A DNA stretch of 64,000 nucleotides from Methyloversatilis sp. (lineage in GTDB: Bacteria > Pseudomonadota > Gammaproteobacteria > Burkholderiales > Rhodocyclaceae): the NCBI GenBank assembly GCA_016791045.1, contig JAEUNO010000031.1, positions 159,470-223,469 of the forward strand. The letters are read 5' to 3'. This document shows positions 1 to 64,000 of the stretch, one piece after another (the stretch's first letter is position 1; each line of letters opens with the position of its first letter). The position numbers and the translations under genes are program-made. The notes beneath the pieces were generated by a model. That model did not search any database. It was not told where the DNA came from and worked only from the letters and a program-made list of their open reading frames with translations.

Positions 1-545
1 CTTACGTCGGCCAGGGACTGCTCGGCGGCACGATCACGGTCGCCGGTTCGGCCGGAGCCTTCTGCGCGACCGGCATGAAGGGCGGTCGCATCGACATCGC
101 CGGCAATGTCGGCGAATCGGCAGGCGGCGCCATTCCGGGTGAAATGAAAGGCATGGCCGGCGGTCTGCTGCTGGTCGGCGGCCATGCCGGCGACCGGCTG
201 GGCGACCGCATGCGGCGCGGCCAGATACTGGTCGCCGGCAATGCCGGTGATTACTGCGGCAGCCGCATGATCGCCGGCACCATTGCGGTGGCCGGCTCGC
301 TGGGCGCGTATCCGGCCTACGGCATGAAGCGCGGCACGCTGATCTTCAATGCACTGCCGGCGCAGATGCTGCCCACCATCGTCGATTGCGGCGCGCACCG
401 GCTCGGTTTCCTCAGCCTGCTGTATGCGAGCTGGAAAGGCCTGCCCGGACCGTTCGGCGCGCTCGACGCCGGTGCGTGCACGGTGCGCCGCTACATGGGC
501 GACATGGCGGTCGGCGGACGCGGCGAACTGCTCGTACGCGGCTGA
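1..545 (+). CDS. fhcC: Formyltransferase/hydrolase complex subunit C, C-terminal part (partial)
   Basis: The reading frame is already open at the left edge (codons start at base 3) and ends in TGA at 543-545, so only about 180 C-terminal residues are present. It shows repeated Gly-rich units (G-N-V-G-E-S, G-N-A-G-D-Y) typical of the glutamate-synthase-C-like beta-helix of FwdC/FhcC. In aerobic methylotrophs FhcC is a subunit of the complex that takes the formyl group from methanofuran and releases formate at the end of the tetrahydromethanopterin-linked formaldehyde oxidation pathway in the cytoplasm. The stop overlaps the next start (TGATG), so the two genes are probably translationally coupled. 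The rest of the fhc operon should lie to the left. Identification is by family resemblance and context. Confidence 0.85.
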   Translation, partial: YVGQGLLGGTITVAGSAGAFCATGMKGGRIDIAGNVGESAGGAIPGEMKGMAGGLLLVGGHAGDRLGDRMRRGQILVAGNAGDYCGSRMIAGTIAVAGSLGAYPAYGMKRGTLIFNALPAQMLPTIVDCGAHRLGFLSLLYASWKGLPGPFGALDAGACTVRRYMGDMAVGGRGELLVRG

Positions 546-1582
546 TGACGGCGGCGGGCTGGTGGCCTGACTCGGCCTTCGGACGGGTCAGGCGCAACGC
601 AGCCGGGCGTCTGGTCGTGACGGACGCGCTGCTGCGCGACTGGCTGGGAAGGCCCGAACTGGCGCTCGTGGCGGACAGCTGCGACGCCGAGCGCGCGCTG
701 CATGCCAGCCTGCTCGAAGCGCCGGCGCGCATCGTCGATCACGCCGAAATCGCCTCGATTGCCGACGCGGATGCGCGCGACAACTGGTTCGCCTTCATCG
801 CCTTCCGCGACCGCGTGCTCGCACGACCGGACATCGAATCGGCCTGGCTGGAACTGTTTCTCGACGGTCTGAGCGGCATCGCGCCACTGTTCGTGCCGCA
901 GCTCACTCAGCTCATCCTGCACGGCCTGCTCGAAGACTGCACCGGCAATGACGGCGCGCTGATGTGGCGCGCCGCCGAACTTTTCTTCCGCAGCCAGCGT
1001 GCGACACCGCACGCCGGACGCATCCTGATGGCCGATGCCGAAACGCTGGGCGACTACGCCGAAACCGGCGGCTTCGGCAATATCGGCCGCCTGATCCGGC
1101 AGGCCGGCGCGACACCACGTGCGGCCGAGCTCGACGTGCTCGACGCCGGCAACGCCGCCGAACTGTATGCGCGCGCCGGGCGCCGCGCCGTGCTGCCGCT
1201 GAATTTCGGCCAGCTCGCGCTGCAGGCGCTGTGTCACGTGATGGAGCGCTGGATCGCCCACTTCTACGGTGCTGGCGTCCGCATCACGCCACAGCAGGAC
1301 ATCCGCGACGAACACTGGGCCTGGCACATCGGACTTGACCGCGAAGCGATGGACCTGCTCAACACGCTGTACGAAGGCGGTGAGCTGGCGCCAGACCGCC
1401 TGTCGCGCATCGTCGCGCTGTTCCGCCTCGACTTCCTCGATGCGCGCGACATGCGCGCCGAACTGCGCCGTGACGGTGCGGCGCGTCCGGTCTGGCTGGC
1501 ACTGGCCATGGATGAAAACGGTCTGGTACAGATGAAACCGCAGAATCTGCTGCTCAACCTGCCACTGACAGGCACACACTGA
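545..1582 (+). CDS. Conserved hypothetical protein of the fhc operon (DUF6352-like)
   Basis: 345 residues, with ATG at 545-547 overlapping the fhcC stop by one base. The frame is open further upstream, but an earlier start would run back into fhcC. No signal peptide, membrane segment or catalytic motif is evident; the protein looks soluble and mostly helical. A gene of this type (I recall it as DUF6352) sits directly after fhc genes in methylotrophic betaproteobacteria, so a role in the H4MPT C1 pathway or in assembly of the Fhc complex is plausible. The biochemical function is unknown. The family name is from memory; the coupling to fhcC is seen directly. Confidence 0.7.
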   Translation: MTAAGWWPDSAFGRVRRNAAGRLVVTDALLRDWLGRPELALVADSCDAERALHASLLEAPARIVDHAEIASIADADARDNWFAFIAFRDRVLARPDIESAWLELFLDGLSGIAPLFVPQLTQLILHGLLEDCTGNDGALMWRAAELFFRSQRATPHAGRILMADAETLGDYAETGGFGNIGRLIRQAGATPRAAELDVLDAGNAAELYARAGRRAVLPLNFGQLALQALCHVMERWIAHFYGAGVRITPQQDIRDEHWAWHIGLDREAMDLLNTLYEGGELAPDRLSRIVALFRLDFLDARDMRAELRRDGAARPVWLALAMDENGLVQMKPQNLLLNLPLTGTH

Positions 1583-1625
1583 CATCCATCGGGCGCGCGC
1601 CGGCGCCCCGTTTGTTCCCTCATCC

Positions 1626-1733
1626 CTTCGGGTTTTCAGCTTTTCTTGATCGCCCTCAAGCTTGCCTGCATTTGCTGAGCGCGCGAATGAATTCGTCGCG
1701 CAGCGCGTTTAGGATTGTGTCGAAACCCGAAGG
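1626..1733 (+). promoter_or_regulatory. Potentially structured leader of the P-type ATPase gene
   Basis: CCTTCGGGTTTTC (1626-1638) can pair with GAAACCCGAAGG (1722-1733), closing a domain that also holds a small CTTGA/TCAAG hairpin and a GCGCGA/TCGCGC hairpin. The 3' arm covers the first bases of the AAGGAG ribosome-binding site (1730-1735) of the gene starting at 1743. Formation of the long stem would therefore limit initiation. It does not match a riboswitch class I know. A structural reading is inference from complementarity alone. Confidence 0.35.
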
Positions 1734-1742
1734 AGCTTTGAA

Positions 1743-4475
1743 ATGCGGCAGCCGACAGACACGCCCGCGCGGCCGGAAAGCTGGCACGCGCTCACCGGCG
1801 CCGCGACGCTGGATTCGGTTGGCGGCGCACGCGATGCCGGACTGACGGCCGACGAGGCGGCGCGCCGACTTGCGGCCGATGGTCCCAACAGCCTGCCCGT
1901 AGCGGCCGGGCGCAGTGTTGTGCAACGCCTGCTTGCCCAGTTCGAAAACGTCCTCATTCGCGTGCTGATCGTCGCTGCCGTGGTGACGGCGCTGCTCGGG
2001 CACCTGCTTGACAGCGCGGTCATCGCCGGCGTGGTGCTCATCAATGCACTGATCGGCTTTCTGCAGGAGGGCAAGGCCGAAGCGGCGCTCGATGCCATCC
2101 GGAAGATGCTTTCGCCGCGCGCGCAGGTGCTGCGCGGCGGACGCCGGATCGATCTGCCTGCAACCGAGCTGGTCTGCGGCGACATCGTGTTTCTCGCATC
2201 CGGTGATCGTGTTCCCGCCGATCTGAGGCTGCTCGACGTGCGCAGCCTGCGCATCGACGAGTCCGCGCTGACCGGTGAGTCTGTGGCGATCGACAAGCAC
2301 ACCGAGGTCTGTGCGGATGACGCGGCGCTCGGCGATCGCAGGTCGATGGCTTTTTCCGGCACGCTGGTGACCTATGGCCAGGGGACGGGGGTTGTCGTCG
2401 CAACCGGCGCGCGCACCCAGATCGGCCACATCAGCACGCTTCTCGCAGGCGTGCAGGAACTGGCCACGCCGCTGACGCGCAGGATGGCGGCCTTCAGTGC
2501 ATGGCTGACCTGGACCATCCTCGGGGTTGCCGCACTCTCGTTTGGCTTCGGCATACTCGTCCATGACTATTCGGTGGCGGACATGTTTCTCGCCGCGGTC
2601 GGTCTGGCGGTGGCTGCGATTCCGGAGGGGTTGCCTGCGATCATGACCGTGACGCTGGCCATCGGCGTCCAGCGTATGGCGAAGCGTCACGCGATCATCC
2701 GGCGCCTGCCGGCGGTCGAGGCGCTGGGCTCGATCACGGTGATCTGTTCGGACAAGACCGGCACGCTGACGCGCAACGAAATGACGGTGCAGCGGGTCGT
2801 CACGGCGCGCGACACCTTCCGGGTAAGCGGCGCGGGTTACGCGCCGCAAGGCGGGTTTGCGCGCGGCGGCGGTGAATGCGAACTGATCGACTGTCCCGAA
2901 CTGGTCGAGATAGGCCGCACTGCGCTGCTGTGCAATGACGCCGCGCTGAACCCGGATGGCGAGGGCAGATGGGTACTTGCAGGCGATCCGACCGAAGGTG
3001 CGCTGATCACGCTGGCACTCAAGGCTGGCCTCGATGCCCGTCGCGAAGCGGACATGCTGCCGCGCATCGACACCATTCCGTTCGAATCCGAACACCGCTT
3101 CATGGCGACCCTGCATCACGATCATCAGGGTCACGCCTTCATGCTGCTGAAGGGCGCGCCCGAGCGCGTGTTCGAACTGTGTCGCGAACAGCGCGAGGGC
3201 GGTGATGCGAAGCCGCTTCAGTTGCGCTACTGGCTCGCCAGCAGCGAGTCCGTCGCGGGCGAGGGCATGCGCCTGCTGGCGCTGGCCATCAAGCCGATGG
3301 ACGCATCAGTCGGCACGCTGACGTTCGCCGACGTCGAAACCGGCGGCTTCACTTTGCTTGCGCTGCTCGGGCTCGCCGATCCGCCGCGCGAGGAGGCGGT
3401 CGCCGCGGTCGCGCGCTGCCGCGGTGCCGGCATCGCCGTACGCATGATCACCGGCGATCATGCCGTCACGGCCCGCGCGATCGGCGAACAGCTGGGCCTG
3501 GGTGATCCGGTGCGCTCGCTGGCCGGCCCGCAGATCGAACAGATGAATGACGAGCAGCTGCGCGCCGCGGTCGGCGGCACCGAAATATTTGCCCGTGCCA
3601 GTCCGGAACACAAGCTGCGCATCGTGCAGGCGCTGCAGGCGAATGGCGAGGTGGTGGCGATGACCGGCGACGGCGTCAACGACGCGCCTGCCCTGAAACG
3701 TGCCGATGTCGGCGTGGCCATGGGTGACAAGGGCACCGAAGCCGCCAAGGAAGCGGCCGAAATGGTGCTGGCCGACGACAATTTCGCATCGATTGCCGCC
3801 GCGGTGGAAGAGGGCCGCACGGTGTTCGACAATATCCGCAAATCGGTCATCTTCATCCTGCCGACCGGCGGCGGCGAAGCCGGCATCCTGGTCGCGGCGA
3901 TCCTGCTCGGCCTGACGCTGCCGATCACGCCGGCGCAGATATTGTGGGTGAACATGGTGACCGCCGTAACGCTGTCGCTCGCGCTGGCATTCGAAACACC
4001 GGAAGCCGACATCATGCAGCGCCCGCCGAGAAGTCCGGACGAACCGCTGCTGACCGGATTCCTGCTGTGGCGCATCGTGTTCGTGTCGCTGCTGCTGGTG
4101 ACCGGCGGTCTGTTCCTGTTCCTGCGCATCCTTGATGAGGGCGGCTCGCTGGAACTGGCGCGCACGGTTGTCGTGAACACGCTGGTGTTCGGAGAAATCG
4201 TCTATCTGTTCAATGTGCGCCACCTCACTGCAAGTTCGCTGACCTTCGAGGGGATCACCGGCAACCGCTATGTGCTGCTCGCGATTCTCGTGCTGCTGGT
4301 GCTGCAGGGACTTTTCAACTATCTGCCGGCAGCGCAGATGCTGTTTGGCACGGCGCCGCCGCAGATGTCCGACTGGTGGCCGATTATGGTGTTCGGCGCA
4401 CTGCTGATGGCCATCATCGAACTGGAGAAGCTGGCGGTCCGCTCGTGGGCACGCCGCGGGCGGCAGAGCGGCTGA
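1743..4475 (+). CDS. P-type (P2-like) cation-transporting ATPase
   Basis: 910 residues with the order of P2 ATPases: N-terminal cation-ATPase domain, TGES (177-180) in the actuator domain, PEGLP (294-298) in M4, phosphorylation motif DKTGT (Asp337), the nucleotide-binding domain, TGDGVNDAP (641-649) and a six-helix C-terminal membrane block. It resembles SERCA/PMR1 Ca2+ pumps overall, but two residues at SERCA Ca2+ ligand positions are absent: M5 reads TGGGE instead of SNVGE, and M6 reads NMVTAVT with Ala where SERCA has Asp800. The exported ion is therefore uncertain. ATG 1743 follows AAGGAG with 7 nt spacing. It is 4 bp upstream of the Na/Pi symporter gene, suggesting co-transcription. Confidence 0.85.
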   Translation: MRQPTDTPARPESWHALTGAATLDSVGGARDAGLTADEAARRLAADGPNSLPVAAGRSVVQRLLAQFENVLIRVLIVAAVVTALLGHLLDSAVIAGVVLINALIGFLQEGKAEAALDAIRKMLSPRAQVLRGGRRIDLPATELVCGDIVFLASGDRVPADLRLLDVRSLRIDESALTGESVAIDKHTEVCADDAALGDRRSMAFSGTLVTYGQGTGVVVATGARTQIGHISTLLAGVQELATPLTRRMAAFSAWLTWTILGVAALSFGFGILVHDYSVADMFLAAVGLAVAAIPEGLPAIMTVTLAIGVQRMAKRHAIIRRLPAVEALGSITVICSDKTGTLTRNEMTVQRVVTARDTFRVSGAGYAPQGGFARGGGECELIDCPELVEIGRTALLCNDAALNPDGEGRWVLAGDPTEGALITLALKAGLDARREADMLPRIDTIPFESEHRFMATLHHDHQGHAFMLLKGAPERVFELCREQREGGDAKPLQLRYWLASSESVAGEGMRLLALAIKPMDASVGTLTFADVETGGFTLLALLGLADPPREEAVAAVARCRGAGIAVRMITGDHAVTARAIGEQLGLGDPVRSLAGPQIEQMNDEQLRAAVGGTEIFARASPEHKLRIVQALQANGEVVAMTGDGVNDAPALKRADVGVAMGDKGTEAAKEAAEMVLADDNFASIAAAVEEGRTVFDNIRKSVIFILPTGGGEAGILVAAILLGLTLPITPAQILWVNMVTAVTLSLALAFETPEADIMQRPPRSPDEPLLTGFLLWRIVFVSLLLVTGGLFLFLRILDEGGSLELARTVVVNTLVFGEIVYLFNVRHLTASSLTFEGITGNRYVLLAILVLLVLQGLFNYLPAAQMLFGTAPPQMSDWWPIMVFGALLMAIIELEKLAVRSWARRGRQSG

Positions 4476-4479
4476 TCTC

Positions 4480-6120
4480 ATGGAGTCGCTCTTCCACCTT
4501 CTTGGCGGTCTCGGCCTGTTCCTGCTCGGCATGGGGTTCATGACCGACGGACTCAAACTGGCTGCCGGCCCGGCGCTGGAGCGCATTCTGTCCGAATGGA
4601 CGCGCACCCGGCTGCGCGCGCTGCTGTCCGGTGTGCTGGTGACCGGTCTGGTGCAGTCGTCGAGTGCGGTGACGGTCGCCACCATCGGCTTCGTCAATGC
4701 AGGTCTGCTGACACTCGGTCAGTCCATGTGGGTGATCTTCGGCAGCAATGTCGGCACCACGATGACCGGCTGGCTGGTGGCGCTGGTCGGCTTCAAGATG
4801 CCGATCGAGCTGTTCGCGTTGCCGTTGATCGGTGTCGGCATGCTGCTGCGTCTGACCGGCGAAGGGTCGCGTCGCGGGGCGGTCGGCATGACGATCGCCG
4901 GCTTCGGTGCGCTGTTTCTGGGCATCGATGTGCTGCGGCAGGCATTCGGAGGGATCGGGAGCGCTGTCAGTTTCGACGCCTGGGCGGCGGGCGGAGCCGG
5001 CGGAGTGCTGTCCGCCGTACTCGTCGGGATTGTATTGACCACGCTCATGCAGTCATCGAGTGCCGCGATGGCCGTCGTGCTGACGGCCGTGGCGGGGGGC
5101 ATGGTGCCCTTGTCGGTGGCCGCCGCCGGCGTTATAGGCGTGAACCTCGGTACCACCGTCACGGCGATCATCGCTGCAGTGGGCGCGACACCGAATGCCC
5201 GACGCACGGCTGCGGCGCACGTGGCGTTCAATCTGATCACCGCGCTCGTTGCCCTGCTGTGTCTTCCGGTCTTGCTTGCGCTGGTCGCATGGATGACGGA
5301 CGTACTGGAACTCGAGCCGACGGCGACCACCGTTCTCGCGACGTTCCACACCACGTTCAATGTGCTCGGCGTGCTGCTGATGTGGCCCCTGTCCATGCGG
5401 CTGGAGCGGGCCCTGTCGGCGCGCTTCGTTACTCCCGACGAAGACGCCGGACGTCCGCAGCACCTCGACGCGAACGTGCTTTCGGTACCGACGCTGGCGC
5501 TGGATGCGCTGGCGCTGGAGGCGCGCCGGGTCGGCGCGATGGCCAGGGGAATGGTGCTGTCGGCGCTGGATGGCGCAGCGCCCGCATCGCTCGCACACCA
5601 GCGCGAGGCGTTCGACCGACTCACGCGGGCGGTCGCAGGATTCGTTGTCAGCATCCACCGCAGCACGATGAGTGCAGCCAGCGGCGAGCGCCTGCCGCGC
5701 GTCCTGCGCGAGTTGCGGTACTACGAAACGGTCGCCCGCATGGCATCCGTGATGGCTGAACCGGTTCCTTCGGGACCGCTTCCGGACGACGTGGTGAGCT
5801 GCGAGACGCGATTTCGCACGCAGGTTCGCGATTGGCTCGCGTTGGTGCTGCCAGCCGGGGATGCGGTAGGTCTGCCCGCTGCCGCAGTGCTGCCCGATGC
5901 GCTGGTGACCGGGTATGCCGCCCTGAAGGACGCGATTCTGCGTGCCGCCGCGGCCGACGCGCTGGATATCGCGCGCATGGATGCGCTGCTGGAGCGGGCG
6001 CGCGCGATGCGTCTTGCTGCGGAGCAGGCCGGGAAGGCGCTGCAACTGCTGCACCGGATCGAAATGAATGACGATGCGATGAGTCCGGATGAAAGCCGGA
6101 TGCATCTGATTGCAGAGTGA
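4480..6120 (+). CDS. Na+/phosphate symporter family protein
   Basis: 546 residues. The first ~310 form the duplicated PNaS membrane domain, with the hallmark QSSSA motif in each half (VQSSSAVTV and MQSSSAAMA), each followed by a GSNVGTT / GVNLGTT motif. The C-terminal ~220 residues are helical and soluble and resemble the PhoU-like tail of bacterial NptA-type proteins. The protein should move phosphate with Na+ across the inner membrane, or serve as a regulated exporter. Only 4 nt separate it from the upstream ATPase gene. Substrate direction cannot be decided from sequence. Confidence 0.85.
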   Translation: MESLFHLLGGLGLFLLGMGFMTDGLKLAAGPALERILSEWTRTRLRALLSGVLVTGLVQSSSAVTVATIGFVNAGLLTLGQSMWVIFGSNVGTTMTGWLVALVGFKMPIELFALPLIGVGMLLRLTGEGSRRGAVGMTIAGFGALFLGIDVLRQAFGGIGSAVSFDAWAAGGAGGVLSAVLVGIVLTTLMQSSSAAMAVVLTAVAGGMVPLSVAAAGVIGVNLGTTVTAIIAAVGATPNARRTAAAHVAFNLITALVALLCLPVLLALVAWMTDVLELEPTATTVLATFHTTFNVLGVLLMWPLSMRLERALSARFVTPDEDAGRPQHLDANVLSVPTLALDALALEARRVGAMARGMVLSALDGAAPASLAHQREAFDRLTRAVAGFVVSIHRSTMSAASGERLPRVLRELRYYETVARMASVMAEPVPSGPLPDDVVSCETRFRTQVRDWLALVLPAGDAVGLPAAAVLPDALVTGYAALKDAILRAAAADALDIARMDALLERARAMRLAAEQAGKALQLLHRIEMNDDAMSPDESRMHLIAE

Positions 6121-6225
6121 GGCCGTATGCACGCGGCGTCGCGGCAGGGCGACGACGTCCGCCGGCGATCACCTGTGCCGGATGTGGAATCGACATGGCG
6201 GCGAGGATAGGGAGAAGAGCGCTTC

Positions 6226-7896
6226 ATGGTGACTGAAGGCATGCAGACCGGGGTGTTTTCCGAAATGGCGCTGCTGCTCGGCCTGACCACGGCCGCCGGT
6301 GCGCTGGCCGTGCGGCTGCGCCAGCCGGTGCTGATCGCCTACATCGTGGTCGGCATACTGGCCGGTCCGGCGGCATTCGGTTTCGTACAGGCGCATGACC
6401 AGATCGACCTGCTGGCGCAGATCGGCGTCGCGGTGCTGCTATTCGTGGTCGGACTCAAGCTGGATCTTTCGCATGTCCGGCGCATCGGACCCGTTGCGCT
6501 GGCAACCGGTCTGGGCCAGCTGTGCTTCACGATACTGTTCGGTTTCATCCTGGTGCTGCTGCTCGGCCGGGGCGCGATGGAAGCGCTTTATGTCGCGGTT
6601 GCGCTGACCTTCTCCAGCACCATCATCATCGTCAAGCTGCTGTCCGACAAACGTGAACTCGATTCGCTGCACGGACGCATCGCGGTCGGTTTCCTGATCG
6701 TGCAGGACATTGCCGTCGTGCTGGCCATGATGGCCATGAGTGCGCTGCGCGGCGCGGGCGATGCCGGCGCCACCGAGGTCGTTCTGTCGCTGCTCGCGCG
6801 GGTGTCGGGCGCCGCGCTGCTCATCTTCTTGCTGATGCGCTACATCCTGCCGCCGCTGGTGCGCACCATGGCCCGCTCGCAGGAACTGCTGCTGCTGTTT
6901 GCAATTGCCTGGGGAACCGGCCTTGCCGCACTGGGCGAGTGGGCCGGCTTCTCGAAAGAGGCAGGCGCCTTCGTGGCGGGTTTTTCGCTGGCATCGACCC
7001 CTTACCGTGAAGCCATGAGCGCCCGCCTGACCGGCGTGCGCGACTTCCTGCTGCTGTTCTTCTTCATCGATCTCGGCGCCCGGCTCGATCTGTCGACATT
7101 GGGCGATGAAGTCGTGCCGGCGATCGTGCTCAGCGCCTTCGTACTGATCGGCAACCCGCTGATCGTGATGGCCATCATGGGGTATATGGGTTATCGCAAG
7201 CGCACCGGCTTCCTCGCCGGTCTGACCGTCGCGCAGATCAGCGAATTTTCCATCGTGTTTGTTGCCATGGGCATCACGCTGGGTCACGTCGGCCGCGAGG
7301 CGCTGGGGCTGACGACGCTGGTCGGACTGGTTACCATCGCGCTGTCCACCTACATGATCATCCACGCACAGACGCTGTTCGAAAGGCTGTCGCCCTGGCT
7401 GTCGATGTTCGAGCGCACGAATCCGTTTCGCGAGCCGACGATCGAAAGCGGAGTCGAGCGCTCCGACGTGACGGATGTGATGGTGTTCGGGCTCGGGCGT
7501 TACGGCGAACGGCTTGCGCTGCAACTTTCCGACGCCGGATTGACCGTGCGGGGCATCGACTTCGATCCGGAAGTGGTGCTTGATCTGCGCGCGCGCGGAG
7601 TAATCGTGGATTTCGGCGATGCGCAGGACCCGCATTTCCTCGACAGCCTGCCGCTCGATACCGTGCAATGGGCCATTAGCACCCTGCCTGACTTCGAGTC
7701 GAACCGTGCGTGGCTGGCTGCGCTGAGGGCGCGCAGCTTTGCCGGCGAGGTGGCGATCGTGGCCCGTGATGATGTGCAGGGAGAACGGCTCAAGCGAGCG
7801 GGCGCACCGATCGTGCTGTATCCGTTCCGCAACGCGGTGGATTACGTTGCGGAACACCTGTCCGATTTGATACGCAAGAAGGGGGGAGCGACATGA
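6226..7896 (+). CDS. Kef-type cation:proton antiporter (CPA2) with TrkA-N domain
   Basis: 556 residues. About 390 residues of Na/H-exchanger fold (roughly 12 hydrophobic segments) are followed by a Rossmann TrkA-N/RCK domain beginning near residue 420 (MVFGLGRYG, nucleotide-binding Gly pattern). This is the architecture of KefB/KefC and YbaL-type K+/H+ antiporters of the inner membrane. No TrkA-C domain follows. ATG 6226 has a GGGAG about 12 nt upstream; an in-frame ATG at 6241 is an alternative. The stop overlaps the start of the Usp gene (ATGA), implying coupled expression. It probably serves K+ or Na+ homeostasis together with its neighbours. Confidence 0.85.
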   Translation: MVTEGMQTGVFSEMALLLGLTTAAGALAVRLRQPVLIAYIVVGILAGPAAFGFVQAHDQIDLLAQIGVAVLLFVVGLKLDLSHVRRIGPVALATGLGQLCFTILFGFILVLLLGRGAMEALYVAVALTFSSTIIIVKLLSDKRELDSLHGRIAVGFLIVQDIAVVLAMMAMSALRGAGDAGATEVVLSLLARVSGAALLIFLLMRYILPPLVRTMARSQELLLLFAIAWGTGLAALGEWAGFSKEAGAFVAGFSLASTPYREAMSARLTGVRDFLLLFFFIDLGARLDLSTLGDEVVPAIVLSAFVLIGNPLIVMAIMGYMGYRKRTGFLAGLTVAQISEFSIVFVAMGITLGHVGREALGLTTLVGLVTIALSTYMIIHAQTLFERLSPWLSMFERTNPFREPTIESGVERSDVTDVMVFGLGRYGERLALQLSDAGLTVRGIDFDPEVVLDLRARGVIVDFGDAQDPHFLDSLPLDTVQWAISTLPDFESNRAWLAALRARSFAGEVAIVARDDVQGERLKRAGAPIVLYPFRNAVDYVAEHLSDLIRKKGGAT

Positions 7897-8789
7897 AGCC
7901 AATCCGGAACATTCTCGCGGCGACCGATCTGTCGGCGCCGGCCCGCGAGGCGCTTGCACGTGCATTCCAGCTTGCTGCCGAAACGGATGCGCAGCTGACG
8001 CTGATGCATGCCGTGAACAGTGGAGTGATGGCGGCTCTGCATGAACTGCTCGGCACCCGCGCACCGGGAATCGAGCAGCGCATCGTCGATGATGCCGGCA
8101 AAACGCTGCGTGACCTGGCCGACGAACTGGGGCAGACGCATGGGGTGTCCGCTGCCGTGCGGGTGGTGACCGGTGCGGTGGTGCACGAGATCGTTGGCCT
8201 GGTCGATGAACTCGATGCCGATCTGCTCGTCCTGGGCGCGCGCGGTGAGGATTTCATGCGCCACCTGATGCTGGGCTCGACGGCCGAGCGCATGCTCGGG
8301 GTGATGAAGAGGCCGGTGCTGGTGGTACGCCAACCGCCTCGTGAAGCGTACCGCCGCGTGCTCGTGCCGGTTGATTTCTCGATGGCATCCGGAGCGTCGC
8401 TGCAGGCTGTGCGTGCGCTCGCTCCGCACGCCGAAATCATTCTGCTGCATGCCTTCGAACTGCCGTTCGAAGGCAAGCTGCGCTACGCAGGCATCGACGA
8501 TGCGTCGATCCATGCACTCCGGATCGCCGAGCGCAGCGCTGCTTTCCAGCACATCGAAGCGCTTCGGGCAAGCGCCGGAATGGCCGACCAGTCCCGCATC
8601 ATCGTTCGCCACGGTGATGCGTGTTCTCTGATCGGGGAGGTGCAGCAGCAGGAGCGCTGCGATCTGATCGCGCTCGGCAAGCACGGTCGCAACCGCATCA
8701 AGGAAATGCTGCTCGGCAGCGTGACCCGACATGTCCTGTCGGAGTCCGACTGCGACGTGCTGGTCGTCGGTGATTCGATCGGTGAGTGA
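7893..8789 (+). CDS. Tandem universal stress protein (two Usp domains)
   Basis: 298 residues containing two UspA folds. Each carries the ATP-binding signature G-2x-G-9x-G-S/T: GARG...GST in the first half and GKHG...GS in the second, so both domains are expected to bind nucleotide. It is cytoplasmic. Tandem Usp proteins are commonly found beside ion antiporters and can gate them or signal energy stress; the four-base overlap with the Kef-type gene supports that pairing here, but the partner relationship is inference. Confidence 0.88.
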   Translation: MKPIRNILAATDLSAPAREALARAFQLAAETDAQLTLMHAVNSGVMAALHELLGTRAPGIEQRIVDDAGKTLRDLADELGQTHGVSAAVRVVTGAVVHEIVGLVDELDADLLVLGARGEDFMRHLMLGSTAERMLGVMKRPVLVVRQPPREAYRRVLVPVDFSMASGASLQAVRALAPHAEIILLHAFELPFEGKLRYAGIDDASIHALRIAERSAAFQHIEALRASAGMADQSRIIVRHGDACSLIGEVQQQERCDLIALGKHGRNRIKEMLLGSVTRHVLSESDCDVLVVGDSIGE

Positions 8790-8854
8790 GCGTCAATCGA
8801 CGCCGGGCGAGGCGGTGGCCCACTGACGAAAGCGCGCTGCCGTCCTTGCGATCA

Positions 8855-8876
8855 AGAAAAACGCGCGAACGTCGCG
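8855..8876 (-). terminator. Rho-independent terminator candidate for the poly-GlcNAc operon
   Basis: On the minus strand a short CGCGA/TCGCG hairpin is followed by CGTTTTTCTT, just after the stop of the PgaA-like gene. The stem is short, so confidence is limited. It lies in the 108-nt gap between two convergent genes. Confidence 0.4.
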
Positions 8877-8897
8877 TTCCGATCGGTCCAGGGCAGG

Positions 8898-10976
8898 TCA
8901 GAACCACGCATTCAGCGTGACGCTGCCGAAACGGCGCCAGTAGCCGCTGCCGCCGCCCGGCGATCCGGCCTCGCTGTCGGACATGCCGGCGGCTGCGCGC
9001 AGCTGCCAGCCGGGCCCGAGGTCGTAGGCGACCCAGCCTTCGAGCAGATAGTTGCGGCCGGACGCGCCGTTGCCGTCGCCATCGGTCTCGTCGTAGCGAC
9101 CGAATGCAGCCTTGGCGTAATAGCTCCACGGGCGCACGTCGTCGTAGATCGACACGAAGGCCCGGTACTCGAGATAGCGGTCCGGGTTGTAGTAGCCGCG
9201 ATTGGCGCGGCTGACGTTCCACGGCCGGCTGTTCTCGAAACGATTGCCCTCGATGCCCAGCCGGATCTGCGGGCGCGTCCACAGCGCATAGTCGCCACGC
9301 CAGGCGATGCGGTTGCGCTGGTTGTCGTCGTCGAACTCGAGCCGCGCGACGCTGCCGGCGAAGCTCCAGCGCGGCGTCGGCGTATAGGTCGCACCGATCG
9401 ACACGTCGCGGAAATTCACTTCGTTGCGCAGCGCACTGATGGTATCGATGATGCCGCTGCCGGTTTCCGCGTCGATGCGCCACAGATCAGCGGGGACGTA
9501 GCGCAGGCGCGCACGCCACAGCGTGCTCTGCCAGCCGTCGTAATCGCGTCGGCCGAGCGTGAAGCTGGGCCACAGCGTGCCGCGGCTGCCGCGCACCTCG
9601 CCCAGACGCAATCCGTAGGTCGCGCTGATTTCGCTGCCGCTGACCGTGCGGCGCGGCGATCGTGTTCCGGTTTCGTAGCCGCTGATCTGTGGCAGACGCA
9701 CGCCGACCTCGAAAAAATCGGTCGGCGAACGTCGCCAGCCGGCCAGCGCGAAGGGCGTGACGATACGCAACCGGTCGGCGTCGTCCGACCAGTCGATGCC
9801 GGCCGAGGCGTAGTGCTGCGTATCCCGCCGGATGCGGTAATCGCGCAGCCACAGCGCGCCGTCGTCGTCGATGTCGGCCAGCAGCGGCATGGCCTCGTCG
9901 GCGTATCCGGCCCAGTACAGTGCGCGCGCTTTCGCGACCTTCAGGCCGGGATCTGCAGACGCATCCAGGCGGTCGAACTCGCTGATCGCGGCGCGATGCC
10001 GCCCGGCAAAGTTCTCCGCCTGCGCCAGACCGAGCTGTGCATCGGCGTCGTCCGGATCGGTCTGCAGCAGGGTGGCGTAGATCGCCCGCGCACCGGCCGG
10101 GTCGTCCGACCACAGCAGCGCGCGCGCCAGGCCGCGTTGCGCCGTGCGGTCGTCCGGCTGGTCGGCGAGCAGCTTGCGCCACGCCTCGGCCGAACAGGGG
10201 TGACGGTCCAGCGCGGCGCAGGCCTGCGCAAGGCCGCGCCAGGTTTCAGGCAAGCCGATTCCTTCGGCGTGCGCGTCCGAGAACAGCGTACGGGCACCCG
10301 CGGCATCGCCTGACCACAAGGTCTGCCAGGCCAGCGGCAGCAACCAGTCGGTGCGTCGCTCGGGCGCGAGTTGAAGCGCTTGCCGCCAGGCGAGCGCCGA
10401 CTCGGCGTTGCGGTCGGCATAGCCCAGCACGCGTGCCACCTCGGCCGTGCGTGCCGCATCCGCGCGGTCCACCCGGGCCAGCTGTGCGTAGGTGTCGAGT
10501 GCGCCGTTGTAGTCCTGCGCCGCGGTGCGCGAACGTGCCAGGCCGAGCAGGGATTCGATCAGGCCGCGCCGGCTGTCGCTGACCGAGGCTGCATCGGACC
10601 AGCCATTCATCCGCTGCTGGAACAGCGCCGCAGCGCGTTCGAAGCGACCCGCCCAGAGCGACTGCCAGGCGAGTGAAGGGAGGATGTCGGCCTGTCGGGC
10701 GGGTGCCACGCGCAGGGCGCGTTCATACAGGTCGGCGGCGGCCTCGTTCCGGTCGGCAAATCCTTCGACCCGCGCGGCTTCGATCAGCAGGTCGGTATCG
10801 TCCGGAAACTGCTGCACCAGACCGCGGTAGAGCTCGATCGCCGGTGCGTACTCTCGCGCGTCGACCAGCCTGCGCGCTTCCTCTCGCTGCGGGTGAGCGG
10901 CGAAAGCGGGCTTCAATGCGGGCAGCGAAAGCATCAGCGTCAGGGCGAGCGTCAGGGCAGGCAGTGCGCGCGTCAT
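8898..10976 (-). CDS. TPR-repeat outer-membrane protein, PgaA-like polysaccharide exporter
   Basis: 692 residues from ATG 10976. A signal peptide (Arg, a Leu/Ala core, cleavage after AFA near residue 26) is followed by about 350 residues of tetratricopeptide-like repeats, then roughly 300 residues with alternating aromatic beta-strands ending in Phe, as expected of an outer-membrane barrel. E. coli PgaA (periplasmic TPR superhelix plus barrel) exports poly-beta-1,6-GlcNAc; the adjacent pgaC/pgaD genes support the same role here. It is shorter than E. coli PgaA (about 800). The barrel may instead be of the YaiO type. A TTG at 11009 extends the frame by 11 residues but spoils the signal peptide, so it was not chosen. 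Confidence 0.75.
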   Translation of the reverse strand: MTRALPALTLALTLMLSLPALKPAFAAHPQREEARRLVDAREYAPAIELYRGLVQQFPDDTDLLIEAARVEGFADRNEAAADLYERALRVAPARQADILPSLAWQSLWAGRFERAAALFQQRMNGWSDAASVSDSRRGLIESLLGLARSRTAAQDYNGALDTYAQLARVDRADAARTAEVARVLGYADRNAESALAWRQALQLAPERRTDWLLPLAWQTLWSGDAAGARTLFSDAHAEGIGLPETWRGLAQACAALDRHPCSAEAWRKLLADQPDDRTAQRGLARALLWSDDPAGARAIYATLLQTDPDDADAQLGLAQAENFAGRHRAAISEFDRLDASADPGLKVAKARALYWAGYADEAMPLLADIDDDGALWLRDYRIRRDTQHYASAGIDWSDDADRLRIVTPFALAGWRRSPTDFFEVGVRLPQISGYETGTRSPRRTVSGSEISATYGLRLGEVRGSRGTLWPSFTLGRRDYDGWQSTLWRARLRYVPADLWRIDAETGSGIIDTISALRNEVNFRDVSIGATYTPTPRWSFAGSVARLEFDDDNQRNRIAWRGDYALWTRPQIRLGIEGNRFENSRPWNVSRANRGYYNPDRYLEYRAFVSIYDDVRPWSYYAKAAFGRYDETDGDGNGASGRNYLLEGWVAYDLGPGWQLRAAAGMSDSEAGSPGGGSGYWRRFGSVTLNAWF

Positions 10977-11014
10977 GGAACGGGATGTTGCGGGCAAGTC
11001 GTATAACAAAAGTA

Positions 11015-12286
11015 TCAGGCCTCGCGCCCGGTGCGCGGCGTGTTCCAGGTGATGGACTGTCGCGCAGGCGCAACAAACAGGTGGTGCAGCGACATGCAGG
11101 TGGTGATCGCAAGGAAGGCCCAGTAAACAAGCGGATAGAACACGGCGTACGGAAAGTAGCGCCAGATTCCGCGGTCATACCGGTGGTCGATCAGCGTGCC
11201 CAGGGCGAGCTGTATCAGGCACAGGGTGGCGATCACCATGCCCCACAGATTGGGCAGCGGCGACGCACCGACCGGTGGAAAGCCGATCGCCCACGATGTG
11301 ATCCAGAGAGAAGTCATCGCGACGAATACGATGGCCCAGCAGATCGACAGCACCGATTCGATGAACATCGGCCACATGCGGCGATAGCGCCAGTGCAGGA
11401 TGACGTCGCGATGGCGGCGCAGCACCTGCATCAGGCCGCGCGCCCAGCGCAGGCGCTGCCGGAACAGCGCCCGGAAGTGCGTCGGCACGGTCATCCATAC
11501 GATGGCGTGCGGCTCGTAGCGGATGTCGTGAAAGTGGCGCTGCAGTTTCCAGGTCAGTTCGATGTCTTCGGTCGGCATGTCGGGCGAAAAGCTGCCGACC
11601 GACTGCACCGCGCTCTTGCGGAAGGCGGCGACCACGCCCGACACGGTGACGATGCGGCCCCAGATCCGCTGCGAACGCCGCAGCAGGCTGACGATGGACG
11701 TGAATTCGATCGCCTGCAGCCGGCTCAGGAAGTTGTCGACGTTGCGCACCCGCGGATTGCCGGTGACTGCGGCGACGCGGGCGCTCTGAAAGTGCGGGAC
11801 CAGATGCCACAGGATGTCCTGTTCGGGCTCTGCATCGGCATCCATGATGAGCACGATGTCGCCGCGCAGCATCGGCAACGCGTCGTTCAGCGCCATCGCC
11901 TTGCCCTCGTTGATGCGCTTGTCGATCAGGCGCACCCGGCCCGTCTGCACGAAAGGCAACACCTGGCGCACCGTGCCGTCGCTGGAGCCGTCATTGACCA
12001 CCACGATTTCGTAGTCCGGGTAGTCGACAGCGCACGCGGCGACCAGCGAGCGCGCGATCACTGCATCTTCGTTGTGCGCCGGAATCAGGATGCTGACGGG
12101 CGGGGCGAAGCTGCGGTCGGGCGCCGCCGCACCCGGCTCGTCGCGTTCCCAGCGGAACACGAAGAACAGCGACGTGGTGATCCACACCAGACTGGAAATG
12201 ATGGGGTAGGCAGCAAAGAAGAACAGCGCCACCGAGTAGGTGCCGGTGTACTGAAAGCTGATCAGCAGGCCTTCGAGCACGTCCAT
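11015..12286 (-). CDS. pgaC: PgaC-like processive glycosyltransferase (poly-GlcNAc synthase)
   Basis: 423 residues: two N-terminal membrane helices, a GT-2 domain (SILIPAHNED, VNDGSSDGT, DAD near residue 170, TEDIELTW and the processive QRLRWARG motif), then three to four C-terminal helices. These are the hallmarks of the membrane beta-glycosyltransferases that polymerise and translocate poly-N-acetylglucosamine or similar beta-glycans from UDP-sugars. The pgaD-like gene immediately upstream makes PgaC the best assignment; PgaCD in E. coli is activated by cyclic di-GMP. The gap to pgaD is 9 nt. A hyaluronan- or cellulose-type product cannot be excluded from sequence. Confidence 0.85.
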   Translation of the reverse strand: MDVLEGLLISFQYTGTYSVALFFFAAYPIISSLVWITTSLFFVFRWERDEPGAAAPDRSFAPPVSILIPAHNEDAVIARSLVAACAVDYPDYEIVVVNDGSSDGTVRQVLPFVQTGRVRLIDKRINEGKAMALNDALPMLRGDIVLIMDADAEPEQDILWHLVPHFQSARVAAVTGNPRVRNVDNFLSRLQAIEFTSIVSLLRRSQRIWGRIVTVSGVVAAFRKSAVQSVGSFSPDMPTEDIELTWKLQRHFHDIRYEPHAIVWMTVPTHFRALFRQRLRWARGLMQVLRRHRDVILHWRYRRMWPMFIESVLSICWAIVFVAMTSLWITSWAIGFPPVGASPLPNLWGMVIATLCLIQLALGTLIDHRYDRGIWRYFPYAVFYPLVYWAFLAITTCMSLHHLFVAPARQSITWNTPRTGREA

Positions 12287-12295
12287 GACCGCCGG

Positions 12296-12709
12296 TCAGC
12301 CCTTGCCGAACAGGCGCGACACTCCTGGATTGACGCTGCGCGGCGCGAGGCAGCGATACAGCTTTCGGGAATCGACGACGCCGATCACCGTGATGGGCGC
12401 GGTGCGCAGCATGTCCCAGTCGGCCACCACCGGGCGCCCGGCCCAGTCGTGCAGGTATTCGGCCTTCGTGTCAGGCAACCGGCGCCGGGGGCCCTTGAGC
12501 TTGAACAACGCCAGATTGTGCAGCACCCAGTACAGCGTCACCGTCGGGCTGATGATCAAAGTGGCAACGATCATCCAGGCCAGTACGCCGTAGTCGGGCA
12601 GGTCGCGACCGACCAGCACCCATGCCCAGCCGAACAGGAACCACCCCGTGGCGACGACGACGACATGCAGCAGTCGCTGACCCGCGCCGCGCAGCGGCTC
12701 ACGGCGCAT
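12296..12709 (-). CDS. pgaD: PgaD-like small inner-membrane partner of PgaC
   Basis: 137 residues with two hydrophobic segments (about 10-30 and 45-68) and a cytoplasmic tail, as in PgaD, which binds c-di-GMP together with PgaC to permit glycan synthesis. The ATG at 12709 overlaps the TGA of the upstream PEP-CTERM gene (ATGA), which decides the start; a longer frame exists but would enter that gene. It resembles the family in size, topology and position rather than strongly in sequence. Confidence 0.72.
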   Translation of the reverse strand: MRREPLRGAGQRLLHVVVVATGWFLFGWAWVLVGRDLPDYGVLAWMIVATLIISPTVTLYWVLHNLALFKLKGPRRRLPDTKAEYLHDWAGRPVVADWDMLRTAPITVIGVVDSRKLYRCLAPRSVNPGVSRLFGKG

Positions 12710-13521
12710 CAGGTACGTCGCCGGGCGGCAACGGCGATCAGGCCCAGCCCACCCAGCAGCATCCACCAGGTGGCGGGTTCGGGTACCGGCAGCGGCTGCG
12801 TCAGGCTGAGCAGGTTCTCGGTCGGCACGAGCGTCCAGTCGGCGGCACCCTCGCGCGACCAGCGCAGGTCGACGACGCCTGCTTCCAGCCGGTTGTAGGC
12901 ACCCAGCTGAAAGCGGTAAAGGCCGACGTCAAGCAGGATGTCCTGCTCGAAGCCGAGCCGGTCACGCGGATTCACGCCGTCCTTGACCAGCGACAGCATC
13001 GCGCCGTCTGCGCCGTAAAGATTGAAGAAGAAGCCGTCGTCATACAGCACGCCGAAGTTGTAGAGGCTCTTTTCGGTGATGCGGATGTAGCCGTCGAAGC
13101 GCGACAGCCAGTTGGTCTGTGGCTCGCTCAGCGGCAGTTCAAGCGTGGTTCCCCATTGCGCGGCGTACATCGCGTTGTAGAGCGTGTTGCCGAAATTCAC
13201 CTGGCTCGCGATGCCGGTCCAGCGTTCGATGACGCCGGACTGTCCTGCCGGCTGGTCGATCAGCGCATGCCAGTCGGCGATGCCCCAGATGCCGGTGCCC
13301 CAGGCAAAGTCGGAGATCGGTTGTCCGCTGCCATACGAGAGCGTGGCTTCATCCCACAGCACGGTGCTGCCCTGCCAGTTGTCATCGATCTTGACGAACA
13401 GCGCATCCGATCCGCCACCGGTGCCGTAGCTTCCGGGCAGTGCAGGTGCCAGGTCGACGGCGAAGGCTGCGAGCGGTGCCGCCAGGGCCGTCGCCAGCAA
13501 TGACGAGAGTGATTTTTTCAT
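12709..13521 (-). CDS. PEP-CTERM surface protein with PA14-like domain
   Basis: 270 residues. An N-terminal signal peptide starts with MKKSLSSLLATALAAPLAAF; the middle resembles a PA14-type beta-sandwich (DGYIRITEKSLYNFGV, YNRLEAGVVDLRW); residues 246-270 form the PEP-CTERM sorting tail, VPEPATW followed by a hydrophobic helix and the basic end ARRRT. Such tails are recognised by exosortase (EpsH), which processes proteins destined for the outer surface or matrix. PA14 domains often bind carbohydrate. The gene is the first of an operon and is translationally coupled to pgaD, suggesting a matrix or glycan-associated role with poly-GlcNAc. No exosortase gene is in the window. Confidence 0.85.
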   Translation of the reverse strand: MKKSLSSLLATALAAPLAAFAVDLAPALPGSYGTGGGSDALFVKIDDNWQGSTVLWDEATLSYGSGQPISDFAWGTGIWGIADWHALIDQPAGQSGVIERWTGIASQVNFGNTLYNAMYAAQWGTTLELPLSEPQTNWLSRFDGYIRITEKSLYNFGVLYDDGFFFNLYGADGAMLSLVKDGVNPRDRLGFEQDILLDVGLYRFQLGAYNRLEAGVVDLRWSREGAADWTLVPTENLLSLTQPLPVPEPATWWMLLGGLGLIAVAARRRT

Positions 13522-13919
13522 GACTTTGGTGTCCGGATTGAGCGAAGTCCTGCAGCATCGGACGCGTGCGTTACTGCGCCATGACTGCGTTTGGGACCGA
13601 TTATGTAATACAACTTAGGTTATGTGGCTGCCGGAAGGCAGGACTCCCGTCACAACCGTCGACGTGCAGGCCTGCGGGAATGCCAACTATTGTTACAACG
13701 GGCCTTCCGGACCACGTCGTGGCGCTGTGGTCCGCCGCGGCAGCGCATGCTCGAACACAGTACGGGCAGTGCACGCTGTGCCTCCGAGCTACGTTCTGCG
13801 CCACGGCACCGCTGCCGCTATACTTCGCCGCGATTTGTGCGCGCCCGGCGCACTCCGGCGCCCGTCCGGCCGATGTGCCCGCGCCGATTCACCGTTCAAT
13901 GTCCAGTGACCGTCACGCC
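13522..13919. other. Divergent intergenic region (PEP-CTERM/pga operon and serCB)
   Basis: About 400 nt between the divergent PEP-CTERM and serC genes. It should hold both promoters. I see an AT-richer patch at 13600-13625 and a short GCAGGCCTGC palindrome (13667-13676), but no clear sigma-54 (GG-N10-GC) site, no c-di-GMP riboswitch core and no convincing gene. Confidence 0.5.
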
Positions 13920-15086
13920 ATGACCGCCGAAAAGCCCCTGATCCGTCCGTTGCGGCCCTCGTTCTCCTCCGGGCCGTGCGTGAAGCGTCCGGGCTGGACG
14001 CTGGCGGCGCTGGACGATGCCTTCATCGGACGTTCGCACCGCGCACCGCAGGGTCTGGCCAGGCTCAGGGCGGTCATCGACCTCAGCCGCGAGGTGCTCG
14101 GCGTGCCGGATGACTACCGGATTGCCATCGTGCCCGGCTCGGATACCGGTGCGGTCGAAATGGCGTTGTGGTCGCTGCTCGGCGAACGCGACGTCGACTG
14201 TCTGGCGTGGGAAACCTTCGGCCAGAGCTGGGTCACGGACGTCGACAGCGTGTTGAAACTGGCTGGCGCCCGTACGTTTGTCGCACCGTTCGGCAGCCTG
14301 CCCGACCTGAAAGCCGTCAGCTGGGCGCACGATGTGGTGTTCACGTGGAATGGCACGAGTGGTGGCGTGCGCGTACCCGACGGTGACTGGATCGCCGACG
14401 ATCGCAGCGGCCTGTCGATCTGCGACGCCACGTCGGCCGCCTTCGCGATGGAATTGCCCTGGCCGAAACTCGACGTGACCACCTGGTCATGGCAGAAGGT
14501 GCTCGGCGGCGAGGCGGCGCACGGCATGATCGTGCTCAGCCCGCGCGCGGTCGAGCGGCTCGAGCGCCATGTGCCTGCGTGGCCGGTGCCGAAGCTGTTC
14601 CGCATGACCAACAAGGCGGGCCTGATCGAAGACCTGTTTGCCGGCAGCACGATCAATACGCCGTCGATGCTGTGTGTCGAGGACCAGATCGATGCGCTGC
14701 GCTGGGCCGCGTCCATCGGCGGACTGCCCGGCCTGATCGCGCGCAGCATGGCCAGCTTCGACATGCTGGCGCGCTGGATCGATCGCAGTCACTGGGCGGC
14801 CTTCCTGGCCGAAGACCCGGCGACCCGCTCGAACACCTCGGTCTGTCTGAAGATTGTCGATCCGTGGTTCACCACGCGGCCACAGGCGACGCAGTGGGCG
14901 CGGGTGCGCCGCATGTGCGCGCTGCTCGAGCAGGAAGAGGCCGCCTTCGACGTGGCGGCCTACCGCGATGCACCACCCGGCTTCCGAATCTGGTGCGGCG
15001 CCACCGTTGATGCCGCCGATGTCGCCGCCCTGACGCCCTGGCTGGATTGGGCCTATGAAACCGTCAAGCAGGAATCCTCCGAATGA
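13920..15086 (+). CDS. serC: Phosphoserine aminotransferase (Methanosarcina/rhizobial type)
   Basis: 388 residues of a class V aminotransferase. It converts 3-phosphohydroxypyruvate and glutamate to phosphoserine, using PLP, in the cytoplasm. The stretch TWSWQKVLGGEAAHG carries the Schiff-base lysine and resembles the short SerC subgroup found in methanogens and alphaproteobacteria rather than the E. coli form. ATG 13920 gives the family's usual N-terminus (SFSSGPCVKRPGW); an earlier in-frame ATG at 13899 is less likely. The last four bases overlap serB (ATGA). Serine is also the C1 acceptor of the serine cycle in serine-cycle methylotrophs. Confidence 0.88.
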   Translation: MTAEKPLIRPLRPSFSSGPCVKRPGWTLAALDDAFIGRSHRAPQGLARLRAVIDLSREVLGVPDDYRIAIVPGSDTGAVEMALWSLLGERDVDCLAWETFGQSWVTDVDSVLKLAGARTFVAPFGSLPDLKAVSWAHDVVFTWNGTSGGVRVPDGDWIADDRSGLSICDATSAAFAMELPWPKLDVTTWSWQKVLGGEAAHGMIVLSPRAVERLERHVPAWPVPKLFRMTNKAGLIEDLFAGSTINTPSMLCVEDQIDALRWAASIGGLPGLIARSMASFDMLARWIDRSHWAAFLAEDPATRSNTSVCLKIVDPWFTTRPQATQWARVRRMCALLEQEEAAFDVAAYRDAPPGFRIWCGATVDAADVAALTPWLDWAYETVKQESSE

Positions 15087-15760
15087 ATCGCGCCATCCTG
15101 TTCGACTGCGACAGCACGTTGTCGACGATTGAAGGCATCGATGTGCTGGCCGAGCAGGCCGGCGTGGTCGATCAGGTCGTGCCGCTGACCACCGCCGCGA
15201 TGGACGGCCGGCTGAAACTCGAAGACGCCTACGCGGCGCGGCTGGACCTGATACGGCCGGACGCTGCCGCCATCGAGGCGCTCGGCCAGCGCTACATCGA
15301 TACGCGGGTGGCGGGCGCGTGCAAGGCGGTCGCCGCACTGCGTGCGCTGGGCTGGCAGGTGCATGTGGTCAGTGGCGGCATCCGCCAGGCGGTGCTGGCG
15401 CTGGCGCGCCACCTCGGCGTGCCGGACGAGCGCGTGCATGCAGTCGACCTGCAGTTCGACGACGCCGGTGCATATGCCGGCTTCGACCGCACATCGCCGC
15501 TGGCGCGCAGCGGCGGCAAGGCCGAAGTGTGCCGGGCGGTGCTGGGCGAGGTGGACAGCGTCGTCATGGTGGGCGACGGCATCACGGATCTGGAGGCCGG
15601 CGACGCCGGTGCGACCGTGATCGGCTTCGGCGGTGTCGTGCGGCGCGACATCGTGGCGCGTCGCGCGCATCACTTCATCGATCGCGCCGACCTGCGTGAA
15701 GTCGTCAAACTTGTCGCCACGCCGGAAGAATTCGACCGCGTCGACCTGCTGCTGCGCTGA
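15083..15760 (+). CDS. serB: Phosphoserine phosphatase
   Basis: 225 residues of the HAD superfamily: nucleophile motif FDCDST (Asp8, Asp10), a second motif VVSGG, and the C-terminal GDGITDLEAG metal-binding motif. The alpha-helical cap is small, as in SerB. It hydrolyses O-phosphoserine to serine, the last step of the pathway, directly after SerC. It lacks the N-terminal ACT-like domain of many SerB proteins. It is translationally coupled to serC. SerA is not in the window. Confidence 0.88.
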   Translation: MNRAILFDCDSTLSTIEGIDVLAEQAGVVDQVVPLTTAAMDGRLKLEDAYAARLDLIRPDAAAIEALGQRYIDTRVAGACKAVAALRALGWQVHVVSGGIRQAVLALARHLGVPDERVHAVDLQFDDAGAYAGFDRTSPLARSGGKAEVCRAVLGEVDSVVMVGDGITDLEAGDAGATVIGFGGVVRRDIVARRAHHFIDRADLREVVKLVATPEEFDRVDLLLR

Positions 15761-15763
15761 GCG

Positions 15764-16216
15764 TCAGCGCGCCGCGCCGGTGCGGCGCAGCGGCCCGAAG
15801 CACTGCTTCACCTCCGGCGCCACGCATACGATGTGCTGGTCGCCTTCAGGGTTGAACTTCACGTACACGGTGTAGAGCCGGTTCGTGTCGTCCTCCTTCG
15901 AACCGGCACAGTCGGTGCCGCCATGGTCCTTCAGGATGGTCGCCTCCAGCTTGTAGAAGCCGGTGTCCGATCCCTTCGGATCGAACACATAGGCCATTTC
16001 GCTGCGCTCTTCGCCGCTCTGCACCGAACCGCTGCCGTCCAGGCGGTACTCGTAGGTTTCGCTGCACTGCGCCGGATCGGTCCAGCTCCATGCACCGGCC
16101 AGCTGCGGTACCGGCGATGCTGCGCGCTCGGCATCGGCCGGAACGGCCTGGGCGGTCTGCGCGGCAAGCAGGCCGAAGGACAGCAGGCAGGCGAGCTTCA
16201 GGGAAGGTGAGGGCAT
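15764..16216 (-). CDS. Hypothetical secreted protein
   Basis: 150 residues. A signal peptide (hydrophobic 6-20, cleavage after AQA near residue 23) precedes a small acidic domain with four cysteines (CSE, DCAGS, VCVAP, KQCFG), which could form two disulfides in the periplasm. The start is set by the signal peptide and a GGAG about 7 nt upstream; the frame extends further upstream without sense. It is convergent with serB (3 nt gap). I do not recognise the family and propose no function. Confidence 0.7.
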   Translation of the reverse strand: MPSPSLKLACLLSFGLLAAQTAQAVPADAERAASPVPQLAGAWSWTDPAQCSETYEYRLDGSGSVQSGEERSEMAYVFDPKGSDTGFYKLEATILKDHGGTDCAGSKEDDTNRLYTVYVKFNPEGDQHIVCVAPEVKQCFGPLRRTGAAR

Positions 16217-16419
16217 GACGGACTCCGTTGCGGGGCGTGTGAGGGATGGACTGGATGGCCCATTCTGGCAATGACTGCGCTTTCCGACACGGGCGCCGTG
16301 CCCGAGTTCGTCCGGCGCGGAACGATTTCGCGCGGCGCTGTCGAAATGCGCGGACATCTTTCCACACATGGCGCTGACTGCCCGTATCGGACACCCTCCG
16401 AGCCCCTGAGGACGCACAC

Positions 16420-16971
16420 ATGGTTGACAGCGCAATCATCGCCCACCTGTTCAGCGTGGCGGCAGCCCTCTCGGGCTACCCTGCGATCGCCGAACCGGAT
16501 AGACCGTTGCTTAGGCTGATGACGCCCGCGGCGCTGGTCGAGGAAGTCTGCCCGGACGCGCCTTCTGACTGCGAGAAGCTGGTCGCGCTGTACGACCGCG
16601 AACGCCATCAGGTGTTGATACGGTCCGATCTCGACCTGCAGGACGCGGCCGACAATTCCTTCCTGGTGCACGAGTTCGTCCATGTGCTCGAAGCGCGTCA
16701 GAAGGGTGCGGCGTATCAGCAGGATTGCGCCGCGACATTGCGTTCGGAGCGCGAAGCCTACCGCGTGCAGAACCTCTATCTCGGTCGCGAAGGGCGCCCG
16801 GAGCGGCATGGCGGCATGCTCGCCCACCGCGTCTGTTCGGCCGACCAGCCAGGCGGCAGCGGCACCATGAAACTCGAAATGGCGCCCGCCGGCCCGCGCG
16901 ACGAACAGGCGCTCGAAGCCTTCATGCAGGACCTGAACCGGCGCGACGCGTCTCCGGCGCGCCGCCGGTGA
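16420..16971 (+). CDS. Small HExxH-type protein (DUF6647-like), putative metallopeptidase
   Basis: 183 residues with an H-E-F-V-H motif at 84-88, the zinc-binding signature of metallopeptidases, preceded by a strand (HQVLIRSDLDL) as in minimal zincin-like proteins. Residues 5-24 form a weakly hydrophobic signal-like segment ending AIA, so periplasmic location is possible. Three cysteines (44, 51, 104 approx.) could support disulfides. The family name DUF6647 is from memory. Its stop lies in an inverted repeat GTGACGGC/GCCGTCAC (16968-16991) that spans this stop and the stop of the convergent dehydrogenase gene. Confidence 0.65.
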   Translation: MVDSAIIAHLFSVAAALSGYPAIAEPDRPLLRLMTPAALVEEVCPDAPSDCEKLVALYDRERHQVLIRSDLDLQDAADNSFLVHEFVHVLEARQKGAAYQQDCAATLRSEREAYRVQNLYLGREGRPERHGGMLAHRVCSADQPGGSGTMKLEMAPAGPRDEQALEAFMQDLNRRDASPARRR

Positions 16972-16987
16972 CGGCCGGCCGGCGCCG

Positions 16988-19900
16988 TCACAGCAGCACG
17001 CGTTCGATGCCGCCGTTGTTCGCCTGGTCGATATAGCGCTCCGCCCAGTCGGCGCCGAGCAGGTGACGCGCCATCTCGACCACGATGTAGTCGGCCTGCG
17101 TGGCGCTGTCGTTGTCGTAGCGCGACAGGCCCTGCAGGCAGGACGGGCAGGACGTCAGGATCTTCACGTCTCCCTTGAAACCGTCCGCGCGCTGCACATC
17201 GGCACCCTTGCGCATCTCTTCTTCCTTGCGGAAGCGCACCTGGGTGGAAATGTCCGGCCGGCTGACCGCCAGCGTGCCGCTTTCGCCGCAGCAGCGATCG
17301 TTCAGCGTCACCTTCGAACCGTCCGCCGTGCCGATCAGCTGATTGACCACCTTCAGTGGCGCGTGCGTCTTCATCGGCGTGTGGCAGGGGTCGTGATACA
17401 TGTAGCGCACGCCTTCGACGCCCTCGAGCTTGATGCCTTTTTCCATCAGGTATTCGTGGATGTCGAGCAACCGGCAGCCGGGGAAGATCTTGTCGAATTC
17501 GTACTTCTGCAACTGATCCATGCAGGTGCCGCAGGACACGATGACCGTCTTGATGTCGAGATAATTCAGCGTGTTGGCCACTCGGTGGAACAGCACACGA
17601 TTCGATGTGCTGATCTGCTGGCCCTTCTCGGCTTCGCCGCCGGCGGTCTGCGGATAGCCGCAGCACAGATAGCCCGGCGGCAGCACGGTCTGCGCGCCGA
17701 CGTGGTACAGCATGGCCTGCGTGGCCAGTCCGACCTGTGAAAACAGCCGCTCGGAACCGCAGCCCGGGAAGTAGAACACCGCGTCCTGTTCTTCCGACGC
17801 GCGCTTCGGATTGCGGATGACCGGCACGATGGCCGCGTCCTCGATGTCGAGCAGCGCGCGCGAGGTGCGTTTCGGCAGCTTGCCCGGCATCGGCTTGTTG
17901 ATGAAGTGGATCACCTGCGCCTTGATCGGCGGGCGGCCCAGTGTCGGCGGCGGGTTCTTCGTCTGCCGGTCGATCAGGCCGAGCGCCTTGCCCACCGTGT
18001 GGCCGAGCCGCTGCGCCTTGTAGCCGATCCCCATCATCGCCACGCGCAGTGCCTTGATGGTGGCCGGATCGGTCGCGTTCAGGAAGGCCATCGACGCGGC
18101 CGTGCCCGGGTTGAACTTGCGCTTGCCCTGCTTGCGCAAGGCGTTGCGCATGGCGATCGACACGTCACCGAAGTCGATATCGACCGGACAGGGATTGGCG
18201 CACTTGTGGCACACGGTGCAGTGGTCGGCGACGTCGCTGAACTCGTCGAAGTGGCGCAGCGACACGCCGCGCCGCGTCTGTTCCTCGTACAGGAAGGCCT
18301 CGATCAGCAGCGAGGTGGCGAGGATCTTGTTGCGCGGCGAGTACAGCAGGTTGGCGCGCGGCACATGGGTCGAACACACCGGCTTGCACTTGCCGCAGCG
18401 CAGGCAGTCCTTGATCGACGTGGCGATCTGGCCGACGTCGCTCATTTCCATGATCAGCGATTCGGTGCCGAGCAGCGAGAACGACGGCGTGTAGGCGCGC
18501 GACAGGTCACCGCCCGGCAGCAGCTTGCCGGCGTTGAAATGGCCATCCGGATCGACGCGCCGCTTGTAGTCGATGAAGGGTGCCAGTTCGTCGTCGGTCA
18601 GGAATTCGAGCTTGGTGATGCCGATGCCGTGCTCGCCCGAAATGACGCCGCCGAGCGAACGCGCCAGCGCCATGATGCGGGCGACCGCTGCGTTGGCTTC
18701 CTGCAGCATGTCGTAGTTGTCGGAATTCACCGGGATGTTGGTGTGCACATTGCCGTCGCCGGCATGCATGTGCAGCGCGACGAACACCCGGCTGCGCAGG
18801 ATGGCTTTCTGCTCCGCCTCGATGCGTTCGAGGATGGGCCGGTACATCGCACCGTCGAAAATCTCTTCCAGCAGCGGCTTCAGTTCGCGCTTCCACGACA
18901 CGCGCACCGAGTAGTCCTGCAGCCGGTGGAACAGCGTCGGCGACGCCGCCCGGTTGAGCAGCGGTCCGACTTCGACGCCCAGCGAGCGGGCGACTGCCTC
19001 GGCCCGCTCCAGCGGCATGTCGAGGTTGTCGCGCAGCCACTGCCAGCGCCCGCGCACCGCAGCCACCTGCTGCAGCGCCTGCGTGCGGCGGTCGCCGAGC
19101 AGCTGGTCGGCGTCGATGTTGGCGTCACCGGCGTGCAGCGGCAGCTCGCCGCGCAGCAGCGTCACCAGCGCATCGCAGAAGCGCAGCTTGCTGGCGATCG
19201 ACAGTTCGATGTTGATGCGTTCGATGCCGTCGCAGTAGTCACCCATGCGCGGCAGCGGAATCACGACGTCTTCGTTGATCTTGAACGCGTTGGTGTGGCG
19301 CGCGATGGCGGCGGTGCGCGCGCGGTCGAGCCAGAAGGTCTTGCGTGATTCGGCCGAAACCGCGATGAAGCCTTCGGCGCCGCGCTGGTTGCACAGGCGC
19401 ACGACTTCCGACGCGGCGGCCATCACGGTCGTTTCGTCGTCGCCGACGATGTCGCCGATCAGCACCATCTTCGGCCGGCCGTGGCGGCGCGCCTTGGTCG
19501 CATAGCCGACCGCGCGCACATAGCGCTCGTCCAGGTGTTCCAGGCCGGCCAGCAGCACACGCGCGTTGCCGGCCTTGGGCAGGGCGTCGAGGTAGTCCTT
19601 GATTTCGACGATCGCCGGCACCGCCTCGCGCACCTGACCGAAGAACTCCAGACAGACGGTGCGGGTGACCGGCGGCAGCTTGTGCAGGATCCAGCGCGCG
19701 CTGGTGATCAGGCCGTCGCACCCTTCCTTCTGCACGCCGGGCAGGCCGGACAGGAACTTGTCGGTGACGTCCTTGCCCAGCCCTTCCTTGCGAAAGCGCG
19801 CGCCCGGCACTTCGAGCGTTTCGGCCTCGCCGCGCGGCGTTCTGCCGTCCGCCTCGAAGTGCTGGATGGCGAAGCGCACGCGCGCCGCGTCATGGATCTT

Positions 19901-20923
19901 GCCGAGGTTGTGGTCGAGCCGGGTCACTTCAAGCGGAAAACCATCGGCATCGACCATGCGCCAGCTCGCGAGGTTGTCGAGCGCGGTACCCCACAGCACG
20001 GCCTTCTTGCCGCCGGCATTGGTCGCGATGTTGCCGCCGATGCACGAGGCGTCGGCCGATGTCGGATCACAGGCGAATACCAGACCGGCGTGTTCCGCCG
20101 CGTCCATCACGCGTCGCGTGACCACGCCGGCGCCGGTGCGGATGGTGGCGTAGGGCGTTGCCAGGCCGGGCAGCACGGTCGATTCGACCGGTCCGATATC
20201 GATCAGCTTTTCGGTGTTGATGACCGCCGACGTCGCGGTCAGCGGCACGGCGCTGCCGGTGTAGCCCGTGCCGCCGCCGCGCGGGATGATGGTCAGCCCG
20301 AGTTCGATGCAGCCGCGCACCAGCGGCGCGATTTCATCTTCGGTATCCGGGTACAGAACGACCATCGGGTATTCGACCCGCCAGTCGGTGGCGTCGGTCA
20401 CGTGCGACACGCGCGCCAGGCCATCGAAGGCAATGTTCGCTTCGCGTGTGTGGCGGCCGAGCACCTTCACGATGCGCCGGCGCAGCTCGCGCACGGTGGC
20501 AAAATGGGCCGCGAAGGCGTCCACCGCGGTGCGCGCGGCCACCAGCAACTCGCCCACCTTGCGGTCGCGTTCGAGCGCTGCCGCATCGCCGCTGCGCTGG
20601 CGTCGCTGTTCGATTTCGCCCAGTCGATGGTGCATTGCACCGACCAGCGCCGCCTGACGCTTCGGGTTGTCGAGCAGGTCGTCTTCGAGGTAGGGGTTGC
20701 GCTGCACGACCCAGATGTCGCCCAGCACTTCGTACAGCATGCGCGCGGAGCGGCCGGTCAGACGTTCGCCGCGCAGGCTGGCGAGGGTGTCCCACAGGGG
20801 CGCCCCCAGCAGCCGGATGACGATTTCTCGATCGGACAGCGAGGTGTAGTTGTACGGTATTTCGCGCAGTCGGGTAGGTTCGCGCGAAGCTTGCAAATCG
20901 ATGAGCGCGGTAGCGGATTCCAT
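16988..20923 (-). CDS. Giant FAD/Fe-S dehydrogenase (DUF3683, YdiJ-like)
   Basis: 1311 residues from ATG 20923. Order: N-terminal DUF3683-type region (1-150), FAD-binding PCMH domain (about 165-380, [12 protein letters not shown]), FAD-oxidase C-terminal domain ([22 protein letters not shown]), a two-cluster ferredoxin domain ([11 protein letters not shown] near 838; [12 protein letters not shown] near 900) and two CCG domains (PGCGSERLF ... CCGYPQ; HDPCHT ... CCGESG). YdiJ-type enzymes of this build oxidise D-2-hydroxyacids such as D-2-hydroxyglutarate and pass electrons through the Fe-S clusters. It is likely cytoplasmic or membrane-associated. Location near serC-serB is notable because SerA makes D-2-hydroxyglutarate as a side product. 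Exact substrate is inference. Confidence 0.85.
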
Positions 20924-21087
20924 CAACAAGCCGTGTAGAGGTTCGGGGACGCATTATACGTCCGCTGGTTGTGCACTGCGCCAGACTGGAAACGATATGC
21001 GCCGATAACCGTCCACCGGCAGTATGCATGCCCGTCCGGACCGAACTTTCGCCGGTCTGCCCCCTCACTTCCCGTTCAGGATGTCTC

Positions 21088-22164
21088 TTGGATACCCTCA
21101 CACACGCCCTGTCCGGCGCACTGCTCGGACGCCTGATCGCCCGTCCTTCCGATCCCGCACGGCCGGGGCCGAAGCCGTGGCAGATGGTCGTCGCCGGCGC
21201 AGCCGCCGCGACCTTTCCCGATCTCGATTTCGTGCTCGGCTATGTGTCGGAGCTGACCTATCTGCGCGGCCACCGCGGTGTGACCCACTCCATCGTGCTG
21301 CTGCCCCTGTGGGGGCTGCTGATCGCATGGCTGCTCGCGCGGGTGCCGAAGATGCGCGCGCCGGGCATCGACTGGCGTTCCTTTTACGCCGTGGTGTGCG
21401 CGGGCATCGGCATCCACATCCTCGGCGACCTGATCACGCAGTTCGGCACGATGATTCTTGCTCCCTTCTCCGACCGACGTTTCGGCTGGGGTACTACCTT
21501 CATCATCGATCTGCCGCTGACCGGTCTGCTGATCGCCGGTCTGGCCGCGAGCGCACTGTGGCGGCGCAGCCGCGCACCGGCCGCATTCGGGCTGGTGGCG
21601 GTGTGTGCGTGGGTCGGTGTCGGCGCGGTCGGAAAGTCGGAAGCCATCGATGTCGCGCGGCGCCATGCCGCGGAGCAGGGCATCGCAGCGGTCGCGATCG
21701 ACGCGATTCCCCGTCCGGCATCGCCTTTCAACTGGACCGCGGTGATCGACGACGGCGAGCGCTTCCACATCGCGCACATCAACACGCGTCGTCCGGACAT
21801 CCTCGAAGCCGGACCGGACGACAACCTCATCCGTCGCTTCTCGTCGCATTACCGGCCGGTGGCGATGGCGCAGTGGCAGGTGCGCGAACGTTTCGGAAAT
21901 GGCGGACAGGGCGAACTGCGGGAACAGGTGCGCGCCGTCTGGTCAGCGCCGGACTTTGCCTTCTTCCGCTGGTTCGCGATGTTTCCGGTGCTCGACAGCG
22001 TCGGTGGCGCAGCCAGCGGGGCCTGCATCAGCTTTCGCGACCTGCGCTTCGAAACGCCCGGGCGTGAAAGCCTGCCATTCCGCTACGGACTGTGCGACAA
22101 CGGCGCCGGATGGGCGCTGGTCGAGCGGACGATGGCGGGCTGGCGCGCGTTGAGCGGCCGCTGA
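21088..22164 (+). CDS. YdjM/YfhO-type membrane-bound metal-dependent hydrolase family
   Basis: 358 residues. TTG 21088 is chosen because it follows CAGGA by about 7 nt and gives the conserved MDTLTHALSGALLG N-terminus; the frame stays open upstream without a better site. The sequence DxxTHALSG ... FPDLDF ... RGHRGVTHS ... HILGDLITQFG matches the His/Asp pattern of the YdjM (DUF457) family, embedded in four to five membrane helices. The C-terminal 180 residues are soluble and likely periplasmic. Members are LexA-regulated in E. coli but the reaction is unknown. Confidence 0.8.
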   Translation: MDTLTHALSGALLGRLIARPSDPARPGPKPWQMVVAGAAAATFPDLDFVLGYVSELTYLRGHRGVTHSIVLLPLWGLLIAWLLARVPKMRAPGIDWRSFYAVVCAGIGIHILGDLITQFGTMILAPFSDRRFGWGTTFIIDLPLTGLLIAGLAASALWRRSRAPAAFGLVAVCAWVGVGAVGKSEAIDVARRHAAEQGIAAVAIDAIPRPASPFNWTAVIDDGERFHIAHINTRRPDILEAGPDDNLIRRFSSHYRPVAMAQWQVRERFGNGGQGELREQVRAVWSAPDFAFFRWFAMFPVLDSVGGAASGACISFRDLRFETPGRESLPFRYGLCDNGAGWALVERTMAGWRALSGR

Positions 22165-22166
22165 GC

Positions 22167-22207
22167 AAAAAAAGCCGGGCCGGCGGTCGACAGACCACCG
22201 GCCCGGC
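22167..22207 (-). terminator. Strong rho-independent terminator of the siderophore receptor gene
   Basis: On the minus strand a GC-rich stem (GCCGGGCCGGTGGTC pairing with GACCGCCGGCCCGGC, all paired with one G-U) with a TGTC loop is followed by seven T residues. It starts 20 nt after the receptor stop. On the plus strand the stem has a mismatch and no T run, so it serves the minus-strand gene. Confidence 0.9.
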
Positions 22208-22226
22208 ACTCATCGCCATCGGGCGA

Positions 22227-24446
22227 TCAGTACTTCAGGGTCATCGTCAGCTGGAAGGCACGCTCGGTGCCGGGCACGGCAAAGCCGCCGTTTTCGTACA
22301 GCGCCTCGTAGTAGCGCTTGTTGAAGACGTTGAGCACGTTCAGACGAACGTCGTAGCGCCGCTGTTCGTAAGCCAGCATCAGGTCTGCGCGCACGAAACT
22401 CGGTGCCTGCGCGATGGCGACCGGGGTGGTGCCGCCGGTGCCGTAGGCGAGGCGGTTGCCCTTGGCTTCGAGGCCACCGCCGACACGCCAGGCCGGAGTG
22501 ATGCGGTAGGTGGTCCACAGATTGCCGGTATAGCGCGGTGTATTGCGCGGGCGCAGTCCCACGATGTTCGGATTGTTCGCCGCGAACACCTCGTCGATTT
22601 CCGCCCGCATCAACGCAATGCCGCCGAATACATCCCACTGCGGCGTGATGCGGCCGGCCGCCTCGATCTCGAAACCGTCGGTGTGGCGTTCCTTCGACAG
22701 CACGGCGGTGTTCGCCTGCTCGAGGTCCGTGTTCCGTTCGTTGAACTTGGTGGCGCGGTACAGCGCGGTACGCAGCGACAGCGCACCGTCGAGCAGTTCC
22801 CACTTGGTGCCCAGTTCCACCGTGCGGCTGCGCTCGGCGTCGTAGCGGATGCCGTTGTTCAACTGGTACAGGTCGGCCGTCGGGTTGAACGAGTCGCTCC
22901 ACGCAAAGTAGTAGGTTTCGACATCGCTGGGCTGGAACAGCAGGCCGCTGCGATAGCTCCACTCGCTGTACTTCAGGTTGAAGGCGGTGGTTGCCAGCGT
23001 GGTCGAATTCAGCGAGTGGTAGTCGGCGTCCATCCGGTCATGACGCAGACCGAGCAGCAGCTTCCATTTCGGCATGAATTCGATCTGGTCCTGCGCATAG
23101 ACGCCGATGGAGTCGCCTTCATAACCCGCCGGGTTGAACCGGACGCGGTTGCCGTAGGCGGCCGGCACCGCCACATCCGGGTCGGGGTTGCCGACCGTGG
23201 TGGTGGGTGCCGTGACATTGACCGACGTGTAGGACCAGCGATCCGCCTTTTCGCGCAGCAGTTCGAGTCCGAACAGCGCCTCGTGCTTCATGCCGGCCAG
23301 CGCGAATTTCGTCGTCAGGTCGCTCTGCACCGTGTACGTGTTTTCCTCGCCGCCGCGTGCCTGACGACCGCGCGTGATGACGGTGGCGTCGTTCACCGTG
23401 GCGGTGGTCGTGCCGCCCGGCAGGCGCGGCGCCACGCCCCACAGATCGCGCTTGTAGTCGGCATAGCGGGCAACCGTGCGCAGTTCGGTGTCGGACGAGA
23501 AGCGGTGCGTCCAGATGCCGGTGGTGATGTTGGTGTCGTTCTGCTCGTAATCGGACGACGTGCCGTAGAAGCGGCTGGCCGATACGTCGAGCGGCGAGCG
23601 GGTGACCTGGGAGCGGGTGATGGCGCCCGGACGCGCGATGAACGGTACGCCGTAGTCAGGGGTGTTCTTCGTCGTGTAGTAGAGGTGACCGATCGAGAAC
23701 TCGTTGGCGGTGCCGATACCCCAGCGCAGCGTCGGCGCGATGCCTTCGCGGTCCGATTCGACGCCGTTGCGTGAGCTTTCGGCATCGGTCTTCATCGCGC
23801 TGATGCGAAATGCCATGTTTTCGCCGAGCACCTTGTTCACATCCGCGGTGACGCGGCCGTAGTCGTAGCTGCCGACGGTGGCCGACACTTCGGCGCGGTC
23901 GACCAGACCCGGCTGCTTGCTGACCCGGTTGATGACGCCGCCGGCCTGACCGCGGCCGAACAGCATCGCGGCCGAGCCGCGCAGCACATCGATCTGCTCG
24001 ACGTGGAACACCTCGCGGTTGTACTGGGCGACGTCGCGGATGCCGTCCAGATAGAGGTCGCCGAAGGAATAGAAGCCGCGCAGCATGATGTTGTCGCCGA
24101 TGCGGCCGCCTTCGCCCGAATTGAAGGTGAGGCCGGCGACATGGCGCAGCGCGTTCTTCATCGTGTCGGAGTTGCTGTCCAGCATGAGCTGTTCGGTCAC
24201 GGTGGTGATCGCCTGCGGAATGTCCTTGGACAGCTGATTCGTCCTGGCCGAGCGGACGATGCCCGACTGGTATCCGTTGTTCGGCGAATTCGGGCGCTCG
24301 CGCGTGTCGCTCACCTGAACTTCGGGCAGTACGGGGGTCGTGCCGGCGGGGGCCGTCTGTTGCGCCTGGGCGGCATTGCCGGTCGACAGCGCCATCAGCA
24401 TGGCGGCCGCCAGCGACAGCGGCTGCTGCGGGGGAGTGCGGGTCAT
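22227..24446 (-). CDS. TonB-dependent catecholate-type siderophore receptor
   Basis: 739 residues. A signal peptide ends near AAQAQQ (about residue 29); then comes a plug domain (DIPQAITTVTEQLM, MLRGF, VEQIDVLRGSAAMLFGRGQAGGVINRVSK) and a beta-barrel ending LTMTLKY with terminal aromatic residue. Plug and barrel match the Fiu/BfrB branch of ferric-siderophore receptors in the outer membrane, energised by TonB-ExbB-ExbD (a set is encoded 14 kb away). ATG 24446 was chosen for the signal peptide. The promoter at 24546-24574 carries a Fur box, so it should be induced by iron limitation. No siderophore synthesis genes are here; the ligand is probably a xenosiderophore. Confidence 0.9.
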   Translation of the reverse strand: MTRTPPQQPLSLAAAMLMALSTGNAAQAQQTAPAGTTPVLPEVQVSDTRERPNSPNNGYQSGIVRSARTNQLSKDIPQAITTVTEQLMLDSNSDTMKNALRHVAGLTFNSGEGGRIGDNIMLRGFYSFGDLYLDGIRDVAQYNREVFHVEQIDVLRGSAAMLFGRGQAGGVINRVSKQPGLVDRAEVSATVGSYDYGRVTADVNKVLGENMAFRISAMKTDAESSRNGVESDREGIAPTLRWGIGTANEFSIGHLYYTTKNTPDYGVPFIARPGAITRSQVTRSPLDVSASRFYGTSSDYEQNDTNITTGIWTHRFSSDTELRTVARYADYKRDLWGVAPRLPGGTTTATVNDATVITRGRQARGGEENTYTVQSDLTTKFALAGMKHEALFGLELLREKADRWSYTSVNVTAPTTTVGNPDPDVAVPAAYGNRVRFNPAGYEGDSIGVYAQDQIEFMPKWKLLLGLRHDRMDADYHSLNSTTLATTAFNLKYSEWSYRSGLLFQPSDVETYYFAWSDSFNPTADLYQLNNGIRYDAERSRTVELGTKWELLDGALSLRTALYRATKFNERNTDLEQANTAVLSKERHTDGFEIEAAGRITPQWDVFGGIALMRAEIDEVFAANNPNIVGLRPRNTPRYTGNLWTTYRITPAWRVGGGLEAKGNRLAYGTGGTTPVAIAQAPSFVRADLMLAYEQRRYDVRLNVLNVFNKRYYEALYENGGFAVPGTERAFQLTMTLKY

Positions 24447-24545
24447 CTGAGTCAGTCCTGGAGTGAAGTTGTCGGGACTGGCTTGCAGAGAGGCTGGCTG
24501 GTCCGCGGTCTGTCCGGTGAAAGCACCGGCAGCGACGCGGGGCGG

Positions 24546-24574
24546 ACTATAATCGAGAATGATTCTTGTTAAAA
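24546..24574 (-). promoter_or_regulatory. Fur-controlled promoter of the siderophore receptor (divergent from feoA)
   Basis: On the minus strand TTTTAA (24569-24574) and TATAGT (24546-24551) are spaced 17 bp, and the spacer holds AGAATCATTCT (24556-24566), a Fur-box-like palindrome; 9 of 14 positions fit the 7-1-7 consensus. The same 317-nt divergent region leads to feoA on the plus strand, where TATAAT occurs at 24548-24553, so one Fur site may repress both directions. Nothing else was seen in this intergenic region. Confidence 0.65.
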
Positions 24575-24763
24575 TTAGCGTTGTAACCATCTGATGCGTG
24601 AGCGCAACACTTCCGGCCAGCGTCGGTGGCGCGGCCGCCATCCATTCGGGCCCCCCGTTTGCGCCATTCGCTCGCGGGCGCCCGAAACGCGCCAGAATGG
24701 TGCGCTTCGCCGCACACTGTGCACCCTGCGCCTGTCGTCTGCGCCCGGATCCGGATGCCTTGA

Positions 24764-25030
24764 ATGACCCTGCCTGAGAATGAGATGCGCCTGAGCGATG
24801 CCGAGACCGGCGCGCCCATGGTGGTGACCGGCCTGGACGACAGTACCGGGCTGCCGGATCTGCAGATGCGCCTGCGCGAGCTGGGCTTCATGGAGGGAGA
24901 ACCGGTGTGCGTCCTGCGCCGGGGGCAGCCGGGGGGCGAGCCGCTGGCCGTGCGCATCGGCGCATCGACCTTTGCCCTGCGCCGCATCGAAGCCGCCTGC
25001 GTGCGCGTCGCCGCCGGGCACGTTGCGTGA
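24764..25030 (+). CDS. feoA: FeoA, SH3-like ferrous iron transport protein
   Basis: 88 residues; the core MRLRELGFMEGEPVCVLRRG...PLAVRIGASTFALRRIEA is the FeoA SH3-like fold. FeoA is a small cytoplasmic partner required for FeoB activity. Its TGA overlaps the feoB ATG by one base. The first seven residues precede a second Met (residue 8), which could be the real start. Situated after a region with a Fur box. Confidence 0.88.
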   Translation: MTLPENEMRLSDAETGAPMVVTGLDDSTGLPDLQMRLRELGFMEGEPVCVLRRGQPGGEPLAVRIGASTFALRRIEAACVRVAAGHVA

Positions 25031-26898
25031 TGACGGCACTGCCCATCGACAGCAGCCGCCTCGCACCGCCCATGCTGGCGCTGGTGGGGAATCCGAATTG
25101 CGGCAAGACGGCGCTGTTCAATCTGCTGACCGGCAGTCACCAGAAGGTGGCCAATTACGCCGGCGTCACGGTTGAGCGCAAGGAAGGCTGGCTGCGCACG
25201 CCGGCCGGCAGACGCCTGGCGGTGCTCGACCTGCCGGGCACCTACAGCCTGGCACCGAATTCACCCGACGAACAGGTGACCTGCGATGTGCTCGCCGGCC
25301 GGCTGCCGGGTGAGCGTCGCCCCGATCTGGTGCTGGCGGTGGTCGATGCGACCCAGCTGGCGCGCCAGCTGCGGCTTGTGCTGGGCCTGCAACGGCTCGG
25401 TCTGCCGCTGGTCGTCGTGCTCAACATGACCGACCTTGCACGGGCGCGCGGTGTCGATATCGATGTCGAGGCGCTGTCGCGCGCACTCGGCGTCCCGGTC
25501 GTATCGACCGTCGCGGTGCGCGGCGGCGGCGCCGATGCGCTGTTCAGCTTGCTCGATGCGGCGCTGCCTTCGGCGCCGCCCGCAGCCTCCGCCGGCAGCG
25601 TGACCGATGACTACCGGCAGGTGAAGGACATCCTGACGACGCTGGGCCTCGATCGCGTGCCGGCACATGCCTTCACCGATCGCGCCGACCGTGTGCTGCT
25701 GCATCCACTGGTCGGTCCGCTGCTGCTGTTCGCGCTGCTGTTCCTGATCTTCCAGGCGGTGTTTGCGTGGGCCGAAGCGCCGATGGGCTGGATCGAATCG
25801 GCCACGGCACTGCTCGGCGATGCCGTCGGCCGTGTGCTGCCGGACGGCCTGCTGCGCAGCCTGCTGGCAGACGGACTGATTGCCGGACTGGGCGGGGTGC
25901 TGGTGTTCCTGCCGCAGATCGTCATCCTGTTCTTCTTCATTCTGGTGCTGGAGGAGTCCGGCTACCTGCCGCGCGCCGCCTTCCTGCTCGATCGGCTGAT
26001 GGGCGGTGTCGGGTTGTCCGGGCGTGCCTTCATTCCGCTGCTGTCGAGCTTTGCCTGCGCCATTCCCGGCATCATGGCCACGCGCACCATCCAGAATCCG
26101 CGCGACCGCTGGGTGACCATCATGATTGCGCCGCTGATGACCTGTTCGGCGCGGCTGCCGGTGTATGCGCTGCTGATCGGCGCCTTCATTCCGGCGCGCC
26201 GCGTGGCCGGCGGACTCGAACTGCAGGGGCTGGTGCTGTTCGCGCTCTATCTCGCGGGCATCGTGTCGGCCGTGTGGGTGGCCTGGCTGCTCAAGCGGCT
26301 CGGCTCGAAAGACCGGCAGCACACGCTGCTGATGGAACTGCCGGATTACCACTGGCCGTCGCTGCGCAACCTGGCGATCGGACTGTGGCAGCGCGTGCTC
26401 ATATTCCTGCAGCGGGTCGGCGGCATCATTCTCGCGCTCACCGTGCTGCTGTGGTTTCTGGCCAGCTTTCCGGGCGCGCCGGCTGACTTCGCAGGCGCAC
26501 CGATCGAATACAGCTTCGCCGGCCGGCTCGGTCATTTCCTGCTGCCGCTGTTCGAGCCGATCGGTTTCAACTGGCAGATCGCGGTGGCACTGGTGCCCGG
26601 CATGGCGGCGCGTGAAGTCGCCGTCAGTGCGCTCGGTACCGTCTATGCGCTGTCTGCCACGGCCGACGATACCGCGCAGGCCCTGGCGCCGTTGATCGTC
26701 GCCGGCTGGAGCCTGCCGACCGCGCTGTCGCTGCTCGCCTGGTATGTGTTCGCACCGCAGTGCCTGTCGACGCTTGCCACGGTAAGGCGCGAAACCGGCG
26801 GCTGGAGTGCGCCGCTCCTGATGGCGGGCTATCTGTTCGCGCTGGCGTATGCGGCCTCGTTCGTCACCTACCGCATCGCGCTGGCCTGCTGCCCATGA
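25030..26898 (+). CDS. feoB: FeoB ferrous iron transporter (short form)
   Basis: 622 residues, with an N-terminal GTPase domain: G1 GNPNCGKT (20-27), G3 DLPGTYS, G4 NMTD. A helical GDI-like segment follows, then the membrane part with two Gate motifs and FeoB_C. Imports Fe2+ across the inner membrane. It is about 150 residues shorter than E. coli FeoB, the shortening lying in the linker and C-terminal end. ATG 25030 overlaps feoA and the stop overlaps the next small gene (ATGA), so the three form one translational unit. Confidence 0.92.
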   Translation: MTALPIDSSRLAPPMLALVGNPNCGKTALFNLLTGSHQKVANYAGVTVERKEGWLRTPAGRRLAVLDLPGTYSLAPNSPDEQVTCDVLAGRLPGERRPDLVLAVVDATQLARQLRLVLGLQRLGLPLVVVLNMTDLARARGVDIDVEALSRALGVPVVSTVAVRGGGADALFSLLDAALPSAPPAASAGSVTDDYRQVKDILTTLGLDRVPAHAFTDRADRVLLHPLVGPLLLFALLFLIFQAVFAWAEAPMGWIESATALLGDAVGRVLPDGLLRSLLADGLIAGLGGVLVFLPQIVILFFFILVLEESGYLPRAAFLLDRLMGGVGLSGRAFIPLLSSFACAIPGIMATRTIQNPRDRWVTIMIAPLMTCSARLPVYALLIGAFIPARRVAGGLELQGLVLFALYLAGIVSAVWVAWLLKRLGSKDRQHTLLMELPDYHWPSLRNLAIGLWQRVLIFLQRVGGIILALTVLLWFLASFPGAPADFAGAPIEYSFAGRLGHFLLPLFEPIGFNWQIAVALVPGMAAREVAVSALGTVYALSATADDTAQALAPLIVAGWSLPTALSLLAWYVFAPQCLSTLATVRRETGGWSAPLLMAGYLFALAYAASFVTYRIALACCP

Positions 26899-27104
26899 TC
26901 CTTTCCGTGACTGATCTGCTGGCGCTGGTGATCGTCGGCCTGGCCGCGTGGAAGGTGATGTGCGTCGCCCGGGCGCGGCTGAGTCCGCCTGGCGAGTCGA
27001 TGAGCAATCCGGGAAGCAAGCCGGATGCAGACGCGGGCAGCGATGGAGGCGATGACGGCTGCCATGGCTGCCGCCAGTGCCCCGGGCGTGCGTCACGCCG
27101 CTGA
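26895..27104 (+). CDS. FeoB-associated Cys-rich membrane protein
   Basis: 69 residues: one N-terminal membrane helix (3-25), a Ser/Asp/Gly-rich linker, and a C-terminal C-H-G-C-R-Q-C motif. This matches the FeoB-associated Cys-rich family that replaces FeoC in many bacteria. The role is unproven: metal handling at the cytoplasmic mouth of FeoB or stabilisation of the complex. Its start overlaps the feoB stop by four bases. Convergent with hmuV, 7 nt away. Confidence 0.78.
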   Translation: MILSVTDLLALVIVGLAAWKVMCVARARLSPPGESMSNPGSKPDADAGSDGGDDGCHGCRQCPGRASRR

Positions 27105-27111
27105 GTGCGCC

Positions 27112-27900
27112 TCAGGTGGCCGGCTCGGCCATCAGCAGCGGGCGTGAGGTCTGCGGGTCGATCCAGACGCGGCACTCCAGTCCGAAGGCGTCCGCCAGCG
27201 CGGTCGACTGCAGCACTTCGAACGGTGCACCGTCGGCCCGGATGCGCCCGTCGGCCAGCAACACCAGGCGATCGGCATAACGGGCGGCGAGATTGAGGTC
27301 ATGAACGATGGCCAGCACGCCGGTCATTCGGCTGTGCGCGCGATCGCGCGCGCAGGCCAGCACCCGGTGCTGCCAGGCGATGTCCAGGGCAGCGACCGGT
27401 TCATCGAGCAACAGGAAATGTTCGCCGGGCGTGCCGCGCCAGATCTGCGCCAGTGCGCGCGCCAGATGCACGCGCGCCTGTTCGCCGCCGGACAGCGTGC
27501 TGCACAGCCGATCGGCCATCGCCTCGCAGCCGGTCAGCGCCATCGCGGCACGTGCGATGGCGCGGTCGTCGGCTCCCGGCCGGCCGCCGTGATGCGGGAA
27601 GCGGCCGAGGGCCACCACCTGCTGCGCCGTGTAGTCGAGATCGCTGCGCTGGTGCTGGGCGTGCACCGCGCGCAGCGTGGCCAGCTCGGCTGCGGGAATG
27701 TGGCGCAGCGGGCGCCCGTTGCACGACACGGCATCGCTGGCGGCGTCGATGTCGCCGGACAGCGCACGCAGCAGCGTGGTCTTGCCGGCGCCATTCGGGC
27801 CGATCAGGGCCAGCATTTCGCCGGGTCGCACGTCGATCGACACGTCGTCGATCAGCCTGCGCTGACCGGCCATGACGGAGAGGTGGCGGGCACTCAGCAT
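27112..27900 (-). CDS. hmuV: Haemin ABC transporter ATPase
   Basis: 262 residues with Walker A GPNGAGKT (34-41), ABC signature LSGGEQ (136-141) and Walker B LLLDEP (164-168; Glu167 catalytic). It is the ATPase that powers HmuU in importing haem from the periplasm. ATG 27900 gives the usual N-terminus MLSARHLSV and lies 1 nt after the hmuU stop. It is the last gene of an apparent 67-aa/PEP-CTERM/hmuSTUV operon. Confidence 0.92.
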   Translation of the reverse strand: MLSARHLSVMAGQRRLIDDVSIDVRPGEMLALIGPNGAGKTTLLRALSGDIDAASDAVSCNGRPLRHIPAAELATLRAVHAQHQRSDLDYTAQQVVALGRFPHHGGRPGADDRAIARAAMALTGCEAMADRLCSTLSGGEQARVHLARALAQIWRGTPGEHFLLLDEPVAALDIAWQHRVLACARDRAHSRMTGVLAIVHDLNLAARYADRLVLLADGRIRADGAPFEVLQSTALADAFGLECRVWIDPQTSRPLLMAEPAT

Positions 27901-27901
27901 G

Positions 27902-28951
27902 TCAGTGTTCCTGCGCGGCGCGCCGGCGCAGCAGCAGCATGAAGAAGGGCGCACCGAACAGTGCGGTCAGCACGCCGATCGGCAGTTCGGCCGGACTGAC
28001 CCAGGTGCGTGCGGCACTGTCGGCCAGCACGACCAGCAGCGCGCCGGCCAGCGCACTGGCCGGCAGCAGCAGGTGATGCGACGGTCCGGCGAGGCGGCGC
28101 GCCAGATGGGGGGCAATCAGGCCGATGAAACCGATGGTGCCGGTCAGTGCCGTGGTGGCGCCGACCGACAGCGCGATCAGCACCACACAGGCGCGGTTCA
28201 GCGTACCGACCGCGACGCCCAGGTGGGCCGCCTGGGCTTCGCCCAATGCCAGCGCATCAAGCGGCCCGGCCTTGCGCAACAGCAGCGCGAGCGCCACGCC
28301 GACCGCCGCGGCGGCGGCGATGACACCCGGCCAGGTGGCGCCGGCCAGGCTGCCCAGCGTCCAGAAGGTGAATTGTCTGACCTGGGCGTCGCTGCCCATG
28401 AACAGCAGCAAGCCGATACCCGACATGGCGAGCGCGTTGATGGCGATGCCCGACAGCAGCATCAGCGTGACCGAACTGCGGCCATTGCGGCGCGACGCGG
28501 CATAGACCAGCGCCGTGGTCAGCGCGGCACCGGCGAAGGCGGTCAGCGGCAGCAGCGCACTGGCGGCCCAGCCCCCCGTGTTCATGGCGCGCTCGCCAAG
28601 GATGACGACGGCGGCCGCGGCCAGTGCGGCGCCGCTGCTGACGCCGACCAGACCGGGGTCGGCCAGCGGGTTGCGCATCAGGCCCTGCATGGCGGCACCG
28701 GCAATGCCCATGCCGGCACCGGCGATCACGCCGAGCAGCACGCGCGGCAGACGCAGCGTCCAGATCACCAGGTCGGCATCCGACCCGACTTGCTGCCCGA
28801 GCAGGGCGCTGACGACAGTGGCGGCCGGCAGATCCACCGCACCACTGGCCAGCGCATGGACGACAGCGCCGATCAGCGCGGCCGCCAGCAGCCAGAGCGT
28901 CAGGCTGGCCGGCGGACCGATGCGCGGCAACTCGACACTGCGCAGGTTCAT
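27902..28951 (-). CDS. hmuU: Haemin ABC transporter permease
   Basis: 349 residues, BtuC/FecCD-type permease with about ten membrane helices and the conserved GAAMQGLMRNPLADPGLVG and GTIGFIGLIAPHLAR (ATPase-contact) segments. It forms the inner-membrane haem channel with HmuV. The start overlaps the hmuT stop (ATGA). Confidence 0.92.
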   Translation of the reverse strand: MNLRSVELPRIGPPASLTLWLLAAALIGAVVHALASGAVDLPAATVVSALLGQQVGSDADLVIWTLRLPRVLLGVIAGAGMGIAGAAMQGLMRNPLADPGLVGVSSGAALAAAAVVILGERAMNTGGWAASALLPLTAFAGAALTTALVYAASRRNGRSSVTLMLLSGIAINALAMSGIGLLLFMGSDAQVRQFTFWTLGSLAGATWPGVIAAAAAVGVALALLLRKAGPLDALALGEAQAAHLGVAVGTLNRACVVLIALSVGATTALTGTIGFIGLIAPHLARRLAGPSHHLLLPASALAGALLVVLADSAARTWVSPAELPIGVLTALFGAPFFMLLLRRRAAQEH

Positions 28952-29787
28952 GGCGTGCGCATCCGCTGTGCCAGATCGAGCACCGCGGCCGGCAGGCGCG
29001 GCCCGAAGCCGAGCAGGCGCAGCGCGTCGAGCGTCACCAGCCGGCCGGCCCGCGCGGCGGGCAGGGCGGCCAGACCGGGTCGGGCGAGGAAGGCGGCGCG
29101 TCCGCCGGCGGTGGCGATCGCCTCGTCGGTCGTGACGATGATGTCGGGTGCCGCCGCCAGCGCCGCTTCCAGCGTCAGCGGGCGGTAGCCGTTGAAGCGG
29201 CCGGCCATGACGTTGACGGCGCCTGCATAGTCGATCATGGCTGCGGCGGCCGTGCCGTCGCCGGCGACCATCGGACTGGCACCGCCATGATCGAGGATGA
29301 ACAGGGCACGCGGACGCCCCGGCAAGGCAGCGACCTGTTGTCGCGCCGCTGCCCAGTCGGCATCGAAGCGCGCCGCCAGCGTGCGCCCGGCGTCGTCCAG
29401 CGCGAGCGACGCGGCGATGGTGCGGATGGCGCCGCCGACCTGATCGGCGCGGTGGCCGGCGTCAAGCTGCAGCACGCGCACGCCGGCACCCTGCAACTGG
29501 GTCAGCGCAACCGGCGGGCCGGCGTCGGCGGTGGCGATCAGCAGCGTCGGTCGCATCGACAACACGCCTTCGGCCGCCAGCGCACGCTGGTAGCCGACCC
29601 GCGGCAGCGCCTGCGCCGCCTCCGGCCACGTGCTGGTGGTGTCGGTCGCGACCACGCGGGCGCCCGCGCCGAGCGCATAGACGATTTCGGTGACCGCACC
29701 GCCGACCGTGACCAGACGCTGTGCGCTGTCGGCCAGCGCCGGGCCGCACAACGCGGCCAGAACGCTCAGCAGGGCAAGACGCTTCAT
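28948..29787 (-). CDS. hmuT: Periplasmic haemin-binding protein
   Basis: 279 residues. Signal peptide MKRLALLSVLAALCGPALA, then a two-lobed cluster-A substrate-binding fold (RLVTVGGAVTEIVYALGAG ... GVLSMRPTLLIATADAGPP). Delivers haem from the outer-membrane receptor to HmuUV. The Cys in the signal peptide region is not in a lipobox context, so it should be a soluble periplasmic protein. Overlaps hmuS by four bases. Confidence 0.9.
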   Translation of the reverse strand: MKRLALLSVLAALCGPALADSAQRLVTVGGAVTEIVYALGAGARVVATDTTSTWPEAAQALPRVGYQRALAAEGVLSMRPTLLIATADAGPPVALTQLQGAGVRVLQLDAGHRADQVGGAIRTIAASLALDDAGRTLAARFDADWAAARQQVAALPGRPRALFILDHGGASPMVAGDGTAAAAMIDYAGAVNVMAGRFNGYRPLTLEAALAAAPDIIVTTDEAIATAGGRAAFLARPGLAALPAARAGRLVTLDALRLLGFGPRLPAAVLDLAQRMRTP

Positions 29788-30848
29788 GCCGCGACGCTGT
29801 CGGACAATTGGCAGACCTGACGCACCAGCGCACGCCAGTCCTCGCGTTCCGGCTTGCCCGGCTTGCGCTCGCCGAAGAACAGCGCGATCGTTTCGCCGCT
29901 GGCGTCGAGCAATTCGACCGAGGTGACGATGCCATCCGAGGTCGGCTTGCGCACCAGCCAGGTTTCCGCCACCAGATCGTGCCGCAGGTGCAGGTTGAAT
30001 CCGGGGTCGAGCACGTTCAGCCAGTTGCCCATGACTTCGATGCGATGCACCGGCCCGGTGTGAATCTGGATCATGCCGGGGTTGCCGACGAAGCACATGA
30101 TGGACACCGACTGCGCGGCCGCCTGTTCCAGCAGCGGGCGCGACAGGGCATTGTCCAGCCGTTCCGCATGGCCGTCAGGCGCCAGCTGCATGGCCTGTCT
30201 GCGCGACACCTTGTGACGGCGCAGCAGCGGGAAGAAGTCGTGCGTGTCCTGCATGGCCAGCCAGTCGCGACGGAAGGCGTCGGTGTCGATCGCGGCCAGC
30301 GGCGTTTCCGCGTCCGGTTCCGTGCTGCGCAGTTCGACCTGTTCGCCGCCCTGCTGGTCCTCGGCGGTGTAGGCCGCCACCAGTGCGTGCCAGGCGTCGA
30401 GCTTCGTGCCGGCGCGCGAGAACACCTTGTGCACGGCGTCGCCATGACGGTCGTAGAACTGGAAGCTGAGTGAGGTGCCGCGCGGCGTTTCGTCGGCCAC
30501 GGCGTAGCCGTGCGTCCATTGACCGTAGAAGATGCGCAGGTCGATCACGCTGCCCAGCGCAAGCCCGACATGCGCGTTGCCCGACATCGTTTCGAACTGG
30601 CCGGTCTTTTCATGCACCGCGGCTTCGTTGCGGGTCAGCACCATCACTTCGCCCAGTTCCGGCATGCGCTGGAACAGCGCCTCGAACGGGCCGTGCAGAC
30701 GTATGGCATCACGGCCGACGCCGCAGGCAATGGCTTCGCCTTCGCTGATGCCCAGCGCCGCTGCGGCGTCGCGGTTGCGCAGGCGCCGTTCGGCTTTCAG
30801 GGCGTGGAAGGTGTGGTACAGGCTTTCGGGATCGGCAATGCGGGTCAT
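29784..30848 (-). CDS. hmuS: Haemin-degrading/chaperone protein HmuS (HemS/ChuX family)
   Basis: 354 residues formed of two repeated HemS-type halves (FYDRHGDAVHKVF in the first; NPGMIQIHTGPVHRIEVMGNWLNVLDPGFNLHL in the second). The HIN-type haem-contact region GPVHRIEVMG is present. HemS/HmuS proteins bind cytoplasmic haem and can cleave it to release iron. ATG 30848 follows GGAGA. First of the four coupled hmuSTUV genes; 35 nt after the PEP-CTERM gene. Confidence 0.9.
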   Translation of the reverse strand: MTRIADPESLYHTFHALKAERRLRNRDAAAALGISEGEAIACGVGRDAIRLHGPFEALFQRMPELGEVMVLTRNEAAVHEKTGQFETMSGNAHVGLALGSVIDLRIFYGQWTHGYAVADETPRGTSLSFQFYDRHGDAVHKVFSRAGTKLDAWHALVAAYTAEDQQGGEQVELRSTEPDAETPLAAIDTDAFRRDWLAMQDTHDFFPLLRRHKVSRRQAMQLAPDGHAERLDNALSRPLLEQAAAQSVSIMCFVGNPGMIQIHTGPVHRIEVMGNWLNVLDPGFNLHLRHDLVAETWLVRKPTSDGIVTSVELLDASGETIALFFGERKPGKPEREDWRALVRQVCQLSDSVAA

Positions 30849-30883
30849 GGAAGTCTCCGGCTCGGGGTGGGCGGGGCGGCGCG

Positions 30884-31528
30884 TCAGGCGCGGCGGCGGG
30901 CGAGGGCGCCAAGCAGGCCGAGGCCGGCCAGCAGCGACAGCCAAGTGGCGGGTTCGGGCACCGGTGCCGCGAGCACGGCCAGCTGGTCGAGGCTCAGGTG
31001 GGCGGCCGGGCTGGCGAAGGCGAACTGCAGGGCGAGCGGGTCGGTGACCGTCCAGCGCCACCAGGCCTCTTCCTCACTGCCACCGAAACCGCCCAGCGTG
31101 GCGCTGAACGACACGACCTTGCTGGCCGCGACGCCATTGAGCGTTGCGATGTCGTTGGCCGCCGTGCCCTGGGTGGCGATGCGCAGCCACACGTCGTAGG
31201 TGCCGGCGGCCGGGGCGGCGAGATCGACGACGAAGTTCGCGGCGCCGCCACTGCTGTACAGGTTGCCGCTGCCGGTCAGGAAGGATCCGGCGGCCGGATG
31301 GGTCTGGCTCAGCGAGCCGCTGCCGGCGATGTCCGGCGTGGCGTCAAGGCTGGCGCTGTCGAACACATTCCATTCGGCATAGACGTCGGCGCTGGCCCAC
31401 GGCGTGGCGGAGGTGGCACCGTTGCCGTCGAAACCGGCGAGCGGGGTATCCCAGACCGCACCGGCGGCGAAAGCGGAAGAAGACAGCACGCACAGCGCGC
31501 CGGTCGAGCACAGACGACGGAAAGACAT
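30884..31528 (-). CDS. PEP-CTERM protein in the haem uptake operon
   Basis: 214 residues: a signal peptide (cleavage after AFA, residue 21), a beta-rich middle with repeated aromatic residues (AEEEAWWRW-like region near 153-160) and a PEP-CTERM tail at 190-214 (VPEPATW, hydrophobic helix, ARRRA). It should be exported, processed by exosortase and held at or released from the cell surface. The position between the Fur-type promoter and hmuS places it in the haem regulon. A role as a surface haem- or haemoprotein-binding factor is plausible, but no known haemophore motif is visible. Confidence 0.82.
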   Translation of the reverse strand: MSFRRLCSTGALCVLSSSAFAAGAVWDTPLAGFDGNGATSATPWASADVYAEWNVFDSASLDATPDIAGSGSLSQTHPAAGSFLTGSGNLYSSGGAANFVVDLAAPAAGTYDVWLRIATQGTAANDIATLNGVAASKVVSFSATLGGFGGSEEEAWWRWTVTDPLALQFAFASPAAHLSLDQLAVLAAPVPEPATWLSLLAGLGLLGALARRRA

Positions 31529-31649
31529 GATGGGCCTCGTTCAGAGCCATGCATCCCTTCCCCGCGAAGGCGACTGCTCAGGTGTGTTTTCTGATGATGT
31601 GAGTCCGCGGCCCCGCGCCGCCGGACGGTGCTGCACGAACGGTTCCGGT

Positions 31650-31853
31650 TCAGCCGGCGGCGAAATCGATCACGTAGCGGTACTGCTTGCCGCAATCGAT
31701 GATCACTTCCTTCTGGCCGCGCTTGAGCAGGCGAACCTCCACGCTGAGCGACCCGAAACCGTCATGCCGGATCAGCTCGTCGAGCAGGCCGGCAAGGCGG
31801 GATTTCAGGGCGTCCGACGACGAAGCGTTCAGACCTGGCGTGGCGTCGTGCAT
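31650..31853 (-). CDS. Small hypothetical protein, first gene of the hmu operon
   Basis: 67 residues, soluble, with one Cys (CGKQYRYVIDF). It begins 53 nt after the -10 of a Fur-box promoter and is followed by the PEP-CTERM gene 121 nt on. I do not recognise the family; it is not HemP, which is encoded at 40460-40645. No clear Shine-Dalgarno site precedes ATG 31853. Coding potential is supported by its position, GC-rich third positions and absence of a better frame. Confidence 0.6.
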   Translation of the reverse strand: MHDATPGLNASSSDALKSRLAGLLDELIRHDGFGSLSVEVRLLKRGQKEVIIDCGKQYRYVIDFAAG

Positions 31854-31905
31854 GGTGACCGGAATGTCCGGCGCGGCAGGACCGCGCTGTGTTGAACCGG
31901 TTCAA

Positions 31906-31933
31906 ATAATAATGATTCTCAGTTCGGTGTCAA
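31906..31933 (-). promoter_or_regulatory. Promoter with strong Fur box for the hmu operon
   Basis: Minus strand: consensus -35 TTGACA (31928-31933), 16-bp spacer, -10 TATTAT (31906-31911). A Fur box at 31907-31921 (TAATAAT-G-ATTCTCA on the plus strand) fits the 7-1-7 consensus at 12 of 14 positions and covers the -10. Iron-repressed transcription of the 67-aa gene, PEP-CTERM gene and hmuSTUV is expected. Confidence 0.8.
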
Positions 31934-31988
31934 GCGAATCGCGCTGCAGGAGCGGCGGGCTCGAGCTGCTCGCACGCAGTGCGGGGCG

Positions 31989-32360
31989 TCAGCCTGCCTG
32001 CGGGCGCAACACGAAGCGGTCGGTCAGCGCGGGCGTGCCGTGCGGCGTGACCGAGGGGTTCAGGACATCGAGCAGACAGGCACCTTGCCCCAACCGCGCA
32101 AGCGTCGATGCGTCGATCCAGTATTCGCAGCCGGCGATTTCGCCCAGCTTGACGTCGGACTCGGAGAGCGCGATCGAGCCGACCGGCCGGCACAGCGGCT
32201 GCACGCTTTCGGCCATCGCCCCGTGACGGAACATCAGCGGACCGTAGCGCGCGGACAGCCGGATGATGAGCATGACGGCGTCAATGCTCGCGGTCAGCGA
32301 GACGGCCGGAACCTGGCTGGTGCGATGGAGCGTGCATTCGGGATCGGATGAATGTGGCAT
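31989..32360 (-). CDS. DUF779-like protein lacking the Cys-Cys motif
   Basis: 123 residues from ATG 32360 (the frame also allows 19 more residues). The core LSARYGPLMF ... PLCRPVGSIALSESDVKLGEIAGCEYWIDASTL aligns by eye with DUF779 proteins, which usually neighbour aldehyde dehydrogenase genes. DUF779 members I recall carry G-G-C-C-D-G after the LMF motif; here it reads HGAMAES, so a probable metal or redox site is lost. It sits between the hmu promoter and the haem receptor gene. Function unknown. Confidence 0.65.
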   Translation of the reverse strand: MPHSSDPECTLHRTSQVPAVSLTASIDAVMLIIRLSARYGPLMFRHGAMAESVQPLCRPVGSIALSESDVKLGEIAGCEYWIDASTLARLGQGACLLDVLNPSVTPHGTPALTDRFVLRPQAG

Positions 32361-32683
32361 GTGCGGATGTCGTGGCGCGACGTGTGAGTCGTGGGCAATG
32401 GTTCGTGTGCGCCGCATCGGCAGGCCTGCGCGCGCACCGGATAAATCAGCAAAACCCGCGCCACATCAGGCGATGCGCCGCAGGCTGCGGGCGGAAAAGG
32501 AAAACTGCGCCATTCTCCGGATGGCCGTTTGGGCGGGTGTCCGGTAACGGTGCACCGGACTGTCCATGGCTGGAACGTCACCCGGATGAAATGTCGCTGC
32601 GCACGCGGATTCTGTCAGGCTCGCACGGCAGTCGGAATATGAAAAACAGTTCCGGTTTGAGTCGCGAAGCGCCATCGGCACGT
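32361..32683. other. Intergenic region downstream of the haem receptor gene
   Basis: About 320 nt between two minus-strand genes. It holds a GTCCGGT/ACCGGAC inverted repeat (32539-32560) without a T run, and should contain the promoter of the DUF779-like gene. No credible gene or Fur box was seen. Confidence 0.5.
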
Positions 32684-35146
32684 TCAGAAGCGCAGCGTCA
32701 GCGACAGCTTCGCGCTGCGGCCCGGCGCCTGCACGCCGACCGCGCCGGCGAAGCCGTCCTGCAGGCAGTACACCTCGTCGGTCAGGTTGTCGATATTGAG
32801 CCGCAGCAAGGCATCAGGGGTGACGCGCCAGCTGGCGAACAGGTCGAACACGCGCGCACCGAACTGGGTGCCGATGCGCCCGACGCCTTCGATGAACAGC
32901 GCGCCCGGGCGCGAGCACACCGTGGGTTGGTCGCCGGCACTGGCGCGCCGTTCGCCGATGTCGCGCATGCGCAGGCCGGCTTCCACCCGTCCGTCGAAGC
33001 CGCGCACACCGGCACTGGCGCTCAGCGTGTCGCCCGGAACGCCGTAGATCGCGTAATCGGTGCCGGCGACCGGGTTCGTGATGCGGCCGTCGATCTGCGA
33101 CCACGCCAGGGTCGCGAAACTGCGCAGCCCGTCGTACGACACTTCCAGTTCGGTGCCGGTGCGCCGTTCCCGACCCGGCTGGGCGACCCGGCCGCCGATG
33201 TTCGAGATCGATTGCAGCAGATGGCGGGTATGGATGTCGTACCAGGTCGCGCGCGCCTGCCAGCGTCCGTCGGCGGCGCTCGCCGGCTGCGGCGACCAGG
33301 CGATCGTCAGTTCGTGGTTGGACGATTCCTGCGGCCGATAGAGACCGCCGCAGATGCCGTTGTCCGGCGCCAGGTCGAGCGCCGCGTTGTACGGCAGGCC
33401 GATGCCTGAAGGGTCGTACAGCGGATTGGCGTTGAGCAGGCCCTGGCCGAGTCCGTCGTCTTCGGTTCTCGCGCAGCGGCTGGCAAAACTGCCGCGCGCG
33501 AAATACTCGTCGACCAGCGGTGGCCGGAAGGCTTCGTTGTAGCGTGCAGTCAGCGACACATCGCTGGCAGGGACGCGCCAGGTCAGCGCAAGTGCCGGCG
33601 ACACCTTGACGAAGCGCAGGTCGGGCGACTGGCCGGCGGCAATCATGTTGGTGCGTGTCTGGCCTTCGGCGCTCACGTGGTAACGGTCGATGCGCGCGCC
33701 CGGCGTCAGCGTGAAGGCGCCGTAGGTCATCGCGTTCTCGACGATCAGCGCGTCGGACACCTTGTCGCCGGGTGGCTGAGCTTCGTTGAAACCGCCAGGA
33801 TAGGTGTTCGCATTGGTGTTGGCGTTCGACGTCACGCGCACGATGTCGCGGCTGTTGCGGATGCCCTGGTAACCCACGGTCAGCACGCCGCGCAGCGCAC
33901 CCAGCGTGTAGCGCAGGTCATTGAACAGCTCACCGGTCCAGATGGCATAGCGCCAGTCGTCGTCGCAGCGGTCGACCCGGAAGGCGGCCGGCAGCAGTCG
34001 CGACGGTGACACGCAGATGCGGCTCTGGCCGATCAGGTGCAGGTCGGCCAGTTCGGTCGTTTCGTAGGCCAGCGTGCCGCGCAGGGCGATCCACGAATCG
34101 GGCGGCAGATAGCGCAGCGACAGATTGGTCGTGGTGTCGTCGATGCTGCGCTGGACGATGCCGAAGCCGCCGGCTCCGGTCGCTGTCGCGTCGTACGGCG
34201 CGCGCTCGGGCCCGCCGGTATAGCGCGTCTGGCTCAGTTCGATCACCAGATCGTCGGTGGCATAGAAGCTCGCCTTGACGAAGCGGCTTTCCGACGACGT
34301 GGCGGTCAGGTCGAGGCGCTCGCCGTCGGGCAGGCGGAAGTCATCGGAATCGCGCCGGGCGACCGACACGATGAGGTCGAGGTGGGCGTTCGGCCGGCCA
34401 TACAGGGTGACCATGCGCAGCCGCTCATGGCTGTTCCAGTTGTAGCCGTACTTCACCTCGCTGCCGAAGGTCTGGCCCGGCTTCAGGAAATCGGACGCCG
34501 ATTTGGTGGTGGCCGACACCGTGCCGCCGAGCGCGCCCGAGCCGGCGGTGACCGACGGGCCGCGCTCCACCTGCAGCGCCTTCAGCAGTTCCGGCTCGAT
34601 GAACACGCCGCTGCCGAAGCGGTACTTCTCGAAGCCCTTGACCGCGCCGTCGACCTTGAACAGCACGTCCTCGTTGTCGGAGAAACCGCGCAGATTGAAT
34701 TTCATGCCGCTGGCGCGCGGTCCGCCATCGACCGCCACACCAGGGATGTCCTTCAGGATGTCGAAAATGGTGCTGGCCTGGCGCCGCTCGATTGCGGCGG
34801 CATTGATGACCGTGACCGGGCGGTCCGGCGGCAGTTCGATCTCGACCGGGCGCTGCAGCTCGCGCTCGTCGGTCACTTCGACTTCGGGCAGCACGGTCGT
34901 GTCGGTGTCGATCGCTTCGCCGGGGTCCTGCGGGCCGGGCAGTGGTTCTGGTGGTGTACGCGCTTGAGCGTCCTGCATCGGCGCGACGCGGTCAGGCGTG
35001 TGCGTGCCTTGTGCCACGGCCGCCGAGGCGGCGAGACAGGCGAATGCGCACAGTCCGGCAGCAGGCCAGCAGAGGGAGCGGCGGAGGGCTGTGGAGGGCT
35101 GGGGTGTCACGGGAAGTCTGCAACGGATGCGGTGCGCCGCGCGCAC
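32684..35146 (-). CDS. TonB-dependent haem/haemoglobin receptor
   Basis: 820 residues from GTG 35146. Signal peptide (hydrophobic core LCAFACLAASAAVAQ, to about residue 46), a TonB-box-like acidic/Pro-rich segment with TTVLPEVEVTDER, plug domain (IFDILKDIPGVAVDGGPRASGMKFNLRGFSDNEDVLFKVDG, VERGPSVTAGSGALGGTV) and a 22-strand-type barrel ending LTLRF. The FRAP-like block reads NEAFRPP and the NPNL-like block NPLYDP, both typical of haem/haemoglobin receptors. It imports haem across the outer membrane and hands it to HmuT. An in-frame GTG at 35110 is an alternative start. It follows the PEP-CTERM gene by 45 nt. Confidence 0.88.
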   Translation of the reverse strand: MRAAHRIRCRLPVTPQPSTALRRSLCWPAAGLCAFACLAASAAVAQGTHTPDRVAPMQDAQARTPPEPLPGPQDPGEAIDTDTTVLPEVEVTDERELQRPVEIELPPDRPVTVINAAAIERRQASTIFDILKDIPGVAVDGGPRASGMKFNLRGFSDNEDVLFKVDGAVKGFEKYRFGSGVFIEPELLKALQVERGPSVTAGSGALGGTVSATTKSASDFLKPGQTFGSEVKYGYNWNSHERLRMVTLYGRPNAHLDLIVSVARRDSDDFRLPDGERLDLTATSSESRFVKASFYATDDLVIELSQTRYTGGPERAPYDATATGAGGFGIVQRSIDDTTTNLSLRYLPPDSWIALRGTLAYETTELADLHLIGQSRICVSPSRLLPAAFRVDRCDDDWRYAIWTGELFNDLRYTLGALRGVLTVGYQGIRNSRDIVRVTSNANTNANTYPGGFNEAQPPGDKVSDALIVENAMTYGAFTLTPGARIDRYHVSAEGQTRTNMIAAGQSPDLRFVKVSPALALTWRVPASDVSLTARYNEAFRPPLVDEYFARGSFASRCARTEDDGLGQGLLNANPLYDPSGIGLPYNAALDLAPDNGICGGLYRPQESSNHELTIAWSPQPASAADGRWQARATWYDIHTRHLLQSISNIGGRVAQPGRERRTGTELEVSYDGLRSFATLAWSQIDGRITNPVAGTDYAIYGVPGDTLSASAGVRGFDGRVEAGLRMRDIGERRASAGDQPTVCSRPGALFIEGVGRIGTQFGARVFDLFASWRVTPDALLRLNIDNLTDEVYCLQDGFAGAVGVQAPGRSAKLSLTLRF

Positions 35147-35191
35147 CGCAGGGTGGACCGCCGGACCTGATCGTCCGGCGGCGGGCGGCGA

Positions 35192-35947
35192 TCAGCCCTT
35201 GTTGATGCGGCGACGTGCGCTCAGCGTGATCAGCCCGAGGCCGCCCAGCATCAGGGCCCAGGTTTCCGGTTCCGGCACGGGGGCTGTGACCAGCTGGTCC
35301 AGCTGGAAGGCTTCGGTCTGCGAGTGGGTGTCGGTGCCGAAGGTGATGCGGAAGCTGTCGACCGGCACGGTGACGCCCAGCGCCGCGAGATTCCACGTGA
35401 AGGTGGCGTGGTTCGGGTTGTTCGGGTCGGACGCCACGACCTGACCGCTGAAGAAGTCGGTGTAGCTGAGGTTTTCCGTCTCGACCAGCGACGCGGTCAG
35501 GAACTGCGTGCCGTTGTTGTAGCTCAGGCGGGGCTCGTAACCGGTTTCGAACAGCCCGTCGACGCCGTTGGCGCCGCGGCTGATGTTGATGTAGCTCTGG
35601 AACACGATGCTGGTCAGGCCGTCTGCAGCGTCGGCAACCGCCATTTCGAAGGTCGAGCCGGCACCGCTGAACTGATACAGGCCGGCCGACGCCGGGTAGG
35701 CGCCACCCGACATCCTGCGGAAGATCGTGTCGCCGGCGCTGCCGTCGACGTTGGCTGCCAGGCCGGCAGTCAGTTGCGCGGCCGTGATGCGGCCCGCCGT
35801 CAGGTTGTTGAAACCGTCGCTGGCGACCGAATCGGCGGGTGAGGTGAAGGATTCGTGCGCGGTGGCGGCGACTGCCTGACCGGCGAAGGCAAAGGACAGC
35901 AAGGCGGCGGTGGTGAGGGCTGCGCTGGGCAGGCGTGACGTGATCAT
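35192..35947 (-). CDS. PEP-CTERM protein upstream of the haem receptor
   Basis: 251 residues: signal peptide MITSRLPSAALTTAALLSFA... ending AVAA, a beta-rich domain with little Cys, and a PEP-CTERM tail at 224-251 (VPEPETW, hydrophobic helix, ARRRINKG). ATG 35947 follows GAGAGG. An in-frame ATG at 36079 has an even better AGGAGA site and would add 44 residues, but it would bury the signal peptide. The receptor gene follows 45 nt on, so the two are probably co-expressed. Sequence similarity to the PEP-CTERM protein at 30884 is confined to the sorting tail. Confidence 0.82.
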   Translation of the reverse strand: MITSRLPSAALTTAALLSFAFAGQAVAATAHESFTSPADSVASDGFNNLTAGRITAAQLTAGLAANVDGSAGDTIFRRMSGGAYPASAGLYQFSGAGSTFEMAVADAADGLTSIVFQSYINISRGANGVDGLFETGYEPRLSYNNGTQFLTASLVETENLSYTDFFSGQVVASDPNNPNHATFTWNLAALGVTVPVDSFRITFGTDTHSQTEAFQLDQLVTAPVPEPETWALMLGGLGLITLSARRRINKG

Positions 35948-36275
35948 GGTTGACCTCTCGAAGCGGGTTGAAGGCGTGAAGCCGGCGCGGTTGCGCGGCC
36001 ATGGACAGGAGACGCGCCCGATGGCGGCAGCGCCGTGCAGCGAACCGGCGATGCAGATCGATGATGCGAACAGCGACATGTCAGCGTCTCCTGAAGATGC
36101 GTGACTGGCTGGATCGCGTGAGCGGATCTGGCTGGCAGCCCCGGCCGCGGCGCGGGCGGGGGAAAGGGGAAAGACAACAGCGAAAAGCAGGCAACGGCAC
36201 GCAGTGGTCAGCCGGTGCAACGCCCGGCTGGCGGATCGGGGCAGGGCACCCGATCGTCCGCGTACCGGCGCGTGA
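35948..36275. other. Intergenic region between rpsD paralogue and PEP-CTERM gene
   Basis: About 330 nt. The minus strand has an open frame from ATG 36079, preceded by AGGAGA, in frame with the PEP-CTERM gene (possible N-terminal extension or short leader peptide). No terminator or Fur box was recognised, so transcription may run through from the rpsD paralogue. Confidence 0.45.
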
Positions 36276-36890
36276 TCAGACGCGCAGGGCGTAGAACTCG
36301 ACCACCTTCTGTGCTTCGAATGCAAAGGGTGTGGCATCGCCCGGTGGCAGATGGGCGAGGCGCAGGCTCAGCGTCGCGGCATCGAAGGCGATCCATTCGG
36401 CCCGTTCGAGCGGCGGTGTCTGCAGCGCATCGACCACGCTCTGGACGGTGCGACCCTTGTCGGTCAGCGTGATGGTGTCGCCGACACGCAGCCGGATCGA
36501 CGGAATGTTCACCCGCCGTCCGTTGAGCAGCACGTGCTTGTGGCGCACCAGCTGGCGTGCCGCCGGAATCGTCGGCGCCAGACCGCCGCGGAACACGATG
36601 TTGTCGATCCGGCGCTCCAGCAGTTCGACCAGTTTTTCGCCGGTCGGCAGCTTCGAACGTTCGGCTTCTCGGAATACGCTGCGCAGCTGGGTTTCGTTGA
36701 GACCGTAGTTGTAGCGCAGCTTCTGCTTTTCCATCAGCTGGGCGCCGAATTCCGACTTGCGGCGATTCGGGCGTGCGCCATGCTGGCCGGGCGGCGAGGT
36801 GCGGTTTTCGACGTTCTTTCGGGTCAGACCGGGCAGGTCGGTGCCCAGTGCGCGCAGCACGCGCAGGCGGGGGCCGGTGTAGCGGGACAT
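36276..36890 (-). CDS. rpsD: Divergent, cysteine-free ribosomal protein S4 paralogue
   Basis: 204 residues with the full S4 layout: N-terminal S4 domain (SRYTGPRLRVLRALGTDLPGL, PPGQHG, EKQKLRYNYGLNE), the S4 RNA-binding domain (LLERRIDNIVFRGGLAPTIPAARQLVRHKHVLLNGRRVNIPS) and a C-terminal end. The N-terminus resembles the cyanobacterial/plastid C-minus form, with no Cys for zinc, and differs from typical betaproteobacterial S4. It is not in a ribosomal operon but in the iron island, downstream of a Fur-box promoter and an 81-residue gene. It is therefore probably an accessory S4 made under metal limitation. ATG 36890 follows GGAG. Confidence 0.85.
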   Translation of the reverse strand: MSRYTGPRLRVLRALGTDLPGLTRKNVENRTSPPGQHGARPNRRKSEFGAQLMEKQKLRYNYGLNETQLRSVFREAERSKLPTGEKLVELLERRIDNIVFRGGLAPTIPAARQLVRHKHVLLNGRRVNIPSIRLRVGDTITLTDKGRTVQSVVDALQTPPLERAEWIAFDAATLSLRLAHLPPGDATPFAFEAQKVVEFYALRV

Positions 36891-36907
36891 CTTCGGGGTT
36901 CTCCGGA

Positions 36908-37153
36908 TCAGTGGGCGGCGCGCAGGCCTGCATCGCCGACGGCATGCAGGCTCCAGCGGCCGATGAGTGCGTCGCACACTTCACGCATCAGCGGATCGGC
37001 GCGCTCGTCCTCGGCCACGACTTCGAGATGGCGGATCACCATCTGCGCAACTTCCGGGCACGGGCGTTCCGCAAACCGGGTCATGACGAACAGCGTGGCA
37101 GCCGCCAGCATGTTCGGACTGGCGTCGCCAGTGGCACTGTGTTCGGTCGTCAT
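36908..37153 (-). CDS. Small hypothetical protein co-transcribed with the S4 paralogue
   Basis: 81 residues, soluble and helical (AATLFVMTRFAERPCPEVAQMVIRHLEVV; a single Cys). ATG 37153 is preceded by GGAGG about 8 nt upstream. It is the first gene after the Fur-box promoter at 37251-37293 and ends 17 nt before the S4 paralogue start. I do not recognise the family. Confidence 0.65.
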   Translation of the reverse strand: MTTEHSATGDASPNMLAAATLFVMTRFAERPCPEVAQMVIRHLEVVAEDERADPLMREVCDALIGRWSLHAVGDAGLRAAH

Positions 37154-37250
37154 ACCTGCATCCTCCGGCGGTTTGGGCGTGCGGGGCACGGGGTGGCTGG
37201 CGGATGGCTGCGGGAGCAGCAGGCTGGCGCATGTCCTGTTCAGTGTTGAA

Positions 37251-37293
37251 TAGGAATGATTCGCATTCAAACACGCGGGGTGTGGCGTGTCAA
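37251..37293 (-). promoter_or_regulatory. Fur-box promoter for the 81-aa gene and S4 paralogue
   Basis: Minus strand: -35 TTGACA (37288-37293), 17-bp spacer, -10 TTGAAT (37265-37270). A weaker Fur-like site, TAGGAAT-G-ATTCGCA (37251-37265), matches 9 of 14 consensus positions and lies at or just past the -10. The -35 lies in the same CGCTTGACAC block as the hmu and hemP promoters. Confidence 0.6.
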
Positions 37294-37350
37294 GCGCCGC
37301 TGTGCGCGCAGCGGGTGAAGGAATGTGTCGTCAGCCGGACGGTCGCGACG

Positions 37351-37380
37351 AAAAAAAACCGCCGGTCAGGGCGGTTTCTT
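37351..37380 (-). terminator. Rho-independent terminator of tonB-exbB-exbD
   Basis: Minus strand: AAACCGCC, seven-nt loop, GGCGGTTT, then T residues, immediately after the exbD stop. The A/T-flanked stem could also work weakly on the plus strand. Confidence 0.85.
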
Positions 37381-37396
37381 CAGGAGCCGGGGCGCC

Positions 37397-37816
37397 TTAC
37401 TTCGCGCTGGAAGGATCCGTCACGAAGCCGATGCGGGTCAGCCCGAGCCGTGCGGCCTCGCTCATGACGTGGGCCACCGAGCGGTAGGGTACGTTCTGGT
37501 CGGCACGCAGCTGGATCTCCGCAGTCTTGTCGCGCGCGGCCGCCTCCTGCAGCTTCACCTTCAGCGTTTCCTTGTCGATCTTCTCGCCCGACCAGAACAG
37601 CTGCTCGTCGGCCCCGATCGCGATCTGGATGTTCTCCGGCGGCAGTTCGTTCGCGGAGGTCGATTCCTTGGGCAGGTCGACCTTCACCGCATGGGTCAGC
37701 AGCGGCGCGGTCACCATGAAGATGATCAGCAGCACCAGCATCACGTCGATCAGCGGAATCATGTTGATTTCCGCCATCGGTCCGTCGTCGTCCTGTTCGA
37801 AGCTTGCGAAGGCCAT
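37397..37816 (-). CDS. exbD: ExbD, TonB-system proton channel subunit
   Basis: 139 residues with one N-terminal membrane helix (about 17-38; NMIPLIDVMLVLLIIFM carrying the conserved Asp24 essential for proton coupling) and a periplasmic domain. It works with ExbB and TonB to energise outer-membrane receptors. Last gene of tonB-exbB-exbD; 14 nt after exbB. Confidence 0.92.
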   Translation of the reverse strand: MAFASFEQDDDGPMAEINMIPLIDVMLVLLIIFMVTAPLLTHAVKVDLPKESTSANELPPENIQIAIGADEQLFWSGEKIDKETLKVKLQEAAARDKTAEIQLRADQNVPYRSVAHVMSEAARLGLTRIGFVTDPSSAK

Positions 37817-37830
37817 GTATGTGCTCCCGC

Positions 37831-38601
37831 TCAGTGCGCCGGACGCGCGGCGTCGCGGCCGTGCTCGACCAGTGACAGCACGCGGTCGCCGGTCGCTTTC
37901 GGGTCATTCGTGCCGACGTCCTTGATGCCGGTCGACAGCATGACGAACACGTCGTGCGCGAAGCTGTTCAGCTCGGCCATCACGTTGCGCGTCGAACGTG
38001 CGAAGAAGTTGAACGCCAGCGCCGCCGGGATGGCGGTGGCCAGACCGATGGCGGTCATGATCAGCGCCTCGCCGACCGGGCCTGCCACCTTGTCCAGCGT
38101 GCCCTGACCGGACATGCCGATCGCCAGCAGCGCGTGATAGATGCCCCATACGGTGCCGAGCAGGCCGATGAACGGCGCGCTCGATGCGACCGATGCAAGG
38201 AAGGTCTGGCCGTACTCCATGCGGCTGCGGTCGCGTTCGATCGAACGCTTCAGCGCACGTGTCAGGAATTCGTCTGCACTGCCGGTGGCGATCAGGCCGC
38301 GCGCGCCCGCCTTGCCGTTGCGCAGTGTCTCGACGGCGCTGAACCCTTCATGCACCAGATGCGAAAACGGATCGGTCACGCCGTTGGAACGCATGTCGCG
38401 CGCCACGTCTTCCAGCGACGAGGCGTTCCAGAAGCGATCCATGAACTGGCTGCTGGCGCTGCGCTGGCGCAGCGCAACGATGCCCTTGAGCACGATCAGG
38501 AACCAGGTGCCGATCGACGCGAGCGCCATCAGCACGACGATGGTGATTGCGACAGCATCCGCGTTCGACAGGAAGTGCGCAAAACCCAGTGATTCATTCA
38601 T
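37831..38601 (-). CDS. exbB: ExbB, TonB-system inner-membrane protein
   Basis: 256 residues of the MotA/TolQ/ExbB family, with three membrane helices; the segment SSAPFIGLLGTVWGIYHAL and the final AIGLATAIPAALAFNFFAR are diagnostic. ATG 38601 follows GGAGAG; the frame extends 14 residues further but without a site. It forms the proton-driven motor with ExbD. Confidence 0.92.
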   Translation of the reverse strand: MNESLGFAHFLSNADAVAITIVVLMALASIGTWFLIVLKGIVALRQRSASSQFMDRFWNASSLEDVARDMRSNGVTDPFSHLVHEGFSAVETLRNGKAGARGLIATGSADEFLTRALKRSIERDRSRMEYGQTFLASVASSAPFIGLLGTVWGIYHALLAIGMSGQGTLDKVAGPVGEALIMTAIGLATAIPAALAFNFFARSTRNVMAELNSFAHDVFVMLSTGIKDVGTNDPKATGDRVLSLVEHGRDAARPAH

Positions 38602-38688
38602 CAAGACTCTCCATGTGAAGCCAGATTCAAAGTCATAGTGCAAAAAAGGATCGCCGCGCAGTGTACGCCAGCGGTCGCTTCGGTCAAA

Positions 38689-39501
38689 TCAGTGCGGCAG
38701 CTTGAAGCTGAGCGGGACCACGACGGATTCGGCAATCGCTTCGGTACCGCGTCGTGCCGGCACGAACTTCCATCTCTTCACCGCGTCCAGCGCGGCTTCG
38801 TCGAGTCGGGGGAAACCGCTCGACTTTTCGATCTCGACCTTCGACGGCGTGCCGCTTGCCTCGACCATCACCCGCAGCATCACCCGTCCTTCTTCGCCGG
38901 CACGGCGCGACAGCATCGGGTAGGTCGGTTTCGGATTCGACAGGTAGGCGGCGTCGAAGCGCGGCGGTTCAACCGGCGGCGGCGCAGCCACCGGCGCGGC
39001 CGTGACTGCGGCGGGCGCCGGTGCCGCTGTGGGTACGGCGTCGATCGCCACCGGTTCCGGTGGCGCGGGTTCCTGCAGCGGGACGCTTTCCGCGCTGGGC
39101 GCATCGGCCGCAGCGGTGAGCTTCGGCAGCGCCACTTCCTTGCGTCGGGGCACCGGTTTGGTGACCGGCTTCGGCGGCTGCGGCTCCACCCTGGGCTGTT
39201 CGCGCACCGGCTCGATCTCTGCCATCGGCAGCGGTTCGGGCGCAATCAATGTGGCCAGCATGATGCTGGCGGGTGCGCTCGGCAGCGGCAGCTGGACATG
39301 CATGAGCCAGAACAGCGCCAGGCCATGCAGCAGCAGTACCGTACCGAGTGAAAAGATGCGCGCCGGCGCACCTGCATCAGGCAGACCGGGCCACCGGCCC
39401 GGTGGCGTATCCGGAGCAGCCGGAAGGCGGAAGGCGGGCGGCAGGGGCGGCGGCAGGGTTCCTGCGCCGCCTGCGAGCGCTGCGCTGCTCATCGCGACCA
39501 T
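38689..39501 (-). CDS. tonB: TonB energy-transducing protein
   Basis: 270 residues: one membrane anchor (about 50-70), a long Pro/Glu/Lys-rich periplasmic spacer (EPVREQPRVEPQPPKPVTKP) and a C-terminal TonB domain (YPMLSRRAGEEGRVMLRVMVEASG ... AALDAVKRWKFVPAR). It spans the periplasm to contact receptors such as those at 22227 and 32684. The stretch before the anchor is unusually long (about 48 residues). An ATG three codons later (39492) is an equally possible start. Confidence 0.9.
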   Translation of the reverse strand: MVAMSSAALAGGAGTLPPPLPPAFRLPAAPDTPPGRWPGLPDAGAPARIFSLGTVLLLHGLALFWLMHVQLPLPSAPASIMLATLIAPEPLPMAEIEPVREQPRVEPQPPKPVTKPVPRRKEVALPKLTAAADAPSAESVPLQEPAPPEPVAIDAVPTAAPAPAAVTAAPVAAPPPVEPPRFDAAYLSNPKPTYPMLSRRAGEEGRVMLRVMVEASGTPSKVEIEKSSGFPRLDEAALDAVKRWKFVPARRGTEAIAESVVVPLSFKLPH

Positions 39502-39668
39502 ACGGGTGACAACCGGTGGGCGGGGTACATCGACGGGTGGGCGGGCAACGTCACGGCAGGCAATATGGGAAGGAACATCCGTGCTGCTTCAACTTCGGTT
39601 GAGGGCCATGGTCGTGACGGGAAGGGGACGGCCGGCACCCGATCGCCGGTCCTGCCCCGATCGGCAGC

Positions 39669-40148
39669 TCAGCCGCCGATCTCTCCCATCGCGGCCTGGG
39701 TGTAATTCTGCAGTCCCATCTTGTCGATCAGGTCAATCTGGGTTTCCAGCCAGTCGATATGTTCTTCCGTATCGGCCAGGATCGAACGGAACAGGTCGCG
39801 TGACACGTAGTCGCCGGCCGATTCGCAACAGGCCACCGCTTCCTTCAATGTCGTATGCGAAATGTGCTCGATCTTCAGATCGCAGCCCAGCATTTCAGGC
39901 ACATTCTCGCCGATCAGCAGCTTGTGCAGATCCTGCAGGTTGGGCAGACCTTCGAGCATCAGGATGCGTTCGATCAACGCATCGGCATGCTTCATTTCTT
40001 CGATCGACTCGTGGTGTTCATGGTCGCCGAGCTGCTTCAGGCCCCAGCTCTTGTACATTTTCGCGTGCAGGAAATACTGGTTGATCGCAGTCAGTTCATT
40101 CACCAGCTGCTTGTTCAGATACTGCAGAACCTTCTTGTCGCCCTTCAT
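39669..40148 (-). CDS. bfr: Bacterioferritin
   Basis: 159 residues: a four-helix ferritin with ferroxidase ligands ([38 protein letters not shown]) and the haem-binding Met (Met52 by usual numbering; MKHAD region). It stores iron as a haem-bridged 24-mer in the cytoplasm. It lies 88 nt after bfd and may have its own promoter. Confidence 0.93.
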
Positions 40149-40236
40149 GTGCCGTCTCCTGTTCAGGCGGTGTCACTGGCGTGACGCCTGACTGCATTCT
40201 AGGCCACACGAACGGTTGTGTTGCACAGCATCAATT

Positions 40237-40452
40237 TCAGGCGGCGCAGCCGGAGGCCAGCGGCGCTTGTGCGACGAGTGCCCGCAGATCAGCCCGGGCG
40301 GCGTCGATCACTTCCTTCGCAGCGCGCACACACTTGCCGCAATCCCTGCAGCAGCCGAGCTGTCCGGCCACGTCACGCACGTTGCGGCAACCGGTGCTGA
40401 CCGCAGCCTTGATATCCCGATCGGTGACCGGTTCGCACAGACAGATGTACAT
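40237..40452 (-). CDS. bfd: Bacterioferritin-associated ferredoxin
   Basis: 71 residues with the [2Fe-2S] pattern C-x-C near the start (YICLCEP) and C-C-R-D-C-G-K-C. Bfd reduces and mobilises iron from Bfr. Seven nt after hemP, so co-transcribed from the Fur-box promoter upstream of hemP. Confidence 0.92.
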   Translation of the reverse strand: MYICLCEPVTDRDIKAAVSTGCRNVRDVAGQLGCCRDCGKCVRAAKEVIDAARADLRALVAQAPLASGCAA

Positions 40453-40459
40453 GGCGACT

Positions 40460-40645
40460 CTATTTGGTGAGTATCAATTTGCCGTTGCGCGTGAGACGCA
40501 ACGAATAAAGCTCGCCACCGTGATTGATGGCGACCTGTTTGCGGCCGCCCAGCAACTGCGCCGAATCAAGCGTCGGCGACGGGCTGGGTGACGCGGAGGG
40601 AGCGTTGGCGGGTGTCTGCGGCAGCGGAGATGCAGGCGTATTCAT
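40460..40645 (-). CDS. hemP: Haemin uptake protein HemP
   Basis: 61 residues: a Pro/Ser/Ala-rich N-terminus and the conserved HemP C-terminus (YSLRLTRNGKLILTK). HemP is a small Fur-regulated haem-uptake factor reported in some betaproteobacteria to activate haem receptor expression. It heads a hemP-bfd(-bfr-tonB-exbB-exbD) run from the Fur-box promoter at 40661-40709. Confidence 0.9.
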   Translation of the reverse strand: MNTPASPLPQTPANAPSASPSPSPTLDSAQLLGGRKQVAINHGGELYSLRLTRNGKLILTK

Positions 40646-40660
40646 GTGCCAACAAACAAA

Positions 40661-40709
40661 TAATAATGAGAATGGTTCGTATTAATACAGAACGCTGCGC
40701 CGGTGTCAA
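40661..40709 (-). promoter_or_regulatory. Fur-box promoter of hemP
   Basis: Minus strand: consensus -35 TTGACA (40704-40709), 16-bp spacer, -10 TATTAA (40682-40687). A Fur-like site starting TAATAAT-G at 40661 (to about 40675) lies just downstream of the -10. The block TCATTATTATTTG on the minus strand is shared with the hmu promoter. Confidence 0.7.
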
Positions 40710-40832
40710 GCGTTCGCTGCGCGGCCTGTCGGTCGTATCGGTCATCGTGTCCGCTTCGTGCGCGGATCGCCCGATGCTGCCGTCGCGGGTGCGCGATGGC
40801 GCGGCGTCGGCATCGCACCCTACAATCGTCCG

Positions 40833-41816
40833 ATGACTACATCTCCACGCGCCGTAAAGAGCCTGCAAGCGTCGTCCTGCCCGGCTCGTCAGCCCGACTT
40901 CCTGTTGTCGCAGCGTCAGGCTGAAAGAGCGGTCGGCCATGTGCTGTGGCTGAGTGCGATCGCCATGCTCGCGGAAATCGTCGCCGGCCATCTGACCGGA
41001 TCGATGGCGCTGCTGGCGGACGGCTGGCACATGGCGACGCATGTGGCCGCCATGGGCATCAGTGCGTTCGCCTATATATATATGCGCAGGCATGCCGGGC
41101 AGGCGCACTACAGCTTCGGACCGGGCAAGGTGTCCTATCTGGCGGCCTACTCGTCGAGTCTGCTGCTTGCCGGCGTTGCGCTGGCCATGCTGTATGAGGC
41201 GGCGCGGCGACTGCAGGCGCCGCAGGACATCCACTACGACGAAGCACTGGCCGTCGCGGTGCTCGGGCTGATCGTCAATCTGCTCAGCGCGTGGCTGCTG
41301 CACGGTCACGATCATGACCATGCCCATGACCATGAGGGCGACGCACATGGACACCCGCACGCACACGCCGACCAGAATCTGCGTGCCGCCTATCTGCACG
41401 TGGTGGCCGATGCGCTGACCTCGGTCGCCGCCATCGTGGCGCTGATCGCCGGCAAGTGGGCCGGCATGGCCTGGCTGGACCCGGTCATGGCGGCGCTGGG
41501 CGGCGTGCTCATCCTGCGCTGGGCCTGGCGACTGGCCGGCGACAGCGCCGGCGTGCTGCTGGACCGTCAGATCGACAGTCACCTGCTGCACGACATCCAC
41601 GACTGCCTCGCACGGCACGGCGTGCATGCGCTCGATCTGCACCTCTGGCTGCTTGCTCCCGGGCGCCATGCGCTGCTGCTGACGCTCGCAGCCGCGCCGG
41701 AACTGGATGTCGATCGTCTGCGCGACGAACTGGGCGGCATGGCGACGCTGGCCCATGTGACACTGGACATCGTGTCGCGGGACATATCTTCTGTTGCGCC
41801 GCAACAATCGCTATAA
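40833..41816 (+). CDS. dmeF: Cation diffusion facilitator, DmeF-like
   Basis: 327 residues with six membrane helices. HWLSAIAMLAEI...LADGWHMATH carries the conserved His/Asp metal site, and the cytoplasmic loop (about 152-172) is a His/Asp-rich stretch (HGHDHDHAHDHEGD), as in the DmeF group. Likely exports Co2+/Ni2+/Zn2+/Fe2+ from the cytoplasm using the proton gradient. ATG 40833 is the first start after the hemP promoter region. It diverges from the iron island, and its last codons overlap the ppa promoter. Confidence 0.85.
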   Translation: MTTSPRAVKSLQASSCPARQPDFLLSQRQAERAVGHVLWLSAIAMLAEIVAGHLTGSMALLADGWHMATHVAAMGISAFAYIYMRRHAGQAHYSFGPGKVSYLAAYSSSLLLAGVALAMLYEAARRLQAPQDIHYDEALAVAVLGLIVNLLSAWLLHGHDHDHAHDHEGDAHGHPHAHADQNLRAAYLHVVADALTSVAAIVALIAGKWAGMAWLDPVMAALGGVLILRWAWRLAGDSAGVLLDRQIDSHLLHDIHDCLARHGVHALDLHLWLLAPGRHALLLTLAAAPELDVDRLRDELGGMATLAHVTLDIVSRDISSVAPQQSL

Positions 41817-41817
41817 T
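41789..41817 (+). promoter_or_regulatory. Promoter of ppa
   Basis: Perfect -10 TATAAT at 41812-41817, with TTCTGT at 41789-41794 as a weak -35 (17-bp spacer). The -10 contains the TAA stop codon of the upstream dmeF-like gene. ppa begins at 41844 after AAAAGGAG. Confidence 0.65.
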
Positions 41818-41843
41818 CGCGGGCTTTTCAAAAGGAGCGAGAC

Positions 41844-42392
41844 ATGGGTCTGGAACGAGTTCCGTCGGGCAAGGATCTGCCCAACGATTTCAACGTGGTC
41901 ATCGAAATCCCGATGCATTCGGACCCGGTCAAGTACGAAGTGGACAAGGATTCCGGCGCCGTCTTCGTCGATCGCTTCATGTCGACCGCGATGCACTACC
42001 CGTGCAATTACGGCTACATCCCGCACACCATCGCCGGCGACGGTGACCCGGTCGATGTGCTCGTGCTGGCGCAATTCGCGCTCCCGCCCGGCGTGGTGGT
42101 GCGCTGCCGTCCGATCGGCATGCTGAAGATGGTCGACGAAGCGGGCGAAGATGCCAAGCTGCTGGCCGTGCCGGTGGACAAGCTCACGCCGATGTACCGC
42201 TCGGTGCAGAGCCCGCGTGACCTGCCGCAGATCCTGCTGGACCAGATTTCGCACTTCTTCGAGCACTACAAGGATCTGGAACCGGGCAAGTTCGTCAAGG
42301 TTCAGGGCTGGGGCGACATCGAAGATGCCAAGCGCGAAATCATGGCGGGCGTCGAGGCCTACCAGAAAGCCGCCGACAAGCCGGCGTTCTGA
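41844..42392 (+). CDS. ppa: Inorganic pyrophosphatase (family I)
   Basis: 182 residues of the soluble hexameric family I enzyme: [18 protein letters not shown] and [10 protein letters not shown] contain the Mg2+-binding Asp residues. Hydrolyses pyrophosphate in the cytoplasm. ATG 41844 follows AGGAG. In this genome it coexists with a membrane pyrophosphatase (51664) and a PPi-using phosphofructokinase (50236), so PPi is both hydrolysed and used. Confidence 0.94.
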
Positions 42393-42417
42393 CCCGTTCT
42401 GACCCTTTGGCGTCCGC

Positions 42418-43608
42418 TCACGGACTGTCGACATCGATCGCGCCCGGTGCGCGATCTGCTGTCGTCAGCGCCTGAGCCGTCTGCCGGTAAGGCGTGCGCT
42501 GTTCCAGTTCGTCAATGTGCATCGCCATGCCGGCGCGTTCCCGCTCCAGATAGTGCGCCACCGCGTCGGCAAAATCGGCGTCTCGCAGCCAGTGCGCCGA
42601 CCAGGTCGTCTCCGGCACGAAACCGCGCGCCATCTTGTGCTCGCCTTGGGCGCCGCCTTCGAACACCTCGAGCTTGCGCTCGATCGCATATTCGATGCCC
42701 TGGTGGTAGCAGGCTTCGAAGTGCAGGCAGGGCAGATGTTCGAGCTCCCCCCAGTAACGACCGTACAGCCGTCGGTCGTCGCGCAGGTTCAGTGCGCAGG
42801 CGATGTCGCGCCCGTCCGTCGCCGCCACGACCAGCATCAGCGCGTGCGGCACACGTTCGCGCAGCAGTTCGAAGAAGCGGAAATTCAGATACGGGCGCTG
42901 GCCGCGCACGCGATAGGTATTGCTGTAGCACTTGAAGAACAGGGCAAGTTCGGCATCGCGGATGTCCGGTCCGTCGATGCGCCGCAGCGTGATGCCGGCA
43001 TCGGCCACACGGCGCCGCTCCTGCCTGATCTTCTTCCGCTTGTCGCGCGCCAGCGATGACAGGAAGGTGTCGTAGCTGTCGTAGCCCGCGTTGGTCCAGT
43101 GGAACTGCACCGACTGGCGCAGCAGCAGCGACGGGTGCTGCAGCGCGGCCAGCGAATCCGCATCCGGAAACAGCAGGTGGGCGGACGACACGCCGCTGTC
43201 GCGCGCATGGGCCAGCCAGGCGTCGAGCAGCGCGGTACGCGCTGCCGTGTCGCGTGCCAGCAGGCGCGGGCCGGGCACCGGCGTGAACGGAATGGCACTC
43301 AGCAGCTTCGGGTAGTAGGGGCGCCCGGTCCGTTCAAGCGCCTCGGCCCATGACCAGTCGAACACGTACTCGCCATAGCTGTGCAGCTTGCGGTAACCGG
43401 GCAGCGCGGCGATCAGTTTCCCGCCCTCGTGGATCGAAAGGTGGTCCGGCTGCCAGCCGGAGGCTTCGGTGACGCAGCCGGAACTTTCGAAGGCGTCCAG
43501 CAGCGCGTGCGACAGCGTGGCATGGCCGCCGGTCAGCGCGTCCCATTGCGCCGCGTCGAGATCGGCGATCGCGCCATGGTGCCCGACGCGCAGTTCCGGT
43601 CCGGTCAC
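42418..43608 (-). CDS. GNAT-fold acyltransferase of the COG3146/DUF482 family
   Basis: 396 residues with two tandem GNAT-like halves, as in the peptidoglycan-bridge/aminoacyltransferase-like family (LARDKRKKIRQERRRVADAGI, FKCYSNTYRVRGQRPYLNFRFFELL, FEACYHQGIEYAIERKLEVFEGGAQGEHK-type end). The substrate is unknown. Starts with GTG 43608 immediately after the phhB stop (TGA-GTG), which argues for one operon and decides the start. Confidence 0.75.
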   Translation of the reverse strand: MTGPELRVGHHGAIADLDAAQWDALTGGHATLSHALLDAFESSGCVTEASGWQPDHLSIHEGGKLIAALPGYRKLHSYGEYVFDWSWAEALERTGRPYYPKLLSAIPFTPVPGPRLLARDTAARTALLDAWLAHARDSGVSSAHLLFPDADSLAALQHPSLLLRQSVQFHWTNAGYDSYDTFLSSLARDKRKKIRQERRRVADAGITLRRIDGPDIRDAELALFFKCYSNTYRVRGQRPYLNFRFFELLRERVPHALMLVVAATDGRDIACALNLRDDRRLYGRYWGELEHLPCLHFEACYHQGIEYAIERKLEVFEGGAQGEHKMARGFVPETTWSAHWLRDADFADAVAHYLERERAGMAMHIDELEQRTPYRQTAQALTTADRAPGAIDVDSP

Positions 43609-43998
43609 TCAGTCGTACTTGATGTACTTGAAGCGCGGGTCGTCCGGCGTGCCGGCCAGGGCCGAGCCTTCAGCCAGCGCCGGCTGCCACATGACGACCT
43701 CCTCGATCTTCTTCGCCAGCTGGAAGTCGCGCTCGGTCACGCCCTTGGCTTCGTGGTTCATCAGCTTGACGATCACGAAAGCGTAGGACACCGCGAGATC
43801 CGGGTGGTGGAAGGCCGCTTCGGCCAGATGACCGACCGTGTTCACGACCATCAGCGTGCCCTTCCAGCCGCTGGTCTTGTACTTGCGGCGTATCCAGCCG
43901 TCCTCGTAGTACCACTTGGGCAGCTCGCCCTTCAGGCGGGCGTCGATTTCTTCCGGCGTGAAGGCCTCGTTCGGCCCGGCGGTTCTCCACTGCGTCAT
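43609..43998 (-). CDS. phhB: Pterin-4a-carbinolamine dehydratase-like protein
   Basis: 129 residues, PCD/DCoH fold (KWYYEDGWIRRKYKTSGWKGTLMVVNTVGHLAEAAFHHPDLAVSYAFVIVKLMNHEAKGVTERDFQLAKKIEE pattern with the catalytic H-H-P-D). It dehydrates 4a-hydroxytetrahydrobiopterin or acts in molybdopterin/pterin metabolism. ATG 43998 follows GAGGAG; the frame extends 11 residues further upstream. Phenylalanine hydroxylase is not nearby. The protein is slightly longer at the C-terminus than usual. Confidence 0.8.
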   Translation of the reverse strand: MTQWRTAGPNEAFTPEEIDARLKGELPKWYYEDGWIRRKYKTSGWKGTLMVVNTVGHLAEAAFHHPDLAVSYAFVIVKLMNHEAKGVTERDFQLAKKIEEVVMWQPALAEGSALAGTPDDPRFKYIKYD

Positions 43999-44116
43999 GT
44001 CGGTACTCCTCGGGGTGATGGGTCCAGCCATGAAAAACGCGCTGTCCCGCCCGGCCTGGGCCGGATGAGGCAGCGCGCATCTGCGTCACATGCCGGAGGC
44101 GGACTCCGGCGGGCGG

Positions 44117-44704
44117 TCAGGCCGCGAAGTTCTTCGCCGCGAAGTCCCAATTGGCGAGGCTGGCGAGGAAGGTGTCGACGAAGTCCGGACGGCGATTGCG
44201 GTAGTCGATGTAGTAGGCGTGTTCCCAGACGTCGAGCGTCAGCAGCGGCTTGGCGTCTGAATTGAGCGGCGTGCCGGCGCCGCTGGTGTTGACGATGTCC
44301 AGCGAGCCATCCGGCTTTCTGACCAGCCAGGTCCAGCCGGAGCCGAAGTTGCCGACTGCCGACGCCTTGAATGCCTTCTTGAATTCGTCGAAGCTGCCCC
44401 ACTTGGCATCGATGGCAGCTGCCAGCGCGCCGGACGGCGCACCGCCGCCTGCCGGCTTCATGCTGCTCCAGAAGAAGCTGTGGTTCCACACCTGCGCGGA
44501 GTTGTTGAACACGCCGCCGGCCGGTGCCTTCTTGACGATGGCTTCCAGATCGAGGTTTTCGAACTCGGTGCCCTTGATCAGGTTGTTCAGGTTGGTGGCG
44601 TAGGTCTGGTGGTGCTTGCCGTAGTGAAATTCGAGGGTTTCGCGGGAAATGTGCGGGGCCAGCGCGTCGAGCGCGTAAGGCAGCGGGGGCAGCGTGTGTT
44701 CCAT
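44117..44704 (-). CDS. sodB: Iron superoxide dismutase
   Basis: 195 residues, very close in pattern to E. coli SodB: metal ligands His27 ([11 protein letters not shown]), His75 (WNHSFFW), Asp and His in [12 protein letters not shown], and [13 protein letters not shown], typical of the Fe rather than Mn form. Dismutates cytoplasmic superoxide. A GCCGGAG/CTCCGGC hairpin lies just past its stop (about 44094-44113). Confidence 0.94.
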
Positions 44705-44799
44705 GGTGTCTCCCAGTCGGGTCGGTTCAAAGTCAGGTATGCGAGTTTAGGGTTGCCCAAGTCCGAGCACAAGGCAAAGCGTGCAGGCACAAAGGCCCC

Positions 44800-46167
44800 T
44801 CAAGTGCGGGGTCTTTCGTCGGCGGCAGCCGGGAGGTCGACGCGATCGACCGTCACGCCGGCCGCGCCGCGCCCGAGCTGCAGTTCAAGCGCCTGTCCGG
44901 CCGACAGCATCGCCGCGTCGCGAACGATGCGGCCTTCGCCGTCACGCACGATGGAAAAGCCGCGTGCCAGCACGGCCGCCGGATCGAGCTGCGCCAGTTG
45001 GGCCGTATTGAGACCGCTGCGGTGGCGCGCGGTTTCAAGCAGCCAGCGCGCCGAGTTGCGCAGCCGCTCGGTCAGCCGCAGCAACGCGACCTGACGACGC
45101 GCGAGATCAGGGCGTCTGTCGTGCAGTCGCTGGGCCAGGGCGTCGGCATGACGGCGCTGCTGCGCCAGGCTGACATCGCCGGCGCGGCGCATGCGGGCGT
45201 GCAGCGCGTGCAGCCGCTCGCCCGCCCGCGTCAGCTGTCGTGCCGGCGCATGCAGCCGCGACGACAGGTCGTCCAGCCGCTGGCCGCGCCGCTCGACGCG
45301 GGCGCGCATGGCCCGGGCGAGCCGCCGCGCCAGTCCGACCAGCCGTGCAGCCGCCTCGACATGGCCGGCGCTGACCAGTTCGGCGGCGGCGGTCGGCGTG
45401 GCGGCACGGACGTCCGCCACGAAGTCGGCAATCGAAAAATCCGTTTCGTGGCCGACCCCGGTCACCACCGGCATCGGGCACGCGGCAATGGCGCGCGCCA
45501 CCGCCTCGTCATTGAAGGCGGCCAGGTCTTCCGCCGAACCGCCGCCGCGTACCAGCAGCACGGCGTCGCAGCCAAGGACCCCGGCCCGCGTGACGGCGGC
45601 GGCAATCTGCGCCGGCGCCTCTGCGCCCTGCACCAGACAGGGCAGCACAGTCACTTCGACATGTCGGGCGCGCCGCGCCAGCGTGATCAGCACGTCGCGC
45701 AATGCAGCCCCCGACGGCGAGGTGACCACAGCCAGCCGGGCAGGCAGCACCGGCAGCGGCCGCTTGCGCGCAGCGTCGAACAGGCCTTCCTGCTCCAGCT
45801 TGGCCTTCAGTCGCAGAAAGGCGTCGTGCAGGGCACCCGGGCCGGCCGGTCGCATCGCATCGACGGTCAGCTGGAAGTCACCGCGCGCCTCGTACAGCGA
45901 CACCTGGGCGCGCACCTCGACGCGCAGTCCGGCGCGCACCTCGAACGGCAGCAGCTGGCTGCGGTTGCGGAACATGACACAGCGCACCTGCGCCAGCTCG
46001 TCCTTCAGCGAAAAGTAGAGGTGCCCCGACGCAGCGCGCGTCACACCCGACAACTCGCCGCTGACCCACAGCACCGGAAAGCTGCGCTCCAGCGTCAGGC
46101 GGGCGCGTCGCACCAGTTCGGAGACCGGCATGCCGGGGCCGCCCGACATCGGTGATTCAGGGACCAT
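44800..46167 (-). CDS. xseA: Exodeoxyribonuclease VII large subunit
   Basis: 455 residues with N-terminal OB-fold (LVRRARLTLERSFPVLWVSGELSGV), catalytic core (VVTSPSGAALRDVLITLARR, VLVRGGGSAEDLAAFNDE, TGVGHETDFSIADFVADVRA, PTAAAE) and a coiled-coil tail. It degrades single-stranded DNA with XseB. ATG 46167 gives a short N-terminal extension (MVPESPMSGGPGM) that may not be translated; internal Mets at residues 7 and 13 are alternatives. Confidence 0.92.
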   Translation of the reverse strand: MVPESPMSGGPGMPVSELVRRARLTLERSFPVLWVSGELSGVTRAASGHLYFSLKDELAQVRCVMFRNRSQLLPFEVRAGLRVEVRAQVSLYEARGDFQLTVDAMRPAGPGALHDAFLRLKAKLEQEGLFDAARKRPLPVLPARLAVVTSPSGAALRDVLITLARRARHVEVTVLPCLVQGAEAPAQIAAAVTRAGVLGCDAVLLVRGGGSAEDLAAFNDEAVARAIAACPMPVVTGVGHETDFSIADFVADVRAATPTAAAELVSAGHVEAAARLVGLARRLARAMRARVERRGQRLDDLSSRLHAPARQLTRAGERLHALHARMRRAGDVSLAQQRRHADALAQRLHDRRPDLARRQVALLRLTERLRNSARWLLETARHRSGLNTAQLAQLDPAAVLARGFSIVRDGEGRIVRDAAMLSAGQALELQLGRGAAGVTVDRVDLPAAADERPRT

Positions 46168-46268
46168 CGTTCACCACGTTGTCATCGAAGCTTAATTTTT
46201 GATCGCCGCAAGAAAAACGCCTGTACCGACCGCGATTCGTCGCCGTCATCCAGCCGCTACCCACACGG

Positions 46269-46291
46269 TTATCCACAAGTTCTGTGGATAA
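46269..46291. promoter_or_regulatory. Inverted pair of consensus DnaA boxes
   Basis: TTATCCACA (46269-46277), 5 nt, TGTGGATAA (46283-46291): two perfect R1-type DnaA boxes facing each other, forming a 23-bp interrupted palindrome in the 227-nt gap between xseA and the second exbB. An AT-rich patch (AATTTTTGAT) is at about 46193-46202. It may be a DnaA-controlled promoter or a DnaA-titration site. A purely hairpin role is also possible, but there is no T run. Confidence 0.65.
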
Positions 46292-46394
46292 CCTCGTCAG
46301 GCTTCATGCTGCGGCGCGCAACAACATCGGGTCAGGGTTGCCCCGGCCGGTGTCGCAGGCTACAGTTCGCCGCTTGCTGACGAGGGGAGCGCAC

Positions 46395-47006
46395 GTGTTT
46401 GACATCATCCAGGCGGCCGGTTGGCCCATCTGGCCGCTGATCGCGGCGTCCATCATTGCCCTGGCGCTGATTTTCGAACGTCTGGCAAGCCTGCGACGCA
46501 GCAAGGTGGTGCCGCCGGCGTTGCTCGATTCCGTGCTGGTCGACCTCAAGGGTGGCCTGCCGAATCCCGACATGATACGCCGCGTCGCCGCCCATTCGCC
46601 GCTCGGCCGCGTGCTCGCGGCGGGCCTGCGCAATGTGCGCAATCCGCGTGAAATCATGAAGGAAGCGATCGAGGAGGAGGGGCGTTCGGTGGTGCATCAC
46701 CTGGAGCGCTATCTGACGACGCTGGGCACGATCGCTGCAGCAGCCCCGCTGATGGGACTGTTCGGAACGGTCGTCGGCATGATCGAAATCTTCGGTTCGC
46801 AGACGGCGACCGGCAGCAATCCGCAACAGCTTGCCAGCGGCATTTCGATTGCGCTCTACAACACCGGCTTCGGTCTGCTGGTGGCGATTCCGGCATTGAT
46901 CTTCCATCGCTACTTCCGTGGCCTGGTCGACGATTTCGTGGTCGAGATGGAGCAGCTCGCGATCAAGCTGGTCGAAGTCGTCCATGGCGAGCGTTCGGCA
47001 GGTTAG
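46395..47006 (+). CDS. ExbB/TolQ-family proton channel protein (second copy)
   Basis: 203 residues with three membrane helices; AAPLMGLFGTVVGMIEIFG and ALYNTGFGLLVAIPALIFHRYF are the MotA/TolQ/ExbB signatures. GTG 46395 follows GAGGGGAG at 7-nt spacing and gives a canonical N-terminus (FDIIQAAGWPIWPLI); earlier frame extends into the DnaA-box region. It pairs with the exbD-like gene 9 nt on. Its location before lpxK links it to envelope assembly rather than iron uptake. Confidence 0.87.
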   Translation: MFDIIQAAGWPIWPLIAASIIALALIFERLASLRRSKVVPPALLDSVLVDLKGGLPNPDMIRRVAAHSPLGRVLAAGLRNVRNPREIMKEAIEEEGRSVVHHLERYLTTLGTIAAAAPLMGLFGTVVGMIEIFGSQTATGSNPQQLASGISIALYNTGFGLLVAIPALIFHRYFRGLVDDFVVEMEQLAIKLVEVVHGERSAG

Positions 47007-47015
47007 GGCGCGCAG

Positions 47016-47444
47016 ATGAATTTCCGACGCGGACGCGCACGCGAAGAGCTGGAAATCAATCTGATTCCATTGATCGACGTGCTGCTGGTCATCCTCATCT
47101 TCCTGATGGTGACCACGACCTACTCGAAAACCGCCGGCCTCGAAATCACGCTGCCCAGTGCGCAGGCGCCGGAGGCCGAGCCGGTAGCCCGCGAGATCAA
47201 CGTGATGATCACCGCCCGCGGCGACATCCTGGTCGATCGCCAGCCGGTGCCTGCCGGTGACATCGAGCGGCTGCGCAGTGCGCTGGCGGGCGCTGCGTCG
47301 GGCAAGGAAGATCCGGTGGTGATCATTTCGTCCGACCGCGACGCACGGCTGCAGTCATCGATCGATGTCATGCAGGCTGCACAGAAGGCCGGCATCGCCG
47401 GCATTTCCTTCGCCACCCAGTCCGACGCGCCGGCCGGTCGATGA
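47016..47444 (+). CDS. ExbD/TolR-family protein (second copy)
   Basis: 142 residues: one membrane helix (NLIPLIDVLLVILIFLM with conserved Asp) and a periplasmic domain. Partner of the preceding ExbB-like protein. Overlaps lpxK by four bases (ATGA). No tonB or tolA gene accompanies it. Confidence 0.88.
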   Translation: MNFRRGRAREELEINLIPLIDVLLVILIFLMVTTTYSKTAGLEITLPSAQAPEAEPVAREINVMITARGDILVDRQPVPAGDIERLRSALAGAASGKEDPVVIISSDRDARLQSSIDVMQAAQKAGIAGISFATQSDAPAGR

Positions 47445-48457
47445 GTGCAGCGCGGGCGCTGCCCGAAGCCTGGCAACGGCGCGGTTGGCTGGCCTGGCTG
47501 CTGTGGCCGCTGTCGCTGCCGTACCGTCTGGTCACCGCGCTGCGCCGCGCCGCTTTCCGAACGGGCATATTGCGCGTCGACCGGCTGCCGGTGCCGGTGG
47601 TGGTCATCGGCAACATCATCGCCGGCGGCGCCGGCAAGACCCCGCTCACCCTCTACCTGGCGCGTGCCCTGACCGCGCGCGGCCATCGTCCGCTCATCGT
47701 GTCGCGCGGTTACGGCGGGACGGTGCAGGGGGTGCGCGAGGTCGCGGCGGAGGATGACCCGGCGCTGTGCGGCGACGAAGCCCTGTTGCTGGCGCGGCGC
47801 AGCGGCGTGCCGGTATGGGTCGGACGTCGCCGTGCGGAGGTCGCCCGCGCGGCACTTGCGCGTCATCCGCAGTGCGACGTCGTGCTGTGCGACGATGGTC
47901 TGCAGCATTACGCACTGGCGCGCGACATCGAGATCGCGGTGTTCGACCGGCGCGGCGTCATGAACGGATTTCATCTGCCGGCCGGCCCGTTGCGCGAGCC
48001 GCCGTCGCGCCTGGCAGCGGTGTTTGCGCAGGTGCTCAATGGCACGCCGGACACGCCGCTGACCGGCCCGCCGCGTTTTTCGATGCGTCTGCGCGGCGAA
48101 CGCTTTCACCGGCTCGACCATCCCGGCGACCGCGCAGGCGTCGCCGACCTGCAGGGTCTGCGCCTGCATGCCGTGGCCGGCATCGGCGAGCCGGCGCGCT
48201 TCTTCGACCACCTGCGCACGCTCGGACTGGTGTTCGTTGCGCATCCGTTTCCGGATCATCACGCGTATTCGGCTCGGGACCTGACGTTTCAGGACTGCGA
48301 TGCCTTGCTGCTGACCGAGAAGGACGCGGTAAAATGTCACGGATTGTCGGACACCCCTGTGTGGGTATTGCCGGTCGAGGCACACCTCGATCCTGATCTG
48401 GCGGGCCGGGTATCCGACCGCCTTGCGGAGCTGAAGCATGGACCCCCGACTACTTGA
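47441..48457 (+). CDS. lpxK: Tetraacyldisaccharide 4'-kinase
   Basis: 338 residues with an N-terminal amphipathic/hydrophobic helix and a Walker A-like [12 protein letters not shown] motif, then RGYGG and [15 protein letters not shown], all typical of LpxK. It phosphorylates the lipid A precursor at the inner membrane. Translationally coupled to the upstream exbD-like gene; its 3' end overlaps the ycaR-like gene by 20 nt. Confidence 0.93.
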
Positions 48458-48659
48458 AATTCTCGTCTGCCCGGTCACCAAGGGACCGCTGGTGCTCGAC
48501 CGCGCGCGCAACGAGCTGCAGTGCAAGGCAAGCCGCCTCGCGTACCCGATCCGCGATGGCATTCCGGTGATGCTGGAAGACGAGGCGCGCGAAATGTCCG
48601 AGGCCGAAGTGGCCGCCTTGCGCGATGCCACGCCGGGTCGCGGTGCAACGTCCATCTGA
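48438..48659 (+). CDS. Trm112/YcaR-family small protein
   Basis: 73 residues: [14 protein letters not shown] and [19 protein letters not shown] identify the Trm112/YcaR family. The usual four-Cys zinc site is partly lost (CPV and LQCKA remain). YcaR sits between lpxK and kdsB in E. coli as here. Function in LPS context unknown; eukaryotic Trm112 activates methyltransferases. Confidence 0.88.
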
Positions 48660-48669
48660 GGCGCCCATC

Positions 48670-49434
48670 ATGTTCAAGGTGGTGATTCCCGCCCGCTTCG
48701 CCTCGACCCGCCTGCCCGGCAAACCGCTGCTCGACATCGGTGGCCTGCCGATGGTGGTGCGTGTCGCGCAGCAGGCGGCGCGCAGCGGCGCCGACGCGCT
48801 GGCGGTGGCGACCGATCATGAAGGCATCGCGGCTGCGGTCACCGCGCACGGTTTCCAGGCAGTGATGACGCGCAGCGACCATTCGACCGGCACCGATCGC
48901 ATCGCCGAAGTCGCGGAGCACATGGGCTGGTCACCCGGTACCGTGGTGGTCAATGTGCAGGGCGACGAGCCGCTGATCGATCCGGACCTGATCCGCGCTG
49001 TCGCGCTGGCGCTCGATCAGGATCCGGAATCGTCGATCGCGACCGCCAGCAGCGCCATCACCGTGGCTGCAGACTTCTTCAACCCCGGCGTGGTGAAGGT
49101 GGTGTGCGATGCGCAGGGCCGCGCGATGTACTTCTCGCGCGCCCCGATCCCCTGGGCGCGCGACGATTTTGCGGTCTCCCGCGACGCGCTACCACCCGGT
49201 CTGGATGCGCAGCGCCACATCGGCATCTACGCCTACCGGGTGCGCTTCCTGCAGAAGAACGCGCGCCTCGCGCCGGCGGCGATCGAACAGTGCGAAGCGC
49301 TGGAACAGCTGCGCGCGCTGTGGCATGGCCACCGCATACGGGTCGTCGGCAATGTCGCCATGCCGCACGCCGGCGTCGATACCGAAGAGGATCTTGCGCG
49401 CATGCGGGCGCTGTTCGCGAGCGACGCTGCGTGA
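48670..49434 (+). CDS. kdsB: CMP-KDO synthetase
   Basis: 254 residues; [32 protein letters not shown] and [12 protein letters not shown] are KdsB signatures. It activates 3-deoxy-D-manno-octulosonate with CTP for lipid A-core assembly in the cytoplasm. ATG 48670 was chosen for the family N-terminus. Eleven nt after the ycaR-like gene. Confidence 0.93.
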
Positions 49435-49486
49435 CGCACTGCGGTTTGACCGCGCCGCGCATTGGCGGTAAGTTCGCGCCCGCTGA

Positions 49487-50230
<744 letters not shown>

Positions 50231-50235
50231 CACTG

Positions 50236-51492
50236 ATGCCTGCAAACCTGTTCTACGCGCAGTCCGGTGGCGTCACCGCGGTCATCAACGCCACCGCCTG
50301 CGGTGTCATCCAGGCGGCACGCGAGCAGGGCGGTCGCATCGGCAAGGTGTTTGCCGGACGCAACGGCATCCTCGGCGCACTGCACGAAGACCTGATCGAT
50401 ACGTCGTTCGAAAGCGATGCCGCCATCGCCGCCCTGCGTCACACGCCGGGCGGCGCCTTCGGTTCCTGCCGCTACAAGCTGAAGGGGCTGGACGAAAGCC
50501 GCGCCCATTACGAGCGGCTGATCGAGGTGTTCCGCGCGCATGACATCCGCTACTTCCTGTACAACGGCGGCAACGACTCGATGGACACCGCCTGGAAGGT
50601 GTCGCAGATCGCCGAGCGTCTGAACTACCCGCTGGTGTGCGTCGGTGTGCCGAAGACGGTCGACAACGATCTGGTCGGCACCGACAACTGCCCCGGCTTC
50701 GGTTCGGTGGCGAAATATGTTGCCGTGTCGATGATGGAAGCCGGTCTCGATGTGGCGTCGATGGCGCGCACCTCGACGAAGATCTTCGTCATGGAAGTCA
50801 TGGGCCGGCACGCCGGCTGGATCACCGCGGCAGCCGGACTGGCGGCGCGCAATGCGGGCGAAGCGCCGCACCTGCTGCTGTTCCCCGAAATCCCCTTCGA
50901 TCAGGCCGCCTTCATGGCGCGTGTCGATGCCTGCGTGCGCGAGCACGATTTCTGCGCGATCGCCGTGTCGGAAGGCCTGCGCGGACCCGACGGCAAACTG
51001 CTGGCCGAGTCGGGCACGCGTGACGCGTTCGGCCACGCCCAGCTGGGCGGCGTCGGCCAGCAGGTGGCCGAATTGATCAAGGCGCAACTCGGTCACAAGT
51101 ATCACTGGGCGCTGCCCGACTACCTGCAGCGCAGCGGCCGCCACATCGCATCGGCGACCGATGCCGCCCAGGCGCATGCGCTGGGTCGCCGCGCGGTCGA
51201 GCTGGCGCTCGAAGGACGCAATGCCGTGATGCCGGCCATCGTGCGTACCGCCGACAGTCCCTACCAATGGGAAATCGGCGTCGCGCAGCTGGCGGACGTC
51301 GCCAACCACGAAAAGATGATGCCGCGAGATTTCATTTCCGACGACGGCTTCGGCATGACCGATGCCTGCCGGAGATACCTGCAGCCGCTGATTGCGGGCG
51401 AGGACTATCCGCCCTATGTCGACGGCCTGCCGGCCTACGTGAGTCTGAAGAACGAAAGTGTGGCGGCGGTGCTGCCCGCGTTCGGAGGCTGA
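50236..51492 (+). CDS. pfp: Pyrophosphate-dependent 6-phosphofructokinase
   Basis: 418 residues of the PFK family. Two residues mark PPi as phosphoryl donor: Asp114 in GGNDS (111-115), where ATP enzymes have Gly, and Lys140 in VPKTVDND, where ATP enzymes have Gly. The reaction fructose-6-P + PPi to fructose-1,6-P2 + Pi is reversible, and in methylotrophs such enzymes can also act on sedoheptulose phosphates. Next to adk (5 nt) and followed by the membrane pyrophosphatase. No ATP-PFK is in the window. Confidence 0.92.
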   Translation: MPANLFYAQSGGVTAVINATACGVIQAAREQGGRIGKVFAGRNGILGALHEDLIDTSFESDAAIAALRHTPGGAFGSCRYKLKGLDESRAHYERLIEVFRAHDIRYFLYNGGNDSMDTAWKVSQIAERLNYPLVCVGVPKTVDNDLVGTDNCPGFGSVAKYVAVSMMEAGLDVASMARTSTKIFVMEVMGRHAGWITAAAGLAARNAGEAPHLLLFPEIPFDQAAFMARVDACVREHDFCAIAVSEGLRGPDGKLLAESGTRDAFGHAQLGGVGQQVAELIKAQLGHKYHWALPDYLQRSGRHIASATDAAQAHALGRRAVELALEGRNAVMPAIVRTADSPYQWEIGVAQLADVANHEKMMPRDFISDDGFGMTDACRRYLQPLIAGEDYPPYVDGLPAYVSLKNESVAAVLPAFGG

Positions 51493-51663
51493 CACAGACC
51501 ACGTGCAACCGCTTGTTGCAGTCCGCTTTCCGGCGGGCTGCCGATTTACCAGGGCAGCGGCCGGGGAGGCGGCGCCCGGCGATCCACAAGATCGCTGCAG
51601 CTTTCGGATGTCCTGCTCACGCGGGGTGTCCATCTGGCGCAGTAAAACAAGGGGGGAGGGGTG

Positions 51664-53835
51664 ATGTTGTCGTCCGGTCTGATATTCGCACTCGTGTGTT
51701 CGGTGGTGGCCATCGCGTATGGCGCCGTATCCAGCAAGTGGATTCTTGCTCAACCCAGCGGCAATGAGCGCATGCGCGAAATTGCCGATGCCGTGCAGGT
51801 GGGCGCCCAGGCCTATCTGAACCGGCAGTACCGAACGATTGCCATCGTCGGCGTCATCCTCACCGTGGTCCTGTGGCTCACGCTCGGCACGTCGACCGCT
51901 GCCGGTTTCGTCATCGGCGCGGTGCTGTCGGGGGCGGCCGGCTACATCGGCATGAACGTGTCGGTGCGCGCCAACGTGCGTACGGCGGAAGCCGCGCGCA
52001 AGGGCATTTCCGAAGCGTTCGACGTCGCCTTCCGCGGCGGCGCCATCACCGGCATGCTGGTGGTCGGCATGGGTCTGCTGGGGGTGGCAGGCTATTACGC
52101 GATCCTGAAAGGCTCTGCCGCGCATGACGCGACGATCGACCAGATCATCCATCCGCTGATCGGCCTGGGCTTCGGTTCGTCGCTCATTTCGATCTTCGCG
52201 CGCCTCGGTGGCGGCATCTTCACCAAGGGCGCGGACGTCGGCGCCGACCTGGTGGGCAAGGTCGAAGCCGGCATCCCGGAAGACGACCCGCGCAACCCGG
52301 CGGTGATCGCCGACAACGTCGGTGACAACGTCGGCGACTGCGCAGGCATGGCGGCCGACCTGTTCGAAACCTATGCGGTGACCATCGTGGCCACCATGCT
52401 GCTCGGCTCGCTGCTGCTCAAGTCGAATGCCGAAGCGGCGGTCATCTACCCGCTGGCGCTGGGCGGCTTTTCGATCATCGCGTCCATCATCGGCTGCATC
52501 TTCGTCAAGGCGAAACCGGGTCAGAAGATCATGGGCGCGCTGTACCGCGGCCTCATCGTGGCCGGCGTGCTGGCGACCATCGCCTTCTATCCGCTGACCA
52601 CCGCGCTGATTCCCGACGACGCGCTGAATGCCGTCATGGGCATCGACGGTGGTGCGCAGATGCGGCTCTACTTCGCGGCACTGGTGGGCCTGGCGCTGAC
52701 CGGCCTGATGGTGGTGATCACCGAGTACTACACCAGTACCGAGTTCAAGCCGGTGCGCCACATCGCCGAAGCGTCGACCACCGGTCACGGCACCAACATC
52801 ATCGCCGGCCTCGGCGTGTCGATGAAGTCGTGCGCCTGGCCGGTGCTGTCGGTGTGCGCCGCGATCTGGGCCGCCTACACGCTGGGCGGTCTGTACGGCA
52901 TCGCCATCGCGGCGACGTCCATGCTCAGCATGTCCGGCATCATCGTGGCCCTCGATGCCTACGGTCCGATCACCGACAACGCCGGCGGCATCGCCGAAAT
53001 GTCCGATCTGCCCGCTTCGGTGCGTGCGGTGACCGATCCGCTGGATGCCGTGGGCAACACGACCAAGGCCGTCACCAAGGGCTATGCCATCGGCTCCGCC
53101 GGTCTGGCCGCACTGGTGCTGTTCGCCGACTACACGCACGCGCTCGAAGCGGTCGGTCACAGCGTCACCTTCGATCTGGCCAACCCGGCGGTCATCATCG
53201 GCCTGTTCATCGGTGGCCTGATCCCCTACCTGTTCGGCGCCATGGCGATGGAGGCGGTGGGTCGTTCGGCGGGTGCCGTGGTGGTCGAGGTGCGCCGCCA
53301 GTTCAAGGAAATCCCCGGCATCATGGAAGGCACGGCCAAGCCGGATTACTCGAAAGCGGTCGACATGCTGACCGTGGCGGCGATCAAGGAAATGATGATC
53401 CCGTCGCTGCTGCCGGTGCTGGTGCCGGTCATCGTGGCCTTCGGCATGGCTTTCCTGATGGGGCCGGAAGCCGGCGTGCAGGCGCTCGGCGGCCTGTTGA
53501 TGGGCACCATCGTGACCGGCCTGTTCGTCGCGATTTCCATGACCACCGGCGGCGGTGCGTGGGACAACGCGAAGAAGTACATCGAGGACGGTCACTTCGG
53601 TGGCAAGGGTTCCGAAGCGCACAAGGCCGCGGTGACCGGCGACACGGTGGGTGATCCGTACAAGGACACGGCCGGTCCGGCGGTCAATCCGCTGATCAAG
53701 ATCATCAACATCGTCGCGCTGCTGATCGTGCCGCTGCTGCCGTCGGCGACGGGTTCGGTGGTCAGTGCCGCCGAACCGACTGTAGCGGTGGCTCAGGTAC
53801 AGCAGGTTGCGCAGCAGGTCGAACAGGCCCGCTGA
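51664..53835 (+). CDS. hppA: Proton-pumping membrane pyrophosphatase, K+-independent
   Basis: 723 residues with about 16 membrane helices. It contains the catalytic [19 protein letters not shown] and [19 protein letters not shown] segments and a C-terminal [20 protein letters not shown]. Lys468 in GNTTKA marks the K+-independent class (K+-dependent forms have Ala there). It couples PPi hydrolysis, or synthesis, to proton movement across the inner membrane. ATG 51664 is preceded in frame by GTG 51661; GGGGGAGGG lies upstream. The C-terminal 30 residues (Val/Gln-rich) extend beyond the usual end. Confidence 0.94.
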
Positions 53836-53850
53836 GCATTCAGTGAGCTG

Positions 53851-53889
53851 AAAAGGCCGTGCCGGAGTTCCGGCACGGCCTTTTCTTTT
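53851..53889 (+). terminator. Strong rho-independent terminator after hppA
   Basis: GGCCGTGCCGG, four-nt loop AGTT, CCGGCACGGCC, flanked by AAAA on the left and TTTTCTTTT on the right. It ends the adk-pfp-hppA unit and could also act in the other direction. Confidence 0.93.
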
Positions 53890-53994
53890 GGTTCATTCCG
53901 GTCCTTGGTCAGCCTTGATTCCGGGCGCATCCACATACGATCGAGTCGTTTTCACCGGAAGTACTTGTCGGCTGACTTGCACGTGACGACCTGA

Positions 53995-54126
53995 GTACGT
54001 TCGTCTCGCAGCCGGCGGACTTCCGGAAAACGGACATGGCTTGAGTGTTCTTGTCGCATCATTTCCGCCCGCAAGGCCAATCAGAGGGAAGTTCGACGCT
54101 ATGAAGACAATACGAGTGACGATTGA
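53995..54126 (+). pseudogene. Remnant of a BrnT-like toxin gene
   Basis: An open frame ends TGA at 54124-54126; its last residues RIISARKANQREVRRYED match the highly typical C-terminus of BrnT toxins (RIISAR-x-A-x-x-x-E...YE). Upstream, the expected preceding strand appears only in another frame (GLSVLV near 54030-54055), and a stop at 53992-53994 blocks the frame, so the N-terminal two thirds are missing or frameshifted. It overlaps the start of the HTH gene at 54101, as toxin genes do. Similarity judged by eye. Confidence 0.6.
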
Positions 54127-54436
54127 CCCTGCCCAGTCTGAGTCGCTGAAGCAGGGGCGCATCGATGCCGAGCGGGTGGATGCAACAACCGAGGACGACA
54201 TCGCTGCGCAGGCTGCGGTCGACGACGCGCTGTCTCGGCAGGATGCCGGCAGGTTTGTCCGCCGCGTGCGCAAACGTCTCGGGCTGAGCCAGGCCGAATT
54301 CTCCGCGAGCATCAATGTGCCGCTCGAAACGATAAGAAACTGGGAGCAAGGCAAGCGCAGCCCCACCGGAGCGGCGAAGGCCTTGCTGAAGGTGCTCGAC
54401 AAGGCGCCGGAGGCCGCGCTGGCGGCGTTGAGCTGA
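54101..54436 (+). CDS. HTH (XRE-type) antitoxin-like regulator
   Basis: 111 residues: about 50 N-terminal residues (TIDPAQSESLKQGRIDAERVD), then a helix-turn-helix VRRVRKRLGLSQAEFSASINVPLETIRNWEQGKRSPTGAA typical of HigA/NadS/BrnA-like antitoxins. The end is a short Ala-rich helix. ATG 54101 follows AGAGGGAAG. The overlapping remnant of a BrnT-type toxin implies a former toxin-antitoxin pair whose toxin is lost. Confidence 0.78.
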   Translation: MKTIRVTIDPAQSESLKQGRIDAERVDATTEDDIAAQAAVDDALSRQDAGRFVRRVRKRLGLSQAEFSASINVPLETIRNWEQGKRSPTGAAKALLKVLDKAPEAALAALS

Positions 54437-54783
54437 TCGTCAGTACCCGCCGTTCGAGCCGGATTCAGGAGGCGGGGCCGCTCAGGTCGGGCAGGCTTGC
54501 GGCCCGATGCACCGTTGCCGCTTCATGCGCACCTGACCGGGCATTTGCGCTTGCGCATTCTTGATGTCACCTGGCCGCCGCACAGCCGGATAGGCCCAAG
54601 GCCTTCCAGGCGTCGCGTTGCTCGACAGCTTCGGTGAGGCTTTCCCGGATAAGGTGTCCGGCATCGCATCCCGCATGATGGCGAAGTGGTTGGCCCTGGT
54701 TTGTCTGGCGCCTTCCAGTCTGCCAGCCTCCGAACCGCCAACCCCTGCTTCTCCCCGGTTCGCGTGATGATTTTCGGATGCGT
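54437..54783. other. Region with possible coding remnant
   Basis: About 350 nt. On the minus strand two adjacent frames each look protein-like (ANHFAIMRDAMPDTL, then, after a frame shift, IRESLTEAVEQRDAWKALG ending at about 54578), suggesting the decayed C-terminus of an unknown gene. There is no intact start or recognisable domain. Nothing else was seen. Confidence 0.35.
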
Positions 54784-55593
54784 TCAGCGCATCGGCGGCA
54801 GGCGGCTGGCGCGCACCGCGGCTTCGATCGCCGCGCCATTGCGCGGCTCGGCTTCGACCCATTCCTGGGTGACGGCCTGCAGTCGGTCCCATTCCTGATC
54901 GTTTTCGTGCTGGATGGCGCGCAGGAAGAACGGCTTGTCCGCTTCGGCTGCGGCCCAGAAGGGCGGCGTCGTGGCAGCGACCGGCAGCTCGACGTCCTGT
55001 GCATTGTCCAGCCCGGCCTGCATCCATTCGGTCGGCACCGCGAAATGGCGCTTCATGCCCGGGATGAAGAAGGTCAGCACGCCGACCAGACGGCCTTCGG
55101 CGTCGAACAGCGCGCCACCGGAGGCGCCTTGCTGGAACTGGGCATCGGTTTCGATCACCACGGCGTTGTCCATCTCGTGCAGTGCGGTCACCTGTCCGAC
55201 GCTCATCGACAGCGCCTTGCCGCCGGAAAATCCCATGGCATGCACTGCGTCGCCGATCTTCAGCGTGCGCGACGATGACACCTCGACCGGACGCGCCATC
55301 GGCTGGGCAATGCTCAGCAGACACAGGTCGTGCCGCGTGTCGACCGAGCGCGCCTGCGCCGGGACGCCGGTGCTGCCGCGCGCGACGATGACGTTTTGCG
55401 CGCGGCCGACGACGTGGCAGTTGGTGATCACATGTTTCGCGTCGAGCTGCACGCCGGTGCCGCTGTTGATGCGGCCGTCCGGGGCCGCCGCAAGGATTTT
55501 CACCATGTGCATCGAAAGCTGTATGTAGCGCTCGGCGCTCGCCTGGGCGCCGGTGGCAAACAACAGCATCAACAGCAATCCGGGGATGCGCAT
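54784..55593 (-). CDS. Secreted trypsin-like serine protease
   Basis: 269 residues with signal peptide (MRIPGLLLMLLFATGAQA) and an S1-like protease domain. Catalytic His60 (TNCHVV), Asp89 (RHDLCLL) and Ser158 (GASGGALF) are all present. No PDZ domain follows, so it is a stand-alone protease rather than a DegP homologue. The last 70 residues are helical. ATG 55593 follows AAGGAGA. Periplasmic; substrate unknown. Confidence 0.85.
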   Translation of the reverse strand: MRIPGLLLMLLFATGAQASAERYIQLSMHMVKILAAAPDGRINSGTGVQLDAKHVITNCHVVGRAQNVIVARGSTGVPAQARSVDTRHDLCLLSIAQPMARPVEVSSSRTLKIGDAVHAMGFSGGKALSMSVGQVTALHEMDNAVVIETDAQFQQGASGGALFDAEGRLVGVLTFFIPGMKRHFAVPTEWMQAGLDNAQDVELPVAATTPPFWAAAEADKPFFLRAIQHENDQEWDRLQAVTQEWVEAEPRNGAAIEAAVRASRLPPMR

Positions 55594-56013
55594 GATGATT
55601 CTCCTTGCAGCCGTCGGGCAGCGGATGGAACCCGGCGGCGATGAATGGACTAACGGAACATGTGGTGGAACCTTGTGGGTTTTTTCCGCGTGGTGCGGTG
55701 CACAACACTAAGCGTAAATCGTGCCAAGCCCTCGTATCTGTGCGCGAGGGCACTCACGTCCAGATCCTGTAAACACGGTCTTTGTGGCAGAAACGACGTC
55801 ACAGGGCGCAACGCAGCCGGTTTTGTGCGCCGCCGCATGATTGACGTGTCAGACAAAGGATGACGAGGGCGCCGCGGGAGCGTTGAAGTCTGCGACGCCC
55901 AACCCTCCGACGTTGCAGATTGCCACTCGGTGCGGGCGGGTAAACGGTGCAGCGGGCGCTGCACCGTGAGGCAGTGTGCCCCGTTGTGGTGCGGGTGCAG
56001 CGTCGGGCCTAGT
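55594..56013. other. Intergenic region
   Basis: About 420 nt with no credible gene. It holds the terminator candidate of the response-regulator operon (55944-55967) and, presumably, the promoter of the protease gene. A 67-codon plus-strand open frame (55660-55863) lacks a ribosome-binding site and recognisable features and was not called. Confidence 0.5.
55944..55967 (-). terminator. Hairpin terminator candidate after the response regulator
   Basis: Near-perfect palindrome ACGGTGCAGCG / CGCTGCACCGT; the minus strand continues TTTACC. The stem is strong but the T tract is short. Confidence 0.5.
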
Positions 56014-56652
56014 TCAGGCTTCGATCAGCCCGTTGCGCAGCGCAATCAGTGTCAGCTCGGCCTGGTTGGACGCGCCGAGTTTCTGCTTCACGTTGTACAG
56101 ATGGGTGCCGATGGTCGAGGTCGACAGGTGCAGGGTTTCCGCGATCTGGTTCACCGACTGGCCGCGCGCGAGGTGGATGAACACTTCGAATTCGCGTTCC
56201 GACAGCGCCTCGACCGGGTTCTGTGCGCCGGTCACGTCCTGCATCGCCAGCTTCTGTGCGATTTCGGCGTCCAGATACATGCGTCCGGATGCCACCGTGC
56301 GCACCGCGTCGATCAGCGCTTCCGGCGCACCGCGCTTCGACAGATAGCCGGTGGCGCCCGCCTTGAGCACGCGTTTGGGATGCGCCGTGTCTTCATGCGC
56401 CGACAGCGCCAGGATGCGCACGCCCTTGTCGCGCGCCGTCAGCCGCCGCACCGCCTCGATGCCGCCCATGCCGGGCATCGACAGGTCCATCACCACCACG
56501 TCCGGCTTCAGTTCGGCGTAGCGCACATAGGCGGTTTCGCCGCTGTCCGCCTCGCCGACGACCTCGATGTCCTCGCACGCGGCCAGCAGCAGCTTGAAGC
56601 CCATGCGCACGACGGCATGGTCATCAACCAGCATCACCTTGATCGGGCCCAT
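56014..56652 (-). CDS. NarL/UvrY-type response regulator
   Basis: 212 residues: receiver domain with phospho-acceptor Asp56 (VVVMDLSMPG), Asp10/Asp11 and Lys near 106, and a C-terminal LuxR HTH (LSEREFEVFIHLARGQSVNQIAETLHLSTSTIGTHLYNVKQKL). Cytoplasmic DNA-binding regulator, partner of the histidine kinase encoded 21 nt upstream. Targets are unknown. Confidence 0.92.
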   Translation of the reverse strand: MGPIKVMLVDDHAVVRMGFKLLLAACEDIEVVGEADSGETAYVRYAELKPDVVVMDLSMPGMGGIEAVRRLTARDKGVRILALSAHEDTAHPKRVLKAGATGYLSKRGAPEALIDAVRTVASGRMYLDAEIAQKLAMQDVTGAQNPVEALSEREFEVFIHLARGQSVNQIAETLHLSTSTIGTHLYNVKQKLGASNQAELTLIALRNGLIEA

Positions 56653-56673
56653 TGTTTTTCGTCTCCCCTTGTC

Positions 56674-58020
56674 TTATTCGAGTGGCAGCCGGGCCACGAC
56701 CTGCGTGCCGCCGCCGTCACGCGCCGTCACGTCCAGTTCTCCGCCGAGCGCCTGCGCGCGTTCGCGCATGCCGCGCACGCCGTGATGACCGCGCTTGAGC
56801 GCCCAGCCTTCGGCCAGCCCGCTCCCGTCATCCTCGACTGTCAGATGCAGGAACTGTTCAGTGCCGCGCAGCGAAATCATGATTTTCCCTGCACTGGCGT
56901 GTTTCAGCGCATTGGTCACCGCTTCCTGCACGATGCGGTAGGCCGCCAGCTTGAACGAGTCGCCCGGCGCTTCCGGCAGATCGGACATCTGCAGTTCGAA
57001 CTGCATGTGCGGATGGTGACGCCGCCATTCGGCGACCAGATCGTCCAGCGCGTCTTCCAGCCCGAGATTGTCGAGGGCCAGCGGGCGCAGGCGCGGAATG
57101 ATGCTGTGCATGACGTCGTACAGATGATCGGCCGTGTCGACGATGAGCTGCGCCGCCTCGGCGCTGCGCGGGTCGCTCTGCGCATCGCGGCGCGCGATCG
57201 ACAGGCCCATGCTCTTGATCGCCGTGACCGCCTGACCCATTTCGTCGTGCAGCTCGCGCGCGATGTCGCGCCTTTCCTCCTCGATGCGGCTCTGGATGAA
57301 TTGCGTCAGTTCGCGGTTCTCTTCCAGATGGCTGCGCGCCTCGAGCGCTTCCTGCCGCGCCGTCATGTTGTCTTCGATCGACTGCGCCATGCGGTTGAAC
57401 GCCTGCGCCATCGAGCCCGCCTCGCGTCCGGGCAGCTCTTCCAGCCGCGTGTGGTAGTCGCCGGCGCGCATCTGTTCCAGCCCGCGCACGATGCGGTTGA
57501 ACGGCCGCGTCGCGCGCCCGACCAGCCAGAACACCAGTGCATTGCCCAAGACCAGCGCGATCGTGCCCGCGATCAGCAGGCGCACGGCTTCGTCCCAGCC
57601 GTCGAGAATGGCGCGCGAGGCGTCGGCTGCGATCACCAGCCGCGCACCGTCGTTGAGCGTGATTTCCTGTCGCGGCTTGCGCGGCAGGATGGCGTTCGAA
57701 TACCAGTCCGGCGCCTCGCGCCCTGCCTTGTAAGGCGACGGCGGCGACGCATAGAGTTCGGTGCCGCTGCCATCGACCAGACGGATGTCGGTGGCGCGCA
57801 CACGTCCCAGGCGGTGCATGAAGTCGATCAGCGCAGGCGAGCCGCTGTTGGCATACACCAGCGTGACGCGTGACAGCAATTGCGTGGCCACCCGATTCGC
57901 GGCCTCGATCTCTTCGCCGACTGCGCGCCGCGTGCCCATCAGCTCGAGGGTCAGCATGGTGCAGGTGAAGGTCAGGATGACCAGCGCGATCAGCAGATTC
58001 AGTTTCAGTCGCAGGCTCAT
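56674..58020 (-). CDS. Membrane histidine kinase (HisKA_3 type)
   Basis: 448 residues: membrane helix (8-28), periplasmic sensor of about 130 residues, second helix (about 160-182), HAMP, coiled coil, a HisKA_3 phosphotransfer domain with His258 (ARELHDEMGQ) and HATPase_c (VTNALKHASAG, EDDGSG, GHHGVRGMRERA). Cognate to the NarL-type regulator downstream. Start overlaps the pip stop (ATGA). Signal unknown. Confidence 0.9.
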   Translation of the reverse strand: MSLRLKLNLLIALVILTFTCTMLTLELMGTRRAVGEEIEAANRVATQLLSRVTLVYANSGSPALIDFMHRLGRVRATDIRLVDGSGTELYASPPSPYKAGREAPDWYSNAILPRKPRQEITLNDGARLVIAADASRAILDGWDEAVRLLIAGTIALVLGNALVFWLVGRATRPFNRIVRGLEQMRAGDYHTRLEELPGREAGSMAQAFNRMAQSIEDNMTARQEALEARSHLEENRELTQFIQSRIEEERRDIARELHDEMGQAVTAIKSMGLSIARRDAQSDPRSAEAAQLIVDTADHLYDVMHSIIPRLRPLALDNLGLEDALDDLVAEWRRHHPHMQFELQMSDLPEAPGDSFKLAAYRIVQEAVTNALKHASAGKIMISLRGTEQFLHLTVEDDGSGLAEGWALKRGHHGVRGMRERAQALGGELDVTARDGGGTQVVARLPLE

Positions 58021-58988
58021 GCGCACACTCCGGGCCAGGCGGCGAAGTCGCCATCGCGCGCGTGGGCATCGACGGCCGACACCAGCAGCGCGACGCTGGC
58101 CGGATGGAAGGGGTCGTGTCCGGCCCCCTGCGCCCAGGCCAGTGTGCTGCCGTGCGCGGTGCGGTGCGCGCGCCAGGCGTTCTGCGGCCGGCACACCAGA
58201 TCGTGGCTGCCATGCACGATAGCCACCGGCAGCCCGTGCAGATGCGCGATGGCATCGAGCACCTTCGCTTCGCCGAGAAAGCAGCGGTGGGCGAGGTAGT
58301 GCGCCTGTACGCGGTAGCGGTTGCGCAGCGCCGGCCATTCGTCATCGGTGGGCGGAGCAGGCAGCGCGGTATGCGGCCAGCTGCCGAGGGCGTATTCCCA
58401 GTTGCGCCAGGCCAGCACGGCGTGATCGACGCGCGCCGCATCGCCCGACGACAGTGAGCGGTCGAGCCACACGACGATGCGATCGCGCCAGCGCGCCGGC
58501 ACCGCCTGCATCAGCGCGCCGTGCGCCTCGGGGGCGAGGGCCGCCGCGCCGTGGAAAAACCAGTCGAGATCGGCGCGCCCGGCGAGGAACACACCGCGCA
58601 GGATGAGCCCGCTGCACGCTGCACAATGGCGTGCCGCCCAGACGGCAGCAAGCGTCGAGCCCCAGGAGCCGCCGAACACCAGCCAGCGGGCTATGCCCAG
58701 ATGGGCGCGCAGCGCCTCGATGTCGGCCACCAGCGCATCGGTGTGGTTGTGGGCGATGTCGCCGCCCGGTGTGCTGCGGCCGCAGCCCCGCTGGTCGAAC
58801 AGCACGACGCGGTCGCGTTCCGGATGGAAGAAGCGGCGCTGGCGCGGCGAGCAGCCCGAACCCGGACCGCCGTGTACATACAGTGCGGGCAGGCCGTCCG
58901 GATTGCCGCATTGTTCGTAGTACAGGCGATGGCCATGCCCGACGTCGAGCCAGCCGGTGTCGTACGGTTCAATCGGAGGATGCAGCAT
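58017..58988 (-). CDS. pip: Proline iminopeptidase
   Basis: 323 residues, alpha/beta hydrolase of peptidase family S33. Oxyanion motif HGGPGSG, nucleophile Ser108 in GGSWGS, catalytic His near the end (GAGHDPF) and Asp in HGSHDLVCR. Cleaves N-terminal proline from peptides in the cytoplasm. Its stop overlaps the histidine kinase start. Confidence 0.9.
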   Translation of the reverse strand: MLHPPIEPYDTGWLDVGHGHRLYYEQCGNPDGLPALYVHGGPGSGCSPRQRRFFHPERDRVVLFDQRGCGRSTPGGDIAHNHTDALVADIEALRAHLGIARWLVFGGSWGSTLAAVWAARHCAACSGLILRGVFLAGRADLDWFFHGAAALAPEAHGALMQAVPARWRDRIVVWLDRSLSSGDAARVDHAVLAWRNWEYALGSWPHTALPAPPTDDEWPALRNRYRVQAHYLAHRCFLGEAKVLDAIAHLHGLPVAIVHGSHDLVCRPQNAWRAHRTAHGSTLAWAQGAGHDPFHPASVALLVSAVDAHARDGDFAAWPGVCA

Positions 58989-59074
58989 GGGCGGCGCGTG
59001 GTCGGGCGATTCGGTCGGGCGTCGATGTTAGCCCATGCATGCCTGCACGACACCGGCCATGTGACAATCGCGCC

Positions 59075-60220
59075 ATGGACGACCGCAACCATCGGGTGGA
59101 ACAGTACGGGCAGGTGTTCACCCGCGACGACGTCGTGGCGCAGATGCTCGCGCTGCGTCGCAATGCCGGGCGGGTGCTCGAACCTTCGGCGGGCGACGGC
59201 GCGTTCTCGTCGCGCCTGCCCGGTTGCACCGCCATCGAGCTCGATCCGTCGGTGGCGCCGGCCGGCGCGCAGGTCATGGATTTCTTCGACTACCCGCTGA
59301 CCGAGCGCTTCGACACCATCATCGGCAATCCGCCCTATGTGCGGCACCAGGACATCCTGCCGGCGACGCGCGCCCGGCTGGCGAGCGAGCTGTTCGACCT
59401 GCGCAGCAACCTCTACCTGTTCTTCATCGAGAAGTGCGTGCGCCACCTCAATCCGGGCGGCGAACTCATCTTCATCGTGCCGCGCGAATTCACCAAGCTG
59501 ACCGCCGCGCGCCGGCTCAATGCCTGGCTGTTCGAGCAAGGCAGCATCACCGACTTCATCGAAACCGGCGACGCGCGGGTGTTCGGCGCCTATGTGCCGA
59601 ACTGCGCAGTGTTCCGCTTCGAAAAGGGACGCACGGACCGCCGCATGCACGACGGCCGGCGCTTTCATTGCGAACAGGGGCAGCTCATGTTCCTGCGCGG
59701 CGACTACGGCGTGCCGCTGTCGGCACTGTTCGATGTGCGCGTGGGCGCCGTGTCCGGTGCCGACGACGTGTTCGTGCATCCCGAAGGCAATATGGAATTC
59801 GTCTGTTCCAGCACCGTCGACACCGGCCGCACGCGGCGCGCCTTCTTCGATGTGCGCAACGACTGGCTGGAACAGCACAAGGACCGATTGCAGGCGCGCC
59901 GCGTGCGGCCGTTCGGCGAACACAACTGGTGGCGCTGGGGCAGGGTGCATCACCGCTCGGACGCGGCGCGCATCTACGTCAATGGCAAGACGCGCAAGCC
60001 GCGTCCGTTCTTCCTGCATGACTGCCCGCATTACGACGGCGCCGTGCTCGCGCTGTTCGCGCGCTCGCCGGCGCTCGACATCGCGCGGGCCGCGAGCCTG
60101 CTCAACGATGCGGTCGACTGGGAAGAACTGGGCTTCGTGTGCGACGGGCGTTTCCTGTTCACGCAGCGCAGCCTGCAGACCTGCGTGCTGCCGGACGACT
60201 TCCGTGCCTTGCTCTCATGA
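59075..60220 (+). CDS. Solitary N6-adenine DNA methyltransferase (Eco57I/TaqI-like)
   Basis: 381 residues. SAM motif EPSAGDGAF (36-44), catalytic NPPY (85-88), and a C-terminal region likely to read the target. No restriction endonuclease or specificity subunit is adjacent, so it appears to be an orphan methyltransferase or a housekeeping modification enzyme. ATG 59075 was chosen as the first start after the divergent pip gene; the frame runs back into pip. Target site cannot be predicted. Confidence 0.8.
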   Translation: MDDRNHRVEQYGQVFTRDDVVAQMLALRRNAGRVLEPSAGDGAFSSRLPGCTAIELDPSVAPAGAQVMDFFDYPLTERFDTIIGNPPYVRHQDILPATRARLASELFDLRSNLYLFFIEKCVRHLNPGGELIFIVPREFTKLTAARRLNAWLFEQGSITDFIETGDARVFGAYVPNCAVFRFEKGRTDRRMHDGRRFHCEQGQLMFLRGDYGVPLSALFDVRVGAVSGADDVFVHPEGNMEFVCSSTVDTGRTRRAFFDVRNDWLEQHKDRLQARRVRPFGEHNWWRWGRVHHRSDAARIYVNGKTRKPRPFFLHDCPHYDGAVLALFARSPALDIARAASLLNDAVDWEELGFVCDGRFLFTQRSLQTCVLPDDFRALLS

Positions 60221-60337
60221 AAATCCTGAGCCTTCTTTCGTGACCGGCCCGAGGTGACGCGCCGGCGGTCGGCGCACTATTCGATTCATGCACAGCGCGT
60301 TGCTGTGAAGCGAAGCGAAATCATCGAGGAGACACAC

Positions 60338-60412
60338 ATGAACTGGCAAACCCCGAAGGCGACCGACCTGCGTTTTGGCTTTGAAATCACGATGTACATC
60401 GCCAACCGCTGA
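60338..60412 (+). CDS. pqqA: PQQ precursor peptide, stand-alone
   Basis: A 24-residue peptide starting MNWQTPKATDLRFGF and containing E-I-T-M-Y (Glu16, Tyr20), the Glu and Tyr that are cross-linked to make pyrroloquinoline quinone. ATG 60338 follows GAGGAG. A terminator follows within 22 nt, and pqqBCDE are not next to it, so it is an orphan copy serving biosynthesis genes elsewhere. PQQ is the cofactor of methanol dehydrogenases. Confidence 0.93.
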   Translation: MNWQTPKATDLRFGFEITMYIANR

Positions 60413-60433
60413 ACACAGCGATTGCGAACGAAG

Positions 60434-60458
60434 AAAGCGGGCATTGCCCGCTTTTTTC
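60434..60458 (+). terminator. Rho-independent terminator of pqqA
   Basis: AAAGCGGGC, loop ATT, GCCCGCTTTTTT. It begins 21 nt after the pqqA stop, making pqqA a single-gene unit. Confidence 0.92.
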
Positions 60459-60516
60459 TTTGGTGCGTCGCGAATGCCGCATCAAGGCTTCGTCCGCCAC
60501 ATGTCCCGCCCCTTCG

Positions 60517-61338
60517 TCACCGCTTGTGCGCCGCCCGCCATTCCCGCGGTGACAGCCCGGTCTGTGCCTTGAAGGCACGCGACAGCGCGGCCTCTCCTCC
60601 ATAACCGACTTCATCGGCGATCAGCGCCAGCGTTCGCCCCCGACGCAGTGCCTGCTCGGCCAGGCCGATGCGCCAGCGCTGCAGGTAGGCACCCGGCGTG
60701 CAGCCCACGGTGTCGCGAAACGCATTGGCAAAAACGCTGCGCGACATGCCGGCACGCTCGGCGAGCGCCTCCAGCGACCAGTCCTGCGCCGGGTTCTCGT
60801 GCATCGCCACCAGCGCAAGGCGCAGGCGCGGGTGCGACAGTCCGGCCAGCATGCCCGCGCCGGTCCGGCCCGCTTCCATCAGGTGTCTGAGCACCTGCAC
60901 CAGCAGCACTTCGAACAATCGATCCAGCACCGCCTGACGGCCGCAGTACTGGTGTGACGCCTCGTCGAACAGCAGATCCAGCACCGGTCCCGCACCCAGG
61001 ATGTCGTCCAGCGCCAGACAGGTGAAGTCCGGCAGCGCCGCGGCGATCGGATTGGCGGCGCCGCCGGAAAAGTGCATCCGCGCGCACGCAAAGTCGGCGC
61101 CGTGTGTCGGGTCGGTGACGAAACGGTAGGCAACCGGTCGCGGAAACAGCAGCAGGCTGGGCCGGGTCACGCGCTCGATGCCGCCCGCATGATGCACGTC
61201 GGCTTCGCCGGCGCGGATCAGGTGCATGCGGCCGCTGTCACCGGCGTCCAGTTCGGTGAGGCCGCACAGCGCGCCGGTGTTGAACACGCGCGCGCTGACC
61301 GAAAAGTGCGCCAGCAAGGCTTCAAGTCTGTCGGTCAT
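60517..61338 (-). CDS. AraC-family transcriptional regulator (cupin_6)
   Basis: 273 residues: N-terminal cupin-like domain ([37 protein letters not shown]) and two C-terminal HTHs ([57 protein letters not shown]). Divergent from ohr with 123 nt between starts, so it may control that gene and itself. Effector unknown. Confidence 0.85.
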
Positions 61339-61461
61339 GGTGTGTTCGATACTCCAGGTGAAGTTTTCAGGACTATACGTTGCGTTCGGTATCTCGTGCA
61401 GGCGCAAAGTTCGTCCTGCCAACCGGCATTGCCTCACCCACTCAACGCACAGGAGTCAGCC

Positions 61462-61890
61462 ATGTCCATCGAAAAAGTCCTCTACACCGCCCAGGCCACT
61501 GCCACCGGAGGCCGTGAAGGCCGCGCCGTATCGTCCGACGGCGTGCTCGACCTGCAGTTGTCGACCCCGCGCGAACTGGGCGGCGCCGGCGGGGCCGGCA
61601 CCAATCCCGAGCAACTGTTCGCCGCCGGCTATTCGGCCTGCTTCCTCGGCGCGCTGAAGTTCGTCGCCGGCCAGAACAAGGTCGCGCTGCCGGCCGCCAC
61701 GCAGATCACCGGCCGCGTCGGCATCGGCGCCATCCCGACCGGCTTCGGCATCGAGGTCGAACTGACCATCGCCGTGCCCGGCCTGCCGCGCGAACAGGTC
61801 GAAGCGCTGGTCGCGAAGGCGCACATCGTGTGCCCGTACTCGAACGCCACCCGCGGCAACATCGACGTGACCCTGGTCATCGCCGACTGA
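61462..61890 (+). CDS. ohr: Organic hydroperoxide reductase
   Basis: 142 residues of the OsmC/Ohr family. Reactive Cys60 (YSACFLGAL) and Cys124 (HIVCPYSNA), with the Ohr-type N-terminus ([20 protein letters not shown]). Reduces organic hydroperoxides using lipoylated proteins. ATG 61462 follows AGGAG. The usual regulator OhrR is absent; an AraC gene is divergent instead. Confidence 0.92.
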
Positions 61891-61934
61891 ACTTCCCGAA
61901 CCGACATCGTCCCCGACACAGAAAGGAAACCATC

Positions 61935-63158
61935 ATGAAAGCCATTCGCCATGCCCTCGCACTGACCGTGCTGGCCGCCGCCCTCGCAGCACCCACCCAT
62001 GCCGCCGAGCCCGTCAAGGCCGCGACCCGCTCCGCTGCCGTGGTCAAGAAGACCGAAAACTACGTCACCACCCGCGACGGCGTGCAGCTCTATTACAAGG
62101 AATAGGGTGTGCTCCCCGCTGGTTTCGCGGGGGGGGTGGGCCCCGGGGGGGCGCCACCCGGGCGCCCGCCCGGGGCCCGCGGGGTTGTCGCACCACGCCC
62201 CCCAACGCAGTGCGCAGCCGCCTTCGCGCCAACCCTCTGGGCCGGTACTTGAGGGCGCTCATGGCTGCGTTACGGCGACTTGACTGACGGCCAGTCAGTC
62301 AGCGTCGCCGCGCCTTGCCCTGAACGCCCTCAAGTGCCGGCGCGACGGAAAAACCTGCTGGGAGCACACCCTTTGTCCAAGAACGGCCCGGTCGTCACCT
62401 TCAGCCACGGCTGGCCGCTCAGTTCCGATAGCTGGGAATCGCAGATGCTGTTCCTCGCGTCGCAGGGCTACCGGGTGGTCGCCCACGACCGGCGCGGCCA
62501 CGGCCGCTCCAGCCAGCCGTGGCACGGCAACGACATGGACCACTATGCCGACGATCTGGCCGCCGTCATCAAGGCGCTTGATCTGAAGGACGTGACCCTG
62601 GTCGGCTTCTCGACCGGCGGCGGCGAAGTGGCGCGCTACATCGGTCGCCACGGCACCAGCCGGGTGAAGAAGGCGGTGCTGGTCAGTTCGGTGCCGCCGA
62701 TGATGCTGAAGACCGCCGACAACCCGGGCGGCCTGCCGATCGAGGTGTTCGACGGCATACGCAAAGGCTCGCAGGCAAACCGCTCGCAGCTCTATCTGGA
62801 CATCGCATCGGGTCCGTTCTACGGCTACAACCGTCCGGGTGCGCAGCCGTCGCAGGGGCTGATCCAGTCCTTCTGGGCGCAGGGCATGCAGGCCGGGCAC
62901 AAGAACACCTACGACTCGATCGCGGCGTTCTCGGCCACCGATTTCCGCGCCGACCTGAAGAAGTTCGACGTGCCCACGCTGGTGATCCACGGCGACGACG
63001 ACCAGATCGTGCCGGTCGACCTGTCAGGCAAGGCGTCGGCCGCGCTGATCCGCAACGCCGAACTGATCGTCTATCCGGGTGCGCCGCACGGGATCACCGA
63101 TACGCACAAGGATCGGCTGAATCAGGACTTGCTGGATTTCGTGCGAAAGCAAGGCTAA
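61935..63158 (+). pseudogene. Secreted alpha/beta hydrolase (haloperoxidase-like), split by an insertion
   Basis: The N-terminal part (61935-62105, 56 residues) carries a signal peptide ending THAA and TTRDGVQLYYKE; it stops in TAG at the junction with the insertion. The C-terminal part resumes at about 62374 with [20 protein letters not shown], nucleophile FSTGGGEV, and the catalytic region [10 protein letters not shown] ... APHGI, ending TAA 63156-63158. Both parts together match a full arylesterase/haloperoxidase. Removing 270 nt would restore the frame. An in-frame start in the insertion could give a leaderless fragment lacking the first strand, but activity is unlikely. Confidence 0.82.
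62104..62372. mobile_element. MITE-like palindromic insertion, about 270 bp
   Basis: Terminal inverted repeats AGGGTGTGCTCCC (62104-62116) and its complement (62360-62372), extending imperfectly to 19 bp. Inside is a nested palindrome with arms GCCGGTACTTGAGGGCG (62241-62257) and the near-complement at 62325-62341. Within that is another hairpin (62273-62288 with 62294-62310) with the core TGACTGAC/GTCAGTCA. No protein is encoded, so it would be a non-autonomous element. A target duplication could not be fixed. Confidence 0.72.
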
Positions 63159-63160
63159 GC

Positions 63161-63192
63161 GAAACCCGCTCCCGCGAAGCGGGCCGGGTTTC
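63161..63192 (+). terminator. Rho-independent terminator after the hydrolase
   Basis: GAAACCCG/CGGGTTTC outer stem with a CCCGC/GCGGG inner stem, 2 nt after the hydrolase stop, followed by GTTGTT. The T tract is modest. Confidence 0.7.
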
Positions 63193-63681
63193 GTTGTTCA
63201 GTGGCGGGTGAAACGCAGCAGTTATAGATGTTTCAGACGAGCGTTGACGAAAAGGTCGACGTCGACGCGCAACCCGTGTCGTCAGCGTTGGAGCACCAGC
63301 AGTCAGACGAAGTCCTTGCGTCGCCCTCGCCGCAAGTATTCGACCACAAAATCGCTGCAGTACCCGTGTGAAGCGCCCAAGTCGTTCTGATACAAATGCA
63401 CGTGTAGCAGCGAACCTAACCGAACTGGCTGATGACCGTCATTACCGCGGTAATGACGGCCTACGTACACGCTGTAAATTGCGTTTTGGGTAGCTGGCGT
63501 CCAGTTGGTAGACCACGTTTTCTCCTGCGGCGGCTTGCAACGCGCCGGACACTGAATATGCATGGCGCCGGTCCGGCACTCCAATGGTCGAGGGGCAAAT
63601 TTCTGCAAAGCGATCACTACTTGCCGGGACAGGGCCGGATCAGTATTTACTGTCATACGCTGACATGTTATAAATCGTGCC
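63193..63681. other. Non-coding stretch with a perfect 24-bp palindrome
   Basis: About 490 nt of lower GC than the surroundings. At 63436-63459 lies a perfect palindrome of two CCGTCATTACCG half sites. A second short inverted repeat TGTCA-N5-TGACA (63651-63665) and a TATAAA (63669-63674) lie just before the next gene. A minus-strand open frame (63303-63749) shows no recognisable domain and was not called. Confidence 0.5.
63436..63459. promoter_or_regulatory. Perfect 24-bp palindrome, possible operator
   Basis: Half site CCGTCATTACCG repeated in inverted orientation without spacer. It lies 223 nt upstream of the His/Cys-rich gene. It may be an operator of a dimeric regulator; no assignment can be made. 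Confidence 0.45.
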
Positions 63682-64000
63682 ATGATCTGTATTGGTGTCC
63701 CTATCCGATCACTGCTGGCTTCGTTGCTTGCAGGCATCCTGCTGCTCACGCTGATCAGTCCGCATTTCGGCTGGGAAGCGGCGGCAGGAAATCTATCCGG
63801 AAGCGCTCATGTGGCGGCACAGGACGCAGGTGGCGATCCCTTCCATGGCTGCGAAGAAGATGTGTCCGATGCCGACGGTCACCATAATCACGGTTGCGCG
63901 GGTGACCAGTTTTCCCACATCCCCGTCCAGGTCAGTGCCCCGCTCGGCTGGCATCCGGAGCTGACCCGTCAGCGCATCGCTATGCGCCGCAGCAGTGATT
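63682..64000 (+). CDS. His/Cys-rich secreted protein, partial (CzcI-like?)
   Basis: 106 residues before the window ends. A signal peptide/membrane helix (about 10-30) is followed by a segment rich in potential metal ligands (FHGCEE, DADGHHNHGCAG, FSHIP). Size, signal peptide and ligand spacing resemble small periplasmic metal-resistance proteins such as CzcI that precede czcCBA-type efflux genes; that is a suggestion from pattern only. A TATAAA sits only 7 nt upstream of the ATG, so the transcript may have almost no leader. Confidence 0.5.
   Translation, partial: MICIGVPIRSLLASLLAGILLLTLISPHFGWEAAAGNLSGSAHVAAQDAGGDPFHGCEEDVSDADGHHNHGCAGDQFSHIPVQVSAPLGWHPELTRQRIAMRRSSD

Follow-up and report, generated by a model that had tools for sequence, protein, structure and literature searches.

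In a 64,000-nucleotide stretch of DNA from a Methyloversatilis sp. genome (hereafter, the window), we found a gene for an accessory, cysteine-free ribosomal protein S4 (uS4) that lies behind a Fur-type operator and next to genes for haem uptake. With a probability of roughly 60%, we read this locus as an iron-sparing ribosome switch, in which a Fur-controlled cysteine-free S4 would replace a main S4 that carries an Fe-S cluster. The first-pass annotation of this DNA had already proposed an iron-linked S4 and ribosome remodelling. This proposal is supported by the sequence comparisons reported here and is the most likely reading, while the reason for it, namely the four-cysteine (four-Cys) main S4 of the relatives, was newly found.

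The S4 gene is located on the minus strand at positions 36276-36890 and encodes 204 amino acids; a GTG-started ORF of 233 amino acids was rejected as overextended. The product is a full-length uS4, with the N-terminal Ribosomal_S4 domain (Pfam, 73.2 bits against a cut-off of 23), the S4 domain (Pfam, 60.1 bits against 22.8) and the TIGR01017 model (204.9 bits against 177.2) all above the curated cut-offs. None of its 204 residues is a cysteine, meaning that the metal ligands are absent, as in the C- partner of a C+/C- ribosomal protein pair. The earlier description of a complete cysteine-free S4 was thus confirmed for both domains. On the other hand, its label as cyanobacterial or plastid-like was too narrow, since the best PDB matches were other bacterial uS4s and a chloroplast S4 ranked 17th. 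The dN/dS values between the window copy and those of eight congeners ranged from 0.04 to 0.13, indicating purifying selection. A plasmid search returned 65 records, all below 60% identity, the best being 43.8% (the best 20 of the 65 were inspected).

Directly upstream of S4, and separated from its start by 17 bp, is an ORF for an 81-residue protein (positions 36908-37153, minus strand) that we named U81. Both genes follow a promoter recognized by eye on the minus strand, composed of a -35 element TTGACA (37288-37293) and a -10 element TTGAAT (37265-37270) with a spacing of 17 bp; a consensus promoter scan listed nothing at this position. The -10 element is covered by a Fur-type operator made of two overlapping 19-mers (37246-37270, minus strand), which scored 15.4 and 13.1 bits with a matrix built from Fur-like sites outside S4 regions, taken from other loci. 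Over the whole 64-kb window, this matrix gave eight matches of at least 11 bits, at four places, where the expectation by chance was 0.30 (20 first-order Markov sequences). The same arrangement of promoter and overlapping Fur-type box was kept in 10 congeners, which is what membership of a Fur regulon looks like at the sequence level. The Fur-like promoter noted in the first-pass annotation therefore holds, and Fur control of the U81-S4 unit is predicted. The highest-scoring Fur-type match in the window was found elsewhere (31902-31926, 22.1 bits), just upstream of a gene for a 67-residue protein without a Pfam family (31650-31853, minus strand), relatives of which were present at all ten congener loci as well as at L076 and L087. 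Another strong site was located at 24549-24573 (20.2 and 15.9 bits).

The TonB and haem neighbourhood reported earlier was also recovered, with models above their cut-offs for HemP, Bfd, ferritin and TonB and below them for ExbB, ExbD and the haem receptor. On the minus strand, upstream of the U81-S4 promoter, we found genes for the haemin uptake protein HemP (40460-40645, above the Pfam cut-off), a Bfd-like [2Fe-2S] protein (40237-40452, above the Pfam cut-off), a ferritin-like protein that is a bacterioferritin by its position (39669-40148, ferritin above the Pfam cut-off) and a TonB-family protein (38689-39501, with a TonB C-terminus above the NCBIfam cut-off). They are followed by genes for proteins of the ExbB/TolQ (37831-38643) and ExbD/TolR (37397-37816) types, for which these models were the best matches and the congener loci gave the same order. 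One of the four places matched by the Fur matrix precedes hemP (40662-40686). A hairpin with a T-run after exbD (37351-37376, minus strand), seen by eye and absent from the scan listing, is the likely terminator separating the two units. Downstream of S4 are genes for a PEP-CTERM protein (35192-35947, minus strand; Pfam/NCBIfam) and a TonB-dependent receptor (32684-35146, minus strand), which was above the Pfam cut-off and of the haem type by its best model. A second protein with a PEP-type tail, recognized by eye, is encoded at 30884-31528 (minus strand), so that PEP-CTERM proteins flank the haem-type receptor on both sides; both have relatives in the congener loci.

The order HemP-Bfd-ferritin-TonB-ExbB-ExbD-U81-S4-PEP-CTERM-receptor-haem transport was kept in ten congeners, some loci being cut at an edge and one (L047) having two diverged genes downstream of S4. 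The last genes of this order are presumably for haem transport, judging from their sequences. Outside the genus, the neighbours that we could recognize were HemP, TonB-ExbB-ExbD, haem transport or ChaN-like genes in varying arrangements, and at many loci none of the neighbour probes matched within the DNA examined. What we take to be a ChaN-like gene precedes the accessory S4 at L051, L118, L119 and L127.

The first-pass annotation had treated the gene as a paralogue of a main rpsD. A main S4 was indeed present in all 10 other accessory-bearing congeners. The assembly of the window itself, given as 91.94% complete, yielded neither a second S4 nor RNA_pol_L (rpoA). The alpha operon of this genome therefore probably falls in an assembly gap, and the missing main S4 is probably not a true absence. 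Within Methyloversatilis, the accessory S4 occurred at 89% identity or more in 11 of 13 genomes, including that of the window. The main S4 had four N-terminal cysteines in all 10 of the other bearers and, in the one congener where the context was read, was flanked by S13, S11 and rpoA. The two remaining genomes were G007, with only the main S4, and G009, in which neither S4 nor S11 was found.

To place these copies in a wider context, we used the best 80 of 574 candidate loci and searched the genomes of 41 of them for S4 on contigs of at least 3 kb. Two S4 copies were found in 29 genomes and one in 12; the 29 two-S4 genomes and the 10 congeners overlap in one genome. In all 29 two-S4 genomes, the main S4 carried the motif Cys9-x2-Cys12-x13-Cys26-x4-Cys31, with exactly the spacing of Thermus S4, whereas the accessory copies of 28 of the 29 had no cysteine in residues 1-45. 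The two proteins shared 35-51% identity (mean of 40%). The S4 of Thermus thermophilus binds a [4Fe-4S] cluster, as stated in a passage of PMC11791143 (2024, citing Polikanov 2014). By homology, the main S4s of the two-S4 genomes carry a putative cluster of the same kind. Since the main S4 of the relatives has this motif, the most plausible reading of the cysteine-free copy is that of a replacement which spares iron rather than zinc and would be derepressed through Fur.

We also analyzed whether the accessory copy goes together with the four-Cys type of main S4. In a first genome survey, it accompanied none of six motif-less mains and 13 of 30 of the four-Cys type; the other 17 of these 30 genomes, including G007, had no accessory copy. 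In a wider survey, the accessory type was detected at 318 bits or more in 14 of 299 genomes, including that of the window. A main S4 was among the matches listed for under half of these 299 genomes, and of the 136 mains so listed, an accessory copy accompanied 0 of 115 motif-less and 3 of 21 four-Cys ones, the type being deduced from where the alignment started. All 15 mains fetched from the 115 were confirmed as motif-less by their sequences. However, four four-Cys S4s of gamma-proteobacteria (L161, L164, L167 and L170) aligned from residue 1 or 2, and thus the alignment start is not a safe proxy outside the order of the window. With these exceptions, and with more than half of the genomes lacking a listed main, the contrast is supportive but not firm. 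In a phylogenetic tree, accessory-type and main S4s separated with no misplaced leaf, the support of this split being low (0.105), and four four-Cys mains (L175, L188, L189 and L208) fell outside the main four-Cys clade.

The unit composed of a Fur site, U81 and S4 recurs in Rhodocyclales, Methylophilaceae and Nitrosomonas. A Fur-type site was counted from 13 bits upwards, a cut above the 95% point (12.0) and below the 99% point (15.9) of 345 background windows. Such a site was present within 600 bp at 14 of 29 two-S4 loci and at none of nine loci where the accessory type was the sole S4 found. Within 2500 bp, the corresponding counts were 18 of 29 and one of nine (L136, 13.8 bits), and 11 two-S4 loci had no such site in this range (L076, L081, L085, L113, L114, L119, L123, L127, L131, L141 and L142). 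At the stricter cut of 15.9 bits, 11 of the 29 two-S4 loci retained a site. U81 was found within 700 bp at 20 of the 29 two-S4 loci, being missing in this range from nine, and at none of the nine sole-S4 loci. Over all 80 loci, which are not independent samples and a few of which (L079 and L125, for example) have little upstream DNA, U81 and a Fur site (13 bits, 800 bp) occurred together at 33, one without the other at 7 and 6, and neither at 34. Owing to this lack of independence, Fisher values calculated in the analysis are not to be read literally.

As the earlier annotation had stated for its 81-residue protein, U81 belongs to no named family: nothing in NCBIfam or Pfam reached the cut-off, and a PHROGs search gave no convincing family. 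The best Pfam E-values were weak (0.14 for the window protein, 0.027 for a homologue), as was the best PHROGs E-value (0.018, for a homologue). AlphaFold2, run with 25 sequences, predicted a helical protein (mean pLDDT of 76.6, pTM of 0.61), and a Foldseek search of this model against the PDB gave no match at an E-value of 0.001 or better. Three positions (A18, L43 and W67) were invariant in the alignment of 25 sequences. The protein is under purifying selection, with dN/dS of 0.00-0.23 against eight congeners, and its identity fell to 9-25% outside the genus. Of the 80 loci, 40 had a U81-like ORF within the 700 bp preceding S4. Eight loci (L084, L085, L096, L112, L114, L115, L126 and L146) have such an ORF immediately after the accessory S4, and several of them have the upstream ORF as well, suggesting that U81 was duplicated or moved. 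Because U81 goes with the Fur-linked S4s and is absent from the nine sole-S4 loci, we suggest that it acts in exchanging or assembling the alternative S4, probably as a factor produced alongside it.

The genomes with a single S4 bear on whether the accessory type can work in ribosomes. Three of the 12 (G424, G433 and G445) also lacked S11 and are probably explained by assembly gaps, which leaves nine genomes in which the accessory type was the only S4 found. In these nine, rpoA comes next after S11, and the interval between rpsK and rpoA contains no rpsD. They comprise three Methylobacillus isolates and six MAGs, from Myxococcota/Deltaproteobacteria (L108, L132 and L150), Oligoflexales (L136), an uncultured proteobacterium (L145) and Zetaproteobacteria (L149); in the MAGs, for which contigs of at least 3 kb were searched, a second S4 could have been missed. 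With no rpsD in the alpha operon and no other S4 found, the accessory type probably works in ribosomes, and it most likely carries the ribosomal role in these nine genomes. In the three Methylobacillus alpha operons, Alpha_RBS matched at 31.0-32.6 bits, below the Rfam gathering score of 38, which fits possible control of the operon by the accessory S4 type. The alpha operons of five other sole-S4 genomes were also searched and gave no Alpha_RBS match. In Methylobacillus (L091, L093 and L097; L210-L212), the only S4 found is upstream of TonB-ExbB-ExbD genes, with no Fur site within 600 bp and no U81. A single S4 match with a cysteine-free N-terminus, scoring high against the accessory family (253-258 bits), was also observed in one gamma-proteobacterial genus (L151-L153, from G160, G316 and G249), which is perhaps another replacement.

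We propose that the switch would operate as follows. When iron is sufficient, Fur would repress the U81-S4 unit, and ribosomes would be built with the main S4, whose four-Cys motif would hold a [4Fe-4S] cluster. When iron is short, Fur would leave the operator that covers the -10 element, and expression of the cysteine-free S4, along with that of the haem-uptake genes, would follow. This S4 would take the place of the main S4 in new 30S subunits, with U81 as a probable assembly or exchange factor. Ribosome assembly would then no longer need iron or Fe-S assembly. The accessory S4 may in addition repress the alpha operon, main S4 included, through the S4-binding leader. The sequences directly show the two S4 types of the relatives with their contrasting motifs, the Fur-type box, the recurrence of the unit and the genomes where no other S4 type was found, whereas we infer Fur binding, induction, the cluster in the main S4s, exchange in ribosomes, control of the alpha operon and the role of U81. 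The odds seem about even that the proposal extends further. In that case, a Fur-controlled U81-S4 unit carried by several orders would rebuild the small subunit without an Fe-S cluster under iron scarcity, U81 would be a factor dedicated to this exchange or assembly, and feedback by S4 on the alpha operon would turn off the copy that requires iron. In Methylobacillus and some Myxococcota, the iron-free S4 would then have supplanted the Fe-S form altogether.

The same replacement could be made for zinc, if zinc were the metal bound by the four-Cys main S4 and spared by the cysteine-free copy. Alternative cysteine-free ribosomal proteins are usually linked to zinc, and zinc was modelled at the S4 motif in older Thermus 30S structures. 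Yet the operator is of the Fur type, like the one before hemP, and a [4Fe-4S] cluster is stated for the Thermus protein. Moreover, a Zur-type palindrome (gamma-type consensus) had no match in the window at three or fewer mismatches and agreed at 8-10 of 15 positions at best at 12 promoters, short of what a Zur regulon would show. We therefore consider the zinc explanation improbable. The identical anatomy would be expected if what mattered were the lability of the cluster towards oxygen or peroxide, with lost Fur repression as a proxy for such stress; Fe-S clusters are labile to oxidation, and the second S4 would then protect ribosome assembly rather than save iron. This is likewise improbable, as the operator belongs to the Fur type and the recognized neighbours, searched with probes for iron and haem genes, are iron and haem uptake genes.

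An S4-domain regulator of the haem genes had been the other suggestion of the first-pass annotation, and it is not favoured here. S4 is a known translational repressor, and Alpha_RBS matches were obtained in the main alpha operons of these bacteria, so a paralogue that stays out of ribosomes and mainly binds mRNA, either the alpha-operon leader or mRNA of haem genes, is conceivable. But the retention of the full N-terminal and S4 domains, the purifying selection on the protein and the nine genomes where no other type of S4 was found make it quite unlikely. Finally, an old S4 might have come to rest beside iron genes by chance; the distribution of the copy is patchy even where the main S4 is of the four-Cys type, and the 11 two-S4 loci without a clear Fur site within 2500 bp would be in line with this. 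Conservation of the Fur site-U81-S4 unit in many genera where the further neighbours differ, and the low dN/dS of S4 within the genus, argue against it, and we regard it as very unlikely.

Among the closest parallels to the iron-sparing reading are the Zur-controlled zinc-free ribosomal paralogues, the C+/C- pairs known for L31, L33, L36, S14 and S18, for example. Under iron shortage, Fur and RyhB likewise direct sparing responses in which iron-using proteins are set aside. Alternative ribosomal proteins linked to zinc and Zur are known (compare PMC9825181 and PMC8866557). As in the C+/C- pairs, a metal-responsive repressor site precedes the gene for a paralogue that lacks the ligands of its metal-binding ribosomal counterpart, and the ligand-bearing copy of the relatives is in the main ribosomal operon. 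Unlike them, the protein here is S4, the site is Fur-type, the metal centre is [4Fe-4S] by homology and a conserved small protein, U81, is encoded alongside. The main S4s of the 29 two-S4 genomes share the four cysteines and their spacing with T. thermophilus S4, whereas the window protein is a cysteine-free counterpart and the cluster in these bacteria is putative. An iron-using protein would be set aside in iron shortage as in the Fur/RyhB responses, but the item spared would be the ribosome itself, by replacement of a protein.

The surroundings resemble the HemP-bearing haem-uptake clusters of beta-proteobacteria in having HemP, proteins of the TonB/ExbB/ExbD type and a haem-type receptor as neighbours, and differ from them in containing an S4 gene and U81. 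The ChuPRSTUV cluster is presumably akin to these through HemP. It is the beta-proteobacterial haem-uptake cluster of Chromobacterium violaceum (PMC9131926). The words "ribosomal" and "rps" do not occur in the sections covered of the Nitrosomonas europaea fur paper (PMC3050691), nor does "iron" in those of the review PMC12186496. A literature search, mostly of open-access papers, gave no Fur-linked S4 or iron-sparing ribosomal paralogue among the matches listed, which is weak evidence of absence. New here is the Fur-linked cysteine-free S4 opposite a four-Cys main S4; the alternative ribosomal proteins of the zinc/Zur type were already known.

Ribosomes are among the most abundant machines of the cell, and an Fe-S cluster in S4 would thus cost four iron atoms per ribosome. 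It would also tie protein synthesis to Fe-S assembly. If the proposed switch is real, the composition of ribosomes would depend on iron in addition to zinc, and the U81-S4 unit would be the iron counterpart of the zinc C+/C- switch. Isolates such as Methyloversatilis universalis, Methylotenera and Nitrosomonas europaea would then offer a way to test why four-Cys and cysteine-free forms of S4 exist, and the puzzling cluster of Thermus S4 could be put to a test of its physiological role.
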